Positions 1 to 64,000 of a stretch of DNA of 64,000 nucleotides are shown in pieces. The notes beneath the pieces are model-generated. The model had not been told where the DNA came from and made no database searches. It saw nothing but the letters and a program-made list of their open reading frames with translations. The stretch is from Cylindrodendrum hubeiense. Taxonomy: Eukaryota; Ascomycota; Sordariomycetes; Hypocreales; Nectriaceae. Where the stretch lies: the NCBI GenBank assembly GCA_014621425.1, contig JAANBB010000020.1:207722-271721 (forward strand). Reading direction: 5' to 3'. Every line of letters begins with the position of its first letter. Within the stretch, counting starts at the first letter, position 1. Position numbers and translations under genes: made by a program.

Positions 1-154
1 TAGTTACTCAGTTATTGAGATCAATACAGAAGGTTTTGAGCACAGCAAGGTAGACAGATTGGTTGTCTCTGATGTCATACCATCGGATTTAATTGATCAG
101 CATAATGCGTTGAATAACGAAGTCCTCTGATGTAAGAACAATAACTGTGAAGCT

Positions 155-1900
155 CTACGGAATCGCTCCCAGGCGTCGCCGGGTCTCAAGTTGGGCGAGA
201 GTGACTGGGTCAACAGCTAATCTGCCTAGCACAAGGTGTCGGAAAATAGTTATCTTGTTGACGAGAGTGGACTCTTGCCCGGCCCCCTGAAACTGGTCTG
301 TCTCCACCAACAGCTGGACTCCACGCTCTGAAGCCACTTTAGTCCAGGCTTCAATAACAGCGACTGATAGAACCATGGCCCTGTGAGTGCTTCTCCATAT
401 GATCGTGGCTTGATGTGGAGACGAGGTATATCTAAAAAAGAACCCATACCCGGAACCGGCATTCCATAGTTCTAAAATGCGTAATCTGGGCATCGCTCTA
501 GCCGCTCCGGCTGCTAGCACTAATATGTCTGTGAAATACTCCCGGCTAGCGGAAGGACGCAGCCTCCTAGACTTAAGGCAGAGTAGCTCTAGCTTGGGTC
601 TCTCACCCAGCGTTGTCTTAGCTCGGCTGAGTTGAGCCAAGAACTTCCGAGTATTGACTTGCCGAGGAGGGCAGAGCTCAGTCAGTTGAAAACATGACGC
701 CACCATGGCTTGCGTGACATATTCGCAAATATCTGTGTGATCAGGAATACTTTTATACTTCGACTTCCATCTTTTCCACTGGTTGAAGTAAAATCGTTCG
801 AGGCTGGGAGGGAATGCAGGGATCAGAAACTTTTGAAAACCTATACTCATATTGTTAGTAATGCTTGCACGCTAATTGATAGGAACATGCAGGCTTCTCT
901 TACCATCGAAGAAATCATACTCCAGGTCAATTGTAATCGCCGTCCACCTTTCAAAGCGAAAAGAGACAACGTTTATAAGACTATCTTGGAAAAGTTTTGC
1001 GAGCGTATGAAGCGCAATGCCTCTAAAGAAATGTGGCCGTAGACAAAAGCTCTTCACGATAGGAGTTGCCTGAAGAGTTCGCCGTGGCATAAGTTCGAGA
1101 GGAGTACCCTGGAACCTTTCTGCGGCTCCATCATTGCGTTTCAGTGCGTGATCATTTGGTGTTGCTCTGATTTCGATACGTCTTTGCGTCGTGTATTCCA
1201 CAAAACTAGGAGATCGTTGCAAATCCTCCTCTAAATGGAAGTGATTTTGCCGCTCCAATTCCAACACATTTCGAAAACAGTGATTGGTATCGCTAGGTGA
1301 GTGAGCATTGATCTCTAATGCCAGCCCTCCACTTTGGTTTGACTCCCAAAGCGAGAGGACTTTGAGCAAGCGTGTCAAGGAAGAGGTGAAGATCCGGTTA
1401 TTTCTGTTGTAGATTTAGTAAGGATTTAGGTTAAATATCAAGGAAAAGCAAAATTACCTAGTAATTGTTATTGGGCTCTCTGGCTTGCGGCAGCTTAGAC
1501 AGGTATATCCAGACAACTTAATACGCAACCAGAAATGTCTGATATAATTCAACCTGATAATGTTCTTTCCTTTCATTAATTTAGTGAAGGATGGTAGAGC
1601 CGAATCGTCGAGATCAAGTCGTCGGAAGGTATGTTTCTCAAAGAAGCATTGCCAATCTCGGCACACGCTGGCGAAAGAGGCGAGACTGGTGGGCTTTGCA
1701 TTCTGGTCATCTCCCATTTTGCCATGGCATTCTGTGATGACATATTCTAAGATGAGCAAGCGAATCTCTGGATGGATTGAAGCCCATGGAAAGGACCTAC
1801 ATGGGGATTCAAGGCCACCTATGACAGCTGAATGGGGAGACTGAAAATCCATTGCGTCCTGATGACCAGGGCGATGTGGTAGACGATGATGTGGCATCAA
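155..1900 (-). CDS. F-box protein (fungal, DUF6546-like)
   Basis: Three exons on the minus strand: 1900-1458, 1403-904 and 840-155. They join in frame to about 542 aa. Intron 1404-1457 carries a TACTAAAT branch-like site; intron 841-903 has donor GTAAGA and a perfect TACTAACA. The N-terminal part (about residues 38-60, FPWASIHPEIRLLILEYVI) is an F-box-like helix, followed by a typical 'CRDWQCFFEKHTFRRLDL' stretch. The rest is the long C-terminal half seen in fungal F-box proteins of the DUF6546 type. The presumed role is substrate adaptor of an SCF ubiquitin ligase; the substrate is unknown. Start chosen at the first ATG of the open frame; a second ATG 16 codons in (MDFQSP) is equally possible. 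No neighbour suggests a pathway. Confidence 0.75.
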
Positions 1901-3289
1901 TGATCTGTTTTGTATCTGAAAGATTCCAAAATATTAACCTTTGCAAGATTCCCGTCGTTTGCTCATCTAAGTTTGCCCCCTCCTCTGACTCAACACAATA
2001 ACTTTATTGCAATTTAACATCCTAAATATATTTAAACATCAATGATATAGCTAAATATGCACCTTGGAGGCTCGATGCAAATCAGTCCCTGGAACATCTC
2101 CATTCATATTGCCATATGTGATATTTGCGCATATGGCTGTCAGGTGGCTCGCCGTCGATGCAGAACTCGAAACGGGATACAAGCGTTGGCCGCTGGGAAA
2201 CAGGGGGGAGACCGGACAGAAGCAGGGAGGCACAGAACTTTCAGGAGTATCAGCAGTGCTAGCGTCTTCATTCTTTGAAGAGATGCACCCAAACACACAG
2301 CCGGAGCCCTCATAGCTGCGGTCACAATCGCAATGATATCCACTCTGGCAGCCGCCGCAATAGCGGCACGCCCAGCCGAGCCAGGCTCCAGGTTTAGGAC
2401 TTTGGGGCAAACCACGATTTAATTCAATTCAATGATAGGCAGATGGGCGGTAGATAATCTCTTGGTTGTCAGCAGCGACAACGATAATGTCCCTGAACCC
2501 AACGGCGGCGGCGGCAACGACCCAATGTAGCCAAGAAGAGAAGATCACCGGATCAATCCCAGCCATCAGGAGTTTAGTTTTACTCATTGGTTGATTTTAT
2601 TATACCTTGACACCTCTGCATTTTCTCATCCGTGTCTCCTTGGCGCATGTCGTTCAATACATCGAATCAGGGAATCGTCAGGCTCTGCTCGTCGGCCAGA
2701 AGCAGCGTGCTCAGCAACATTACCTCCAAGATCGGCGCCGCAACAGGCGCAAGCATTAAACTACATATTCAGAGCCTGCTATTTGACTTCTTCAAAAGCT
2801 CCGTTAGGTCGAGGGCAGCTCCCAGGGCCCCATAAACTGTTTCAGTCCCAGCCGCTCTTTCGACCTCCAAGCTCCCGGGGCCCAAGACCCGTGCAGTATC
2901 TTCTATGATGGGTCTTTCAGTCGGAATTGAATTATTCGACACTATTGAAGTCTTATCCGTGCTTATTTGACTGAGGATTGGACAACTTATCGAATCCCGG
3001 TCCTTCTCCGAAGCTGGAGACCGAGTCATCGCCATGGCCCCACTCTCCTCCAAGGCTCGTCGATGAGGTGATCTCGAATTTCGTCATTGTAAGGCGTCTT
3101 CCCCTGTAGGGGTTCATTTGATGTATATCAAAGTAATTCACGTATTAAAGATATAATATACAGCACACAGAGATGTGGATACAAATGTATGAGCTTGATG
3201 AAGGCCGAGGGGACGTTCAGGGATTTCGCGTCTAGGGGCTGGTTGAGATACATATTCTGAAATAAAGCGGCAACTTTCAGCCACTAAAA
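1901..3289. other. Intergenic region without a supported gene
   Basis: Several short frames overlap here on both strands. One minus-strand frame (2051-2410) is Cys-rich, and another (2769-3053) reads smoothly, but neither has a recognisable domain, a convincing start or splice partners. I therefore call no gene. No repeats, tRNA or terminator structure was seen until the tRNA at 3290. Confidence 0.5.
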
Positions 3290-3418
3290 AGCAATTTGGC
3301 GCAGTGGAAGCGCGGTATGTTGTCACCTTGGAACTACGATTCGAACCCGAGTAATGACTAACTTATCCTAGCCGGGCTCATAACCCGGAGGTCGCACGAT
3401 CGAAACGTGCAATTGCTA
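3290..3418 (+). tRNA. Initiator tRNA-Met (CAT), copy 1, interrupted after the D arm
   Basis: Exons 3290-3314 and 3372-3418 give a 72-nt tRNA with every stem perfectly paired: acceptor AGCAATT/AATTGCT, D stem GCGC/GCGC, anticodon stem CCGGG/CCCGG with loop CTCATAA, T stem GCACG/CGTGC. Initiator hallmarks are present: the A1-T72 pair, three G-C pairs closing the anticodon loop, and T-loop ATCGAAA (A54, no TTC). Internal promoter boxes are visible as TGGCGCAGTGG (A) and GATCGAAAC (B). A 57-bp insertion, 3315-3371, lies between positions 26 and 27. It is not the canonical 37/38 tRNA intron site, and it begins GTATGT and ends CTAG with an upstream GACTAAC. Function as a tRNA requires its removal. 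The exons are identical to the copy at 4273. An alternative is a dead copy carrying an insertion, which exon conservation argues against. Confidence 0.8.
3315..3371 (+). other. Spliceosomal-type intron inside initiator tRNA gene (copy 1)
   Basis: A 57-bp GT-AG segment with 5' GTATGT, a branch-like GACTAAC and 3' TAG; the branch A to AG spacing is about 10 nt. These are the same signals as in the protein-gene introns of this window. It contains GATTCGAACCC, which resembles a Pol III B box. Splicing is inferred, not shown. Confidence 0.6.
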
Positions 3419-3439
3419 CACCCTCAATATGAGGATTTC

Positions 3440-3444
3440 TTTTT
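3440..3444 (+). terminator. Pol III T-run terminator for tRNA copy 1
   Basis: TTTTT lies 22 nt downstream of the tRNA 3' end, with a second T6 run at about 3449-3454. This is the expected oligo-T signal for RNA polymerase III on the coding strand. Confidence 0.6.
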
Positions 3445-3504
3445 GCCATTTTTTACTAATTGATATCCTGTTTTCGCCCTCAAGCGAATTTAAACTCGAA
3501 GATC

Positions 3505-3546
3505 TATTACTAACTTGTCATTTTGGCCAGGCTCATAACCCGGAGG
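3505..3546 (+). pseudogene. Decayed fragment of the interrupted initiator tRNA
   Basis: The segment keeps the intron 3' part (ATTACTAACTT) and the anticodon arm (GGCTCATAACCCGG), with a G-to-A change at position 29 of the anticodon stem. Similarity ends immediately after the variable loop and no 5' half was found. It looks like a third, truncated copy of the same interrupted tRNA, lying between the two intact ones. Confidence 0.6.
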
Positions 3547-4272
3547 GTGAACCTTGCCATTCGGCTCAGAAAGTTTGAATTGTTGAAAAAGATTCCAAAA
3601 ACCGCACGGTCAAACTAGAATCTTCACATTATAAAGTCATCTCAAGACGTTGGAGCATTTCTTTGAGTTGCGGCAGGAGTCAGCGGGATTCAGGTCATCT
3701 AGTCCAGAACTCCGGCATCGGAGGGCCTTCAGAGGTCGTCCCTCTCATCATCAAGTATCAGACTGACCCTCAAACCATCGTTAGATATAGAAACTAAGAG
3801 CCTTAATCCCCATAACCCTTTACTTGATGAGATAAAAAGGATTTCAAGTGCCCGTATTAACTACTCTACCTCTACTTTAAAAGCCCACCTGCTGGCCTTT
3901 CCCGGCTATGGCTTTCGGTATTTTATCCATCTACGGATCTTTAGGTGGCACCCGTGTCGCGCAGGGCTAGCAGAGACGTCACCAAAATCAACAAGAACCC
4001 AAAATCAAATCAAGTACTTGTAGTATGACTATTATAGCGATCGCAAGCCTATTGAATTAAGCAATATCGTTAGAAATAAACGTGATCTCCTGGTTACCGA
4101 GACACCAAAATCGGGTTGACCCCCAAAGAGGGTGCTTGGAGCAATACGACCGAGGCCTTAAATGGGCGACATGCTATTGTGTGACTCACAGCTTACTCAT
4201 CAACTTGAGCTGGATGTGGCACCGATGCGGGCTGATATAGTGGATTATGGAAGTCAACTCCCAATCAGCTAA
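3547..4272. other. Intergenic region between tRNA copies
   Basis: No open frame of useful length and no recognised repeat. The 20 bp just upstream of both tRNA copies are weakly alike (CAACT...CAGC...CTAA), which suggests that the duplication unit included a little 5' flank. Confidence 0.5.
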
Positions 4273-4398
4273 AGCAATTTGGCGCAGTGGAAGCGCGGTA
4301 TGTTATCACCTCAAACTCAATATGATTTGAGCCACGACTAACTTATCCCAGCCGGGCTCATAACCCGGAGGTCGCACGATCGAAACGTGCAATTGCTA
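4273..4398 (+). tRNA. Initiator tRNA-Met (CAT), copy 2, interrupted after the D arm
   Basis: Exons 4273-4297 and 4352-4398 are identical, base for base, to copy 1 and fold into the same initiator tRNA with A1-T72 and the CTCATAA loop. The insertion, 4298-4351 (54 bp), sits at the same position 26/27. Its ends match copy 1 (GTATGTTATCACCT; GACTAACTTATCCCAG), but its middle has diverged in sequence and length. Identity of exons with divergence of the insert is what is expected if the tRNA product is under selection and the insert is spliced. Transcription by Pol III is expected from the internal A and B boxes. Confidence 0.8.
4298..4351 (+). other. Spliceosomal-type intron inside initiator tRNA gene (copy 2)
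   Basis: A 54-bp GT-AG insert with GTATGT, GACTAAC and CAG, which are the three elements a fungal spliceosome recognises. Compared with copy 1, the first 14 bases match at 13 positions and the last 16 at 15; the centre does not align well. Splicing is inferred. Confidence 0.6.
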
Positions 4399-4409
4399 CA
4401 ACACCTCAC

Positions 4410-4424
4410 TGTGTGTGTGTGTGT
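4410..4424 (+). repeat. (TG)7 microsatellite
   Basis: TG dinucleotide run directly downstream of the second tRNA, just before its terminator. Confidence 0.85.
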
Positions 4425-4428
4425 AATA

Positions 4429-4434
4429 TTTTTT
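4429..4434 (+). terminator. Pol III T6 terminator for tRNA copy 2
   Basis: TTTTTT lies 31 nt after the tRNA 3' end, with another T7 run shortly downstream. Confidence 0.6.
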
Positions 4435-5127
4435 GCCGTTTGTTGTTTTTTTCTCACGATGAGTCCGTTCGTTCACTGTCGTATTCTTGAGGTGGTCATA
4501 GCCGGAAGTCTACCTAATTCAGCACCTAAATTTCAGCGCACACGGCCCTAGCTTTTAGTGCTTTGGCACCAGAAATGGTAGTGCACTGGAGCGCCTCCCC
4601 AACAAATAACGACCATCTGGTTCAAGCGCGCCTAAATGATCGTAGTAGACTTCTTGTAGAACAACAAGTTAACGATTGATAGAAAAGAAAAGCCAGCCCA
4701 TTTTCCTTGGTCTACATGACTTATTAGTCAGATGCTTTCGCCAACTGATTTCTGTATGTCTGGCTCTCATGCGTGGCGCTTCCCTAGTTTCATCAGAACC
4801 AGCGATTACCCTATACTGTAGCGCAGAATCTTCTACGTAGTGTTGCACACTTTATTAGCTGCCTGGCCATTTGGACGGTCCTATTCCTGGTAAATCCGGC
4901 TATCCCTGATTCAGTAGAATGGGTCAATAGTTTATTGAAGACTGAAGATGAGGGTGTGATGACGTGCTCAGCAAACTCCACATCTTGGCTGCCGTCATGA
5001 ATATCAAGACATCCACCATCACCTCGACAAGAGAGCTGAACCTATTTCGCTCGCATTTCCCCCGTTCTCTACTCCAAAGTCGATTCGGGAAGCTTTTGGA
5101 TTGCAGCTGCCAGCTCTTCATTTTACA
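4435..5127. other. Intergenic region upstream of the FMN monooxygenase gene
   Basis: No supported gene. Short frames at 4924-5139 and 4964-5188 overlap the promoter and first exon of the next gene and show no domain. Confidence 0.5.
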
Positions 5128-6780
5128 ATGGGCAATCACCCCAAATCACCACCATCCAAGAAATGGATCCTCAATGCTTTCTTTATGAGCAATCCTGCTT
5201 TTGTAGCACCAGGTAATCACTTATATCTTTAAATACTCTCTTGAACCTGATGTTTTGCTTTTTATTCTGTGCCATGGAATTGTTGAACTCATACCGCTGT
5301 GTATAGGGTTATGGAGGCATCCTCGAAATCAAAACGCGCGCTACAACGATATTAGCTATTGGATTGAGTTGGCCAAACTTCTTGAGGGAAACTTCCATGC
5401 AATATTCCTGGCAGATGTTCTCGGTCCCTATGATGTGTACAAGGGGCCTAGGAACATCAAACCGATTTTGGCGGGCGCGGCACAGTTCCCGGTTTCGGAC
5501 CCCTCGTGAGTGCCACCGGCCGTCGTGCTATTGACGCCAAATCTAGGGTGATCAGTTAACAAGTCATTCCAGGTTGCCCATTGCCGCCATGGCTGCTGTG
5601 ACGAAGTCTCTTTCTTTCGGCCTTACATCTTCTACTACCTATGAGTCGCCGTACCTGCTGGCGCGAAAATATGCCACCCTTGACCACCTTACAAATGGTC
5701 GCATCGCTTGGAACATTGTTACTAGCTACCTCGAGAGTGCAGCTAGGAGCATGGGCCTTAAGGAACAAATAGAACACGATGAGCGATATGCTATAGCAGA
5801 GGAGTTTTTAGAGGTCGTTTACAAGCTCCTCGAAGGCTCATGGAGGGATGATGCCGTTGTTCGCGACGAGGTGAAGAAGCAGTACACCCATCCTGACCGG
5901 GTTCGAAATATTGATCATGAAGGGTATGCAAATAGAGAGCACCTTCAAACGAGGCTCTTGTCATTGCCGAAGCTAATTTCCACATAGAAAATATTTCCAG
6001 GTCGCCGGTCCGTCACTAGTCGAGCCGTCGAGGCAGCGAACCCCGTTTATCTTTCAAGCCGGTGCAAGTAAGGCAGGAAAGAAATTTGCCGCTAAACATG
6101 CCGAAGCTATTTTCCTCCCCGGAATGGAATTTGGAGCGGTGCGGCGAACGGTCGATGAGTTACGACGCCTAGCTGTCGAACAAGGCCGTGATCCTCGAAG
6201 CCTCAAGCTCATCGCTGGAATCCATGTCGTACTCGCCGAGACAGACGATCTAGCACAAGAAAAGTATGAGGAATATCTTTCATATGCTGACTTGGAGGGG
6301 TCGCTCGCCCTGTTCGGAGGATGGAGTGGTACTGATCTGAGTGGTTTTGCCGATGACGACGACTTGAAGTTCATCGGACCGCCAGCTATGCAAAGCATGG
6401 TAGAGAACTGGAGTGCGACAATCCCAGGAAGTGATAATATCAAGTGGACGAAGGCACGAGTTGCGCAAGAGCTTGCCTTAGGAGGCCCTCACGCACGAGC
6501 AGTGGGAACTGGCAAAACTGTCGCTGACGTCTTAGAGAGCTGGATACGGGAGACTGACATCGATGGTTTTAACATTTCATATGCTATCACGCCTGGTGAC
6601 TTCGAAGATCACGCCAAATACTTGGTACCTGAGCTCAAGAAACGCGGTGTGTTTTGGGATGCTACCGAGGCCGAGGGGAGGACGACGCGAGAGACCTACC
6701 TCGGCGCTGATTTTGCAAAGGATGGGAGACTCAGCAATGATCATCCTGGATCTCAATACAAGTGGCCAGCCGAAAAATAG
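5128..6780 (+). CDS. FMN-dependent monooxygenase, NtaA/SnaA/DszA family
   Basis: Exons 5128-5212, 5307-5505, 5573-5923 and 5988-6780 join in frame to 475 aa, the usual length for this family. Diagnostic stretches include the N-terminal 'WILNAFFMSNPAF', 'ARYNDISYWIELAKLLEG', 'SSTTYESPYLLARKYATLDH', 'GRIAWNIVTSYLESAARS', 'IDHEGKYFQVAGPSLVEPS' and 'DGFNISYAITPGDFEDH'. It has the luciferase-like TIM-barrel fold and uses reduced FMN from a separate reductase to oxidise small N- or S-containing compounds; the substrate cannot be told from sequence. No signal peptide, so probably cytosolic. Intron phases and branch sites are consistent. It lies 1 kb upstream of a transporter and 4 kb upstream of a Zn(II)2Cys6 regulator on the same strand, a common arrangement for catabolic modules. 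Confidence 0.85.
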
Positions 6781-7788
6781 AGGGGGTTAATTGAACTACG
6801 GAGATGTATTTTGAGCATGTTTTTCGTGACTAGATAGCAATCTAGATGTTGGATTTCGGCTTTCACTGACGGCAAATCTTTAATCGGCCTTGAAGAAAAA
6901 AAGACAGGGTAAAGTAAAAAAGTATTTCACTGATGTGCAGAAATGCATTGGTGTTAGTTATTCTACAAGCACTCTTTGTTTACATCTCTACCTACAAAGC
7001 GACAAAAAAAGGTGTGACTAACAGGAGAAGTTATCTTACCCCCTCTTCTAATATTTTGCAGCTAGAGGAATTCCAGTCATCATTTCCGAGAGACGACGTA
7101 CGCATATGCGGTCGGAGGGATTGTTTGACTCGTGTTAGACACTGACGAACTCGGCACCTATCTTTCGAAAGCTGGAAACCGATAGTTCGGATGGCGTGCT
7201 GGCGGGCTGTTGTCTCTTCATGGCATGGTGTCGACCGCCAAGGACGCACTTGCATCCGCAGGGTCCGAGGATTCGGGACTGTCTAGCTAGAAATTAACAA
7301 TATGGCCGAGGTGATCTACCCATGAGGTTGCGCTGATACACCGCTAGATATGATTACTGCGTGCCGCGTAAGAGCTGTTCGGGATTAGGATATCTCTTGG
7401 CGAGTCAGCTGGGTAGAGCACGCCTTTTGGGAACGAATCAAGTAATTACATGTGCGGGGTCTCTCATCTATGAGTCGTTGCATTGAGATGCCAAGCAGGC
7501 ATTGTGGGTATGTTTGACTGCCGGGGTTCTATTGCGTGATTGCACCAAACGAAGATAACACTGCAGGTGCATTGCTGGGGTCGCAACGTTGATCGCCTGG
7601 TATAATTATGGGCGCGTCGCCTCTGAAGAATTATATTCATTCTGGGAGAGATTTGGTCGTTTTCCGTATCTTGACCAATCTGAACGGAGCGCATTGTCTT
7701 CATTTAGGTTTTGGGCATCACTGATTCTGTCATCGAACACTCAATCAAGGCACTTCTGGCTTGCTTGCTTTGTAGATCACCCAGGACC
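6781..7788. other. Intergenic region; no gene seen
   Basis: Short overlapping frames only. A stretch at 7401-7440 vaguely recalls a tRNA D arm but lacks the other arms. This interval should contain the promoter of the transporter gene. Confidence 0.5.
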
Positions 7789-9244
7789 ATGGCCGACGAT
7801 AAAGATACCCCGCATGATGATGCAAGGGTCGTCGAAACCGAAAACCATCCCGGTACGTACTTGCACAGTATCTTCTTATCATGGCCATTTGCTCACTGCA
7901 AGGATAGTGAAGTGGAATCGTTCGCCTACATACAATGCGACCATTCTCGGAATTTGTAGCTTTGCCGCACCTGGCCTATGGGGAGCGATGAATTCGCTAG
8001 GCGCAGGAGGTGCCCAGAAGCCATATCTGGTTAACACCGGCAATGCACTCACATTCTGTCTCATGGTGATATCTTGTTGGGCGACCAGTAGCATCGTCAA
8101 GTACATCGGCATCAAGGGCGCCCTGATTGTGGGAACGATTGGATTTGCACCATACAGCGCTGGTTTATACTTGAACAACCGGTACGGTGTTGAGTGGCTG
8201 GTCATTCTAGGCGCTGCCCTGTGTGGTGTTTCGGCTGGCATCTTCTGGGCGGCCGAAGCTGCCATCGGAATCACTTATCCTGAGCCAAAGAACAGAGGAA
8301 GAATGGTGGCGTACTGGCTGACCTTCACTCGACTTGGTCAAATCCTAGGTGGCGCCATCAACCTGGGTATGAATGTGGATCGCGACGAGGCTGGAAAGGT
8401 TTCATACAACGTCTACCTGATTTTCATCGCGCTTCAATGCTGTGGCCCTTTCGTGGCGTTGCTGCTCAACAACCCGTCCCAGGTTCAACGATCAGATGGT
8501 AAAAAGGTGGAGCTCTCCATCTTCGACAACCCGTGGAAAGAATTCAAGGCAACTACAAAAACCTTCCTACGACCGGAATTTCTCCTTCTCATCCTGTGGA
8601 TTGGCCAGGCGGTGTATTCGGAAGCTGTCTTTTTCACCTACATCGCACTTTGGTTCAGCGTCCGAGCAAGAGCTCTCGGCTCATTCATCTCCGGAATCGT
8701 CGCAGTCATTGCTGGAAATCTTCTCGGCTTGTGGCTGGACCGAAGCCAAATCAGTTTGAAGAAGCGAGCTCGGTGGGCTTTTGCCGTTATCATGACCCTT
8801 CAGGGAGCATGGTGGATCTGGCTCACGGTCAATGTCACGGAATTCCACCGCACGCAGCCAGTGTATGATTGGAATGATCCTGGATTTGGCCGAGCCTTTG
8901 GAGTCTTTGTCTTCCTTGTTTCAGGATTCCAGCTCAACTACAACTTCGCCTTCTTCATCATCGGAGAACTATCTTCCAACCCCCAAGAGACGATCCGCTT
9001 GTCCGCCCTGCTGAGAGGTACGGAATCAGCGTGGCAAGCACTCAGTTATGGATTGAACGCGATTCCCATCTTTGCTTCTGTCGGTAGCACTTATTTCAAT
9101 TTTGGAATTTGGGGATTGTCTTTGTTCCCAGCTTGGTTGGTCATCCGGAAATTTGGAGCAAACGAGGCCGAAGACAGCGACACTGAGAAGCAAGGAAACT
9201 CTGAGGCCCAGCGCAGCGACACTGATAAGCAAGAAATCTCTTAG
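7789..9244 (+). CDS. MFS transporter, UNC-93-like
   Basis: Exons 7789-7852 and 7908-9244 give 466 aa. The intron at 7853-7907 falls inside the codon for V22, giving the family-typical 'VKWNRSPTYNATILGICSF' junction. The protein has about 11-12 hydrophobic helices, the 'APGLWGAMNSLGAGG' loop found in UNC-93-like proteins, and an amphipathic hinge between the halves. The Ser/Asp/Glu-rich C-terminal tail (EDSDTEKQGNSEAQRSD) is cytosolic-like. The predicted role is a plasma-membrane transporter; the substrate is unknown. Neighbouring genes suggest uptake or efflux related to the FMN monooxygenase, which is an inference from position only. The open frame extends upstream of 7789, but the intron and kingdom-typical N-terminus support this ATG. 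Confidence 0.85.
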
Positions 9245-10781
9245 ATCATTCACAATAATTATTTCAGTAGCGCTGATACAAATCAATTTTGATCATCTCC
9301 ATAACAACTCCTTTGAAGCAAGTTGGAATTGGTCATCCACTGTCTTGGATCCGTGTATCCTTTTGGTCTTTTTTTTTTATAAAGTACAAAGCTTTCAAGA
9401 GCAATAAGCCATCTTCCAGAGTTGGAATCTTAGAGTATCTTACAATCTCCGTCAATTTTTGGCCGCCCAACTAAGCTCATATTTAAACGATGTTCATAAT
9501 ATTGTAGATATTGCGCTGGGGTTCCTTGGTCATACGGTGCGGAAGCCTTTGCGGGCATTCCAGTAGATGTGTAAGCAAGGATGTAAGCCCATTCGACCCG
9601 GACTGCCTCTTATAGGCTGTTCCGACAGGCATTGGGGTCATTGGATAAGGTAAATTAGTCAGTTATTGAGAGCTGCAAGTAAGAGTTGAGGTATCGCGGT
9701 CGGATTCATTGGCGATTATGACCTTCGAATATTATCATGAGTATTCAGCAGTATGATTTTCTAGCAAGCTCAAGTCGCATTCTTTTTGGCTAATCTTTGC
9801 TGTGTCGTATTGTGACCAGTTTGATCAGATCATGCTGATTGATAGCATCGGTCAGGCTAGTCTACGTCATTCTCTTTGAGTGTCTTTTATCCGCGCCATG
9901 GTCTACATTACGGACGCATCGCCATTGTGCTGGCATAACAACAGTCATAATACTTCTATGGGTGGGTTGTTGGGTGCCTGGCCGTCTCTTGTGCCCGTCC
10001 CACACACAATATTTTGTCGTATTCCAAGGCCATGTTCTCTCATAGCTACTGTGCGAATTCCGTATGATACATGAGCTCTCAACTATAATAACTCATGCCT
10101 TGTGTTGCTTCGGTGTACCCGAGGGGGCAGACGGAACGAGACCACGCTCTTAGGGCTGTATACGCTTTTATGTCCCGCTGTAGAGGGCCGCTCCTGCATA
10201 AATAGGGAATTGAAACTTGAAACAATTCCTCCGGCGCAAACCGTCGTCCGTTCTTTTGACGCCCCCGTATTTGAGTGGGGTGCACAATCGTCGAACCAGA
10301 CCAGGTTCGCCAGTTGTGGCCGTGGCTGTGCAAGCCTGGAGACTCGATGAAACAAACTCAAGCACCACACGCTGATTACGAGTCGATGCTACACTCCGTT
10401 TCGGTTTGCAAGGTCTCGTCGCTAATCAAGAAGTCCTTGCCTTGTGGTAACAACATGAGTCAAGCGGCAGAGGCAGCCTCTTGATGTGTCAAGCAGAGCT
10501 TCCGAGTCACAGCCCACGCCGGCGGGTTCGCAAAAGTGCCCGAGCGCTGGTGAGACACTACCCAGCGGCGAGACCAACTACTTACATGCCATGACGGGTC
10601 CGGGGGGTCGCCGACGCGCATTGACTGCACAGCCTCTCCAGGTCTGGTTAAGCGGCAGTGTGACTTTATGCAACTAAGAGAGGATTCCGGTAAATCGACA
10701 AACCTCCCATTGATATAAGGCATCCATGTTATCTTCAAAACCCTCACAGGAGGCCACCAACTACCCAACTCGAGATTAATC
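9245..10781. other. Long intergenic region; overlapping short frames, no gene called
   Basis: At 10080-10370 several frames on both strands are open together, which reflects base composition rather than coding. A CT-rich run lies at about 9362-9378. I see no conserved motif. The 3' part should be the promoter of the zinc-cluster gene. Confidence 0.45.
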
Positions 10782-12578
10782 ATGGCAAGTGCAAAAGACA
10801 AGCCCCCGAAATGGACCCGCGCGAAGGCCCCCAGAGTCAGAACTGGCTGTGTTACATGGTATGCAAAACCCGACCCGCCCGCGGGTTGGAATGACCGCCG
10901 ACTAACATTATCTCTAGCAAGTTCGTTGACCATGGATAATACATTGGGGTGTTGTAGCTGATTGTTTTTTAGAATCCGACATCTAAAATGCGATGAAGAA
11001 AAGCCGCACTGTCGCAGGTGTACAAAGGATGGCCATGTGTGCGACGGCTATGAAACCGTCCTGACTCGCAAACCGAAATCCAAGTCCCCGAAATCCATGA
11101 TCAACAACTCCCCGACCCACACTGCAGAGCTTGTGCTACGGCACAAACAAACCGCCGCACAGGCCTCACTACCTCCGAGATTGATATTCGATGCGTGTCA
11201 ACTACCAACGGAAATGGATCTCTTCCATCACGTTCGAACCTGTACCATCCAAGACCTGGCATCCGCTTTGACACCAACGGATTTCTGGCACATCCATGCT
11301 CTACCCCTCGGCCACGCCGTGGAGCCTATTAAATTTGCTATTTGCGCTCTTGGCGGTGCACATAAGCACTTCAAATCCCAACTCCTAGGGACCTCGACGG
11401 GGGGTCCATCTCTTCAAGCTTTGGAAGAACTCTCCATTCAGCAGTACAACCAAGCGATCCGCCACATCGAATCGTTTACGCACTCGCCATCCAAGAGAAA
11501 TATGGAGGTTATTCTCACTTGCTGTGTGATCTTTATCTGCATCGAGAATCTCTTGGGTCGTTATTCGGAGTCTCTTCGCCACCTGCAAGCTGGATGTGCA
11601 CTTCTTACATCGATTCGACAGCTGTCCATTCCAGATTCCTTGGACGCGCGGAATGGTGCTTGGCAGGATGAGCTGAGAGAGAAGTCCAAATTCTACGACG
11701 ACATTGCCACCATGCTATCTCGACTTGGCCAAGACGTGGCTATTTACATGGGCGAGGACATCATCCCCGAGCTGTATTTCTATCCGGCGCCTGTCATCGA
11801 ATTCCAGAAAACCATTTCGCCATTCGATTCTGCTACTGAAGCAGCAAAATCACTTTTCGCTATTGAAACAGAGCATACTGCAAGAATGTTTATCGCTGAG
11901 CGGGCGTGGAAGAATTCTCCAGAATATGACGGCCGCGAAACTCCTCCCTACTGGGATGACGACTCCAAGCTTCCAGAAGATGATAAGTTCCAAGTCCTAG
12001 CTCTAGAGCAGGCTTACCTTAATTGGAGTGCCCACTTTGATCTTTTCAAGAGCCGGGCTAATGAACAGGCTATGCCGAAACTGGAACTACATCAAATGAT
12101 GATGCTGTCAATTGGACAGGCAATGTGGTCTACCTTTTTAAAGATGAAGTCAACCGATGAGGAGTTGGATCGAGAAGCATGTGTGAATGTATTGCAGACA
12201 GTTGAGTCTCTAATTCGTTCCGAGATTTTTGAACAGCATCCCGTCTTTTCTTTCGACGCACATGTGCTCCCAGCGATAACGATGGTGTGCACATCATGCA
12301 ACGACTTCGAAATGCAGTGGAGATGCGTAAATTTGTTGCGTTCGATCCGGAGAAGAGAAGGTATCTGGGACAGTCAGGAAATGGCCGATATCCTAGAATC
12401 GATGGTGATGGCGCGAGAGAGAGGGTTGGTGTCATTCAAGGGGCTCCCGTGGAAGGTGCCTCAGTTGGCAAGATTGGTCTCGTCACTCTGCCTGACCAAA
12501 TCCAGAATTTCCACAGGGGCCTTGGCTTTGGCAGACCAGGCTATTGCGTCGTTCGGAATGAAAGAAGCTCTCACTTAG
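10782..12578 (+). CDS. Zn(II)2Cys6 transcription factor
   Basis: The zinc cluster reads CVTC-KIRHLK-C-DEEKPH-C-RR-C-TKDGHV-C (C23 to C49 in about 561 aa), followed by a long helical region typical of the fungal regulator C-terminal domain. To keep the cluster intact the gene must be spliced as exon 10782-10858, a 3-nt micro-exon 10918-10920 (CAA) and exon 10973-12578. The two introns split the C26 and K27 codons. Intron 1 has GTATGC and GACTAAC; intron 2 has the unusual donor GTTCGT and ends TTTTTTAG. A one-base indel in an originally single intron could mimic this. Presumed nuclear DNA-binding regulator, possibly of the upstream monooxygenase and transporter genes on the same strand. Confidence 0.8.
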
Positions 12579-15500
12579 TAGAATCAATGAAAGAAATATC
12601 GCATGTATACGATTGCGATCAACAACGACTTTCCACTGTTCCGTAGTCGATTTAAAATGTGGTCGTCAGATTGAATGAGGGGTTCCCGAAGAAAAAAAAA
12701 AACAGAAAGCGTTGGCTCGTCCCCTCTCGAGTCAATTCGGCCGGGTATCCCAAACCATTGGCAGGCTGATCAGAACAAGTGTGGACATATGTTTGATTGG
12801 CAAGTTGAGAAATCTTGGTATAGCCATTACCAATTAACCGATTTGTTAAATACTAGTTCCTTTCAATATTGTAACTTGGTTTCCTTGCTTCTTCAGCCAC
12901 TGACATCAATCAGGCTGCCTGAGCATAATATTGCAGTAGTTTGGTCTTGACTTGGTGCTAAACTCTATTCGGTCTATTAATATTTGTCAGACTACGTCTT
13001 ATTGCTCTTAATCTTCAAGATGTAGGCAGGGGAATATGAATTCAGCCATGAAGTCTTGTGAAGTAGACGTATATCGAGGTCCCGTCATCACTTACACCTC
13101 TGGTGTTGTAGAGCCCCACCTGTTACGTCGTTTCCAATAGAGATAGCAGATGTCATGTTTCAGAATATGCAGGAAATCAATCGTCATGTACTACGTAAGC
13201 TATGTCTCTCTATTATTAGGACGATGTCACTATTTCCAACTGCTATGGTTTTCAGTCTGAGCCATTGGCAGTGGAGGCTGCGGAGGCCGCGGAACCCGAC
13301 GTTTTTGGGTGATCCAGAGATATTGCATTTGAACTACGTAGGTGGAGTCTCCCGTTATTACGATGCACCCAATAACTGGTTTTAGACACATGGCCGTAGT
13401 CCCACTTCGGCAGTCGCCGCACAGCTGAACGACAGGGCAACATTCATGCATCAACGCTGATTGGTTCTGTCGTAACTATTTATCAGCTATCCCCTTTCGG
13501 TGATATTTGTGAGAAAACATGGGGCGGGCTAAGGCAATTACCACAAGCTGGTTGGCTCTGTCGTAAAACATCGACAGCCGGGATCCGGGATTATTAGCTT
13601 AACCGCCTGGGCATGCCGCCATCACGCCTAGCCATGTGGTTCCTCTTAACGTCGCGTAGCCAAACGGGACACGAGAATACGAAAATGAGATTCGGCTGCA
13701 TGATATGACCACCACCTGAGTGGAGCGATTGGGCATGCACGAGCTAGCGATGCGCACCAAGTTGCGCTTTGAGCACGACGGAACTGACCGCCGGTAGGCT
13801 TTCCGTGGTATGTGACAGCAAACCATGAGGGAGAGCCTTTCTTTGTTACCAGCCATGAACTTCTTGGCGCGTCAGCAGGAAAACAAGTGAATATCATTAA
13901 CCACATCTCTGGTGTAAATACCTTGCTAGATAATTGTCACATCGTCAGACAGGTAGGTGTGATACGAGCATTCGGCGAGGCGTTTTGGTACGCTCACATA
14001 AGAGGTTAGACAAGTCAAGGCACAAGCCAAGGCGTTCGTATTTAAAATTAGAATCTAGTTGAATTTAATCCAATGAACGCAGAATAACTCTTGTGAATCT
14101 GCACAATTGTCGCTATGAGGTTCGAGCGTCTAGCCATCTAGAGAGGGGTAGGATCTTGGCTGCAACCATACCCAACAAAGGAATTTATTGAATTCAAAAA
14201 CCTCGCAGTCTGCGTGCTCATAACTATTTACATGTAATTAGATCTTTCTTCATGTTACTAAGTCGCCGCGATATTGACTTGAGCTATTGGGACAGAGTCG
14301 TAAGGCTTATTCCATCGCGCCTGCGAACAACCTCGTTGCCTTGCTCGCTCGCTAATATTAGGCGGTATGCGGACAAAGATGCCTTCCTTGTGTTTTAGCC
14401 AAAGCCCGTGTAGATACTTTCTGGGAGAGTTTCTGGCATGCACCAAGGTGTGAAGTACGTTGATGGCACATCCCGTTCAGTGCCCAAATGCTTGTGGGGC
14501 AACTCGAGACTTCCCCAAGTTTGACAGATACCAATAATTCTGTGAGAGCTCAGCACCAAATGAGGTATCTACTAACTGGGTTGCATACCGGCTTACATCC
14601 GATTTGACCCAGGTGGTCCCACAAGCCTTTGGGCACCAAATAGATAGTTTGACATTGTCTTGATCACCTATCTCTGTACGCGCACTGGGAACTGCGCCTG
14701 GGAAATGGCTGGCTCTAGTATTGATGGCGTTTAAGTGTGCGTCTCGTCATGGAACTCCCAAAACGGGGTGGCTTCTGCAGGCGTCGGAACCAGCCTCGCC
14801 GCTGGTCGGTAAAGGACCTCCTGAAACGACAGTGGCTTGCTGGAACTTCTGGAAGGAGACTGCTGACCATGGGTAGCGACTGAAACCTTGGAAGATCTTG
14901 CGCACGAATCAGATTCTTTCTCCTTGTCGTGCTCAGCATGCCAATTATCATCATTTGTCATCATCTCGATACCCATCCACCTGAGACGTGGCAAAATTAC
15001 CCAGATATCCCAGCCAATCGTCATGTTTGACCAGTTGACGATCCCCGACTTGACGGAATGTTTATTATTTCATTAATTCATCTAGATAAAACAATTAGGC
15101 TTGTGCCAGGCGAAGGCGATAAGGAGAGGCAATGGGCCTTCCCCGGCTAGAAGCCTTGCAGTGATATCGTTTGCGATAGGATTTTACCAGTACGGGCGTC
15201 CGCTATCCTAAAGCCTTTTTCATCTTCAAGAAGTTCACAGACGCTTATAATATCAAACAGTACGTTTTTGGCAGTCGCTTATCGCCTTCCAATGAAATGA
15301 TTTCTTAATCTTCGACGTGATGATATAGTGGTGTATTATAGAACACCAAGTAGGATGTACGCAGTTATCTCGAGAAACTGATGTTGAATTATAGGTGTCT
15401 GGGTAAGAAACTTCCCCTGTCAACCAACATGTTGTATTTGTCAATCGAAGACAAGGCCTGGCCCCAGATCAACCAAGCTGATGTCTGATCCAGTCAAAGG

Positions 15501-15614
15501 AAACCCCAATTTGACCAAAATGACTTCCATAGCATGACATTGACAAAGGAAAATGGACTTTGTATCCTTATCGTCCACTCTTTATTTACGTAGTCGACAA
15601 ATCATTATTTTCAT
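12579..15614. other. 3-kb gene-poor region
   Basis: No supported gene on either strand. A minus frame at 14731-15024 (97 codons) reads plausibly but has no domain or neighbours. Short repeated phrases such as TTGG(T/C)TCTGTCGTAA occur near 13459 and 13551. This could be decayed transposon sequence, but no terminal repeats or enzyme motifs were recognised. Confidence 0.45.
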
Positions 15615-18410
15615 TCATGAAGAATCTGCTCTGGTGTCCACCCACTCAGATAAGACATCGCCGTGGAGAACATGTAAGTCACACTTAAACTGCCGGAGCC
15701 ACTCATCATTATCTGCCGGAGTCTGGTTCCACGGATCATCGCTAGAAAGGGAGAAAAAGTAGATTAGTCATTCATATTCTCTGTGATATAATAATTGCTC
15801 ATAAATTCTGGGAATGGAGGGCTCACTCTTGAAACATGATCCATCGTGCTTGATACTGAAGCTCCTCATTCGTAGGCACATGGCTATCTGGGTTGCGCCG
15901 AGATATTGTACTCACTACAAACCGAGATAGGTCTTTAACAAGTCCTCGGTAGCAGTTATCGTCATTGAGCAACAGTGGCATCGCCTTGGCGAACGCCTTT
16001 GCTCCGTCGTGGCTTGAATCAATAGCGGGGACGGAGTCGTTGACTGTGTTGATGCACGGATTGACAGGATTCTTAGACACAGAATCTGAGGGTAGCATTC
16101 CAAGGCAAATAGGTTGTGAGCTATGGTTGGAATCCGTGACCAGAACGTCTGACATCTCAGAGCTCTCATCTAACCGAGGCGTGGATGAGGGACTCATTGA
16201 CCCAAGATTCGCACGATGGCGAAACGAGGTAAGCCAACCGCTCGACCCGTATATTAGTCCGGATAAGAAAGGTTGAACCCAAGCGCAAGGATGGGGCGAA
16301 GACGCCTCCATCCGAGCAACAATGTTGTGCGCCTCAAATTGAAGATCGCAGTCTTCGACTTGGTTCCCAAGAATCTTTGAGATCTCGACATAATTCTGGA
16401 GCTGATCCTCCATAGTACACTTTTCGAAAATGTTTCCTTTACCGTGGATCTTCAGTTGAGTGACCCAAGATCTGGAGGGATCTCTCATAGGACGAAGACG
16501 TGCTCGCTTGGCTGTGGACTCGGAAGAGGTGAGCAAGTCGCGCAGCCAGGATGGTGCTGTCGTCTCGGCGCCATTCGATAGTACGTCGGAGCTCACGACG
16601 ATGCAGCAGCTTTCATACCGAAGACTCTCATCGGAAGGCATACTTTGGTTTTTGTTAAGGTGTTCCGTAATGAGGTATTCCAGCTCCAGTTTAATAAGCT
16701 CAAATGCGTTGCTCGGGGTCCCGGGATGTCCTTGCATTGTTGTAAAAGGGCAGGGTGAATTTCGTTCATAATCAATAAGATCTGCGGTAGAATGATTAGA
16801 TGGGCTACTTTGAATGGTGTAATGAAGTCAACAATGGAAGGATTCATAGAGTAATACTTACACGGAGGCATGGCATTTTCAACCATGTCAAGCATATGGT
16901 TCTCGAATCCCCAATCGCCCTGCCAATCTTTCATCGACTTTCCCTCCTTGAAGTGTGCAGCCAGGTGATCAACTCGATCAGTCCAATGACTCATAACAAA
17001 ATCGCAGAAACCACAACGAGAACGTATAACCTCACTCTCGTCCTTCCAAAGGTCCATGGGCCAGCTGATGAACGTGGCGTTGTGTACCAACTTTAGATGC
17101 TGTTGAATATGATCCTTTCGGTAAAATGTTCGTTCCTCTGGCAGACGACCGAAGCAAGCAGTGCAGTTATGGCCCTGGAGATGCTCCTCATCCGGATCAA
17201 GCTGTGCACAGTAAACGCAAGCTAGCTTCGATGTCTTGGGGTCCTTGATCGTGGGGCCGCCTGGCGAACACGTCGATCGCTCAAGAGACAAGTGCAGTGA
17301 TTTTTCATGCCGTTGCCAACTATGCTTGGTCTTGAACGTCTCCGTGCAAAAGGTGCATTGGAATGTGTGTGAAGTTTGCGCAAGGTTACTCAATCCGGCG
17401 GTTCGGATGGACCGACTTGCAGTAATTCGTCGTCTCCTGCGTTTGGAGCTCTTGTTAGGGTGTTCGAAGGATCTGCGAGAATTATGAGAGGCGTGGGAGT
17501 AGGCAGACGTAAGGGAACTTCTGCTCGAGAACGACGTGCCCGCGCTGCTGGCCGACAAATCATTGTGCCACGACGTTGTAGCATCGCGGTCCTCGTTGCG
17601 TGATCGTTGCAAGCTTTGTCCATCTGGCGAAAGCCCGTATATAGCCTGAGCGAGGGCAGAGGCATCTACGGCTTCATGTTCAGGTGGTGAATTCTGCCAG
17701 CGTTGCAGAGGGTCCATATGTTGAAAGGACATGGGTGATCCGTGCGGGTCAGTCATGTCGATATTAGCATAGGACTTCCTCAGCCCCACGAACGGCGACG
17801 GTGCGCGTGGGCGTTTGGACTTCGTACGTCGACGGGTATTGGCGAGCCAGTTCGCGATCTGCTGTCTACTGAGGCCAGTCTGCCTTTGGATGGTCTCCAT
17901 TTCTCGTGGGGTAGGGTACGGGTGTTGAATGTGATCTGCGAACCAATCCTTCAGAGCCCTGACTACCCAGGCAGGAAACCGTGGTCCAGATTTGGGAGGG
18001 TCTATCAGCTTGCGACCCTGGGATTTTGTTCCATCAGGCAGACTATAAGTCAGGAGACCCGGCCCCTCGATTGAACTACTTGTCGGTTCGCGTGGGCTAG
18101 GTAGATTTGTGATTGGGTCTTCGAGGTCGGAAGCGTGTAGGTCAACTTCGCCCCTGGACACATAAGGCTGACCAAAAGGCTCAGCACCGAGTGCATCGGG
18201 GCTCGAGCTGAGCCTTTCGTGTGAAGAGACATGTCCCCCTGTCAGAAGGGCGGTGGCTTGTCGTTGTTCATCAAAGAGGAATACTCCGCCCAGGTCAGAC
18301 TCGGACCCGCGGCTAGAAGCGGAGGTACCCATATCAGCGTCCCGATCATTGCGTGACTCGCCGGCCCTAGGCGATTCAAGGCAGGCGGATATACTCGTAT
18401 CTTGTTCCAT
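15615..18410 (-). CDS. KN-homeodomain and C2H2 zinc-finger transcription factor
   Basis: Exons 18410-16862, 16781-15827 and 15741-15615 (minus) join in frame to 876 aa. Residues about 144-198 form a TALE/KN-type homeodomain (PYPTPREMETI...IANWLANTRRR, with the WxxNxR recognition helix). A Ser-rich and Arg-rich linker follows, then zinc fingers of C2H2 type (CTFCTETFKTKHSWQRHEKSLH; CTACFGRLPEE...HIQQHLKLVH; CGFCDFVMSHWTDRVDHLAAH). The C-terminal block ends with the 'WNQTPADNDEWLRQFK' signature seen in this fungal family. The last small exon is not visible as a long frame; it was placed from donor GTGAGC at 15826 and acceptor CTAG, which restores the signature. Both introns (80 and 85 bp) have good signals. 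Nuclear regulator; targets unknown. Confidence 0.85.
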
Positions 18411-18732
18411 TGGGTCAATGCTGTACTTGCAGATTATCTCGGAGAGAAGGTGGAGGTTCGCGGAGAGAAGTCTGGGGCTAGGTTAAGCCTCGAAGGGCGG
18501 AATCGACATGTTTGCCCCACTCGTGAACATGTCAAGTTTGCCTTTCGGTAGTCGCATTATTTTGCCCACGCCCTACGCCCTAGCACCCCAATCATCACTT
18601 CAGCTTCGGCTTTCGGTATTCAAATCCATCAATTGAACCATGTTTAACAGACAGTCTCTACGCCCTTCCAGTCCTTTTGGTCCACACCAGGTCATCAATC
18701 AGCTGGAACTACCGTCGACGACATCTCACATA
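18411..18732. other. Divergent promoter region
   Basis: About 320 bp lie between the homeodomain gene (minus) and the dehydrogenase gene (plus) and must hold both promoters. An in-frame N-terminal extension of the dehydrogenase begins at 18640. No clear TATA box seen. Confidence 0.45.
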
Positions 18733-19620
18733 ATGCACGCTGGTTTCATTGGTCTTGGCGTCATGGGCACGCCCATGGCACTAAATCTCGCCCGCCAATT
18801 CCCCGTCACCGTTTGGAACCGCAGCGCATCAAAGTACCCGGCTTTAATCAAGGGAGGTGCAGTCATCGCCGAGACGCCAGCCAAGGCCCTGAGCGAGTCT
18901 GACACCATCTTTACCATGCTCTTCGACGAATCTGCCATTCGATCCATGCTGAGCCCCGAGTTTAAAAAGGCCCTCCCTGGCAAAACGATAGTCAACACCA
19001 GCTCTGTGTCAGTCGAGTTTAGCAAGTACTTTGCTGACCAGGTTCACCAAGCTGGCGGCCACTTTATCGAGATGCCAGTCAGCGGCAGCAAGGTTCCGGC
19101 AGAACAGGGCAAACTCGTTGCTATGATGGCGGGTGACTCTGCTGTCGCTGACCGCATCCGCCCTTTGGTAGCTGCAATGGCAAGCACCGCTGTCTATTGC
19201 GGACCTGTTGGCTATGGCCTCAAGACCAAGTACGCCATTAACCTCTATCTCATTGCCATCACAGCTGGTCTTGCCGAGGCCACGAACCTTGCTATGGCGC
19301 AGGGTCTCAACCTTGGCGCATTCGCTCAGGTTCTTGGAGCCGGACCTCTGGCCTCTGCCTATTCGGACCTCAAGATGGACAAAATAATGCGTGAGGATTG
19401 GTCAGCCCAAGCTGCCATCAAAGACTGCTATAATAGCACGCAGCTTATCCAATCGGCGGCGAATGTAGTGGGTGCAAAGGTGCCCATTGCCAACCTGTGC
19501 GGGGCGTTGTACAGGCAAGCGAAGGAATCAGGTCTTGAAGAAGAGGACATGATCGCCGTGATCAAAGTACTGGGGGAGGGATCGAAATCTGCTGGGCCTC
19601 TGCACAAGTCTTCAGAGTAA
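18733..19620 (+). CDS. Beta-hydroxyacid dehydrogenase (HIBADH/6PGDH-like)
   Basis: Single exon, 295 aa from the ATG at 18733, which begins MHAGFIGLGVMG exactly where family members begin. The Rossmann GxGxxG is at residues 7-12. The 'GCALxxxPVSG' equivalent reads FIEMPVSGS (111-119). The catalytic lysine is probably K166 with N170 (KYAIN). The product probably oxidises a 3-hydroxyacid with NAD(P). An upstream in-frame ATG at 18640 would add 31 residues (MFNRQSLRPSS...), basic and hydroxylated and possibly a mitochondrial presequence, so the start is uncertain. It is followed 260 bp later by a GNAT gene on the same strand. Confidence 0.85.
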   Translation: MHAGFIGLGVMGTPMALNLARQFPVTVWNRSASKYPALIKGGAVIAETPAKALSESDTIFTMLFDESAIRSMLSPEFKKALPGKTIVNTSSVSVEFSKYFADQVHQAGGHFIEMPVSGSKVPAEQGKLVAMMAGDSAVADRIRPLVAAMASTAVYCGPVGYGLKTKYAINLYLIAITAGLAEATNLAMAQGLNLGAFAQVLGAGPLASAYSDLKMDKIMREDWSAQAAIKDCYNSTQLIQSAANVVGAKVPIANLCGALYRQAKESGLEEEDMIAVIKVLGEGSKSAGPLHKSSE

Positions 19621-19883
19621 TACATTATATTCACAATGCACCTTTTGTAGACCCATCAAATGTGCTGATATCACACATTGCCTTGTTTTTGATGACACAC
19701 GGAAGAAGGATATGCAATTAATAACATAATGAAAGGGACCTCTTCTGTGGGCGTTCATTTAGATGCTACTTTCTTCTGCAGCCCTCCAACGCACCCCGCT
19801 TCGGCAATCTGCTTTAACATAGCTCTCTACGCTTTTATGCCATTCAACAATACGATACACGTCTTCTCAAAAGAACAGTCGCC

Positions 19884-20513
19884 ATGATTACCGACGGACT
19901 TTCAACAGCATTTCAGTCTGAACGCCTGGTCTACCGCGCATTAGAGAACAACGAAGAGGATAGGCAGTTCCTTCACACCCAGATCGACAACGACCCAATG
20001 AACACGGCCCTCTTTGACCCGAGAGTGATTCAGCCGAGAAGCCTTAATCACGTCGAGCTGTTGGCCAATGCGCTGACCAGGTCAACCCTGGCCGTCATGA
20101 TCTGCTTGCCTGAGGGTGTCACCGCCGAACAGGGAATCGACAAGCCCACGGATGTAAAGCCGACGCCTATTGGCTTTGTCGTCTTTGGCTGGGGCGGCAC
20201 GTTTCCAGACCAAGCTCACCACCGCTGTGCCAGCATGAGCATTTCGCTGGCGACATCTTATCAGGGCCAGGGCTACGGCGCGGAAGCTATCAACTGGGCT
20301 CTAGACTGGGCGTTCCGCTTCGGCGGCTACCACCGCGTCGCCCTCAACACGGTTAGCTTTAACGAGCGCGCACAGCATCTGTACAAACGACTGGGGTTTA
20401 CGGAAGAGGGCCGTAGTCGTGAGTCGCACTGGCATGATCGGAAGTGGTATGACAGTGTTGATTTTGGGATGCTCGAGGGAGAGTGGGCGGCCCTGAGGGG
20501 TCTCTCTAAGTGA
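19884..20513 (+). CDS. GNAT-family N-acetyltransferase (Acetyltransf_3 type)
   Basis: Single exon, 209 aa. The acetyl-CoA site is in 'SYQGQGYGAEAINWALDWAF' (Q/R-x-x-G-x-G/A pattern QGQGYG). The fold ends with 'NERAQHLYKRLGFTEEGRSRESHWHDRKWYDSVDF', typical of RimJ/RimL-like acetyltransferases acting on small amines or protein N-termini. The substrate is unknown. A clear paralogue lies at 45226-45840 in this window, nearly identical in length and about two-thirds identical by eye over the C-terminal half. Start: the ATG follows 'CAGTCGCC' and the frame is closed upstream. Confidence 0.85.
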   Translation: MITDGLSTAFQSERLVYRALENNEEDRQFLHTQIDNDPMNTALFDPRVIQPRSLNHVELLANALTRSTLAVMICLPEGVTAEQGIDKPTDVKPTPIGFVVFGWGGTFPDQAHHRCASMSISLATSYQGQGYGAEAINWALDWAFRFGGYHRVALNTVSFNERAQHLYKRLGFTEEGRSRESHWHDRKWYDSVDFGMLEGEWAALRGLSK

Positions 20514-21469
20514 CGTCATATTGATCTTTGGGCTTTTATGACACTACTTCTCCAGCCGCAACTCATAAGGCAACGCAAATATTTACTTCGTCAATGACAC
20601 CCAACCCTCATTTCCTAGGCCGTGTTTCAATCTGTCTACGCGGGGTAGAACCTAACAGAAAAGGTAGTTAGGCCAGACGTGGTAGCATAATAATACAACA
20701 AGACAGTGGGTCAATTGATGTGACTTGTGTTGATCCTTGCTCTTGCTTTCTATTATCTCGTCCCATTTTCCCATTTTTCTTCGTCCCTTGTGATAGACGA
20801 GTTTTGCGTCGTGGCCAGACCTTGTGTTCAATACTGTCTCAGATGAACGGTGGCTATTAGAACGTGAGGCTGTTCCCTGTCCTCAGACGGCCAAGAGAAT
20901 ATTGGGTTATGTGTGCTGTAGTCTCAATACCGAAGCTATCCAACTGATGGGTATGCAAATGATATGCTTCGCCATATTGGAAAATGCCTGGAATCCTGTT
21001 GCGACAAGTGCGATGTGCAGAGCGCTCGATGCTTGATGCTGCTTTTACTTAAAGTTTAGCACCAAATAATGAAGCAACATTGTCAACAAACTAAATAAAA
21101 AAGTCAATCAAAAGGAAGCATCCAGTGTCGCATCTTTTACCAGTGTCTATCAACCGGACTCTGGTTGCTGTATCTCGCGTCTACAATGCTTTCCTGTCTG
21201 AGAGATCGAAATTCCGCGATAGCCGGGTCATTGCATGGATCGCGCGGACTATGTGGTACTCGGGTGGAATTTCGGCCGAATGGGGTCATCATCCGTACGG
21301 AGAACATGGGTAGACAATCCTGGCAAATGGGATCTTTATCCACTTGTGCTGATTATTTTCCGGGGCAAATCCTTCACATTGTGGGACACCGTGCGTCGTA
21401 GCTAACGTGAGGTATTTTGCCACCACTCTGTATCGTGCTTCAGACTCCTTGGCTATAGGCGACACCGAT
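20514..21469. other. Intergenic region; no gene seen
   Basis: Short frames only (20824-21036, 21125-21313). No motif recognised. The 3' end is the promoter of the HET gene. Confidence 0.5.
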
Positions 21470-23668
21470 ATGCTACCGCTCTTTAGCCCGCCTAGGGCGC
21501 CGGCGTACCAGTATTCTCCTATTATTTCACGTCCCCGCGCATTCCGGCTCGTCCGGCTCCTTCCACCCCACCGCGCCGTGTTTGGCGACACGCTACGGAT
21601 TGAACTCATCACTGTCGATGACGACAGCGCCTGTTCGTACGACACCCTCTCTTACACATGGGGTGATACAAGCAGAAGCCTACCAAATCGTCGGGTGCTA
21701 GTCGAGTCTCAAAACGGGCCTCATGAGTTGCGCATCTACCGATCCCTAGAGCTGGCCCTCCTCAATGTCAAGGCAAACCGGCCGATCTTTGTCGACCAGA
21801 TCTGCATCAACCAAGAGGATGACGAGGAAAAGGCCAGCCAGGTCGCACTGATGCGTGACATCTACACAAACTGCAATCATGTATTGGTCTGGCTGGGTCC
21901 TGAAACCAAAGAATCGAATTCATACTTTGATTACATTCACCAAGTGTGTGAGGAGGGCACTATAGGCCGTGCTATCGGCCCACATAAAGCCTATTTCCCC
22001 CAAGTATTCGAAGCAGTCATGAATCCGAATGTCCAAGTCACTGGACCAGCACTCGAGGATAGAGATGACTTCCTGATGCTCGTGTCGAAATATGGAGACT
22101 CGTTTCCACTAAGTGGCATAGAAGACGTGCTGCGTCGACCCTGGTTCAACCGCCTCTGGACCATCCAGGAGGTCTGTTTGGCGCCCAATGTTTTGTTTAT
22201 TTGCGGTTCAAGAGACATGTGCATTGAATGCTTCCAACATGGTCTGCTTTACTACACCGTCTATAACACACATTGGGTAGGAAATGTAAAACATGCCGTG
22301 CCTCAGGCGGAGCTTGATAGGCGCCAAAACATCTTCACCCTCAACGACAGTCCTATTCGCATGATCCAAGAACGCAAGGCCATCCACTTGCGCGGAGAAC
22401 GACGTTCGATGTACGAATTGGTCATTAAATACAATACGAATGGGAAAGAAGCAAAGATCGGTGCCACACTAGCGGAGGATCGAGTGTTTGGCATCATGGG
22501 ACTAGCAGAGGCTCGGAGTTTGGTTGGGATGAAGGTGCGTTACGGCGATGTATCGGGTGTTTTTACCGAGATTGCCGCGTTCTTGGCAGTCCACAATCTC
22601 GACATATTGCTCTTCTCGCAGTTTCCGAAGCGCATCCCGAATCTCCCATCGTGGGCACCCGATTGGACGATGGACCTAAAAGTACCATCTAGCTACAAGT
22701 CATTGACAGAGCCAGGCTTCAGCGCCGGGGGGGCTATCACTGCCCAGCCAACAGTGGATTTGAACTCGGGATGTTTGGTTGCTCGAGGTGTTGCAGTTGG
22801 GAAAGTAGCGAAAGTCGGTCAGCAAAGGATTCTGAGCGATCCAGTTCACCACATAGGCGACCACGTCGATTACCGCTCGGTGAAGAGATATTTCGATGAG
22901 ATTGATATTTTCATTTCTGAATCCCGCGTTACAAAAGACGTCGACCTATCTGTCATTCGCCTGGCAGGTCTTGCTTATTCAGAGTCGCATTTCAGAGAGA
23001 AATATCCCGACAATGCCATAGAAAAGCTGAAGAGGTTAAAGGATCAGACCTACAAATGGGGTCAGCGACTCATTAAGACGGACGAAACGGTCCGGTCATA
23101 CCACCTGAGTCGCATTGTCGGCACCATTGGTATTCTTCCGTGGTACTGGGTTCCTGCGAGTGAAGTTGATGCTCTGCAACTCTGGGCGACGAATCCGATA
23201 GCAGCCTTCACCAAGTGGGTCAAGGCAGCTGGCTTTTTTATGTCCGACGTTGTACAAATGTCTGTCGCCTCAGCAAGGGTGGTGCTGACGTCAAAATATC
23301 TTATATTCCGACGCAAATTTGCCCGCGTCACCTTGCACGATGCAGGTCGAGATGAGGTGTTGAGAAAGGTTGGTCTTGACCCAGAGGTGGTCCGAGCAGG
23401 GGATCTTGGCACATATTTCAACGACCTAGACAAGAATATCGGACAGAGGTTGTTTCTAACCGAAAAAGGGTATGTAGGTACAAGCATCAACGTACAGGAG
23501 GCCGATATAGTCGTCGTGCTATTTGGATCGACTGTTCCATACATACTTAGGAAGCAAGAGACTGTCGCTGGAGGAGAAACTTGGTCGTACGTCGGCGAGG
23601 CATACTGCGTTGGGGTGATGGATGGAGAGATGTTGGAAGAGGAGGGGACTGATTTTCATATTGTTTGA
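21470..23668 (+). CDS. HET-domain protein (heterokaryon incompatibility)
   Basis: Single exon, 732 aa from the first ATG of the open frame (the frame opens slightly earlier without an ATG). The HET domain is clear: 'YDTLSYTWGD' (about residue 57), 'PIFVDQICINQEDDEEK' (about 104), 'VLVWLGPE', 'RPWFNRLWTIQEV', then 'LAEDRVFGIMGLAEA'. The C-terminal half carries no recognised domain but contains the common 'SLVARGV...GKVAKV' segment and the terminal 'YVGEAYCVGVMDGE' block. HET proteins trigger allorecognition cell death in fungi. The partner is unknown and there is no adjacent NLR or incompatibility partner. A second, more divergent HET-like gene lies at 39989. Confidence 0.85.
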   Translation: MLPLFSPPRAPAYQYSPIISRPRAFRLVRLLPPHRAVFGDTLRIELITVDDDSACSYDTLSYTWGDTSRSLPNRRVLVESQNGPHELRIYRSLELALLNVKANRPIFVDQICINQEDDEEKASQVALMRDIYTNCNHVLVWLGPETKESNSYFDYIHQVCEEGTIGRAIGPHKAYFPQVFEAVMNPNVQVTGPALEDRDDFLMLVSKYGDSFPLSGIEDVLRRPWFNRLWTIQEVCLAPNVLFICGSRDMCIECFQHGLLYYTVYNTHWVGNVKHAVPQAELDRRQNIFTLNDSPIRMIQERKAIHLRGERRSMYELVIKYNTNGKEAKIGATLAEDRVFGIMGLAEARSLVGMKVRYGDVSGVFTEIAAFLAVHNLDILLFSQFPKRIPNLPSWAPDWTMDLKVPSSYKSLTEPGFSAGGAITAQPTVDLNSGCLVARGVAVGKVAKVGQQRILSDPVHHIGDHVDYRSVKRYFDEIDIFISESRVTKDVDLSVIRLAGLAYSESHFREKYPDNAIEKLKRLKDQTYKWGQRLIKTDETVRSYHLSRIVGTIGILPWYWVPASEVDALQLWATNPIAAFTKWVKAAGFFMSDVVQMSVASARVVLTSKYLIFRRKFARVTLHDAGRDEVLRKVGLDPEVVRAGDLGTYFNDLDKNIGQRLFLTEKGYVGTSINVQEADIVVVLFGSTVPYILRKQETVAGGETWSYVGEAYCVGVMDGEMLEEEGTDFHIV

Positions 23669-24006
23669 TGAGTGCGATGAGCAAATATGACATGGGATGA
23701 CTTTTGTTACAATAGGGTGTTGGCTTGAATATTTAAGGGCATTGTCCCAAATTTTGCTTCTATTTGCAGTACCCAGAGTTGCATCGTGCCTGCGCAGCTA
23801 ATAGCTTTGCCGTCTTCGTCTGTCCCTTGATGTTCAACCCAGTGGCGAATATCTGGATTTGAATAAATTTCTCAACCATATCTTATGAATAAATATCTGA
23901 CTGAGTGGCGGGTAGGTACACATGCTGAGAGTTCAGTACATAACCTGGAATCCTCAAGTCATCAAGCTCATCAAAATCAAGCAAAACCAAAATCAGGGTC
24001 CCAAGC
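23669..24006. other. Intergenic region between convergent genes
   Basis: Spacer between the HET gene (plus) and the Old Yellow Enzyme gene (minus). It holds only 3' flanks; no gene or repeat seen. Confidence 0.5.
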
Positions 24007-25119
24007 TCAGTAAACGATTTCTTCCCCTTCTTCATAAATAGGGCTGAAGGGGTAGTCCAAGTATCCAGTCTCTGACATGGGAGTGTAGAACGTGCTTCGA
24101 TCGTACTTGTTCAGAGGTAGCCCATTCTTGACACGGAGGGGCAGGTCGGGGTTAGCTATGAAGTGACGTCCAAATACGACTGCCACATCCCCGTATTGTT
24201 GGTATTCCTCGTCAACCGCCTTTCTTGCAGAGTCGGGAGAAAATCCTCCAGCGACAAGTATGGGTGAGGTGCCTCTCCAAATGTCGAGGAGAAACTCTAT
24301 CCCTTCAACCTTCTCTACGTCGATGTTGTTCATCACTCGGGACTCGATGATGTGCAGGTATGCCAATTTCATGTCCTTCAGCTTGGAGACCAGATACACG
24401 AATTGAGGCTCAGCATCTGCCATTTTCATTCCCTGGAAGGTACTCCAAGGGCTGATGCGAAACCCGACCCTGTCGGCACCAATAGCGTCGACGACGGCTG
24501 CGGCCACTCGAAGCGCAAACTCGGCCCGGTTCTCAACGCTTCCACCCCAGTCATCCTTCCTGCGATTGCAGGTGTCTTGCAGAAACTGGTCAACTAGGTA
24601 GCCGTTGGCACCATGTATCTCAACGCCGTCAAAGCCTGCAGAGACAGCATTCTTCGCGGCCTGAGCAAAATCTGCTATGGCGCTCTCTATCTCTGCCGCA
24701 GCCATCTCTCTCGGAGTATCTGAGCCGTAAGTCATCGCGACTGGGCTGGAAGAGAAAAAGCTGTGGCCCGTTTTCTCCAGTTCTTGAGTATCGGCCGCTC
24801 GACCAGGTGCAAACAATTGGCAAAAAACACTGCATGACTTGGCATGGATGATATCGGTGATGCGCCTAAAGGAGGCGATCTGGTCGTCGTTCCAGATGCC
24901 GGGCGCGTTGCCAAAACCAGCGTGCGCTGGCGAAATCTGCGTCGCCTCAGCGATGATGAGTGTGCCGGGTACAGAGGCGCGTTGTTTGTAGTACTCTACA
25001 GCCATGGGGAGTTGAACATTATTTGCATCAGCGCGCAGGCGTGTCAACGGGGCCATGACTATGCGATGTGCGAGCGTGACCCTGCCCACCTGAAGAGGCT
25101 TAAATAAGGCAGACTCCAT
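24007..25119 (-). CDS. NADH:flavin oxidoreductase, Old Yellow Enzyme family
   Basis: Single exon, 370 aa, full length for the family. It starts 'LFKPLQVGRVTLAHRIVMAPLTRLRA' and contains the active-site H169-x-x-N172 and catalytic Y174 in 'IHGANGYLVDQFLQDTCNRR', 'RISPWSTFQGM', and the FMN-phosphate loop 'VAGGFSPDSARKAV' and 'VVFGRHFIANPDLPLRV'. The product reduces activated C=C bonds with NADPH via FMN. Odd point: the usual 'QLWHxGR' flavin loop reads CQLFAPGRAAD, so the Trp and His are replaced, which may alter substrate choice. No targeting signal. It lies tail-to-tail with the HET gene and head-to-head with the C2H2 regulator at 25799. Confidence 0.9.
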   Translation of the reverse strand: MESALFKPLQVGRVTLAHRIVMAPLTRLRADANNVQLPMAVEYYKQRASVPGTLIIAEATQISPAHAGFGNAPGIWNDDQIASFRRITDIIHAKSCSVFCQLFAPGRAADTQELEKTGHSFFSSSPVAMTYGSDTPREMAAAEIESAIADFAQAAKNAVSAGFDGVEIHGANGYLVDQFLQDTCNRRKDDWGGSVENRAEFALRVAAAVVDAIGADRVGFRISPWSTFQGMKMADAEPQFVYLVSKLKDMKLAYLHIIESRVMNNIDVEKVEGIEFLLDIWRGTSPILVAGGFSPDSARKAVDEEYQQYGDVAVVFGRHFIANPDLPLRVKNGLPLNKYDRSTFYTPMSETGYLDYPFSPIYEEGEEIVY

Positions 25120-25798
25120 GTTAAACTGTGAGAAGGAGAGAAAAGTTGCTTTGTGGGAGAAGGCTGTAAAACTTTGGCGATTGGCAGTCTTGTTTCATTT
25201 GCCGAAGGCGTGGTTTCACTTGGGAGCACAATTTTGGCGACGTAGTGAACGAATGACTTCGTTCGTCGCACTTGTACATCTGGGTGGTTTTAGAAACGAT
25301 GGGATGGTCGGGATTCTTCCGTAAAGGGAAATTTTGGAGGTGGCGATTGTGGGAGTTGGAGTTGAAGTTGGAGTTGGAGTTGGAGTCGGGTGGACCCCTT
25401 CTTCAGCTGCATCGAGGAGGGTTGCTATCTGCAATCATACGCCGTATCACGGAAAAGGACTTCCATATCCCGAATGTTAGATAGCCAGGATGACATTGAC
25501 CAATGGCACCGAGTCAAGGCAATAAACCTCATCTTCGCGGAGGGTCGCGTTCGTCCGGTAATATGAAGCGAAGATAGGGCGGAGAGTATGGCGGGGAGCG
25601 CTACCGTCACGGCCTCTTAGAGGGGGCAATTTATCGCTAAATTTACCGCCAGGTGCCATGCATGCCCTCCGTAATCTCAAGGCCCCAAGCCCCATAATAT
25701 GCGAGCCCCAGACTCCAATTTCCAACCTCACACCTCCAACAACCGTCCAACGTACTCGAGAACAAGAAAGCTCACGTGCTCGTACACAATCCTCCGAC
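25120..25798. other. Divergent intergenic region with hexamer repeat
   Basis: Shared upstream region of the Old Yellow Enzyme gene (minus) and the C2H2 regulator (plus). It contains a GGAGTT repeat (25351-25390). An in-frame ATG at 25658 could extend the regulator by 47 residues. Confidence 0.5.
25351..25390 (+). repeat. Short GGAGTT tandem repeat
   Basis: About six imperfect copies of the hexamer GGAGTT (one GAAGTT, one GGAGTC) in the divergent promoter region. Confidence 0.8.
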
Positions 25799-28505
25799 AT
25801 GTCCCCTGGTCTCCCTTACGCCAGTAACGTACCTCAATTAGCAGTCCAGGGTAGCCGGCGGCGACACGGCGCGCAGCACACCTGTACCTACTGTTCACGA
25901 TCCTTCGCACGGGCCGAACATCTCCACCGGCATCGTCGCATACGTGCGTGTGACTATTCCTCGCGTTTTACGTGCGAGACCAAAAATCAAAGCTGATTCC
26001 CTTCGTACTTTAGACACAAGGGAGAAGCCCTATACCTGCGACTGCGGCGTGGCCTTCACCCGCCGTGACCTTCTTACTCGGCACTGGAGGCTGGCACAGC
26101 ATGGACCTAACGGGCGAGTGGAGTCGTCGCCTCCCCGCGACTTCAATGCATTAGACGTTGATGTTGTGCTCAATCGGGTCGATAGATGTCCACTCCCTGA
26201 CGACGTCATTGTGCCGTCGCAGGCAATTTCTCAACAGCACCCACAGATCCTTCAGGATGGTTAGTGTTGATTCTAGTAGAGCACTGCAGATGTTGACCCA
26301 ATTTACAGACACAGAGTTTGATCTTGTCACCGGACGTGATAACTTCCGAGATTTTGAGAATTTCATTGACGGCGTAGGTTTGCCTGTAGACTGGGCACCC
26401 TACTATGAGTTTGAATGGCAACACCATGGCGATCAGCACCATAGCGACGAGGCGATTCCGCAGCATGGCGACGAGTCGATTCCGCCGCATGGCGAAGACC
26501 TTAATGCCATCTCATCCCCGGAAGAGCATGATACAGACTCACCTTTCAGTACATGGTTGCCTTCCGCAGTTGATGGAGATCAGGCCCTTGAAAGGATCTC
26601 CGAGAATGGCAAGTGGCTGTACCCCGTCTCGATTCCCGCGTGTTCAGAGGTAGAGCGCTAACTGTCCAACACTTGTAGATCCTCGCGCAGCTCGGGCTCT
26701 CAGCCGAAGCCGTGAAGTATCCGAGGATCAATGGCTAGTTCTTAACCAGGCACTACAATCGTTCAAGGACATTATTCGAGACTTCGAACTTCCTTCACGC
26801 CATGCCCTGACTCGATACATGACCTCGTTTTTCGAAGGTTTCCACTCCCACCTCTTATTCATCCATGAACCGACTTGGAAGCACACCTCTGCGCCATTAG
26901 AGCTCATATTATCGATGTGTGCAGCTGGTGCACAGTATTGTTTTGAGTATCGAAATGCAAACGGCCTGTTTCACGCTGCAAAGGCTACCCTGTTTGCGAG
27001 GTTGCTCCATGAACGCAAAAGTTTTGGAAAGAGTACTCAGAACATCATCAACTTAAACAATGCCATATCCCGCGATGAAGACGCCATACCGAGACGCTGG
27101 AGTGCATGGAGCCCTATTAATACAGTGCAGTCTTTAATTATGCTCGTCGGCTACGCTACATGGGAAGATACGGAGATGCTTCAGCAGGCATTTGCTCTTC
27201 AGAACTTGCTTGTCCACTGTCTAAGAGATGTAAAACTTTCAGAAGATGAACAGCCTACGGAGTCTTCTACTTGGAAATCCCCTTGGCTCATCTGGGCCAG
27301 TCAAGAATCTTCGAGACGGACAAAGCTGGTGGCCTATTGCTACCTTAATGTGCATAGCATTGCGTACAATATGTACCCTGCGATAAGGAGCAACGAGATA
27401 AATCTGCGGCTTCCTTCCTCTACAAGGGAATGGAAAGCTCAGAGTGCAGCTCAATGGGTTGCGACGAGACAAAATTCACCAGAGAGCCAACCATTCTTCC
27501 AGGACGCTCTGCGAGGACTTCTCAAAGGCGTAAACAACACCGAAGCAACGCATTCAATATCAAGTCCACTTGCTAACTATATCCTCCTTCATGGCTTGAT
27601 TCAAAGGATACATATAGCCCGTGAGCTGTCGCTCCATGTCGCAGAACATTCCGCAGCTCTTCCGCCAGAAGAACTGCGTTCTATGCAGTAAGAGTCTATG
27701 CCTTCAAAATAAAGAACCCTCGCTCATATTTTCCACGTCGACTAAGACGAGCATTACGCACCTGGACTTCTATGTGGCAGGAAGCGCCCGAGTCAGGTCT
27801 CAACCCTAACAACGAGCATGGTCCAATCCCATTCACATCGAGCGCCCTACTCTGCATAGCCTACGTCAGATTATCACTACATATCGGACCACATCGAAGT
27901 TTTGACACACGCGACCATGTTGCCATTGCCACGGCATTGATGTCGTCACCCCCTCCTGAGAAGAATTCTAGCTTCCTTTCTGCGCTAATTTACTCCACGC
28001 ACGCTCTAAGCATTCCTGTCAGGCTGGGGGTTGACCGAATCGCGCGCAGTCAGGCATTCTTCTGGAGTGTTCAGTACGCTATTTCAAGTATAGAATGCGG
28101 TGTATTTTTAAGCAAATGGCTTGATTCACTCGACAAACCATTAAACCGTAGGTCACTTACAGGTTCGTGCTTAGCCCTTTGCGAACTACTGGCTTTGTAT
28201 GACATGGTGATCGCTAACGTGCAACCCACGGGCTGCTTCTAGAAAACGAAAACCGCATTCTTTATTGGGTGAGATGCATTGTCAAAGAGGCATATGCGGT
28301 CATAGACTTCGATGATATCCAATCCAAGACAGTGCCAGCTGACCCTCCTGAGCTGAGCATCGCTGTCCTCAAAATCTGGGCCCGCTTCTTCAAGAGGAAT
28401 ACACAGTGGCGATTCATTCATATCCTTGGCTTGAGCTTAGAAAAGTATATTGAAATGCAAGCAGAGAGCAGGCAGATTACTACTGTGGTACATAATGCCG
28501 TCTGA
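25799..28505 (+). CDS. C2H2 zinc-finger transcription factor with Fungal_trans domain
   Basis: Six exons: 25799-25943, 26014-26259, 26309-26608, 26679-27687, 27747-28162 and 28243-28505. They join in frame to 792 aa. Two N-terminal zinc fingers: CTYCSRSFARAEHLHRHRRIH, split by intron 1 inside the last His codon, then TREKPYTCDCGVAFTRRDLLTRH. A Ser/Asp/Gln/His-rich acidic linker has the 'FRDFENFIDGVGLPVDW' motif of this family. The Fungal_trans-like region begins about 'RYMTSFFEGFHSHLLFIHEPTW'. Intron 3 (26609-26678) has a GC donor (GCAAGT) and CTAAC branch; intron 5 (28163-28242) has donor GTTCGT. All frames and phases agree. Presumed nuclear regulator; it may control adjacent redox genes, which is an inference. 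Start could be 25658. Confidence 0.85.
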
Positions 28506-29215
28506 TATCCAAATATAATTCGTCAAACTGACTCAGGCTCACTATGGCTTTTACTTCCGTCGCTTATCTTGTGTGATTTCACAGTTTAGCTCATGTGGGA
28601 GACGATTTCGAATACTTGTGAATTTCTCATCACCAGTGGATTCAAAACAAACCTTGCCTCAAAAAAGACGTCTAGAGACGTACTCCAGATAAGCGCAAAT
28701 CCCAGATGCGTACTGCAACGACAGTGATTTCTATTAGTAGCCGTCTTCACACACTCCACATTCGGCTACTAAAGATGAAGACGCCGACTCGGCTCAACAT
28801 GACGCTAATGTGGCAGTTGGTGCTGTAGTCCGCCCATCCTCCGGGTTCAGCGGATGGCTAAATTGGGATGCTAACAACGTTAAAGTGGATAGTTGGAGGC
28901 AGTTGGAGGTCTTTTGGAGGTGATTTGGAGGTCCCTAATTCCACAGATAAGCCAACACCCCACGCAAGCGACCCACAGATCATGCTCCAGAGCCTTTCCC
29001 CGCATTCAGCATGTCAAACCAATGCTCAATGCGGCCGTGGATTATTAGTGGTCCGTCCAGCCATGGACTGACTCTGAAGTGCATTATTAAAGGGCCAGAG
29101 TTGATCGTTTGAACAACGTGAACTTTCCCTCATCAAAAGATCGCAGTCTTGACTAGATTTCTCTAATTCTTGACTGCACTCCTCGCTCATAATCCATCTC
29201 AATCAGTCACTCAAA
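28506..29215. other. Intergenic region with degenerate TTGGAGG repeats
   Basis: Promoter of the deacetylase gene. It contains CCG-N7-CGG (28841-28853), a possible zinc-cluster site, and a TATTAAAG element near 29083, about 130 bp before the ATG. Confidence 0.45.
28891..28934 (+). repeat. Degenerate TTGGAGG minisatellite
   Basis: Four imperfect copies of a unit of about 11 bp around TTGGAGG(C/T). Confidence 0.6.
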
Positions 29216-30348
29216 ATGGGCAAGAAGCGTGTTCTCATCAGCTATGGCGTCGACTTGATGCTGTGGCCGGCTGGCTTGGGTCGTATGGTGGCGAAGACTC
29301 GCCCAATGACATCAGTAGAGGTTCGTTTGTGTGATTCCCAATCACAGGTAGAGCCATTGGCTGATACGCTGCGATACTAGGCATTTTTGCTGGTACTGTG
29401 GGCACGCAGCGACTCCTCAAGCTTTTTGACAAATACGATATCAAAACTACTTGGTTTATCCCTGGCCATAGCCTGGAGACATTCCCAAAAGATATGGCTG
29501 CCGTGAGAGATGCCGGCCATGAGATTGGGCTGCATGGATACTCTCATGAGAATCCAACCGATATGAGCATTGAGCAGCAGCGCGATGTTTTGGATAAGAC
29601 ATATCGGTTGTTAACAGAGTTCTGCGGTGGGAAACCTCCACGTGGAAGTGTTGCTCCTTGGTGTGTTTAGATTCTTGAAATGTGGCATTCTGATATATAG
29701 TTCACTCGCTAATACATCTTGTAGGTGGGAAACAAGTGGGGAGGGGGCCCAGCTGCTCCTTGACTACGGCATTGAATACGATCATAGCATGGGGCACCAT
29801 GACTGTCAAGCGTACTACCTTAGTACAGGAGAGTCATGGACGAAGATTGACTACACCAAGAAAGCTGAGGAGTGGATGAAGCCATTAACTAATGGTGCTA
29901 GTATCGGATTAGTCGAGATCCCATCCAATTGGTATCTTGACGACCTACCACCAATGATGTTCATTAAGGCGGCACCAAATAGCCATGGTTTTGTGAATGC
30001 TCGCGATGTTGAAGACATCTGGCGCGATCATTTTGATTACTTCTACCGGGAATATGACGAGTTCATATTCCCCATCTCCATCCACCCCGACGTCTCAGGA
30101 CGGCCACATGCAATCCTAATGCATGAGAGGTAAGTTGTCTACATTCATGTCGCAATGCATCTCGTATGTGGAGTGGATTGATTTCTAACACTATATTCTT
30201 TCCTTTTAGGTTGATTGAACATTTTAAGAAGCACGAAGGCGTTGAGTTTGTTACGATGGGAGAGATGGCAGATGAGTTCAAAAGTAAGAACCCACCGAGC
30301 CCAAAAGCTTTGATGCCAGCACCAGCGGGCGCAATGCTTAATAAGTAA
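29216..30348 (+). pseudogene. Polysaccharide deacetylase, frameshifted in first catalytic motif
   Basis: Exons 29216-29320, 29381-29660, 29725-30129 and 30210-30348 encode a NodB-type deacetylase of about 309 aa ([51 protein letters not shown] with the HxxxH metal site; VAPWWETSGE; FIFPISIHPDVSGRPH). After 'GVD' at about 29254 the frame is off by one base. Reading resumes in another frame as [21 protein letters not shown], the expected family continuation, and the splice to exon 2 fits only that frame. The annotated ATG frame therefore gives a wrong protein (exon 1 is 105 nt where 106 is needed). No in-frame ATG exists for the second frame before a stop. The result is either a pseudogene or a sequencing error. 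Intron 1 uses donor GTTCGT. The family removes N-acetyl groups from chitin-like or related substrates. Confidence 0.75.
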
Positions 30349-30644
30349 GAGCTACGATTATATTAGGCTACACAGGCGCATTTTACTTAGATGTCCCACT
30401 GAGATATCAAACCATTTCGCTTGTGCAAGTTTGGTGATCTTTCGTGCATCGCTATGTTACACATTGATACCAACGCATCATGCTTAAAGCCGGCGTGGAT
30501 TATTATTACCGGTGCTACACAGCAGTATCGCAGGCGCACATAGCATGCAGCTCCCCCAATCAGTCTTGGTAACGATGTTGTGATGCAGGGGTTGAATGAC
30601 TTCAAAATCTCATCCCACTTGTTTCCTCATTTCCAACCACTACC

Positions 30645-32228
30645 CTAAAGTCTAGGCCGGGATCCCTCTTGCTTTTCCTGCGCAATTTCAATGTTCTCAA
30701 TTGCGACCTGGAATGCACCATCAACATCGTGCTCGCTGATCCACCACGGGTCCATTCTTTTTGAGACTCGCTCTCTCAGCTGCTCGTCCGTCTCTGTCTT
30801 TCCCCTCTCCACTGTAGTTTTCTGTCCCGCAAGGGAGTTGTGTACCACGCCGAGAAGCCTGTTAACGTGAGGCTGTCGCGTAGCCTCGTAGATCCTAAAT
30901 ATCTCTCCAATCTGCTCTTTTGTAGGCTTATCTGTTTGCGCGGGCGAAGCCGGCCAGACGTGATTGAAAGCTAGATGAAGGGCGTACGCATCATCTATCG
31001 CAAGAGATCCTCCGGCAGCAAAAGCACCGCCATGTGTATGTGCGGCGTCACCGACTAGTGTAACGCGGTTATCAAATGACCAGGTATCCAGAGCCTTGCC
31101 AGCGAAATTTGGAAAGAGTCTGATATATGGAGATGCTTCGATAAATGCCCGCACGGTAGGATTCCAGTCCTAAACTGTCAACTTCTGGATATAGGTGTGA
31201 GTAGATTGCAGCAGTACTCACCTTATACAATTCTTTAAAATCTTTTAAGCTTCCTAGATCATCCCATTTCGCATCTTGACCGGGGGCGTTCGGATCCGAA
31301 GGATCTGCGTGGAAGCCGCCGACGGTAGTAAAGAGACCTTTTCCTAATGTATGGCATCAGCAACGACGGAATACTTGATTTCAACCAGCCTTGGCGTACC
31401 TAGATGAGAATGAAAGAAGTTCCTGTCATGTCCAATCTGTGGATAATGTCAGATGATGTGTTTCGACCATATGCGCGATTTGGAGCAGATAACTCGACTT
31501 ACCCAATGCGCAGCATCCTCGGGAAATTCGAGATCCTTGAGCCTAGATGCCTCGAATGTCGCCCGAAGCGCCACCCAGCCAGTCCAGTGAAGTGTATGCG
31601 ACGGCACAAAGGTCTTTCGGACATTCTAAGATACACGTTAGCTATTAATCTCTCGCATAAAATGGCTCGGATACCAGCATACTGAGTGAATTCCGTCAGC
31701 GCCAATGCAAATATCTGCCTCTGCAGTTGTCCCGTCCTCAAAGTACAGCGTCGCGCCTTTGTCTGGGTCCGCTTTGACATCAATGGTCTTCTTATTGAGA
31801 TGAATGACATCACTGGGGATGTTCTCAAGCAGAGCTTGGTGCAGATGCGCACGGTGGAATCGAGCTGTGAAGTGTTTCTTCGTTTCAACGGTCTTATGCA
31901 CGTCGTGGCCGATGACCTCTCCCGTTTTCCAGTGTCTGTAGATCATGGGCCAGGCTGAACTTTGACGCGCACTCACATCGTCGGAGAGGGCGTTCTCGAC
32001 GCCGAGTTTCTCGAGAGACCGAAGTCCGTTAGGACCAAGGCCAATACTGGCACCGATCTCTTTGAACTCTTTAGCGCGTTCGTAGATCTGGACGCTGACT
32101 CCCGGATTCTTCAGCAAGGCGATCGCAGTGATGAGCCCGGCGATTCCTCCTCCCGCGATTGCCACCTTGAACTTAGGGCCCCCAGAAGCGCCATTTTCGA
32201 GGGGTTTACCAGCTGGGTTTTGCGCCAT
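30645..32228 (-). CDS. FAD-dependent monooxygenase (salicylate hydroxylase-like)
   Basis: Five exons on the minus strand: 32228-31683, 31625-31503, 31436-31400, 31343-31222 and 31169-30645. They join in frame to 450 aa. The FAD motif AGGGIAGL is at residues 25-32, the second FAD contact GADGIHS at 176-182, and GDAAHTHGGAFAAGGSLAIDDA at 316 onward. Family-typical text surrounds each junction (HSNVRKTFVPSHTLHWTGW; DAAHWIGHDRNFFHSHLG; GKGLFTTVGGFHAD). The product hydroxylates aromatic or similar rings using NAD(P)H and O2; the substrate is not identifiable. Exon 3 is only 37 nt. The gene converges on the deacetylase, 296 bp apart. Cytosolic, since no signal is visible. Confidence 0.9.
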
Positions 32229-33279
32229 TGCGATAGCAGGTTATCGACTCAAAGGTTAAATGTCGGATGGTCTCGTAAAACTTTTATATCGATAGAAATT
32301 ACTCAGAGACAAGATCCTGCGGTTTAAATACCGTCAATCATATCGGACCATTGCAATCCCGGTGCCGGCGACATGAAAACCGCATTCAGTAATACCAACC
32401 AGATGACCAATCTCTAATCACAGTCCCCGGTCGCATGTAACGGTCGGGATTTAATCCACAGATCACGCAATCGAGAAAAACGATACTCCAGATAAAAGTC
32501 TTGGCAGAGCCCCAGTTTCTCTTCCAATTGCCTCAGTGAGGCCCACATGATGCCATTTCAGTTACGGATGGTGAACAAATCCACGCCGTAATAGACCAAT
32601 AAGAATCATCGCCGACCAATTATCGAGTGATGCAAACACCAATTACTTGTAACACAGCTTGCGAAATAACTCCCTATTCATTTCTCTTGCATTCATTTTC
32701 AGATACTCTGCAGTGCACCAATACACGAATAAGCAACAGTAGGTCGCTTAGGGATCAGAGCCCTTTAACAGATAGTCTGCATTTGATTCTCAACCCAAAG
32801 CCAATCGCGCTTCGAAGATGATAAAATCTCACACTGATTAATAGAGATGCCCCAAGGTCCAGTGAGCTAACTTCGGGGCACGGCCTTTATGACACAATAT
32901 CGAAGGCATGGCCATGGCTGCCTGTTGAAGCGGCGGGGATTGCCGCATCGGACAGGAAGGGTCGAGAAATGTGGGGCCGCCCGGGAGGGCGGATAAAAGG
33001 GAAGGTCTCCGACCAGAGACCTTGGGCATCATCAAGCATCAACACATAAGAGTTACCTTTTGAAAGGATAGCTTGGTGGAGGAACGAGACCTTCCCTAGC
33101 CCTCCTAGCAGAGCCTGTTTTTAATTTCTGTATTATCTGTATTAATTTGCATTTCCCCCCCGATTTTTCTCTGCTATTAGTCGCGCCCGAGTCTTTGAGG
33201 TCGGGATTTCATCACATCAATCACGGTTTTCAACGCCTTGCCAACGCGAAGACCATCATTTCTTCAGCCAAGCATCTAA
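32229..33279. other. Intergenic region; no gene seen
   Basis: Promoter of the FAD monooxygenase and 3' flank of the TPR gene. Only short frames. A run of eight C's lies at about 33154-33161. Confidence 0.5.
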
Positions 33280-34941
33280 TTAGATGCTTTCCTTCCTTAA
33301 GAACCCAGAATCAAGAGATAGCAGCCGATAGCTCCAGCTGTGGCCTACGCGCACACCCGACCCAGGGAGACTTGCTGCCGACGCTTGATTGAGGATTTCT
33401 GTGGGAGGGCATCTACTTTGGTGTTGGGCTAAGATCCCTTTTCTCGCCGCTTCATCAGCTCCAAGGGTGTTGAAATAATTTGCTCGATCCGGGTGGTCTT
33501 TTGGCGTTGTCTTTATAGTTTCTTGACCAAGTCTAATAGCTTCCTCAAGATCTGCCATTGATCCAGTCCTTGAATACCTGTCCTTGAGTGCGATACCAAG
33601 TGTATTCACCCGATTTGCACGGTCTGGATCATCTTCTGATGTCGCGTTCACAGCTTCAAGTCCAAATTGAATTGCTTTATCAAGATCAACTGAGGATTGA
33701 GTTCTCGAATACATGGTATTCAGTTGAACAGTGAGGTTATTCAAGAACCGTGCCCGGTGCGGATCATCATTTGACAATGCGTTCACGGCATTATATCCAA
33801 GCTGAATAGCTTGTTCAAGGTCAACCATTAATGCCGTTCTTGAATACCTGTTACCAAATCGAATTCCGAGGTTATGAAAATAGCTTGCTCGGTCTGGGTC
33901 ATCTTCCAGTGTTGCATTGATCGCTTCTTCTCCAATTTGAATCGCTTCTTCAAGGTCCGTCATCGATCCGGTTCTTAAGTATCTATCACCAAGTGCAATC
34001 CCAAGGCTATTGAGATAACTGGCCCGACAAGGATGGTTCTCTGATGTTGTGTCCACGGCGTCGCGTGCAACTTGAATGGCTTTATCAATGTCAACCAATA
34101 AACCGGTTGTCGAGTAGAGGGTACTAAGTACAGCCCCCAGGTTGTTCAAATATGCTGCACGGTCCCAATGGTCTTTCGGCATTGAATTTAAAGCTTCTTC
34201 ATGCAAATTGTGTGCTTCCTTGAGATCTGTAATCGATCCGGTTATTAAGTACTTGTTGTAAAACTGACTTCCAAGGTTGTTCAAGTATATCGGTCTGTCT
34301 TGGTGGTCCTCCGGTATTGCATCAACAGCCTTGCGCGCAAATTGAATAGCATCTTCAAGATTCGTTATCGAACCTGTTGTTGCGTATCTATTGTATAGCC
34401 GAAACAGCATGGTATTGCAGCGTTTTGCTCGGTCTACATGATCATCTTCTGAGGTTGCGTCAATTGATTCTTGCCCCAGCTGAATCGCCTCGTCTAGCTC
34501 CATAACTGATCCAGTTTCAAGATAACTGGTATAGAGATGAGCCCCAAGACTATTCAAATATGTTGCCCGGCCCGGGTGATTTGCGGGTGTTGCATCTAAG
34601 GCATTTCGTCCAAGACGAATGGCCTCTTCAAGATCGGATGTCAACCCGTTCCGTGAATACCTTTCGTCAAGTAAAAGACCAAGGCTGTCGAGAAATATTG
34701 CTCGATCTGAGCGTGCTTCTTTTTCTACCAAATCAACAGCTTCTCGTCCAAGATGAATAGCTTCATCAAGGTCGGACATTGACCCGGTCATTCTACATTT
34801 GCCGCGGAGATAAAAAGCAAGATTGTTCAAGCATGTCGCACGGTCCGGATGGTCTTTAGGCGTGCCATCTAAAGCTTCCCTTCCAATCCGTATCGCTTTT
34901 TCTAGGTCGTCCATTGTTTGAAGTTGACTACCTTGCATCAA
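33280..34941 (-). CDS. Tandem tetratricopeptide-repeat protein, possibly truncated
   Basis: Single exon, 553 aa. It consists of ten full and one partial 45-46-residue TPR-like units, each reading roughly DLEEAIxLGREAVDATPEDHPDRAxYLNNLGxxLxxRYxRTGSMT. At DNA level this is a tandem repeat of about 135 bp with considerable divergence between units. In fungi such arrays usually form the C-terminal or N-terminal sensor part of NLR-like or TPR-CHAT proteins. Here neither an NB-ARC/NACHT nor a CHAT or other effector domain is visible, and the last 60 residues (after 'YFNTLGA') are unrelated to TPR. The gene may be a remnant or a stand-alone adaptor. The start at 34941 is the first ATG of the frame. 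Confidence 0.75.
   Translation of the reverse strand: MMQGSQLQTMDDLEKAIRIGREALDGTPKDHPDRATCLNNLAFYLRGKCRMTGSMSDLDEAIHLGREAVDLVEKEARSDRAIFLDSLGLLLDERYSRNGLTSDLEEAIRLGRNALDATPANHPGRATYLNSLGAHLYTSYLETGSVMELDEAIQLGQESIDATSEDDHVDRAKRCNTMLFRLYNRYATTGSITNLEDAIQFARKAVDAIPEDHQDRPIYLNNLGSQFYNKYLITGSITDLKEAHNLHEEALNSMPKDHWDRAAYLNNLGAVLSTLYSTTGLLVDIDKAIQVARDAVDTTSENHPCRASYLNSLGIALGDRYLRTGSMTDLEEAIQIGEEAINATLEDDPDRASYFHNLGIRFGNRYSRTALMVDLEQAIQLGYNAVNALSNDDPHRARFLNNLTVQLNTMYSRTQSSVDLDKAIQFGLEAVNATSEDDPDRANRVNTLGIALKDRYSRTGSMADLEEAIRLGQETIKTTPKDHPDRANYFNTLGADEAARKGILAQHQSRCPPTEILNQASAASLPGSGVRVGHSWSYRLLSLDSGFLRKESI
33430..34920 (-). repeat. 135-bp tandem repeat array encoding TPRs
   Basis: About 11 diverged units with a period near 135 bp, visible as recurrent CTTCAAGAT(C/T)... 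and GATCCGGT... phrases on the plus strand. It is coding and corresponds to the TPR protein. Confidence 0.7.
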
Positions 34942-36119
34942 CTACAGTGTTGAAGATCGAAATTTTCTTATCAAATTGCCAAATATGCTGCGCGTCTACT
35001 CGACCATGTAATTAGCCATTTATAGCCATGTGAATGGCATATCTACTTGTTTCTTCTATAACCATTGATGGCCACTAAGCGGACTGACCTTAGTGTGTAT
35101 TTGGACTCCTTTGAGTAGTATCTACAGGTGCGGAGAGGTGAGACCGAGCCTAGTCTGGAAGGCAAATGCTACAACTTGTCGCGTGATGGAGCCGGAGGTG
35201 GGACGGATTCTGCGCTTGACTGCGCTCAACTCGGTTCCCAAGAGTGCAACAGTGGATCGTTGAAGATGGACCCAGTTCGATCTCATCTGCATGGGCGATA
35301 CCATGAGCTGGAGAGACGTCTGAATGATTACTGCCTCGTTCGATACTGATGCGGGGCTGACAAGATATTGTGCTCGGAAAGTCGGCTGGCTTTGTCCGTC
35401 TTGCGTCGATAACGTAAACACCACCTTTTGGTTGTGGGACCCACTCGATAGACACGTGTCAGTACATGCGTGGCCAAATAAAAGGCTCACATGCATGAGA
35501 GAATGAAGCGACATTAGAGACAGCCCAGTCTACATGTCTCTAAACTTCGGATTATTCTCTACATTACAGACTGGTGTGTATTATAGCTTAGATGATTTCA
35601 ATGCGAGTTCTTCGTTGGTCATCAGGTATGATAATAACACCATAGCATGGTGACTGGAGAGCTGTGTACCGCGCGGGATGGGATGTGTCACCTATACACA
35701 AGTCCTGCAGCTCATCCGTTAGGCAGTCGTAAGCCGCATTATCCAGACAGCCTTAAAACCCCCCACACCTCGATTCCCCCACCCTTTTCGAGACACTGTG
35801 GGTTAGATGACAAATGAAAATAATTTGTTGCCAGAACATAGGTTATATATAGAGGTAGATATTGTAGATTTGCTTAATAAAGGTAGTCATAAGGTAAATA
35901 ACAGCCTCGTTTACTAGGACAATGAGGATCAGTGATTATAATACTATTAAAGATCTTGTAGTTATAATATAATATAATATTCTAGGTATTATATATAATA
36001 ATTTATTATAGAGATATAATCTTATAAGAATATATTGAAGCGTCTAAACTGGCCATGTCTCCGTTGGTAATCGTCATCATGAACGTGTCCTGGCCGCCAT
36101 CCGAACGAAAGCTTATTTT
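34942..36119. other. Intergenic region with strongly AT-rich core
   Basis: No supported gene. Overlapping frames at 35122-35514 on both strands carry no domain. From about 35810 to 36040 the DNA is extremely A+T rich, with ATAATATAATATAATATT-like runs. It resembles RIP-degraded or regional AT-rich DNA. Confidence 0.5.
35810..36040. repeat. AT-rich low-complexity stretch
   Basis: About 230 bp dominated by A, T and TA steps, in sharp contrast to both flanks. It could be decayed repeat DNA. No repeat unit recognised. Confidence 0.65.
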
Positions 36120-36740
36120 CGACCTGCTTTGGAGGCGGGAGGGAAATTTACTTGTCAACTAGACCAAGCTCAAATTCCCATGGAGGAGAACCCCTTTTAT
36201 GTTGCTGCGGTTTGTGGCGACATGGATTTGCTGAAACTGCTAGCCAAGCTTGTCCACTTAGATTCCGATTCGTCGCGTTTGTGGGGTCATGTAGTTTCTT
36301 GCGCAGCTAGTTCCGGTTCCTGGAGGTTTCACTAGAGAAGCCCTTTGTTCGAGACAACTTCTTGCATACTATTGTCAATGAGTATATGGTCAATAGAACC
36401 GTGGAAATGTTCTGGAAGCCCCTTAGTCGGGAAACGTTCTTAACAGCAGCAGGCATGTGCTCTCTCATGGAGCGGATCCACACAATGAGATCTTATTCAC
36501 ATATATAATATCGAAGCTTCTGGTTTCAAGGGAGGGTGGGGGCGGTATGCGCGCTTATTCAACCGATCCGACAAGACCTCACTTGTCAGGGAGAGAATCT
36601 CGGTTTTGCAGATTGTGGAAAGGGTCCAGACGGATGTATCCCGAGAGGCGGTGACGGAGCTTCTGCTGAGTTCAAAGTGTCGGAGGCAATAGATAATATA
36701 CATTCAGCACGAAACCAAAAGAAACTTTAAAAGAAAAATC
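36120..36740 (+). pseudogene. Decayed ankyrin-repeat-like gene
   Basis: Coherent protein-like text appears in successive different frames: 'NPFYVAAVCGDMDLLKLL' (ankyrin-like, 36192 on), 'EKPFVRDNFLHTIVNEYMVNRTVEMFW' (about 36335-36415), 'LSHGADPHNEILFTYI' (about 36460-36508) and 'RISVLQIVERVQTDVSREAVTELLLSSK' (36588 on). Frame changes without convincing splice sites between them suggest several indels. Ankyrin arrays are common recognition domains in fungal NLR-like proteins. No effector domain is seen nearby. An undetected multi-exon gene cannot be excluded. Confidence 0.4.
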
Positions 36741-37436
36741 GCACGTGAATAAAGGATCAATGACAGAATACAATTTCATCGTTCAATCTTCATACTTTCG
36801 ATTTGACTGGTAATTCATGTCTCTTCACTGATGTCGGCGTTATCTGCATTCAAGACCCTGTCGTTTCCTTGACAACTACTATCCCCTCTACCTTTCTCAA
36901 ACTTTTCTTATGCCTTCGTTTTAAGAAGGTCACGGGAATTGGGACTTCTATATCTTAGGAACTTTAGTTGCAATTATTGCTTACAAAATGCAGTTGAGCA
37001 ATTAGTCCAACGATTGGCGCCAGGGAGCGTCGGCTATGGAATCGCCTCGTAGCAGAGGGTTCCACCCATGCATACTAGATGCCTCGATGAGCTCAGTGTT
37101 GACGCAACTAGGTGGTTCACGGTGAGGTGTTGCGCAAGCTCTGCCTTGCTTGCGAGCGCATCTCGACCCTAAACCCCGCGGCTGAATATATGTGCATATG
37201 CGTGAGTGCTTTCCAGCTCCAGCAAAGGTGATAGCGTGGGGCTGGGTATGTCAGTACACGAGAAGATATAGTTTATGGACAGTAACTGTTACTTCTATTT
37301 CAGTATATTCTAATCTATATCGCACATTGGCAGTAATCAAACCTCGCAATGTTTTAACCCAGTCAATTCAACGCTTCAACACCCCGCCGCAAATAAGTAT
37401 TAATACACACCAACTCAGATTCGACGTAAGCAGACT
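36741..37436. other. Intergenic region; no gene seen
   Basis: A short frame at 37192-37470 overlaps the 3' end of the next gene and has no domain. Confidence 0.5.
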
Positions 37437-38419
37437 TCAGAGCTTCACAACAGTAATGTCGTCAAAGTAGTATTCCCACTGGTATCCGTCCGACTGAACT
37501 CCAATCCAGATCGTAGCAGGTCCACTCAGTCCCTCGGGTACTTCGAACAACTGCGACCACTGCCCCCATCCGGTTTTGCCAATGGGAGATCCGATGCTAG
37601 GTGTGCTCTTAAAGACTTGGGTACCGTCAACTTCGATTGCGAACGTTACAGCCCCCCAGGGGTTGGACATTGGGCCCATGAAAGACGTGGACTTGCTCGA
37701 AACGCCAATAATGTAAGACTCGCGCTCTTCTAAGTCGAATGAGTTGCTAAGATCGACTCTCCCATAACCTGAAACCTGAGTCTCGGAAATTCGGAGAGCA
37801 GCGGTTGGCACGCCAAGCTTGACAGGACTTTGAACATCAATGTTGATGACCCCTTCAGCGCCGGTAATCTCCCAGCCGCTAACATCTTGGTTTTCGAAAT
37901 CGACAGTCGTGACGACGCTTTCACCTATGTTACTTGTCATTAGTCTCTGATACATATGTTGATGCAAGACCTAGGAAAGGACCTCTTACTATGTGAGCAG
38001 GAGAAGCAGGATGGTTCAAACCAGAAACCGTCTGCCGGTCCCTCCTGAAAGCCCATTTCGGACAAAGACTGGGTGAAGGCAGTACAAAATGTCTCGTGGT
38101 AGGAAAACATGTTGCAGTCGCTCCTATCGGCGCACCTAGAGGCGCAGTCTTCGAAACTTATCTCTCCAAAGCCCAGGAGAGGATCTGGGACGTTGGAGAT
38201 TATTCCCTGTTTGTTACAGGTGTCTTTCATGCCCTGATAATCGGCAAAACAGCTCACGCCATCCGCTCTCGCCACGAGCGTTGCGGCAGTTGCGTCATTC
38301 GAGGTGGTCGTCTCAGAGGCAAGTCTAACGGATGTCGCGAGGGTTGTTTTGGGCAGAGTGGCCTCGACACCCCCGAGGGAAAAGACCGCTATGGTGGCGA
38401 GGGTTTTGAACGAGCCCAT
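37437..38419 (-). CDS. Secreted Cys-rich protein with C-terminal beta-sandwich-like domain
   Basis: Exons 38419-37990 and 37924-37437 (minus) give 305 aa. The ATG at 38419 starts a signal peptide (MGSFKTLATIAVFSLGGVEA). Then come a short Thr/Ser-rich segment ending 'LVARADG' and a Cys-rich module (SCFADYQGMKDTC...FEDCASRCADRSDCNMFSY...CTAF...SCFSCS) that resembles PAN/apple-like domains. After the intron a region 'VDFENQDVSGWEITGAEGVINIDVQ ...' to 'DGYQWEYYFDDITVVKL' looks like a jelly-roll carbohydrate-binding module. The protein is probably extracellular and binds glycan or protein. The upstream open frame continues past the ATG without a signal and was not used. No exact family identified. 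Confidence 0.7.
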
Positions 38420-39988
38420 GGTGAATGAACGTGGCGCGAAGATGATGGAAAGGCAAAATAGAAAGAAAAAGGACAAGGAAACAAGAGACTTGTTGATGGA
38501 AAAGTGGCTGGTATTGTCGGTAGCGTGATGTCCCATCAAAGCTAGGACAATCGTGCTGTCTTATAGTCATTTACGACGATTGCCGCTCATCAGCGGTATC
38601 TTGGGTGCAAGTCGGCGATGTGTAGTCCGAAATCGACGTGCAGCATAAGCGGTGACTATGCCGGCCTTCAAATCTCCCCACAGTACCTCACGATGCGCCA
38701 GTCGGGATGCTTGCTGTCGCTCAGCCACCAAGCCATAAGCACGGTGCAGGGCTGGCGCGGGGAATTGCTGAGCCGTGATACGGCAGAAGACCCCGGCTGG
38801 CGCCCAAGCGAGATCCACGCCCCATTAACAGAGAATTAAGACGGCTCTGCCTTGTCGCGGAACAAGGCTAATCGGGGTTGCCGACGCCTAAGCAGCGAAC
38901 AGGTCGCCGAAGGCTAAAATAATTCTTAAAGTAGAGTTGTTTCAGCTTTTTAATGCCCGTAGCCCTGAAAGCGGTGACTTGATCCCAGTGCCGATAGTCA
39001 TGATAAATGAGGCCTCGCTGGCGGTTCATCCAACAGGCCCCTACTCCGTAGATCCACGCCAGGTCCCCTAATCCCTGCCTCTCGAATCTCTAAAATCCTC
39101 CTCTTCCCCGAACCAAAAATTGCCCAAGTCTTCTGCCAAATAGAACATCTACCATTACGTTGCATATGCTCCCGTGGAAACCCCCTCCATCACCAGCCGT
39201 TTGTCATTCGACATGTTGATTTCGCGTATCAAGAAGCACCCTCCCGATACTACTCGGGATACAGACAACACAAAATAGCTAAATTCACCCATTACCCAAT
39301 TCCATTCAATTGGCAAACTATTGGTGAGAGTCTCGTCGACAGAAGTGAGAACTCACTTTATTAACCATCTGCAATTACAAACCTGTCATTGTGATTAATA
39401 CGTCCCACGCCCAGATCCCAGGCATTGTCTAGATCAGTGCCTTCGCTTTCTCCTCTGCCCCACCTGCTACCCTACGGACAGGTGCGGTCCGCACTGAGTC
39501 CGCCCCCACTAATAAATTCTCTTATTTGCCTAGTAAGTTCAATTACGAGTAGGATTGGTGAACAGCTATCATGTAATAGAAACGATAGGCTCTGCTCCCA
39601 TAGACGCAGCTATGACCCGACTTATATTTACTTCGTGTTTGGTCGCTGTCTCGTAACCCAGGTATCGATGTGCGTTCGCCAGTTGCTTAGTGAGTTGCTT
39701 GGGGTGTTCAAAAAACGCCCGAGTTGCGAAGACATGCTGGTCGCAACTGTGTGCAAGGACCTGGTGTTCCTGCTTCATCTTTCACCAATATAAATACGTA
39801 CCAATATATTATAGACTCCATGTTGAAAGCACTCAAATCAACACAGGTAATTGGGAGCCTTTATTAATAGGCATCCCAAAATTAGTTGCTAGGGATCAAG
39901 TGTGGCGGCAGAGTACTACACTAGACAGTGATAGCCACAGCCACAGCCACAGCCACTGTGGGTAGCGCCCAGTTGAAATGCTGCAGAA
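38420..39988. other. Intergenic region; no gene called
   Basis: Short frames such as 39425-39793 show no domain. A (CAGCCA) repeat sits 35 bp before the HET-like gene. Confidence 0.5.
39933..39956 (+). repeat. (AGCCAC)4 repeat
   Basis: Four perfect copies of the hexamer AGCCAC immediately upstream of the HET-like open reading frame. Confidence 0.85.
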
Positions 39989-42106
39989 ATGCCTCAGATT
40001 TCTGGGGAGGGGCGCATCTTCTTCATAGGTCTCGGCGATTCGCTATCACCCAAGTCCCTGCCCCCGAGTAGACGTTTCCAGCTGGATATGAGCGGAAATG
40101 ATGCAGATGGCTCAAAGATACCTAGCGCGAAGCCGGATGTCGCAGATCTCAAAAGGAAACGCCAGACCAGCGTCGGCACCCCAGTCAACTCACGGGAGCC
40201 TGTCGTATCCTTCCACATCGGCAACGAATTGAGACAGACCCCTCAGCATTCATTCTTATCATTTGTCTGGGGCACCGGCCTCGACTCCGATTGTGTCTCG
40301 TGTGGAGAGCCTTTTCTTCCCGGTGGTGCCCCCGCGATACGGACCATTGGCCTCGGAGACAGCAGCTCGCAACCATCTGTGATTGATATCACTCAAGATC
40401 CAATAGCACCGTGGAATCTCCGCATATTTAATCGACATTTCTGCTGCATAGAAGCTAAGAGGATCAAGTATATTCCGATCTCTCACGCTTGGCACGCCGA
40501 CGTGGCCGCCGCGCAGGATCTTCGTCTGGATAGCATCAACGTGTCCCGGCTTGTTTACCAAACACCGGTTAGAACTCTCCTGGCGATTGTTGCGAAGTTC
40601 CCAGACTCCGAAATCTGGCATGATTACTTGAGCGTTCCACAATGGCGGGCTGAGATCCAGGAACGACTCCTCCTGGCCATCCCGGAAATATACAACCACT
40701 CTGCAAAGACTGTGATCCATCTAGACGATGTTAAGGCAGCGCATCTCTTAGGTCAAGTCAAGAATTCGGCATACGATAAGTTCATCATCGACTTTGCGAC
40801 TATCATTCGGTCGAGATGGTTTGACCGCATGTGGGTGACAGTGGAGTATCTTCAGAGTAACGATGTTGTTATTCTTATAGAGGACTACATAATATGTGAT
40901 GTCAATGCAAGCGATTTATGTCATCGTTTGGACGCTGCGCACTCAAAATGGATTAAAAAGCGCAGCATTTCGGACGTCACACAAGACATCTGGAAGCAAA
41001 ACACGACCTTGAAAAGGATGACTTCGTGGATAGATATGGAGGCATGGAAAAACGAGCACGACATGCATCGGACTCTTGGGTGGGCAATTGGAATATTGGG
41101 CCATCGGCAGTGTCGGCACACGAGAGATTACTTCTTGGCTCTCGGGAAAATGGTTGACTTCCGGCCAGAACAAGATCCCCTCGTCCTCATCGAAAACCAG
41201 TTCCAGTACTTCTTCTCTCTGGCGACACATGCGCTACAGCAAAATGACTACACGCCCCTATTGTTTATACCGTCAGTGGATGAACACACTGACGACCGAG
41301 CACCTTGGCTGCGTGGATACTCGACGAGAACGTGGAAACTTTGGGATATGGGCCGATGTCATAAGAAGGCGACTTATCAGCCCATCATCAGAGAAGGCAA
41401 GATTCAGCCTCAACTTGAGACGGTGGGTATCATCGAATGGTTTGAGTATTACGACTTTGGAGGAGATGCAGAATCAGTCATGGACTATGTTGCATCGAAG
41501 GTAGTCCGGGCACGCGGGCGGGATCCACAAGCTCTGTGCCAAACTGTGGATCGTGTCTTCCCAATGGAGGCGAGGAAAGCAGTCAACATGGAGTGGAAAG
41601 GCGCAAAGCAGGAAAACGCTTCAGACTTTGTGCAGAGGTACGACTTGGAAAAGCTACAAGGCCTTCTAGAAGAATACGGACCGCTGCTAGATATACAAGC
41701 AGGGGAAGTGGTAACTCGGCAGAGGCTAGAGATTGGGAAGAAACTCATCAAAGCCTTGAAACTGAGCAATAGAGGGAAATATTCGACGGAGTCACGCCTG
41801 GAGTTGGCAGCTGGAGAAGCAGATTGGTACTTGCGAGAATACGGGAAAGCCATGGAAGGGATTGGTCGCGTCAGCTGCAAGATCTGTGGGTGGCGATCCA
41901 TTTTCCGGTTGACCATGTGGGAAGAGCCTACACCAGACATTGCACAGGTCTATAGGATTTCTGGGCTCTTATATGACGATTCTGTTCCCGACGGTGTCGG
42001 GATCGTGATGGAAGGCAAACGTATTATCGGAAAGATGATGTATGGAACACCAGCTTGTGAATGCAGCCAGTTGGAGCTGGTTGAAATGGGATCGGTGAAA
42101 CTTTAG
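39989..42106 (+). CDS. Divergent HET-like protein
   Basis: Single exon, 705 aa from 39989; MSGNDADGSK at 40088 is an alternative start. It has HET-domain landmarks in altered form: 'IKYIPISHAWHADV' replaces the YxALSYxWG block, 'SEIWHDYLSVPQW' replaces LWIDxLCINQ, then 'IPEIYNHSAKTVIHLDDV' and 'RSRWFDRMWVTVEYLQS' replace the RxWFxRxWxxQE block. A CxxC pair occurs before it (CVSCGEPF), and another pair near the C-terminus (CKICGWRS). The C-terminal half is unassigned. The likely role is allorecognition or cell-death signalling by family analogy, but the substituted core motifs make activity uncertain. It is unlike the HET gene at 21470 outside the domain. Confidence 0.75.
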   Translation: MPQISGEGRIFFIGLGDSLSPKSLPPSRRFQLDMSGNDADGSKIPSAKPDVADLKRKRQTSVGTPVNSREPVVSFHIGNELRQTPQHSFLSFVWGTGLDSDCVSCGEPFLPGGAPAIRTIGLGDSSSQPSVIDITQDPIAPWNLRIFNRHFCCIEAKRIKYIPISHAWHADVAAAQDLRLDSINVSRLVYQTPVRTLLAIVAKFPDSEIWHDYLSVPQWRAEIQERLLLAIPEIYNHSAKTVIHLDDVKAAHLLGQVKNSAYDKFIIDFATIIRSRWFDRMWVTVEYLQSNDVVILIEDYIICDVNASDLCHRLDAAHSKWIKKRSISDVTQDIWKQNTTLKRMTSWIDMEAWKNEHDMHRTLGWAIGILGHRQCRHTRDYFLALGKMVDFRPEQDPLVLIENQFQYFFSLATHALQQNDYTPLLFIPSVDEHTDDRAPWLRGYSTRTWKLWDMGRCHKKATYQPIIREGKIQPQLETVGIIEWFEYYDFGGDAESVMDYVASKVVRARGRDPQALCQTVDRVFPMEARKAVNMEWKGAKQENASDFVQRYDLEKLQGLLEEYGPLLDIQAGEVVTRQRLEIGKKLIKALKLSNRGKYSTESRLELAAGEADWYLREYGKAMEGIGRVSCKICGWRSIFRLTMWEEPTPDIAQVYRISGLLYDDSVPDGVGIVMEGKRIIGKMMYGTPACECSQLELVEMGSVKL

Positions 42107-42481
42107 TTGCATATGGAAATCTTTGTTGATAGTATACTCTAACTTTCTCACTAATGTCGGAGTTGGTCTGTTGTCCTAGAACTCCACGTCACCTCCCCTA
42201 GGCACACACGGATAAGAGAAAACCGGGTGCTATCTGAATCAGGTGCAAAGTGTAACCTTTTAGGGTTAACTTCCCGAGTCTTCCGCGCGGCTTATTATTT
42301 ACCCCTCGGAGAAAACGCCGAACTGCATCAGTGATATTTTTACCCGTTACCCCGCGCGAAGGTGGATGCATGATTGCGACATATCCCCATTGAACAGCAT
42401 TCTTGCGACTTGGCATATTTGCCCAGAAAGTCAACACCTACAACCTTTTCTATCACGTAACAAGCCAAGTAACACCTCAAG
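42107..42481. other. Intergenic region
   Basis: Promoter of the small VOC gene; no gene or repeat recognised. Confidence 0.45.
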
Positions 42482-42998
42482 ATGATCGCTGGAATCGCCC
42501 ACGTTAATCTTACCGTGCCGGAAGGCACCCTCGACCTGGCAAACGAATTCTACGCCAACACGTTAGGGTTGACACCACGTCCAGTGCCTGCTCTGCAAAA
42601 GGGCACTTTAGCTTGGTATGATTTTGAAATTCGGAGGTGACTTTCCTATCGCTTACATCTACAAGGTTCGATATCGGCTCTTCGGGTCAGCAAATACACG
42701 TTGCGTTTGGACGCAATGCTGATCTCGAATCCAGCCGGCACCCATGCTTCAAGCTGGAGAGCAAAGAAGCCCTGGCAACACTGCAACTGAAGATTTGGGA
42801 GCATTTTGAGGTTGGAGGCAGCGCAGCCCCACTGGCAGCAGATAAACCCGGCCAACTTGATTCTGGTAAGTCCCGTTGTTCAAGGACCGTGCGTCCCAAG
42901 TTGACTGACGGTTTCGTCAAGGCGCGCAAGGCGTGGAATACCCAAATCGCTTCTTCGCTCGTGACTACGCTGGCAATAGATTGGAATTCAGCGTTTAG
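42482..42998 (+). CDS. Glyoxalase/bleomycin-resistance/dioxygenase (VOC) fold protein
   Basis: Exons 42482-42615, 42666-42865 and 42922-42998 give 136 aa, one complete VOC module pair. 'IAGIAHVNLTV' supplies the first metal-type His (H7), 'SSGQQIHVAFG' the second, and 'NRFFARDYAGNRLEFSV' the C-terminal Glu (E133). The second strand pair reads 'DLANEFYANTLGLTPRPVP'. The enzyme activity is unknown; VOC proteins include lactoylglutathione lyases and dioxygenases. Intron 2 ends at AAG 42921, but another AAG nine bases later (42930) is also in frame, so two isoforms differing by three residues are possible. Confidence 0.85.
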
Positions 42999-43589
42999 GA
43001 GGCTTTCTCTGTGTTTGAAGATGGGATGAGGTTATCACTGATTGCCGTCTTGAAGCCACGAAGTGCCCACACAAACGCGTGTGAGCTGAAATGCAGCGGG
43101 TGTTTAGTATGAGGCAAGTATTGTATCTAGATTAATTGAACTGGCATCTGTTGCTAAGAATGAATACGAAGGCGTTACCATGTAGCTTTGGAGTGAAAGA
43201 ATGGAAGTGGCGATTCAAGGACATACTCTCAATTTAACCCAGTCCAACATTCACCAGTGGAGGTTACTCAAATTTGTCACATAACACTCTTGAAACAAGT
43301 TTTCATTGAGAAACTGGGGCGGCTTTGTCAAGCTTTGATCTATCTCGAGGCCCTCAAAAGCATATCGTCCCCTCTCTGACAGCACGCTCATCATAACACC
43401 CATATCAGAGCTGCTCAGTATTGGCCAAATCTTAGCTAAGACGCTTAACTAGGTGCTTAATATTGAGGATCTAGTGGTCTCATTTCCATCAGCGGGCACA
43501 ACCAAATCGACACTCATGGGTGATGACCCACGCACGGAGTCACACGACGCAGAACCCCCTGCAGGTGCCAGCTATTCAAAGAGCCTCGG
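42999..43589. other. Intergenic region between convergent genes
   Basis: Spacer between the VOC gene and the alpha/beta hydrolase; no gene seen. Confidence 0.5.
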
Positions 43590-44564
43590 CTAGGTCATAT
43601 GAAGAAGTTCGTGTAGCTTCTTGGCCACGTATTCAGGGTTATCGGCCTGAATAAAATGTCCCGTCCCAGGTACTTGAAATGGTCCTTGACTCCTCTCCGA
43701 ATTGGTGAGCTTAGCTAAACCCTGGTTGTACCGATGCCAGTAGGGGTTGGAATAGGCCTGCCCTACCTCAACGGAAACTCCAAGCGCCCTTTCGCTATGT
43801 TCGGCAAAAGTATCAAAGTCGTGACCCAAGACGGTTATGAATGGTCCGCTACCGTCAGGTCCCCGAAGACTGGGGGCGTCAGCACGAGGAAGAAGCTGAG
43901 TCAGATTCTTGCGGCTGAGCCCCTCTTTGTTTCCCACGCTCGGGTGGAAGAACTTCCCAATCTGTACCCGGGCTATCCGCAGGATTTCTGGCGTGATACC
44001 AGATGGAAGCGTGGCCTCGTCAAAATCTTGTCCATCTGGGTCTGGGCAGATGGACACGAAATCCGAGTCAGTGATCACGCTGTCCAGGAACAGCACACTC
44101 GCCACGGTAGTCGGGTGCTCTTGTGCGAACAAGCGGATGAGTGCACAGCCAATGGAGTTGCCGACCAGGTGCAGCTTCAGATGATCGGGGTTATCGATCT
44201 CCAGCTTCTCCCTCGTGATTTGGGTGATCAGCTCGTGCATATCCCGGACGACACTCATGCAGTCATGCGCATGGCTGGGATCGACAGCACCTTCATCGTC
44301 TGGGTCGCGGTCAACAGTCTGGCCTTGTCCGAAACGATCGTAGGTGAGGATCGCAGGAAGTCCATCTGGTGAGATTGCTTGCAGCTTGGCAATGGTTGGT
44401 GCCCATCCCAGCTGCGGCAGGCCGAGGCCGTTGACGAAAACGATAAGAGACTGATCTGCTGTTTCAGACGCCGTAGCTCGGGTGAAGCTGTAGGCGAGCT
44501 GAGCAGTCGGCTTGGTTTTAAGACGAATGAAATCGTACGTGAGTTGACCTTGCTGAGACGTCAT
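43590..44564 (-). CDS. Alpha/beta hydrolase
   Basis: Single exon, 324 aa. The core reads 'LIVFVNGLGLPQLGW' (oxyanion region), 'ILTYDRFGQGQT', the nucleophile elbow G135-N-S137-I-G, 'SVLFLDSVITDSD', and the C-terminal His in 'VPGTGHFIQADNPEYVA' (H303). The catalytic Asp probably lies in the 'VLGHDFDTFAEH' region. No signal peptide, so cytosolic. The substrate is unknown; the layout resembles small-ester or epoxide-type hydrolases. Start: first ATG of the frame. Confidence 0.85.
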   Translation of the reverse strand: MTSQQGQLTYDFIRLKTKPTAQLAYSFTRATASETADQSLIVFVNGLGLPQLGWAPTIAKLQAISPDGLPAILTYDRFGQGQTVDRDPDDEGAVDPSHAHDCMSVVRDMHELITQITREKLEIDNPDHLKLHLVGNSIGCALIRLFAQEHPTTVASVLFLDSVITDSDFVSICPDPDGQDFDEATLPSGITPEILRIARVQIGKFFHPSVGNKEGLSRKNLTQLLPRADAPSLRGPDGSGPFITVLGHDFDTFAEHSERALGVSVEVGQAYSNPYWHRYNQGLAKLTNSERSQGPFQVPGTGHFIQADNPEYVAKKLHELLHMT

Positions 44565-45225
44565 CTTGAATTTGTTAACCTGGATTGTCGATTTGGATGC
44601 TTGTTTGTAGGTGCGTGAAGGAGATCCTACTGAAAATGGTCATCTTAGCATAACCTCGATGTAAGACGAATACGATATTAGTAAGCGGTAATAAGCGTCT
44701 CATCCTAAAAGGGATGTCAGAACTTAGTTCGATCATTTTAGGAAGAACTTTTGTTTGGTCGTCTGGGGATTGGAATAACGTTGAAGTTCCGTCTCATGAA
44801 GTGCATTGCTCATTTTCGCGTAGCCGACGATGCAGGCTTTTCCGGTTTAATAATATTAGCCGAAAATTGCCTTCACTGGATTCCAAAGCGTAGGCTGGTC
44901 TGGCTCATCAATGCAAGCGCAGTGGCGATGGCCAACGCCACCGAATCTATGGCGAGGCTTCGAGGTCAACTATTGAGGTGGCCGAGATAAGATGAACGGA
45001 ACTGGCGAAAATGGCGCGATGCTACCCTACAATCCAATTATAGTCACCTTGGCGTCGATGACCTGCCTAATTTGGAAGCCATGATCTCTAATTACAGATA
45101 CGGCGGAAGACGTTGGTCAGATGCGTAAAAGGACCCCCATCGCCTGCACCAAAGTTGTCGATTTACCACTACTTGAGTATCTCACAACTCTCAGATTTGC
45201 AAACCACACCGTTGCGTTTTACATC
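44565..45225. other. Divergent intergenic region
   Basis: Between the hydrolase (minus) and the second GNAT gene (plus). A 79-codon frame at 44751-44990 has no domain. Confidence 0.45.
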
Positions 45226-45840
45226 ATGGTTTTTGAAGGACTTAAAAATGCATTCCGATCCGAACGCCTCTTCTACCGCGCGTTGGAAAGCAATGATGCC
45301 GATAAGGATTTCCTCTTCACCCAGCTCGAGAATGACCCCGTCAACTCGACGCTCGCCGATTTGGGCATGATACAACCAAAGACCAAGAAACATGCCGAAC
45401 ATTTGGCTGAAAAGCTAGTTGGCTCGACCCTAGCTGTCATGATTTGCATCGCCGAGGAAGGTGATAGCAAGAAGGATTCGGCGCCGGTCTCCATTGGCTT
45501 CTTGGTCATGGGCTACGGAGGCATACCCGCAGAACAAGTGCACAGTCGATCTACAAGCCTCGGAATAGTTTTGGGTGCTGCTTACCAGGACCAAGGGTAC
45601 GGCAAGGAAGCCGTCAATTGGGGGCTGGACTGGGCGTTTCGGTTCGGAGGCTACCATCGCGTCGGACTCTTAACCATCTCCTATAACGAGCGTGCTATAC
45701 ACCTCTACAAGCAACTGGGGTTTGTGGAAGAAGGCCGCAGCCGTGAGGCGCACTGGCATGATCGGAAGTGGTATGATTTAATTGCGTTTGGGATACTGGA
45801 GAATGAGTGGGCTGCAGTGCGAGGTCTGGAAGAAAGTTGA
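45226..45840 (+). CDS. GNAT-family N-acetyltransferase, paralogue of the gene at 19884
   Basis: Single exon, 204 aa from the ATG at 45226 (MVFEGLKNAFRSERLFYRAL), which aligns with the start of the other copy; the frame is open another 35 codons upstream. The acetyl-CoA motif is in 'AYQDQGYGKEAVNWGLDWAFRFGGYHRV', and the C-terminal block 'NERAIHLYKQLGFVEEGRSREAHWHDRKWYD' is almost the same as in the first copy. Similarity includes the intervening 'STLAVMIC' strand. This indicates duplication within the region, with neighbours not duplicated. The substrate is unknown. Confidence 0.85.
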   Translation: MVFEGLKNAFRSERLFYRALESNDADKDFLFTQLENDPVNSTLADLGMIQPKTKKHAEHLAEKLVGSTLAVMICIAEEGDSKKDSAPVSIGFLVMGYGGIPAEQVHSRSTSLGIVLGAAYQDQGYGKEAVNWGLDWAFRFGGYHRVGLLTISYNERAIHLYKQLGFVEEGRSREAHWHDRKWYDLIAFGILENEWAAVRGLEES

Positions 45841-46297
45841 TTGAATATTGATGATTCTGGGACGCACATTTTTTCCTCCATATTTTCTAGTTGCAGATCC
45901 AGTGCCTAATTGAGTCTTCGTATTTGAGTGACAGCGAGAAGTTTACAAATTTTCGGGTGAAACAATACATTCCTAAGCTAAAGAATGGCATTTAGCCCAG
46001 CATGCGATGTTTGGCGTGATCTCGATTATTTAGTCGTTCTGCACTGTTTTTCGAATATATGGAGAGAGATCCTATCACATATTCTCCAAATGTTGGTGTT
46101 TGCATCGACAAATGAGTTGCAAGGAAGTTCGCCAGCCAAATAAACTTCAAAGCTCTTTCCGGTTGCCATGCTGCTCGAAAGCATCACCATGGACCTCGGC
46201 TTATTATTAATCCGCACAGGATAGTTCTCCACTACATTGGAACCGAGCTTCAATCCCGCCGAGGCCACGACAACCATCCTCTTCACAAACATCCAAA
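45841..46297. other. Intergenic region
   Basis: 3' flank of the GNAT gene and promoter of the dehydrogenase; no gene seen. Confidence 0.45.
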
Positions 46298-47353
46298 ATG
46301 AGCGTCCAGCAATCAAGAAAATCTGTTCTTATCACTGGGTAAGCTTCATTCGTTTAACGGAAGTGGCAGTGACTATATTAACGGGGACTAGCTGCTCACC
46401 TGGTGGCATCGGCTTTGCACTAGCGCAAGAGTTTCAATCACGCAGTAAGCTCAACATGTGACAGTGCGGCCCCCACCTGTCCAAAGCTCACATTTCACTT
46501 CTTGCTAGACTGCAATGTCATTGCCACAGCTCGTAAGCCTGAAGCCCTCGCCGAGCTTGCGGCCCTGGGCTTGACTGCAGTCCGTCTCGATGTGGATGAC
46601 GAAGACAGCATAAACGAGGCCAAAGCGCAGGTCGAGGAGATCACAGGAGGAAAGCTTGACATCCTTGTGAACAACGCGTAAGTCCAAAAAAAATCAAGAC
46701 GATTGAACAACTCTAATTCTTTTATATAAAGTGGCGTCCGATATGTCATGCCATTGACTGATGCGACCCCAGAGCGGGTCCGTTCTGTCTTCGAGACGAA
46801 TGTCATCTCAGTCATGACTCTCACCAACAAGCTGATGCCTTTTCTGTTGGCGTCGGAGGGCCTCATCGTCAACATCTCCTCTTACTCAGACCGACTGGGA
46901 TACCCGTTCAAGGGTGTGTACGCTATGTCCAAGGCAGCCCTTACCGCCTACTCCCGCAATCTCTCTGTCGAGCTGGCGCACTACAACGTGCGCGTTCTCA
47001 ATGTTGTAACATCGTTTGTGAGCAGCAAGGGCCAGAGCGGCGTCGCCGAACCATGGCCCCAGGACAGTTTGTTCGACAGCATGCGCGACGCGGGACAGAA
47101 AGTCGGAAGCGGAAGGCGGATGACGGCAGAGGAGTACGCCAAAGATGTTGTGACGGAGACTCTAAGAGGCAAAGGCTGGAGCTTTGGACCATGGAGGTTC
47201 TTTGGGACGAGAGAGATGATGCGAATCGGCACCTCATCCACGAAGATGTGGTTTCTGGAGATGCTGGGCGAGGGCTGGATTCGGTTCATCATGCTCAGAA
47301 TGTGGCCGTTCTGGAAACTAAAGGATACTCTGCATAATAAGAAGGGCAATTGA
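46298..47353 (+). CDS. Short-chain dehydrogenase/reductase (Ayr1-like)
   Basis: Exons 46298-46338, 46392-46444, 46509-46677 and 46732-47353 join in frame to 294 aa. The NADP-binding motif TGCSPGGIG is at residues 13-21, with a basic 'ATARK' after strand 2 (NADPH preference). NNAG is at 86-89, catalytic S138 in 'NISSYS', and Y151-x-x-x-K155 in 'YAMSK'. The C-terminus is hydrophobic and basic (FIMLRMWPFWKLKDTLHNKK), as in membrane-associated 1-acyl-dihydroxyacetone-phosphate reductase-like enzymes. The substrate was not determined. All four junctions match family text, including the split of the nucleotide motif by intron 1. Confidence 0.9.
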
Positions 47354-48275
47354 GCTTTTCTGTAGAGAACGGGTGTTGAACCTTTTCGTAGATAGCTGCG
47401 AATCACCATACCAGGAACGTGTACCTGTATTTATGTGATTGTCTAGTACCGGTGCGTGAGGTTTCTTCCCTTTGCTTAAACTCTGATATTGATGTCGAGG
47501 TTTTACGGAGGCTTCTGAAATGCTGGTAATCACAGGAATAACTTACACAGCCTGTTTGTTGTAACCTGCTGATCTTCTCCAAAAGAAAACGAGTAGTAAG
47601 GCTCATCGAAGTATAAATGAAATTAACCTAGCTGCTTCAAATGACTTGGAAAGGTCTAGTGCGATTAATAATGTTTATTATCTAATGTTGTATGCTTATC
47701 CTTTATATGTTCTCACATGCAAGTCCTCTTAGACGATCAAAGAAAATGTAACGTTTGGTGACAAAATGGTTATGACTTGCGTTAAGCATCAGCCAATCCT
47801 ATACAAATCAAGATGTATCATTAGTGACGTGAAATAAAGAAAGTGATAAGGTCATCTGTTACATTGTTGTTTTCAGACATTGTGTAAGAACGACATCTTG
47901 TCTCAGCGCACTTCGCACTAGCTATGCAGCTAATTTCTTTGCACTCATAGCTCAATTTAGTATGGAATTATCCTGACATGTGTTACTGTTAGGTAATGAA
48001 GTTGCTTCATGCGTTCTGCTATATTCCACTATTATATAGGCATGTGTTCTCAACCTGTTGGGCCCCATGACTGTGATCGAGCAACGTTGCCTCGACCTTT
48101 GGGACCTACAACTTTTGGCCGAGATTGGCCACGCGCCGAGGGGGCATGAAAACCTGCTACTGTATATGACGTCATATCACCTGACAAGCTCTTGTTTGCC
48201 TAGTATTTATCTCGTCAAGATAACTATAATCTTCTTAATAGTTCCAGAGTCTCGAAACAACGACTTGAAGTCAAG
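47354..48275. other. AT-leaning intergenic region
   Basis: No gene. A TATATAG element at 48033-48039 lies about 240 bp upstream of the GH64 ATG and might be its TATA box. Confidence 0.45.
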
Positions 48276-49388
48276 ATGCCGCAATCACTCCAAATAGCCC
48301 TGAAGAACAACTCCAGCTCGGGTCAGCTCTACGCCTATATTACTGGCTTAGCCATCCAGCAAAATGCCCAACGTTGTCTTCTCAAGAAAAATGGCAAGGA
48401 CTTGTATTTCCCTCAACAAGTCTCACACGTAGGGTCGCCCCTCGCAGAAGATTGTGCCATCCCCCTCGGGCCGTCTGGGAACTCAGTCACAGTTACCATC
48501 CCCCAAATTGCTGGAGGACGCATATGGATCTCGGAAGGCAAACTCACCTTTTTGCTTAACCCTGGACCTGCGCTGGTTGAGCCGTCGGTGTTGAACCCGA
48601 GCGACCCAAACGCGGGTGTGAATTTCGGGTTTGCCGAGTTCACGCTGAATGATGCACAGCTCTATGCAAATATCAGCTACGTGGACTTTGTGCCAAGAAT
48701 TCCGATTGCTCTCACTCTGAAGCAGAGCTCGGGAGAAATTCAGCATGTGACGGGAATGGCGCGTGACGGGTTGGACAAGATGGTGGGTGGTCTGACTGCC
48801 CAGGCGCAGAAGGATCATCGACCATGGGACAAGTTGGTCATACGGCAAGGTGGTCGCAATTTGAGGATTCTGAATGCAACGCATGGGGATGCTGCTGCTG
48901 CAAACTTCGATGGCTATTATGAGCCGCTCGTCGAAGCAGTGTGGCAGCGCTATGCGTCTGGCCAGACGATGAGGATCAATACTCAATCTGGTGCGGGGAT
49001 CCTGGAAGGTCGCGTGGGCAGCAACGGCAAGCTGAAAATCGGCAACGAAGAGTTCGGTAAGCCAAATACTGCAGATATCTTTGGCTGCAACAGTGGCCCA
49101 TTCACGACTGGAGCATCGCCCGTCAGAAACGCCATCATCCCTCGCCTCGCGGCAGCTTTTGTCCGATCCACCTTGCTCCAGTACAAGGACCAACCAAGCA
49201 TCCCGGACACATTCTACCGCCAGGACCCAACAAACCACTACGCCAGGCTGGTCCATGAGTATAACGTCGATCGGAAAGGCTATGCGTTTGCGTATGATGA
49301 TGTGCAGTTGGATGGCGGAGAGGACCAATCCGGCAAAGTCAACGCGGGAGACCCGCTGCTTTTCACAGTCACTGTGGGAGGCAAATGA
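48276..49388 (+). CDS. Glycoside hydrolase family 64 (beta-1,3-glucanase-like)
   Basis: Single exon, 370 aa. Thaumatin-like beta-barrel text (LQIALKNNSSSGQLYAYITG; GRIWISEGKLTFLLNPG) is followed by the active-site strands 'GFAEFTLNDAQLYANISYVDFV'. E121 and D137 are 16 residues apart, as are the catalytic pair known for bacterial laminaripentaose-producing GH64. Later family text includes 'VFGCNSGPF'-like 'DIFGCNSGPF' and 'FYRQDPTNHYARLVHEYNVDRKGYAFAYDDV'. No signal peptide is visible: the protein starts MPQSLQIALK and its first strand follows at once, so it is probably intracellular or unconventionally exported. The expected role is cleavage of beta-1,3-glucan. Confidence 0.9.
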   Translation: MPQSLQIALKNNSSSGQLYAYITGLAIQQNAQRCLLKKNGKDLYFPQQVSHVGSPLAEDCAIPLGPSGNSVTVTIPQIAGGRIWISEGKLTFLLNPGPALVEPSVLNPSDPNAGVNFGFAEFTLNDAQLYANISYVDFVPRIPIALTLKQSSGEIQHVTGMARDGLDKMVGGLTAQAQKDHRPWDKLVIRQGGRNLRILNATHGDAAAANFDGYYEPLVEAVWQRYASGQTMRINTQSGAGILEGRVGSNGKLKIGNEEFGKPNTADIFGCNSGPFTTGASPVRNAIIPRLAAAFVRSTLLQYKDQPSIPDTFYRQDPTNHYARLVHEYNVDRKGYAFAYDDVQLDGGEDQSGKVNAGDPLLFTVTVGGK

Positions 49389-49997
49389 ACTGAAGCAGGT
49401 AAGTAGAGGTGCGACCGCAGTACCGCACCCATAGGATATCTACTGGATGAAGGAGCGATTTGAGTTGCGAACGTTGTAGCATTTTATTTGTATCTAAGCA
49501 GGTAGTGAATTATAGCAGAGAAACCGTCAAGACCCATGTAGATACACTGTGCAGGCAAACCATCTAAGCCGACAAATCACTAATATTACCCGAGCATCGT
49601 GATGGTGAGTATAGTGGTAATATTTCAGATGGACTTTTGTGTAGATGCAGAGGGGATATTAGATATCAGGTTCGAGACACTTGAAATAGCACGTTCTAGT
49701 CCCCAACACTAGTGACGTATGTTTGTATTTGCATCGCATGGAAATGAGCCGTGCTAATTACTCGTTAGCCAAGCAAGTGTGGGCCTTATCGGCAGGCCAA
49801 GTCCGTATGATGCAACACTTGACCAACGAGGGCCGAATGATTACGTGGAGAAGCCCGCTCAAGTTTTGTGCGGGGAACGTCCGCTTCTTCCCCAAATAGT
49901 GACGCCCCGTCAGGGTCCCATTAAGAAGCGACCCTTCCCGGACACCAGTTCTTTTCTTCTTCCTTTTAATTATACCGCCGGTATCGGTCCCGCTTTC
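49389..49997. other. Intergenic region
   Basis: The next gene's frame stays open back to 49779, but the family-typical start is at 49998. No other gene seen. Confidence 0.45.
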
Positions 49998-51098
49998 ATG
50001 ATGTCTTCCCCAGAACGCACATATCCTCTCCAAAAGCCTAAAAATCACGTTCCTCCTATTCCTCGCTATCAACTTGTTCTCGGAACCGAAAATGACAGTG
50101 TACACACGACATACATAGGCATTCAACAGCACTCTCGGTCGGAAGATGCTACGAATGCCCGGATCCAGGCAACCAAGGCCATTCAGAAATGGCTCCAACC
50201 CCAGGATGGCGAGCACCCTTTAGTATCGGAATCATTCACCCTTCTCGACGGAAACGACGCAAAAAATGCCATTATTTGGGTCTGTTATTGGCGGGATGAA
50301 GTAAGCTATAAGAAAAGTCTGGGAGAGTTGGATATAAATGCTCTTTACTTTGACTTGCCTGCTCTCGGTCGGAAGTCGATTGGCATATGGCAAGAGAGCT
50401 TCTCAACGACTACATCGCGACTGGAAACCAACTACTCCGGTCTCGACTACCTTCCTGGGCTTGCAAGACTACCAGAAACCAGTGTCGCTGAGCATACCCT
50501 TTCGGCATATTGGGGAGCGGCAAGAGACCGAATTCCCGACTCTGCCCATGATCTTTTTGAAGGGGTAGACTCGGATCGGCCCAAAACTGTCCCGGCAGGG
50601 TTAGGGCAGCATCTTGTTGGAACCAATTACCATAACCTGGTTCACATTCGTTCCGGTCAGTTCTGGGAGAATTGTGACGCGACAGAGAGTGCTGCATATG
50701 AGGAAAAGCTAGAGCCAACTCTCCGACACGGGTTGCAGTTTCTCTGGGACAACCCCAAGGAAGGCGGCGCGGTCGGGTTGCGATATCTCCAAAATACGGA
50801 GAACGCTTCACCCGAAGCAGATGATGATCGGAAGGAATTATGCGTTACCGGTTTCTTCACAAGCCTAGGACTTTTGGAGACGTGGGCGAAAACACATCGA
50901 TCACACCTTGCCATTTACCGAGGAGCCCTGGCGCATGCTAAAATCTTCGGCGACGCGAGGAAGTTCCGAACCTGGCATGAAGTGTCTGTGCTCAACGAAG
51001 GAGACGCGAAGTTTGAATATGTCAATTGTCTACCAGAGACTGGTGTGATTCCTTTCATCCCACTCACTGCAAAGGATGGAGCGCTGGAGAGGCAGTAG
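49998..51098 (+). CDS. Haem-containing dehydratase (aldoxime dehydratase family)
   Basis: Single exon, 366 aa from ATG 49998, beginning 'ERTYPLQKPKNHVPPIPRY' as the family does. Family landmarks are 'GIQQHSR', 'YWRDEVSYKKS', 'HTLSAYWGAARDRIP', 'GTNYHNLVHIRSGQFWENC', 'KTHRSHLAIYRGAL' and 'TWHEVSVLNEG'. By comparison with characterised phenylacetaldoxime dehydratases (from memory), H303 is the candidate proximal haem ligand, and R178, S219 and H327 are candidates for the distal catalytic set. The enzyme dehydrates aldoximes to nitriles. The usual partner nitrilase or nitrile hydratase is not in this window. It ends 26 bp from the convergent gene at 51125. Cytosolic. Confidence 0.9.
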   Translation: MMSSPERTYPLQKPKNHVPPIPRYQLVLGTENDSVHTTYIGIQQHSRSEDATNARIQATKAIQKWLQPQDGEHPLVSESFTLLDGNDAKNAIIWVCYWRDEVSYKKSLGELDINALYFDLPALGRKSIGIWQESFSTTTSRLETNYSGLDYLPGLARLPETSVAEHTLSAYWGAARDRIPDSAHDLFEGVDSDRPKTVPAGLGQHLVGTNYHNLVHIRSGQFWENCDATESAAYEEKLEPTLRHGLQFLWDNPKEGGAVGLRYLQNTENASPEADDDRKELCVTGFFTSLGLLETWAKTHRSHLAIYRGALAHAKIFGDARKFRTWHEVSVLNEGDAKFEYVNCLPETGVIPFIPLTAKDGALERQ

Positions 51099-51124
51099 GG
51101 GATCATAAGCGGAGGTTTTCTCCC

Positions 51125-53028
51125 TCAAACTAGGTCGCCATCAAAGACTTCGAGCTTGTTCTGCTCACCAGTGAACCAAAACTGCAGGATACCTTTCATG
51201 TGGTAGCATGCCCATCCTGGATTATTGACCCTAGTATGCGTGTGTCCCAAGTCTGTGTTGAACGCCGCATCTACGGATAGGCCATCCAGCACCCTAGTAC
51301 GGCTTATCTGGGCAAAGTCGTGACAGAATTTGGTAGGGCTGGTACAATTTTGAACTGCATCAACCCCGACTCTACATTGCCCTAGGGCTCGCCGTGTTCC
51401 ATCGTTGTAACTAATGATGATCCCCCTGCAGCGATTAGTCTGATCATCATAGAAAACTTGGGTGGACACGACGTTTTCTAGAGGTGCTGAGGAGAAACAG
51501 GCATGGTTGAAGGGGAGATGCAGAGTAGGTGTGAAGGGTTGGAGACGAGAATCTTCATCTACTCTGGGATGGACGCCTATTATCGAGATTGGGGAGGCTT
51601 CGTAGACGTCGTGAACAAGCGTAGAAGTGGGTCCTATTTTAGAAACGAAGTCTTCTGTGTTTCCAGCATGAAGTGGACCAATAGCCACATCTCCTGAACG
51701 CAACATGCGGAACTTATTTGTTAGAATAGCTCGACTACTATATCCATGCAGACTTACTAGAAAGCACGGCTTCCTTTCTACCCGGTGGCCGGTTAACTGT
51801 TTTAGCCGCACGCCGAATGCGACGATCGGGTCGTCCGGACTGACAGGCAAGTACACCCACGCCGACAGCCTTTGCCGTTTTGATGAAAGTTGTTGAAATG
51901 TAGAGAGCGCGATAGGGGCTTTTGGGGTATGAAAATGAATGGCCACCGTCGAGGAGCGTAGAATAAATAGAGTAAGACCCGTACAGTTGCTCAAATTGGT
52001 GATGGAGAAACGCGGATTATGACGTACGGGCACTGGCACAAGAATAGACTTGGATAGAATAGGTGGAGTAGGAGTGTCCCAGATCTTCAAGGACAGAGAA
52101 CTGCCAAGCAGGCGCAAGCGACCAAGGCCAAGCTACATAAATTAGACGAGCGAAGGTGAACAAGGATGGATACCGACCTTAAATTCTACGTTGACGCCAG
52201 TGAGATGCTCTGCTGACTCTACCACATACACGACCTCACCTGGCCGAGATTTTCGGTTTGAAGTCGGCTCAGAGCTGCGATCAATCTGCTGGAGCCCCTT
52301 GGAATCCATGGTCAAGCGAATCGTATAGTCCATAGCGCCCTCGGTCACTGGGTCGCTTCCACGCGTCCAGCTCCGGATTATGTCAAGTGGCAAGGTGACT
52401 AGGCTATCTGACCGAGGTTTCGATAAGGCATCGGCCAGTTCCGTGACATATAGGTACCTCTCTAGCAAACCTGGCTGTAGATAGTCCCAAATCATGCGGT
52501 GGAGCTCGGGTGGGAGTGTACGCAGTTGCGGGAGGTTGTGTGTTTTCGCCGTCTGGTCTACTAACTCCCAACAAGCACCACGGTCGGCAGGGGTTAGGAT
52601 CAGCGGCGGAGATTCATACCAGGGATATCTCCATGTGGCTGCAACCATCAACCTCTCAAGCTTGTTGTCTGCTTGGCATCGCTTCACAAACAGATTGAAG
52701 CAATCCAGGTGGACGGTGGCGCTCTCGGGGACCTCTCCGCAGTACTGGCACTGAATAGAGCGGCAGAATATCTTATGGACGTCTCCCTGTTCACAGTAGT
52801 AGCCGGGTGGGAAGGTGGCGGCACTCCCCCACTCGACGCGAGTCGAATCATAGCTGCCTTGGACTGGACCGGGTTAGAGCATTAGCTGGGAGGTTGCAGG
52901 CTAGACGAGGTGCGAACTTAGTCCATACGGGCGGCGATCTTTTCATGGGACTTGAAGGCAGCGCCGCAGACACCGCACTGGGGGTGGATACGGATGTGCT
53001 GCGTGCCACGGCTCGTGCTTCTGTCCAT
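51125..53028 (-). CDS. Zinc-finger/F-box-like fungal protein
   Basis: Four exons on the minus strand: 53028-52929, 52863-52178, 52132-51758 and 51712-51125. They join in frame to 582 aa. The N-terminus has paired Cys motifs (HPQCGVCGAAF; GYYCEQGD; FCRSIQCQYCGEVP; VHLDCFNLFVKRC) suggesting a LIM-like double zinc finger, then an F-box-like 'LRTLPPELHRMIWDYLQPGLLERYL'. The C-terminal half has the 'LRLLGSSLSLKIWDTPTPP', 'GDVAIGP' and 'HRCRGIIISYNDGTRRALGQCRVG' text of a fungal family of unknown function. Two introns are 45 bp (51713-51757 and 52133-52177). The first is a multiple of three with no stop, so retention would add 15 residues. The donor at 52177 (GTCGGT) is weak. Function not established. 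Confidence 0.75.
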
Positions 53029-54074
53029 TTTGCGGCGGACGCGCCTTTTGTCTCGCGGTGACGTGGTGAGATGCGAAGTGTAACGTTCAAGACGTTCAAG
53101 ACTGTCGGAGGCGGTAAAGACAGGCAGAAACACCGAGCGGCTGGCGGATCCTCCAATGACGGCTGCGGCTGTGATGAAAACCCGAAGTCGGAGAATAAGG
53201 AACGATTGGCTTGATACGAGTCACATCTCGATTGAATGACATGCCTAACGGCTAGTATTGGTCCACAGACGTATGGAATCATTCAGGTTCAACTCAGTAA
53301 TTCTACCCTCAGGGTGATCCACCTTGAAAGAGTGCATCTCCGCGGCCCCGCCGTCATCTCGATGGCTCCACGCCGAGCGCGGAATGGTGGTTCCTTGATT
53401 GTGGGGTCATCACGGTGCTATCAATGTGTGGCGTCACAAGCCAGCAGAGTGCGGGGTCTGGACCGGAGGACCTGAAATGGGCTTCTTCAGATCAACCGCC
53501 ACCCTTGTAATTCGTTGCAGATTTAGAAGGCGCAAGTAGTTCTTGGCATCGTTCTTCGGCTGTCTATGCATACAACTTGCAGCTTCGAATTCGGCTTTTC
53601 GTGGAGGCAATGCTCATATTCTCACGGCGTACTCTCCGTAGCTCTCACTTGGCGTGACTAATGTCTTGGTTTCTATACGTGCCCACATCAAGCTCGTCTC
53701 GAACCGGGAGCGAGCCGGTCAAGCCCACCTGCAACGCGTTTGCCTCCAGTCAGTCCACTGCCGGCTCCGATTCCGCTCTGTGGAACTAAGACAGATTACT
53801 CACTCAAGACCAGCAGGACACGTGGAAAGAGAGCTGCTGGGTGACTTTATGTTATCAATGATTGGCTACAACTCCCCGCCTTCTACTAAACTCCGCCCTT
53901 TGACAGACACGCGAGCGGGGCCCCATGAAGAAGGAGTGCTGCTTATCAGTTGCATGACTACCCAAAGACAACCCAACATATAAAGCAGTGAACCTCTTCC
54001 TCTTCACTTCAATTCACTCTCATCACAGTTTAATTTATTTTTTACTCCACCCAAGACCCCATATCCAGCCAACC
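53029..54074. other. Divergent intergenic region (promoters)
   Basis: Holds promoters of the zinc-finger protein (minus) and the PaiB-like gene (plus). A frame at 53654-53983 has no domain. Confidence 0.5.
53979..54015 (+). promoter_or_regulatory. TATA box and CT-rich leader of the PaiB-like gene
   Basis: TATAAA at 53979-53984 is followed by a CT-rich tract (CCTCTTCCTCTTCAC), 91 to 60 bp before the ATG. This is a common arrangement in well-expressed fungal promoters. Confidence 0.45.
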
Positions 54075-54848
54075 ATGCATCTTCGATCAGACCACGCAGA
54101 GAAGGACCTTCGGGTCCTCCGAAAGTTGATCCGAGAGAACCCCCTCGGTCTGATGACCACCGCCATTCCCTCAACAGAACACGCTTTCCTCCAGACCAGC
54201 CACATTCCTTTTGTCTTAGACATCGAGGATGAGTCGAGTGAGACGGAACTGGGAACCCTGAGGTGCCACATGGCCAGGCAGAACCCCCAGAGCAAGGCCA
54301 TGATTGAGAGCTTGACCGCGAACCCTGCGCTGGGCAACGTCATCGAACAGGACATCCTCATCATTTTCAACTCGCCAGTTCAGCACTACGTGACGTCAAA
54401 GTTCTACACCGAGACAAAGCTCGGCAGCGGCAAGGTCGTCCCGACCTGGAACTATGCTGCGGCGCAGGTGTATGGACGGGCAAAGGTCTACTTCGACAGC
54501 AAGTCTGACGAGACCTCCGACTTCCTCCAGAAGCAGATGGAGGATCTCAGCCATCAATCCGAGACACAGATTATGGGATACACTGGAGGCGATGCGCCCG
54601 TGGAATGGAAGGTCTCCGACGCCCCCAGCAAATACGTCGACCTCCTGAGGAAGGCCATTATCGGCCTTGAGATCACCATTACTCGTATGGAGGGCAAGTT
54701 CAAGATGAGCCAGGAGATGGGCGTCGGAGACAGGGAGGGTGTCATCAAGGGCTTCGCAAAGCTTGACTCCGAGACCGGCCAGGCCATGTCGAAGCTGGTC
54801 AAGGAACGATGGGAGATCAAGGATGCGGCGAAGGCTGCGGCCAAGTAG
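54075..54848 (+). CDS. PaiB-type FMN-binding protein
   Basis: Single exon, 257 aa. It starts 'MHLRSDHAEKDLRVLRKLIRENPLGLMTTAI', the standard PaiB N-terminus, and contains 'SHIPFVLD', 'LGTLRCHMARQNPQ', 'DILIIFNSPVQHYVTSKFY', 'VVPTWNYAAAQVYGRAKVY', 'YVDLLRKAIIGLEITITRMEGKFKMSQEM' and 'GFAKLDSETGQAMSKLV'. The fold is a split-barrel FMN/haem-binding domain. Bacterial PaiB is a regulator, whereas fungal members have no agreed role. Cytosolic by sequence. The codon choice is strongly C/G-ending compared with neighbours, which together with its TATA box suggests high expression. Confidence 0.9.
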   Translation: MHLRSDHAEKDLRVLRKLIRENPLGLMTTAIPSTEHAFLQTSHIPFVLDIEDESSETELGTLRCHMARQNPQSKAMIESLTANPALGNVIEQDILIIFNSPVQHYVTSKFYTETKLGSGKVVPTWNYAAAQVYGRAKVYFDSKSDETSDFLQKQMEDLSHQSETQIMGYTGGDAPVEWKVSDAPSKYVDLLRKAIIGLEITITRMEGKFKMSQEMGVGDREGVIKGFAKLDSETGQAMSKLVKERWEIKDAAKAAAK

Positions 54849-55601
54849 AAGGAGCCTGTGTTCATTTCACATGCGGCGTTTGTAATGGGATGGTTTGACT
54901 TGTGGTCAGGAGATGGTGGGCGTTCTTTACGGGAAATTCAACCTCCCAATGGCATTAAAGGGCAGAACACAACGATACCAGGGTTTTGGATCGAACAGTA
55001 GCAGCAGAAGTGTTTCCAAATATTATATTAATAGTCACAAAAAGACTGCCATCGAATTTGATAGCGGGCCGCTGGCATTCGCTTGAAACGACCACCTTGA
55101 TTAGTATTGTGAGATCGCGGTAGTTGTAGATGTTCGACGCTCCCGTGGTGAAAGAAGTACATTAAGGCCTGTTGATCTGAAAGTGAAAAGGGTAGATTTG
55201 ATCTACGACTAATAATATGATAATCAGCATACTTTTGAATTATATCCATAGTGCTGATGGTGAGTCTCTATTTCATGGTTGCGGGAGAGATGTTTGCCCG
55301 CGTAATTGAGGCTTGAAAAGAGGAACCAGTATAGATGTTCCAGCAGCGATGTGACATCCCTAGGTTACCCCGAGGCTACAACCATGCGCTTTACCTATCA
55401 ATATGACTTCATTGCCTCACTCAAAGAATCTCACGGCATAAGGGGATCGTAGTTTTTAATTTCGAAGTCTTGATGGTAGCATCCAGTCAGCCTGGTCTCC
55501 TGTCACAATAAAAGTGGGGCATGTTCTTGTCACGTGCATGTTGGGACCAGAACAACCGAAAGGTAGGATAATCAACCCAGAACCAACAGAAACTTGTTTT
55601 A
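54849..55601. other. Intergenic region
   Basis: 3' flank of the PaiB-like gene and promoter of the F-box gene. No gene seen. Confidence 0.5.
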
Positions 55602-57059
55602 ATGACGCAAAGCTGCGATCTTCGTGCTCTTCGACGGGAGACCTTTCTATCATATCTAGGCAGCCATCAATTTCAGCAAATGAATTCCCCAGCCAGAACT
55701 AGGTCCAGTTGGCCTGGCCAACCAGCGTCTCTGGAGCTGCTATCACCTGAGATCCTGCTCCTCATCGTCACCAGCCTTCCCGGCCTCGACACGCTCTGGA
55801 ATCTTTTGAGGGCATCCCCTCACACATGGCGCCTCTTCAACAGTCATGCTCTCCCTATCACAGAAGGCATAATTTCCGGTCCGAACTCAATACTACCACC
55901 GAAGGTCCAAGAAGTCATACGCGGAGTAATACTTGCGCGTTCTAAGATCCTTCCTTTTCAGAATCTGGATGAATTCCACCTCCGATTTATCCGTGGCATA
56001 ATTCCTGTCGGTGAACTAAGAGTCACGGTATTCAAGTCTCTCGGCCCCGAATATCTGTCGGCCTCGATCATATCAGTGGCTGTACTTCGATCCGTCGTCG
56101 CAACAGCATATCAAATCTCTGCTCTATCGCAAGCATGTTTGGCATCGTTCCAAGCACGGCTGAAAGACCCAAGCTTTAAGCCCTTGCACTGCTATGATCG
56201 TCGACTCTGCTACACGCATTTATATGGTCCGGACGACGACGTCTGGGTTCCCGCATGTGATCGCAAGTTCGTCGGTACCCCCGTCAAAGTGGTTCATGCA
56301 GGGCAGCCCACTTGGATAGAGGAAATTCGGGCCGTACGCGCCATGTGGATTATCCAGCTGACAGGAGACGTGCAATATCTGGTTGCAGACAAACCGGACA
56401 CCACAACCTGGTCAAATGAAGATATCGAGATGCTAAGTAAAATGGACCCGGTGGATTTGGTCGAAAGACATGGCATTCCGGTTAGCAAGGCAGAAGAGGT
56501 CAAGTCTGCCATGCATTATTTAACAACACTTGGGAACGCGACGAAAGATATTTACTACCGATTGCCACGCCCGCCTTCAGCCTCGGAGAGTGCCAGATGG
56601 ATAACGGCATTGCCTAAACGAGGCGAGTACACTTACGTTCTGTGTGGTTTTATACGTGACAGGAAGTTTCATCGATTGCAGGAAGGTTCTCTTGTACCAG
56701 AGGGGTCCAAACCACTCAACAAGGCAATACCCAACGACGCACTTAGCTGGGGCCAGACGAAGAAAGCCATAAATTTTGAATCCGGGGGCATGCAAGGTTT
56801 TAGATCAGTCAGCTGCACCCCCGCCGGAGAATCGCCTATCCCCGGTGTCAAGTTCGACTCTTTCCGCCCATTGGGCTTCGCCTTTTGGGATAAGCGGAGG
56901 ATGCATCTATTGGGTCTATCCGATGGCATACATTCACCGTATCACAAGTGTGAATTATACCTATTTGCATGGGAAAGTATCCTACCACCTGAAGAGGTTG
57001 CGAGTTTGAAGGCTGCGTTTCGGGCACAACAAGGCATCATTACACCGAGTAATCCCTAG
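55602..57059 (+). CDS. F-box domain protein
   Basis: Single exon, 485 aa. The F-box core reads 'LELLSPEILLLIVTSLPGLDTLWNLLRASPHTWRLFN' (about residues 45-80). The remainder has no recognised repeat and resembles fungal F-box proteins of unknown target. It contains Trp-rich text 'WIEEIRAVRAMWIIQLTGDVQYL'. The second in-frame ATG, 55680 (MNSPARTRSSW), is an equally likely start. Predicted SCF substrate adaptor. It is the second F-box gene in the window besides that at 155, with no obvious similarity between their C-terminal parts. Confidence 0.75.
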   Translation: MTQSCDLRALRRETFLSYLGSHQFQQMNSPARTRSSWPGQPASLELLSPEILLLIVTSLPGLDTLWNLLRASPHTWRLFNSHALPITEGIISGPNSILPPKVQEVIRGVILARSKILPFQNLDEFHLRFIRGIIPVGELRVTVFKSLGPEYLSASIISVAVLRSVVATAYQISALSQACLASFQARLKDPSFKPLHCYDRRLCYTHLYGPDDDVWVPACDRKFVGTPVKVVHAGQPTWIEEIRAVRAMWIIQLTGDVQYLVADKPDTTTWSNEDIEMLSKMDPVDLVERHGIPVSKAEEVKSAMHYLTTLGNATKDIYYRLPRPPSASESARWITALPKRGEYTYVLCGFIRDRKFHRLQEGSLVPEGSKPLNKAIPNDALSWGQTKKAINFESGGMQGFRSVSCTPAGESPIPGVKFDSFRPLGFAFWDKRRMHLLGLSDGIHSPYHKCELYLFAWESILPPEEVASLKAAFRAQQGIITPSNP

Positions 57060-57371
57060 TTTACCGGTTGTCCACCTTCAAAGTTTAATTATCGCTTCAT
57101 TCGCAATATTATGGCTTAGTTATTTAGTATGCGTCAAAGCAAAGCCATGTATTTAGGACAAGTCTCCCCTGGATACTCCCTTGATTCGTGCCAAAGTCAC
57201 TCTCAAACTTGCGAGCATGTAATGGATCAGGGTTCACCGATTGTCGATTTAAAAGAGTTCCAACTTTTTATTTCTCGAATAATAGCTTCGAACATATTCC
57301 CACAGAAGACCATATGACTTGATCCGCAGTGAAGCACACTTATCTTTCCACAGCCGGTAAGCTCGGGTGCA
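57060..57371. other. Intergenic region between convergent genes
   Basis: Spacer with 3' flanks only; no gene seen. Confidence 0.45.
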
Positions 57372-58810
57372 TCACACATCGGTTACATAAAATAAGAGCA
57401 TAATCTTTACAAGTTTCTCAAACTCACTAACGGAAGTCCCAACTACCGTATAGGGGATATTGGGGACAAATATGTCAACCTTGTCGATTGTCTTTATCCC
57501 CAGTTTCTCCTTGTGGTTTATCAGGAAGAATGCCGTTCCGGCTCCATTGGGGCTGCCGAGTATAGCGTGGAACTGGTCCGGATGATCCTTCTCGGTCAGT
57601 GTCACCCGATTGTTCCACTTGCCGATAGTCGTTCCTTTTCCATCTCTGTTGTTCTTATCAATCAGGGCTTGAAAGATGACCCTTAGAGTAAATTCGTTTG
57701 TAATCCATGACCGTACTATGTACTTGACCTTGCTATTATCACCGCCGTTATCAGCGCATGCCCAGTCCTATTGTTCACCCACATGCGGAGATTAGCAGTT
57801 TCTCTCTTAATTTCGACAACAAGTGTAATAGTAGCAAGCAATCAGAGTAAGACACGCAATGATAAATCAAGATGATGGGGAGTAGTAATAATAATAGGAG
57901 GAGAATATGAGAAAATATTTCACATTGACTCACCCATTGCATCCATGCCGCATCGCTCCACTGACACAAACGGTTAGTCGTTTTAGAACAAACTGAGATG
58001 TCTCTTCAATAGATGCAAAACTTACCTGACGCAGATGCGTCGTAGGTATTTGTTGAGCCTTCCAGTCCGAACCGAACTTTTTCTTCATGGCCTCATTGAC
58101 TCCAAAGTTTCTGTCGGCAATTACCATACCAGCATCTATCTGGAACGAGTTACCGAAGGACGCTTCTGATGCCTGTGAGTAATATCGCTTGAGTCAGTAT
58201 TGGCGATCACTTTTTTGAATCTTATGGATAGGTCCTGCTCATGTGGCCAAGGGTTCGTGATTGCATTGTTGGCTCATCGCCCTGATTGAACGCGTGAAGA
58301 ACTTACTTGGATTTCTGTTGGATCCCCTTCATCAGGGTCGAAAGGATCGTCCCATATCTCCGACCCTTTTGTGTGTATCCATAATTCACTGTGGAGCTTC
58401 TTGGCGATGCGGAGACCACTGAAGGCTGCGTCCAAGTAATCTCTAAAATATGGCGCGTCCGGGTCCACTTCGGAACTCCAACCTTCCAATTCCCCTAAAT
58501 AGTATGCTTGTAAGTACTCTGGAGATTCTAGTGAAACACCTTGGTTAGCCGCCTCGGCATCTGCCTGAGACATCCCCATCAGGCAATGCAGTTTGGCTCC
58601 TTTTTCGCGAGCATCGTCATAGGTGACTGTTTCCCGCTTGGTGAGATTGGTGGCCACGTTGTGATGGAAATTGCGCTCTGTGACAAGGGCATGAGACTTC
58701 AAATTAGGATTTCGCGATGGCCCGCCATAGATAAGTAGGAGAAGAGAAAGAACGACAACAAAAGAGTATGTGAAGAGTGACCTCCACGAAGATTGAGGTT
58801 TTGTATCCAT
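57372..58810 (-). CDS. Unknown membrane-anchored or secreted protein
   Basis: Exons 58810-58307, 58172-58026, 57960-57934 and 57767-57372 (minus) join in frame to about 357 aa. An N-terminal hydrophobic helix (SLFTYSFVVVLSLLLLIYGG, about residues 11-30) is a signal anchor or signal peptide, and 'NLTKRET' soon after is a Kex2-like site. The rest is soluble and acidic, with no domain I recognise; 'WSDAAWMQW' is carried by a 27-nt exon. Intron 3 is 166 bp. All donors are GTAAGT or GTGAGT. Similar-looking proteins are probably lineage-specific. Splicing around the tiny exon is the least certain part. Confidence 0.65.
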
Positions 58811-60648
58811 CCTGCATCAGTAGTGATGATTAATGGAGTGTTTGGGTACGATTTCAAGAAAGAAAGGGTAGAGGTGATTCTGCTTTTACGTACAAAAGGC
58901 TACCAAGCTGCCATGGATTGATGGGTGAGTGGCCTATACTCAGGTCCGAAAGTCGAGGCCGTTGGGTTGGCCAACGAGGTGTGCACATAAATCTTTCGCT
59001 ACATAGGGGCGTGTTTATCTGCCTCCCCCAATCTCTGCACCGCCTCGAGAAATCCACAAGATGCAAGGTAAAACGGGTTATCTCCTGAATACGAATCGCT
59101 CCCCTGTTTCTGGCCCAATCAAACAGGTGTTAATTATCATACAGGGGCGAGGATCGCTATTGAGGCTGAGTTGAAGTGTTTCAACGTCTCCCTCGACATG
59201 TGTTGTTGGTGACAGGTTCTCTAGCCCCCAATCAAGTAACAGACGTGTTGGTTGCTTGACTTTTTGGGAAACTTTTAACCGATGCACACCATCAACTATA
59301 TTCCACCAATGACAACCAGGGAATCTTCAACCGCACGTGGTACGCGTTGTTCTGATTGGTTTTAGACTGGATCACACGGCCAAGACCGTTGGATTGAAGG
59401 ATGGCTGCAAGCCTTTAATTAGGATCCTGTGGGAAGATCTGCTAACTCTTATCGACCCTCCATACCATGTCATCATCGATATCAAAACCAACAGCGTCGT
59501 ATCATCCATCCTCATCCTCGAACCAGCAACGCCGTTCCCCAATGTCCTTCATTAGCTATAACAGCTAAACCCATGCTAAGCTAGCGAGCGCGACTGAGAA
59601 TCTCAATGTGGATGAGCCGAAGGATTCAAATGCTGCGGACGATGACATCACCTACTTTCAGGGCCCACTCCATGAGCAGGGTCAAAAACACACCATGATC
59701 AGGTGAGGCGAAAAAGGAACTCAGAACATGTTCTCAACGCTGGGCTTGACACGCTGCAACGTTGATGTAGTAGATCCAAAAAGAAGATTTATACTGCATT
59801 TAGTTAGCATGTGTAGGTTATTAAGCTTATATGTTTCCTCCAAACGCGAGATTCTCCGCGTTTCATGGCCTATCTCTAGAATAGACTATTCCATTTGTAT
59901 GGGGCATTACATATTTCTCATTTTTGATACTCGTATACTTGACATTCTGATAACGTACCTCACCACAGGTACCTAATATTTGACCTCTAAATATCCCATA
60001 ATGAGCCTACCGAGCCAAGTAGACTCCTCCTAATCTCTTGTCCTGCAAGACGAGGCAGATTTTTGACGGCTGCACATGGGTTTGTGTGGACCTGAGGCTA
60101 TTTTATCAGCCAACAAGGTTAGACATACGGCTGAAAGAGGAACTCAAATCCTGCTGTGGGCTATCTTTACTACCAACACAACACAACACGACACAACCGA
60201 CACAGCCGCAACAACCAACATAGCTCAACCAACACACACTCTCACAAATCAGCCAAATGAAAATCCAATCAACTTCAAGAAAGCCCCGCGATTCCACTTT
60301 TCTATGATTAAATGACTCACTTCTCACTTTCCTTTCGTTGCCACTTGCTGCGCTGCAAGGCCCCTTGCTGCATGTTGCCTCGAAGGCGTGGAACCAACAT
60401 CTCCTCTGAAGGAATGAAGATTCTTGAGAGGGCGTGGAATCATCGACGATTGATCAGCTGAAGCGCATCACAGCATGCAATATAACAGGAATCTCAGGTA
60501 TTTGAAGGTGCCCTGCGCTTCTCAACATGACTAGAAATAAAGACTAGCTAAGTATGTCAAACATCATCAATCAAACACTCCTTTCTTCAATTCATCCCAG
60601 TACAACACATGTCATTTGTTCCTCCGTCATTTGACGCCCACATTCTTC
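58811..60648. other. Gene-poor 1.8-kb region
   Basis: Short frames only. A degenerate CAACA repeat lies at 60172-60240. Promoter of the SGNH esterase gene at the right end. Confidence 0.5.
60172..60240 (+). repeat. Degenerate CAACA/CACAA repeat
   Basis: A-C-rich tract made of imperfect CAACA and CACAAC units. Confidence 0.6.
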
Positions 60649-63600
60649 ATGGCGTGTTCCCCGATTCGGGCCGCCATCGCTTTGGCGATGGTGTTAGTGG
60701 CACTCATGGCACCACTTGCCGCAGCGCTTCCGAATCTTCGCATCATGCCTCTCGGAGACTCAATCACCAAGGGTAACGGTTCCAAAGATCAAAAGGGCTA
60801 CCGAAATCGACTCCGTGAGAAGCTTCTCGGCCAAGATGTCGCGGTAGACATGATTGGCAGTCAGAAGTACCCGCCTACGGGCATGGCAGATAATGACCAC
60901 GAAGGTCACAGTGGAAGGGTTCTGGCAGAAATCAACACGTTTTGGAGGATGTCCATTCAGGCTCTTCCTAACGTAGTCTTAGTTCACGCCGGCACAAACA
61001 ACATGGACCTGGAAGTGGACCTTGAAGGTTCTCCAGCTATGTTGGAGAAAATCATTGATGGCTTATTCGAGAACGCTCCGGGTACCGTTGTCTTGGTTGC
61101 GCCAGTGATCTGGGCTAATAAGCCTAAAATGCAAGAAAACACTGATCGATTCAACTTGCAAGTTGAGGCCATCATCGAGAAGAGGCGAAAAGCTAGCGAA
61201 CACATTCTTAAAGTTCCAATCGACATCACTGTAACGGATCTTTCGGACGAAAAACATCCCAATGATAGTGGCTATGAGAAGATGGCTGTCGCCTGGTTCA
61301 ATGCTATCCTCGAAGTTGATGATCTTGGCTGGCTGAAAAGTCCTACCAAGGTGAATGCTGATGATCTACCGGGAATGGGCTTAGGTATCACCACCGAGAC
61401 CGACAGTTCCGAAGAGGATTACATAAATGGGCGTATCTGGAATAGATATGGCCCCATTTTCGATGGCTTCCGTACCTGGGAAGAAGTCGGCACAATCCGA
61501 GGCCCTGTTGAGAATGCCAGTCGAGAAAATGTGATTTTAGCTGACCTCGACGGCGATGGTATCGCAGACTATATCATTGCCGACGACGATGGTACGGTCC
61601 GGGCCTGGATTAATGGAGGCAAACCTAACGAGTGGAAGAGTCTCGGCAAGGTCAACCCCGACTGGTCGTCTGTCAAAGGAGATATGATCCGTCTGGCAGA
61701 TGTCGATAATGACGGCAAGGCCGATCTGATTGCATTGTACTCAGAGGGCGCCGCTAAAGTCTGGAAGAATACTGAGAACGGAGCTAAGTTTGAGCCTCTC
61801 GACTCGAAGTGGGCCACGGGGTTAGCGAAGAGCGATAAGATTCATTTCGAAGATGTCGATGGCGACGGATATGCCGACTACGTGATTATTTCCAGTACAG
61901 GTGCTGTCGAGTGGGCCCGCAACACACACAACAACGGCAAAGATAGTACGAAGAAGAACTGGGAAACTGCCGAGACGATCGCGCCGGGTCCCGACGGCAT
62001 TCCCGCCAACAGAGCACGACTACGCGACCTCGACGGAGACGGAATGGCAGGTGAGTTGTACAAGCCCCAAGACTAGTCGAGACACTTATAACTAATACGA
62101 AGCCAGACTATCTTATCGTTTACGCTGGTGGTTCCGTCAAGGCGTTGCGCAACACGGGCAAGCTCGATAGCGGCAATGGACGCAACTGGCATGATCTAGG
62201 CACTATCGCTCCGGGTATTGAGGGTGTCACAGGTGATATGATCCGATTCGCCGACATGGATGGAGATGGCCTGTCTGATTTCCTCGCGGTTGCTGAAGAC
62301 GGAAGCATTCGCATGTGGAAGAATCTCGGCATTGTCGTCGACAAGGGCTCGAGCCTACGGTTCGCCGATCTCACCGGCGACGGCAAGGCTGATATTATCT
62401 CCGTCGATGCTCGTGGCAGGGCCCGGGCGTGGATGAACGAGGGCGACGGCAAATGGAATTCCGTTGGGGAGATCTCGGCGGGCTGGGACGAAGATCTCTC
62501 ATCGTCTAGGATTGAGTTTGCCGATGTCAACGGCGACGGACGCGCTGATTACCTTATTATCTACGGTGGTGGCGCTGTTAAAGCATATCTTAACAACGGA
62601 GCCCTTCCAGACGTTACTAAGGGCCGTATCTGGCAGCCCGGCGTTGTCATCTCGGACGGTGTTGGTGTGCCGGGCAGCAAGGTCACGTTCGCCGACCTCG
62701 ACGGAGATGGCTATGCGGACTACCTCGTCCTCTACGATGGGGGTGCAGTCAAATGTTATCTCAACAACCAAAACATCCCGGCCCAGGAAGGGAAGCGCAT
62801 CTGGAAGGAAGCCACTACTGTAGCAACAGGAGTTGGCGAACCAGGTAGCAAAATCCGGTTTGCAGATCTGACGGGAGACGGCAAAGCAGAGTACATAGCT
62901 CAGTACGATGGCGGCGCTGCCAATGGGTACCTCAATATGGGCAACATCCCACCCGCCGGCAAGGAAAGAAACTGGAACCTCATGGGCACAATCGCCAAGG
63001 GTGTGACCCCTCAAGGCGATGTTCACTACGCCGATATCGACGGGGATGGCAAGGTCGACTATCTCGTCTCGTTCAGCGGAGGGAATGTCAACGCATACAT
63101 CAACGGGTTCGATTGGAAGCATGAGATGCCAGCCGACGACGGAGGCGACGACGGGAATGACGATGGGAACGACGATGGGAATGACGATGGAGACAACGAT
63201 GGAAGCGACGATGGAAGCGACGACGGGAATGATGACGGGAGCGATGATGGGGGCAATGATGGGGATGACGATGGGGACAACGACGGGGACAACGACAGCC
63301 CAAGCCCGAATTCATCAGCAACATCATCGGCAACATCAGCAGCAGCAACATCAGCTTCATCAGCTTCATCATCAGCAGCATCATCAACATCATCAGCTGC
63401 ATCATCAGCTTCATCAGCAGCTGCATCATCAGCTTCATCAGCAGCTGCATCATCGGCTTCATCGTCAGCAGCATCATCAGCTTCTAATGAATCAGGCACC
63501 ACCAGCGGGGGGGCCGGTAGTGATGACAATACCAGCCGCGACGGCTCTGTTGTATATATTGACCCGACAATATGGAACTCTGCGGAACCAACAGTCACCT

Positions 63601-64000
63601 GCGAGCCGCCTTGCACTCTCATCCTGCCGCCATGGACGCTTTCTTCCATGACCACAATCAGCTTTCCCATAATCACCGAGACCATTAAGGAGACATGGCC
63701 AGAAACTACCAGCGGAGTCACTAAATATCGCACGACTACAATCACGGTCCAGATTACACTCCCGCCAATCACGGCCTCTGTAATCGAGGTATCCAACATT
63801 ATTTTAAACTCATCCACCTCAACAGTTGTTTCTGTGCGAAGCAGCATTGTTCCACCGCCAGTCACCTTGACAGAGACCACTCATGGCATCGAATACACAT
63901 ACAGTCCGGACTCCTTTCCGACCAGTACCGACATCGGGGCTCCACCGGGGGACAACCCGGGGGATCTTCACATCGTCATTGGGCCTCCTGGCCCTCTTTG
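60649..64000 (+). CDS. Secreted SGNH/GDSL esterase with FG-GAP repeats (partial)
   Basis: Exons 60649-62050 and 62107-64000, continuing past the window. The signal peptide is about residues 1-27. The SGNH hydrolase domain has S38 in GDSIT, the GTNN block (115-118) and catalytic D200-x-x-H203 (DEKHPNDSGY). Ten FG-GAP/VCBS-like repeats follow, each with a Ca-binding DxDxDGxxD loop (for example DLDGDGIADYI, DVDNDGKADLI, DMDGDGLSDFL, DVNGDGRADYL). Then come an Asp/Gly/Asn-rich tract (63124-63297), a Ser/Ala tract (63313-63487) and a Thr-rich segment up to the window end. It is a likely extracellular carbohydrate or lipid esterase on a rigid propeller-like stalk. The intron (GTGAGT...CCAG) splits a repeat codon. 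The C-terminus is unseen. Confidence 0.85.
63124..63487 (+). repeat. Coding low-complexity tracts (D/G/N then S/A)
   Basis: 63124-63297 repeats GACGATGG(G/A)A-type units encoding DDGNDDG; 63313-63487 repeats TCATCAGC(A/T)-type units encoding Ser/Ala linkers. Both lie in the esterase gene and probably vary in length between strains. Confidence 0.8.

Follow-up and report, generated by a model that had tools for sequence, protein, structure and literature searches.

How would an essential nuclear tRNA be matured if its gene carried an intron of the mRNA type? In the textbook case, nuclear tRNA introns are located at position 37/38 and are excised by a dedicated protein endonuclease. A different arrangement is found in a 64,000-nucleotide stretch of the Cylindrodendrum hubeiense genome (hereafter, the window), which corresponds to positions 207722-271721 of one contig (C113) in an assembly of 47.5 Mb and 798 contigs. 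The preliminary description of this DNA had placed two initiator tRNA-Met genes here, each with a GT...AG insert between tRNA positions 26 and 27, and had read the inserts as spliceosomal-type introns. We analyzed the two genes, their counterparts elsewhere in the genome and the possible routes of intron removal.

Organization of the two interrupted genes

Both genes are encoded on the plus strand, at 3290-3418 (gene 1) and 4273-4398 (gene 2) of the window, and in each, exon 1 (25 nt) and exon 2 (47 nt) add up to 72 nt, identical in the two genes. In gene 1, exon 1 (3290-3314; tRNA positions 1-26, exact in six genomic copies) contains box A, TGGCGCAGTGG (3297-3307), and is followed by a 57-nt intron (3315-3371) that starts with GTATGTT, contains CTAAC at 3358-3362 and ends with TAG. 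A B-box-like element, GATTCGAACCC, is present within this intron (3338-3348). Exon 2 (3372-3418; positions 27-73) carries the CAT anticodon and the T-loop ATCGAAA, and a run of five T residues at 3440-3444 is the likely RNA polymerase III (Pol III) terminator. Gene 2 has the same layout, with exon 1 at 4273-4297 (box A at 4280-4290), a 54-nt intron at 4298-4351 (GTATGTT at the start, CTAAC at 4338-4342, CAG at the end) that includes a weak B-box-like element, GATTTGAGCC (4324-4333), exon 2 at 4352-4398 and a likely Pol III terminator of six T residues at 4429-4434. The claimed inserts are thus present at 26/27 in both genes, with GTATGT and GACTAAC in each and TAG and CAG, respectively, at the ends. 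Between the two genes, also on the plus strand (3507-3546), there is a decayed partial initiator tRNA copy that consists of a branch-site-like TTACTAAC, AG and the anticodon arm GCTCATAACCCGGAGG.

The joined exons are identified by ARAGORN as tRNA-Met(CAT) with a full cloverleaf, in line with the claim that removal of the inserts restores two identical 72-nt tRNAs. The A1-U72 pair, the three G-C pairs of the anticodon stem and the ATCGAAA T-loop, which we take to be initiator hallmarks, had also been claimed and are all seen in the exon sequence. In the minimum-energy fold that RNAfold gives for the joined, unmodified 72-mer, however, the D and anticodon region departs from the cloverleaf. The intron boundary is ambiguous by one G, i.e., a cut shifted by this base yields the same product; GT-AG ends are obtained with only one of the cuts.

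Unspliced, none of the six genomic copies is called by ARAGORN without the intron option; with this option all six are called, each with a wrong anticodon. Neither ARAGORN nor Rfam at the gathering score makes any tRNA call in the window, so both interrupted genes fall into a blind spot of these gene finders.

Elsewhere in the window (63134-63484), dense short tandem repeats with units of 9 to 45 bp are found in overlapping low-complexity open frames.

Initiator tRNA genes across the assembly

Pattern search of the assembly identified six initiator genes, all of them interrupted at 26/27 by 54-59 nt. These genes are located on four contigs: one on C13, two on C23, the two window genes on C113 and one on C135. 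When up to two mismatches were allowed, the 5' half, TGGCGCAGTGGAAGCGCG, matched 10 places in the whole assembly, six of them exactly (one match for the reversed pattern), and no tRNA was called from -200 nt to +400 nt around the four inexact matches. The 3' half, with up to three mismatches, matched six places, all exactly and all at the same six loci (none for the reversed pattern). The anticodon-arm core, GGGCTCATAACCC, occurs at seven places, namely the six genes and one site on C146 without a tRNA (two matches for the reversed pattern).

The preliminary description had raised the question of an uninterrupted initiator gene elsewhere in the genome. Within its limits (up to two or three mismatches per half, 798 contigs), the pattern search detected the six interrupted nuclear initiator genes and none without an insert; an uninterrupted one could lie in a gap of the assembly. 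An uninterrupted tRNA-Met(CAT) gene is present on C360, which is taken to be mitochondrial because the part of it analyzed has a low G+C content (28%) and the gene belongs to a tRNA cluster. The Rfam tRNA model produced 59 matches in the genome (63 of 1339 candidates scored), none at the six initiator loci.

Two guessed patterns for the nuclear elongator tRNA-Met gave no match in the whole genome, and the elongator gene may itself be interrupted or may be unlike these patterns. A scan for the same kind of intron in other tRNAs (AGTGG, GTATGT and CTAAC in succession), restricted to those whose D-loop contains AGTGG, yielded 17 matches vs. 8 for the reversed pattern. Five of the 17 are initiator genes, the sixth initiator gene escaping the pattern with its CTAAT; for the remaining 12, excision from GT to any AG located 35-120 nt downstream produced no tRNA. 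The interrupted gene is absent from the viral and bacterial collections that were scanned, and the uninterrupted one from the viral collection; these collections are not fungal and carry no information on fungal relatives.

All six genes share one exact 72-nt exon sequence. The intron bodies, taken without the end signals, are 40-77% identical in the 15 pairwise comparisons (43-49% for shuffled bodies), and the flanks are similarly variable, with 46-78% identity over 100 nt upstream and 47-70% over 60 nt downstream. The fixed parts of the intron alignment are the GTATGTT start, the CTAA(C/T) motif with a short spacer behind it that closes with TCC, and the YAG end. Because the identity between the introns on C113 and those of the other copies is close to random (40-56%), comparison of the copies suggests that the intron predates their split; this divergence of the paralogous introns leads one to expect the intron in related species as well. 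The combination of diverged introns and flanks with identical exons and retained terminators points to selection acting on the exons.

The spacer between the branch site and the acceptor is conserved in all six introns beyond what splicing should require.

Splicing signals of the tRNA introns

The tRNA introns carry splicing signals of the U2 type. The donor is GTATGT in all six, in agreement with a GTRNGT-like 5' splice site; the branch site is CTAAC in five and CTAAT in one, i.e., CTRAY throughout, with the last base at the 10th position from the intron end; and the acceptor is CAG in five and TAG in one, i.e., YAG. Such a combination is rare in this DNA: the two strands of the window together contain 2600 GT..AG segments with a length of 54-59 nt, of which only two reach the three-signal score of the inserts, namely the two inserts themselves.

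For comparison with mRNA introns of the same genome, four tubulin genes were modelled by protein-to-DNA alignment. The gamma-tubulin model shows 98% identity to a protein labelled as Fusarium oxysporum; for the beta-tubulin model, the identity is 97.1% with a cluster labelled as Thelonectria olida and 96.9% with one labelled as Ustilaginoidea virens. These values point to a hypocrealean ascomycete as the probable host, perhaps one of the Nectriaceae. The shortest of the 17 tubulin introns has 50 nt and the longest 191 nt, and 10 fall between 50 and 70 nt; in 14 of them CTRAY ends 10-24 nt from the 3' end, and 15 end with YAG. Two of the intron models, both from the same gene, are doubtful and lack CTRAY.

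A published survey of 2022 introns from four Fusarium species gives donor frequencies of A74, A42/T22/C32, G93 and T66 for positions +3 to +6 and reports CTRAY in 91% of the introns (PMC5677156). The donors of the tRNA introns fit these printed frequencies (PMC5677156). The same source gives a YAG acceptor followed by R in 94% of cases in its motif rows, with R at only 59% in its base line (PMC5677156); exon 2 of the tRNA genes begins with C, unlike this preference. Taken together, the agreement with the mRNA introns of the genome and with the printed Fusarium donor and branch motifs (PMC5677156) supports the original reading of the inserts as spliceosomal-type introns.

Rfam at the gathering score yields no match at all in the window, and hence no group I or group II ribozyme core. 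At 54-59 nt, the inserts are too short for a self-splicing intron of either group.

Signals for transcription by Pol III

Box A is in place in all six genes, and a run of five to eight T residues begins 21-30 nt past the tRNA in each, as fits a type 2 Pol III gene with its terminator. For comparison, 53 further nuclear tRNA genes (loci L001-L008, L041-L066 and L090-L109) have the first run of four T residues at a median distance of 25 nt; the distance is at least 20 nt in 32 of the 53, and G follows the run in 48; in the partial locus set, before 20 loci were added, the median was 11 nt and the distance was at least 20 nt in 14 of 34. Given these similar distances, the initiator terminators look ordinary. 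The 21-30-nt trailer, in which a possible hairpin can be discerned by eye, was considered as a special feature of the initiator genes and dismissed, being ordinary in comparison with the same 53 genes.

By the distance to the first run of four T residues, the 53 tRNA genes fall into two classes, with 1-11 nt (19 genes) and 17-52 nt (34 genes).

The exonic B box, GATCGAAAC, the initiator form of this element, scores poorly on a matrix of 24 boxes, all of which come from elongator tRNAs. TTCGA, which forms the core of a Pol III B box, is present in five of the six tRNA introns and in the intron of a U6 gene described below vs. one of 15 tubulin introns (the 17 without the two doubtful models) and 6.6% of random 56-mers from the window. 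On the same matrix, the intronic GATTCGAACCC of gene 1 obtains 11.6, near the bottom of the range covered by the 24 matrix boxes (10.0-18.0), with a shuffle p of 0.002. For the other five tRNA introns the shuffle p is 0.02 to 0.18 and for the U6 intron 0.017; these tests are not independent, given that the intron copies are related and the matrix comes from 24 tRNA genes of the partial locus set. In the C13 copy and in the minus-strand copy on C23, the site with the best B-box score is located elsewhere, near the 5' end of the intron. We consider the intronic TTCGA as a lead to a Pol III B box, not a demonstration of one.

Alternative explanations

The preliminary description had pointed to a bulge-helix-bulge structure as the feature that would indicate processing by the tRNA splicing endonuclease, and such processing would make the inserts non-canonical tRNA introns comparable to those of Cyanidioschyzon and some archaea. 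Introns outside the anticodon loop that are removed by this enzyme do exist, including some with relaxed motifs (PMC3978253). The enzyme itself is to be expected in this fungus: in other tRNA genes (e.g., L057, L058, L061 and L062), ARAGORN assigns inserts to the anticodon loop, to which its intron option is confined, so the usual pathway of tRNA splicing should exist as well. The structure of the junctions is less favorable. At the GT-AG junction, three of the four central-helix pairs and two of the three outer-helix pairs can form, but the three in the central helix include two G-U pairs, the fourth position is an A-G mismatch (by eye), and the inner helix has none or one of three pairs; the shifted junction allows one of four (central), one of three (inner) and three of three (outer). 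A strict bulge-helix-bulge was found in none of the six genes at either of the two equivalent junctions, and a score like that of the GT-AG junction is not rare, with 5.0% of 50,000 random window junctions reaching at least three central and at least two outer pairs. Moreover, the tRNA endonuclease is not known to need the conserved GTATGTT start and the CTAAY..YAG end. We regard this explanation as very improbable, with relaxed forms of the motif leaving it a small probability. The genes described here have in common with those bearing canonical 37/38 introns that box A and box B are separated by one short intron, and differ from them in the 26/27 position, in the missing strict bulge-helix-bulge and in the mRNA-type signals. 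With the red algal and archaeal introns, those described here share a location outside the anticodon loop (PMC3978253); in the algal and archaeal cases, however, the tRNA endonuclease cuts at a bulge-helix-bulge, whereas the introns here bear spliceosomal signals.

The other two alternatives concern the genes and their transcripts. The interrupted genes might be non-functional relics, with the true uninterrupted gene missing from the assembly, as its fragmentation into 798 contigs and the decayed initiator copy at 3507-3546 would allow. Against this, six copies on four contigs combine exact exons with diverged introns and flanks and have T-run terminators in every case, and no uninterrupted gene turns up at up to two or three mismatches per half; of all the alternatives, this one appears to us the least credible. 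Finally, the precursor might be a longer RNA polymerase II transcript that is spliced in the normal way and from which the tRNA is later cut out. Spliceosomes do work mainly on Pol II transcripts. Nevertheless, box A and the T5-T8 runs 21-30 nt downstream are present in all six genes, as in other tRNA genes here, and the U6 RNA of Schizosaccharomyces pombe demonstrates that a Pol III transcript can undergo splicing (PMC8917221), which leaves the Pol II route improbable, if slightly less so than the other two.

Proposed maturation of the initiator tRNA

We propose that all six are functional Pol III initiator genes, each with one U2-type intron that is removed by the spliceosome, and that the supply of initiator tRNA depends on the spliceosome; we assign this reading as a whole a probability of about 0.87 from the genomic sequence. 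Its two parts differ in strength: removal of the introns by the spliceosome is very likely given the intron anatomy, and the dependence of the initiator supply on the spliceosome is likely, given an intron in every one of the six genes found. In the order of processing that we infer, the nuclear initiator genes would be transcribed by Pol III into a precursor of about 150 nt, trailer included; the spliceosome that serves mRNAs would then act on this precursor, with U1 at GUAUGU, U2 at CUAAY and joining at YAG, and splicing would yield an ordinary 72-nt initiator tRNA. If so, translation initiation would be tied to splicing capacity in this lineage, and an essential tRNA with an mRNA-type intron in all its genes would break the rule of endonuclease cleavage at 37/38.

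More tentatively, the spliceosome of this lineage could have become an obligate processor of the initiator tRNA, with the intron retained as the carrier of an intronic B box for Pol III, as in the interrupted U6 gene of this genome, which would have freed the T-arm to drift away from the B-box consensus; we consider this extension possible and somewhat doubtful.

Judging by titles and the openings of abstracts, no report of a tRNA gene with a spliceosomal intron is seen among the matches listed from the open-access literature, to which subscription papers are mostly external. In the tRNAscan-SE 2.0 study, the expected CAT tRNA genes were missing from only 6 of 173 eukaryotes, cases that its authors attribute to mislabelling (PMC8450103). 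Because CAT tRNAs are missing in so few genomes, either the interrupted-initiator trait is limited to a lineage or it is tolerated by tRNAscan-SE.

Introns in U6 and other small RNAs

Two matches to U6 were identified in the genome, one of which is interrupted. This gene (L033, C41:36727-36888, minus strand) contains a 58-nt insert of the form GTGAGT...ACTAAC...CACAG, and GTTCGAGCC is present within the intron; the second gene (L032) has no insert, and GGTTCGAACCC is located 253 nt from the start of this gene. In S. pombe, the U6 B box sits inside the intron. The S. pombe U6 RNA is a Pol III product from which the spliceosome removes an mRNA-type intron (PMC8917221), and Colletotrichum is described as having two U6 genes, one of them with extra regions (PMC6908651). 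The initiator genes resemble the U6 genes of S. pombe and other fungi, and the one found here, in the mRNA type of the intron; they differ in that U6 is itself a part of the spliceosome and is interrupted in one of two genes in this genome, whereas the initiator is a tRNA and is interrupted in all six.

In the SRP RNA alignment, no similar insert is seen by eye. The RNase P RNA match is 422 nt long vs. 301 model positions and has long inserts, in which the GT..CTRAY..YAG arrangement is absent within the range tried.

A 2017 account names U3 and U6 as the only small structured RNAs in which introns were then known to be frequent (PMC5832005), and the initiator genes would extend this short list of spliceosome-spliced RNAs by a tRNA. 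The introns of fungal U3 snoRNA genes and those of the initiator genes are alike in being spliceosomal-type introns in a small structured RNA, and differ in the RNA and in the intron position. In the genome analyzed here, going by match lengths only, three of the four U3 matches are full length, at 269-273 nt vs. 274 model positions.
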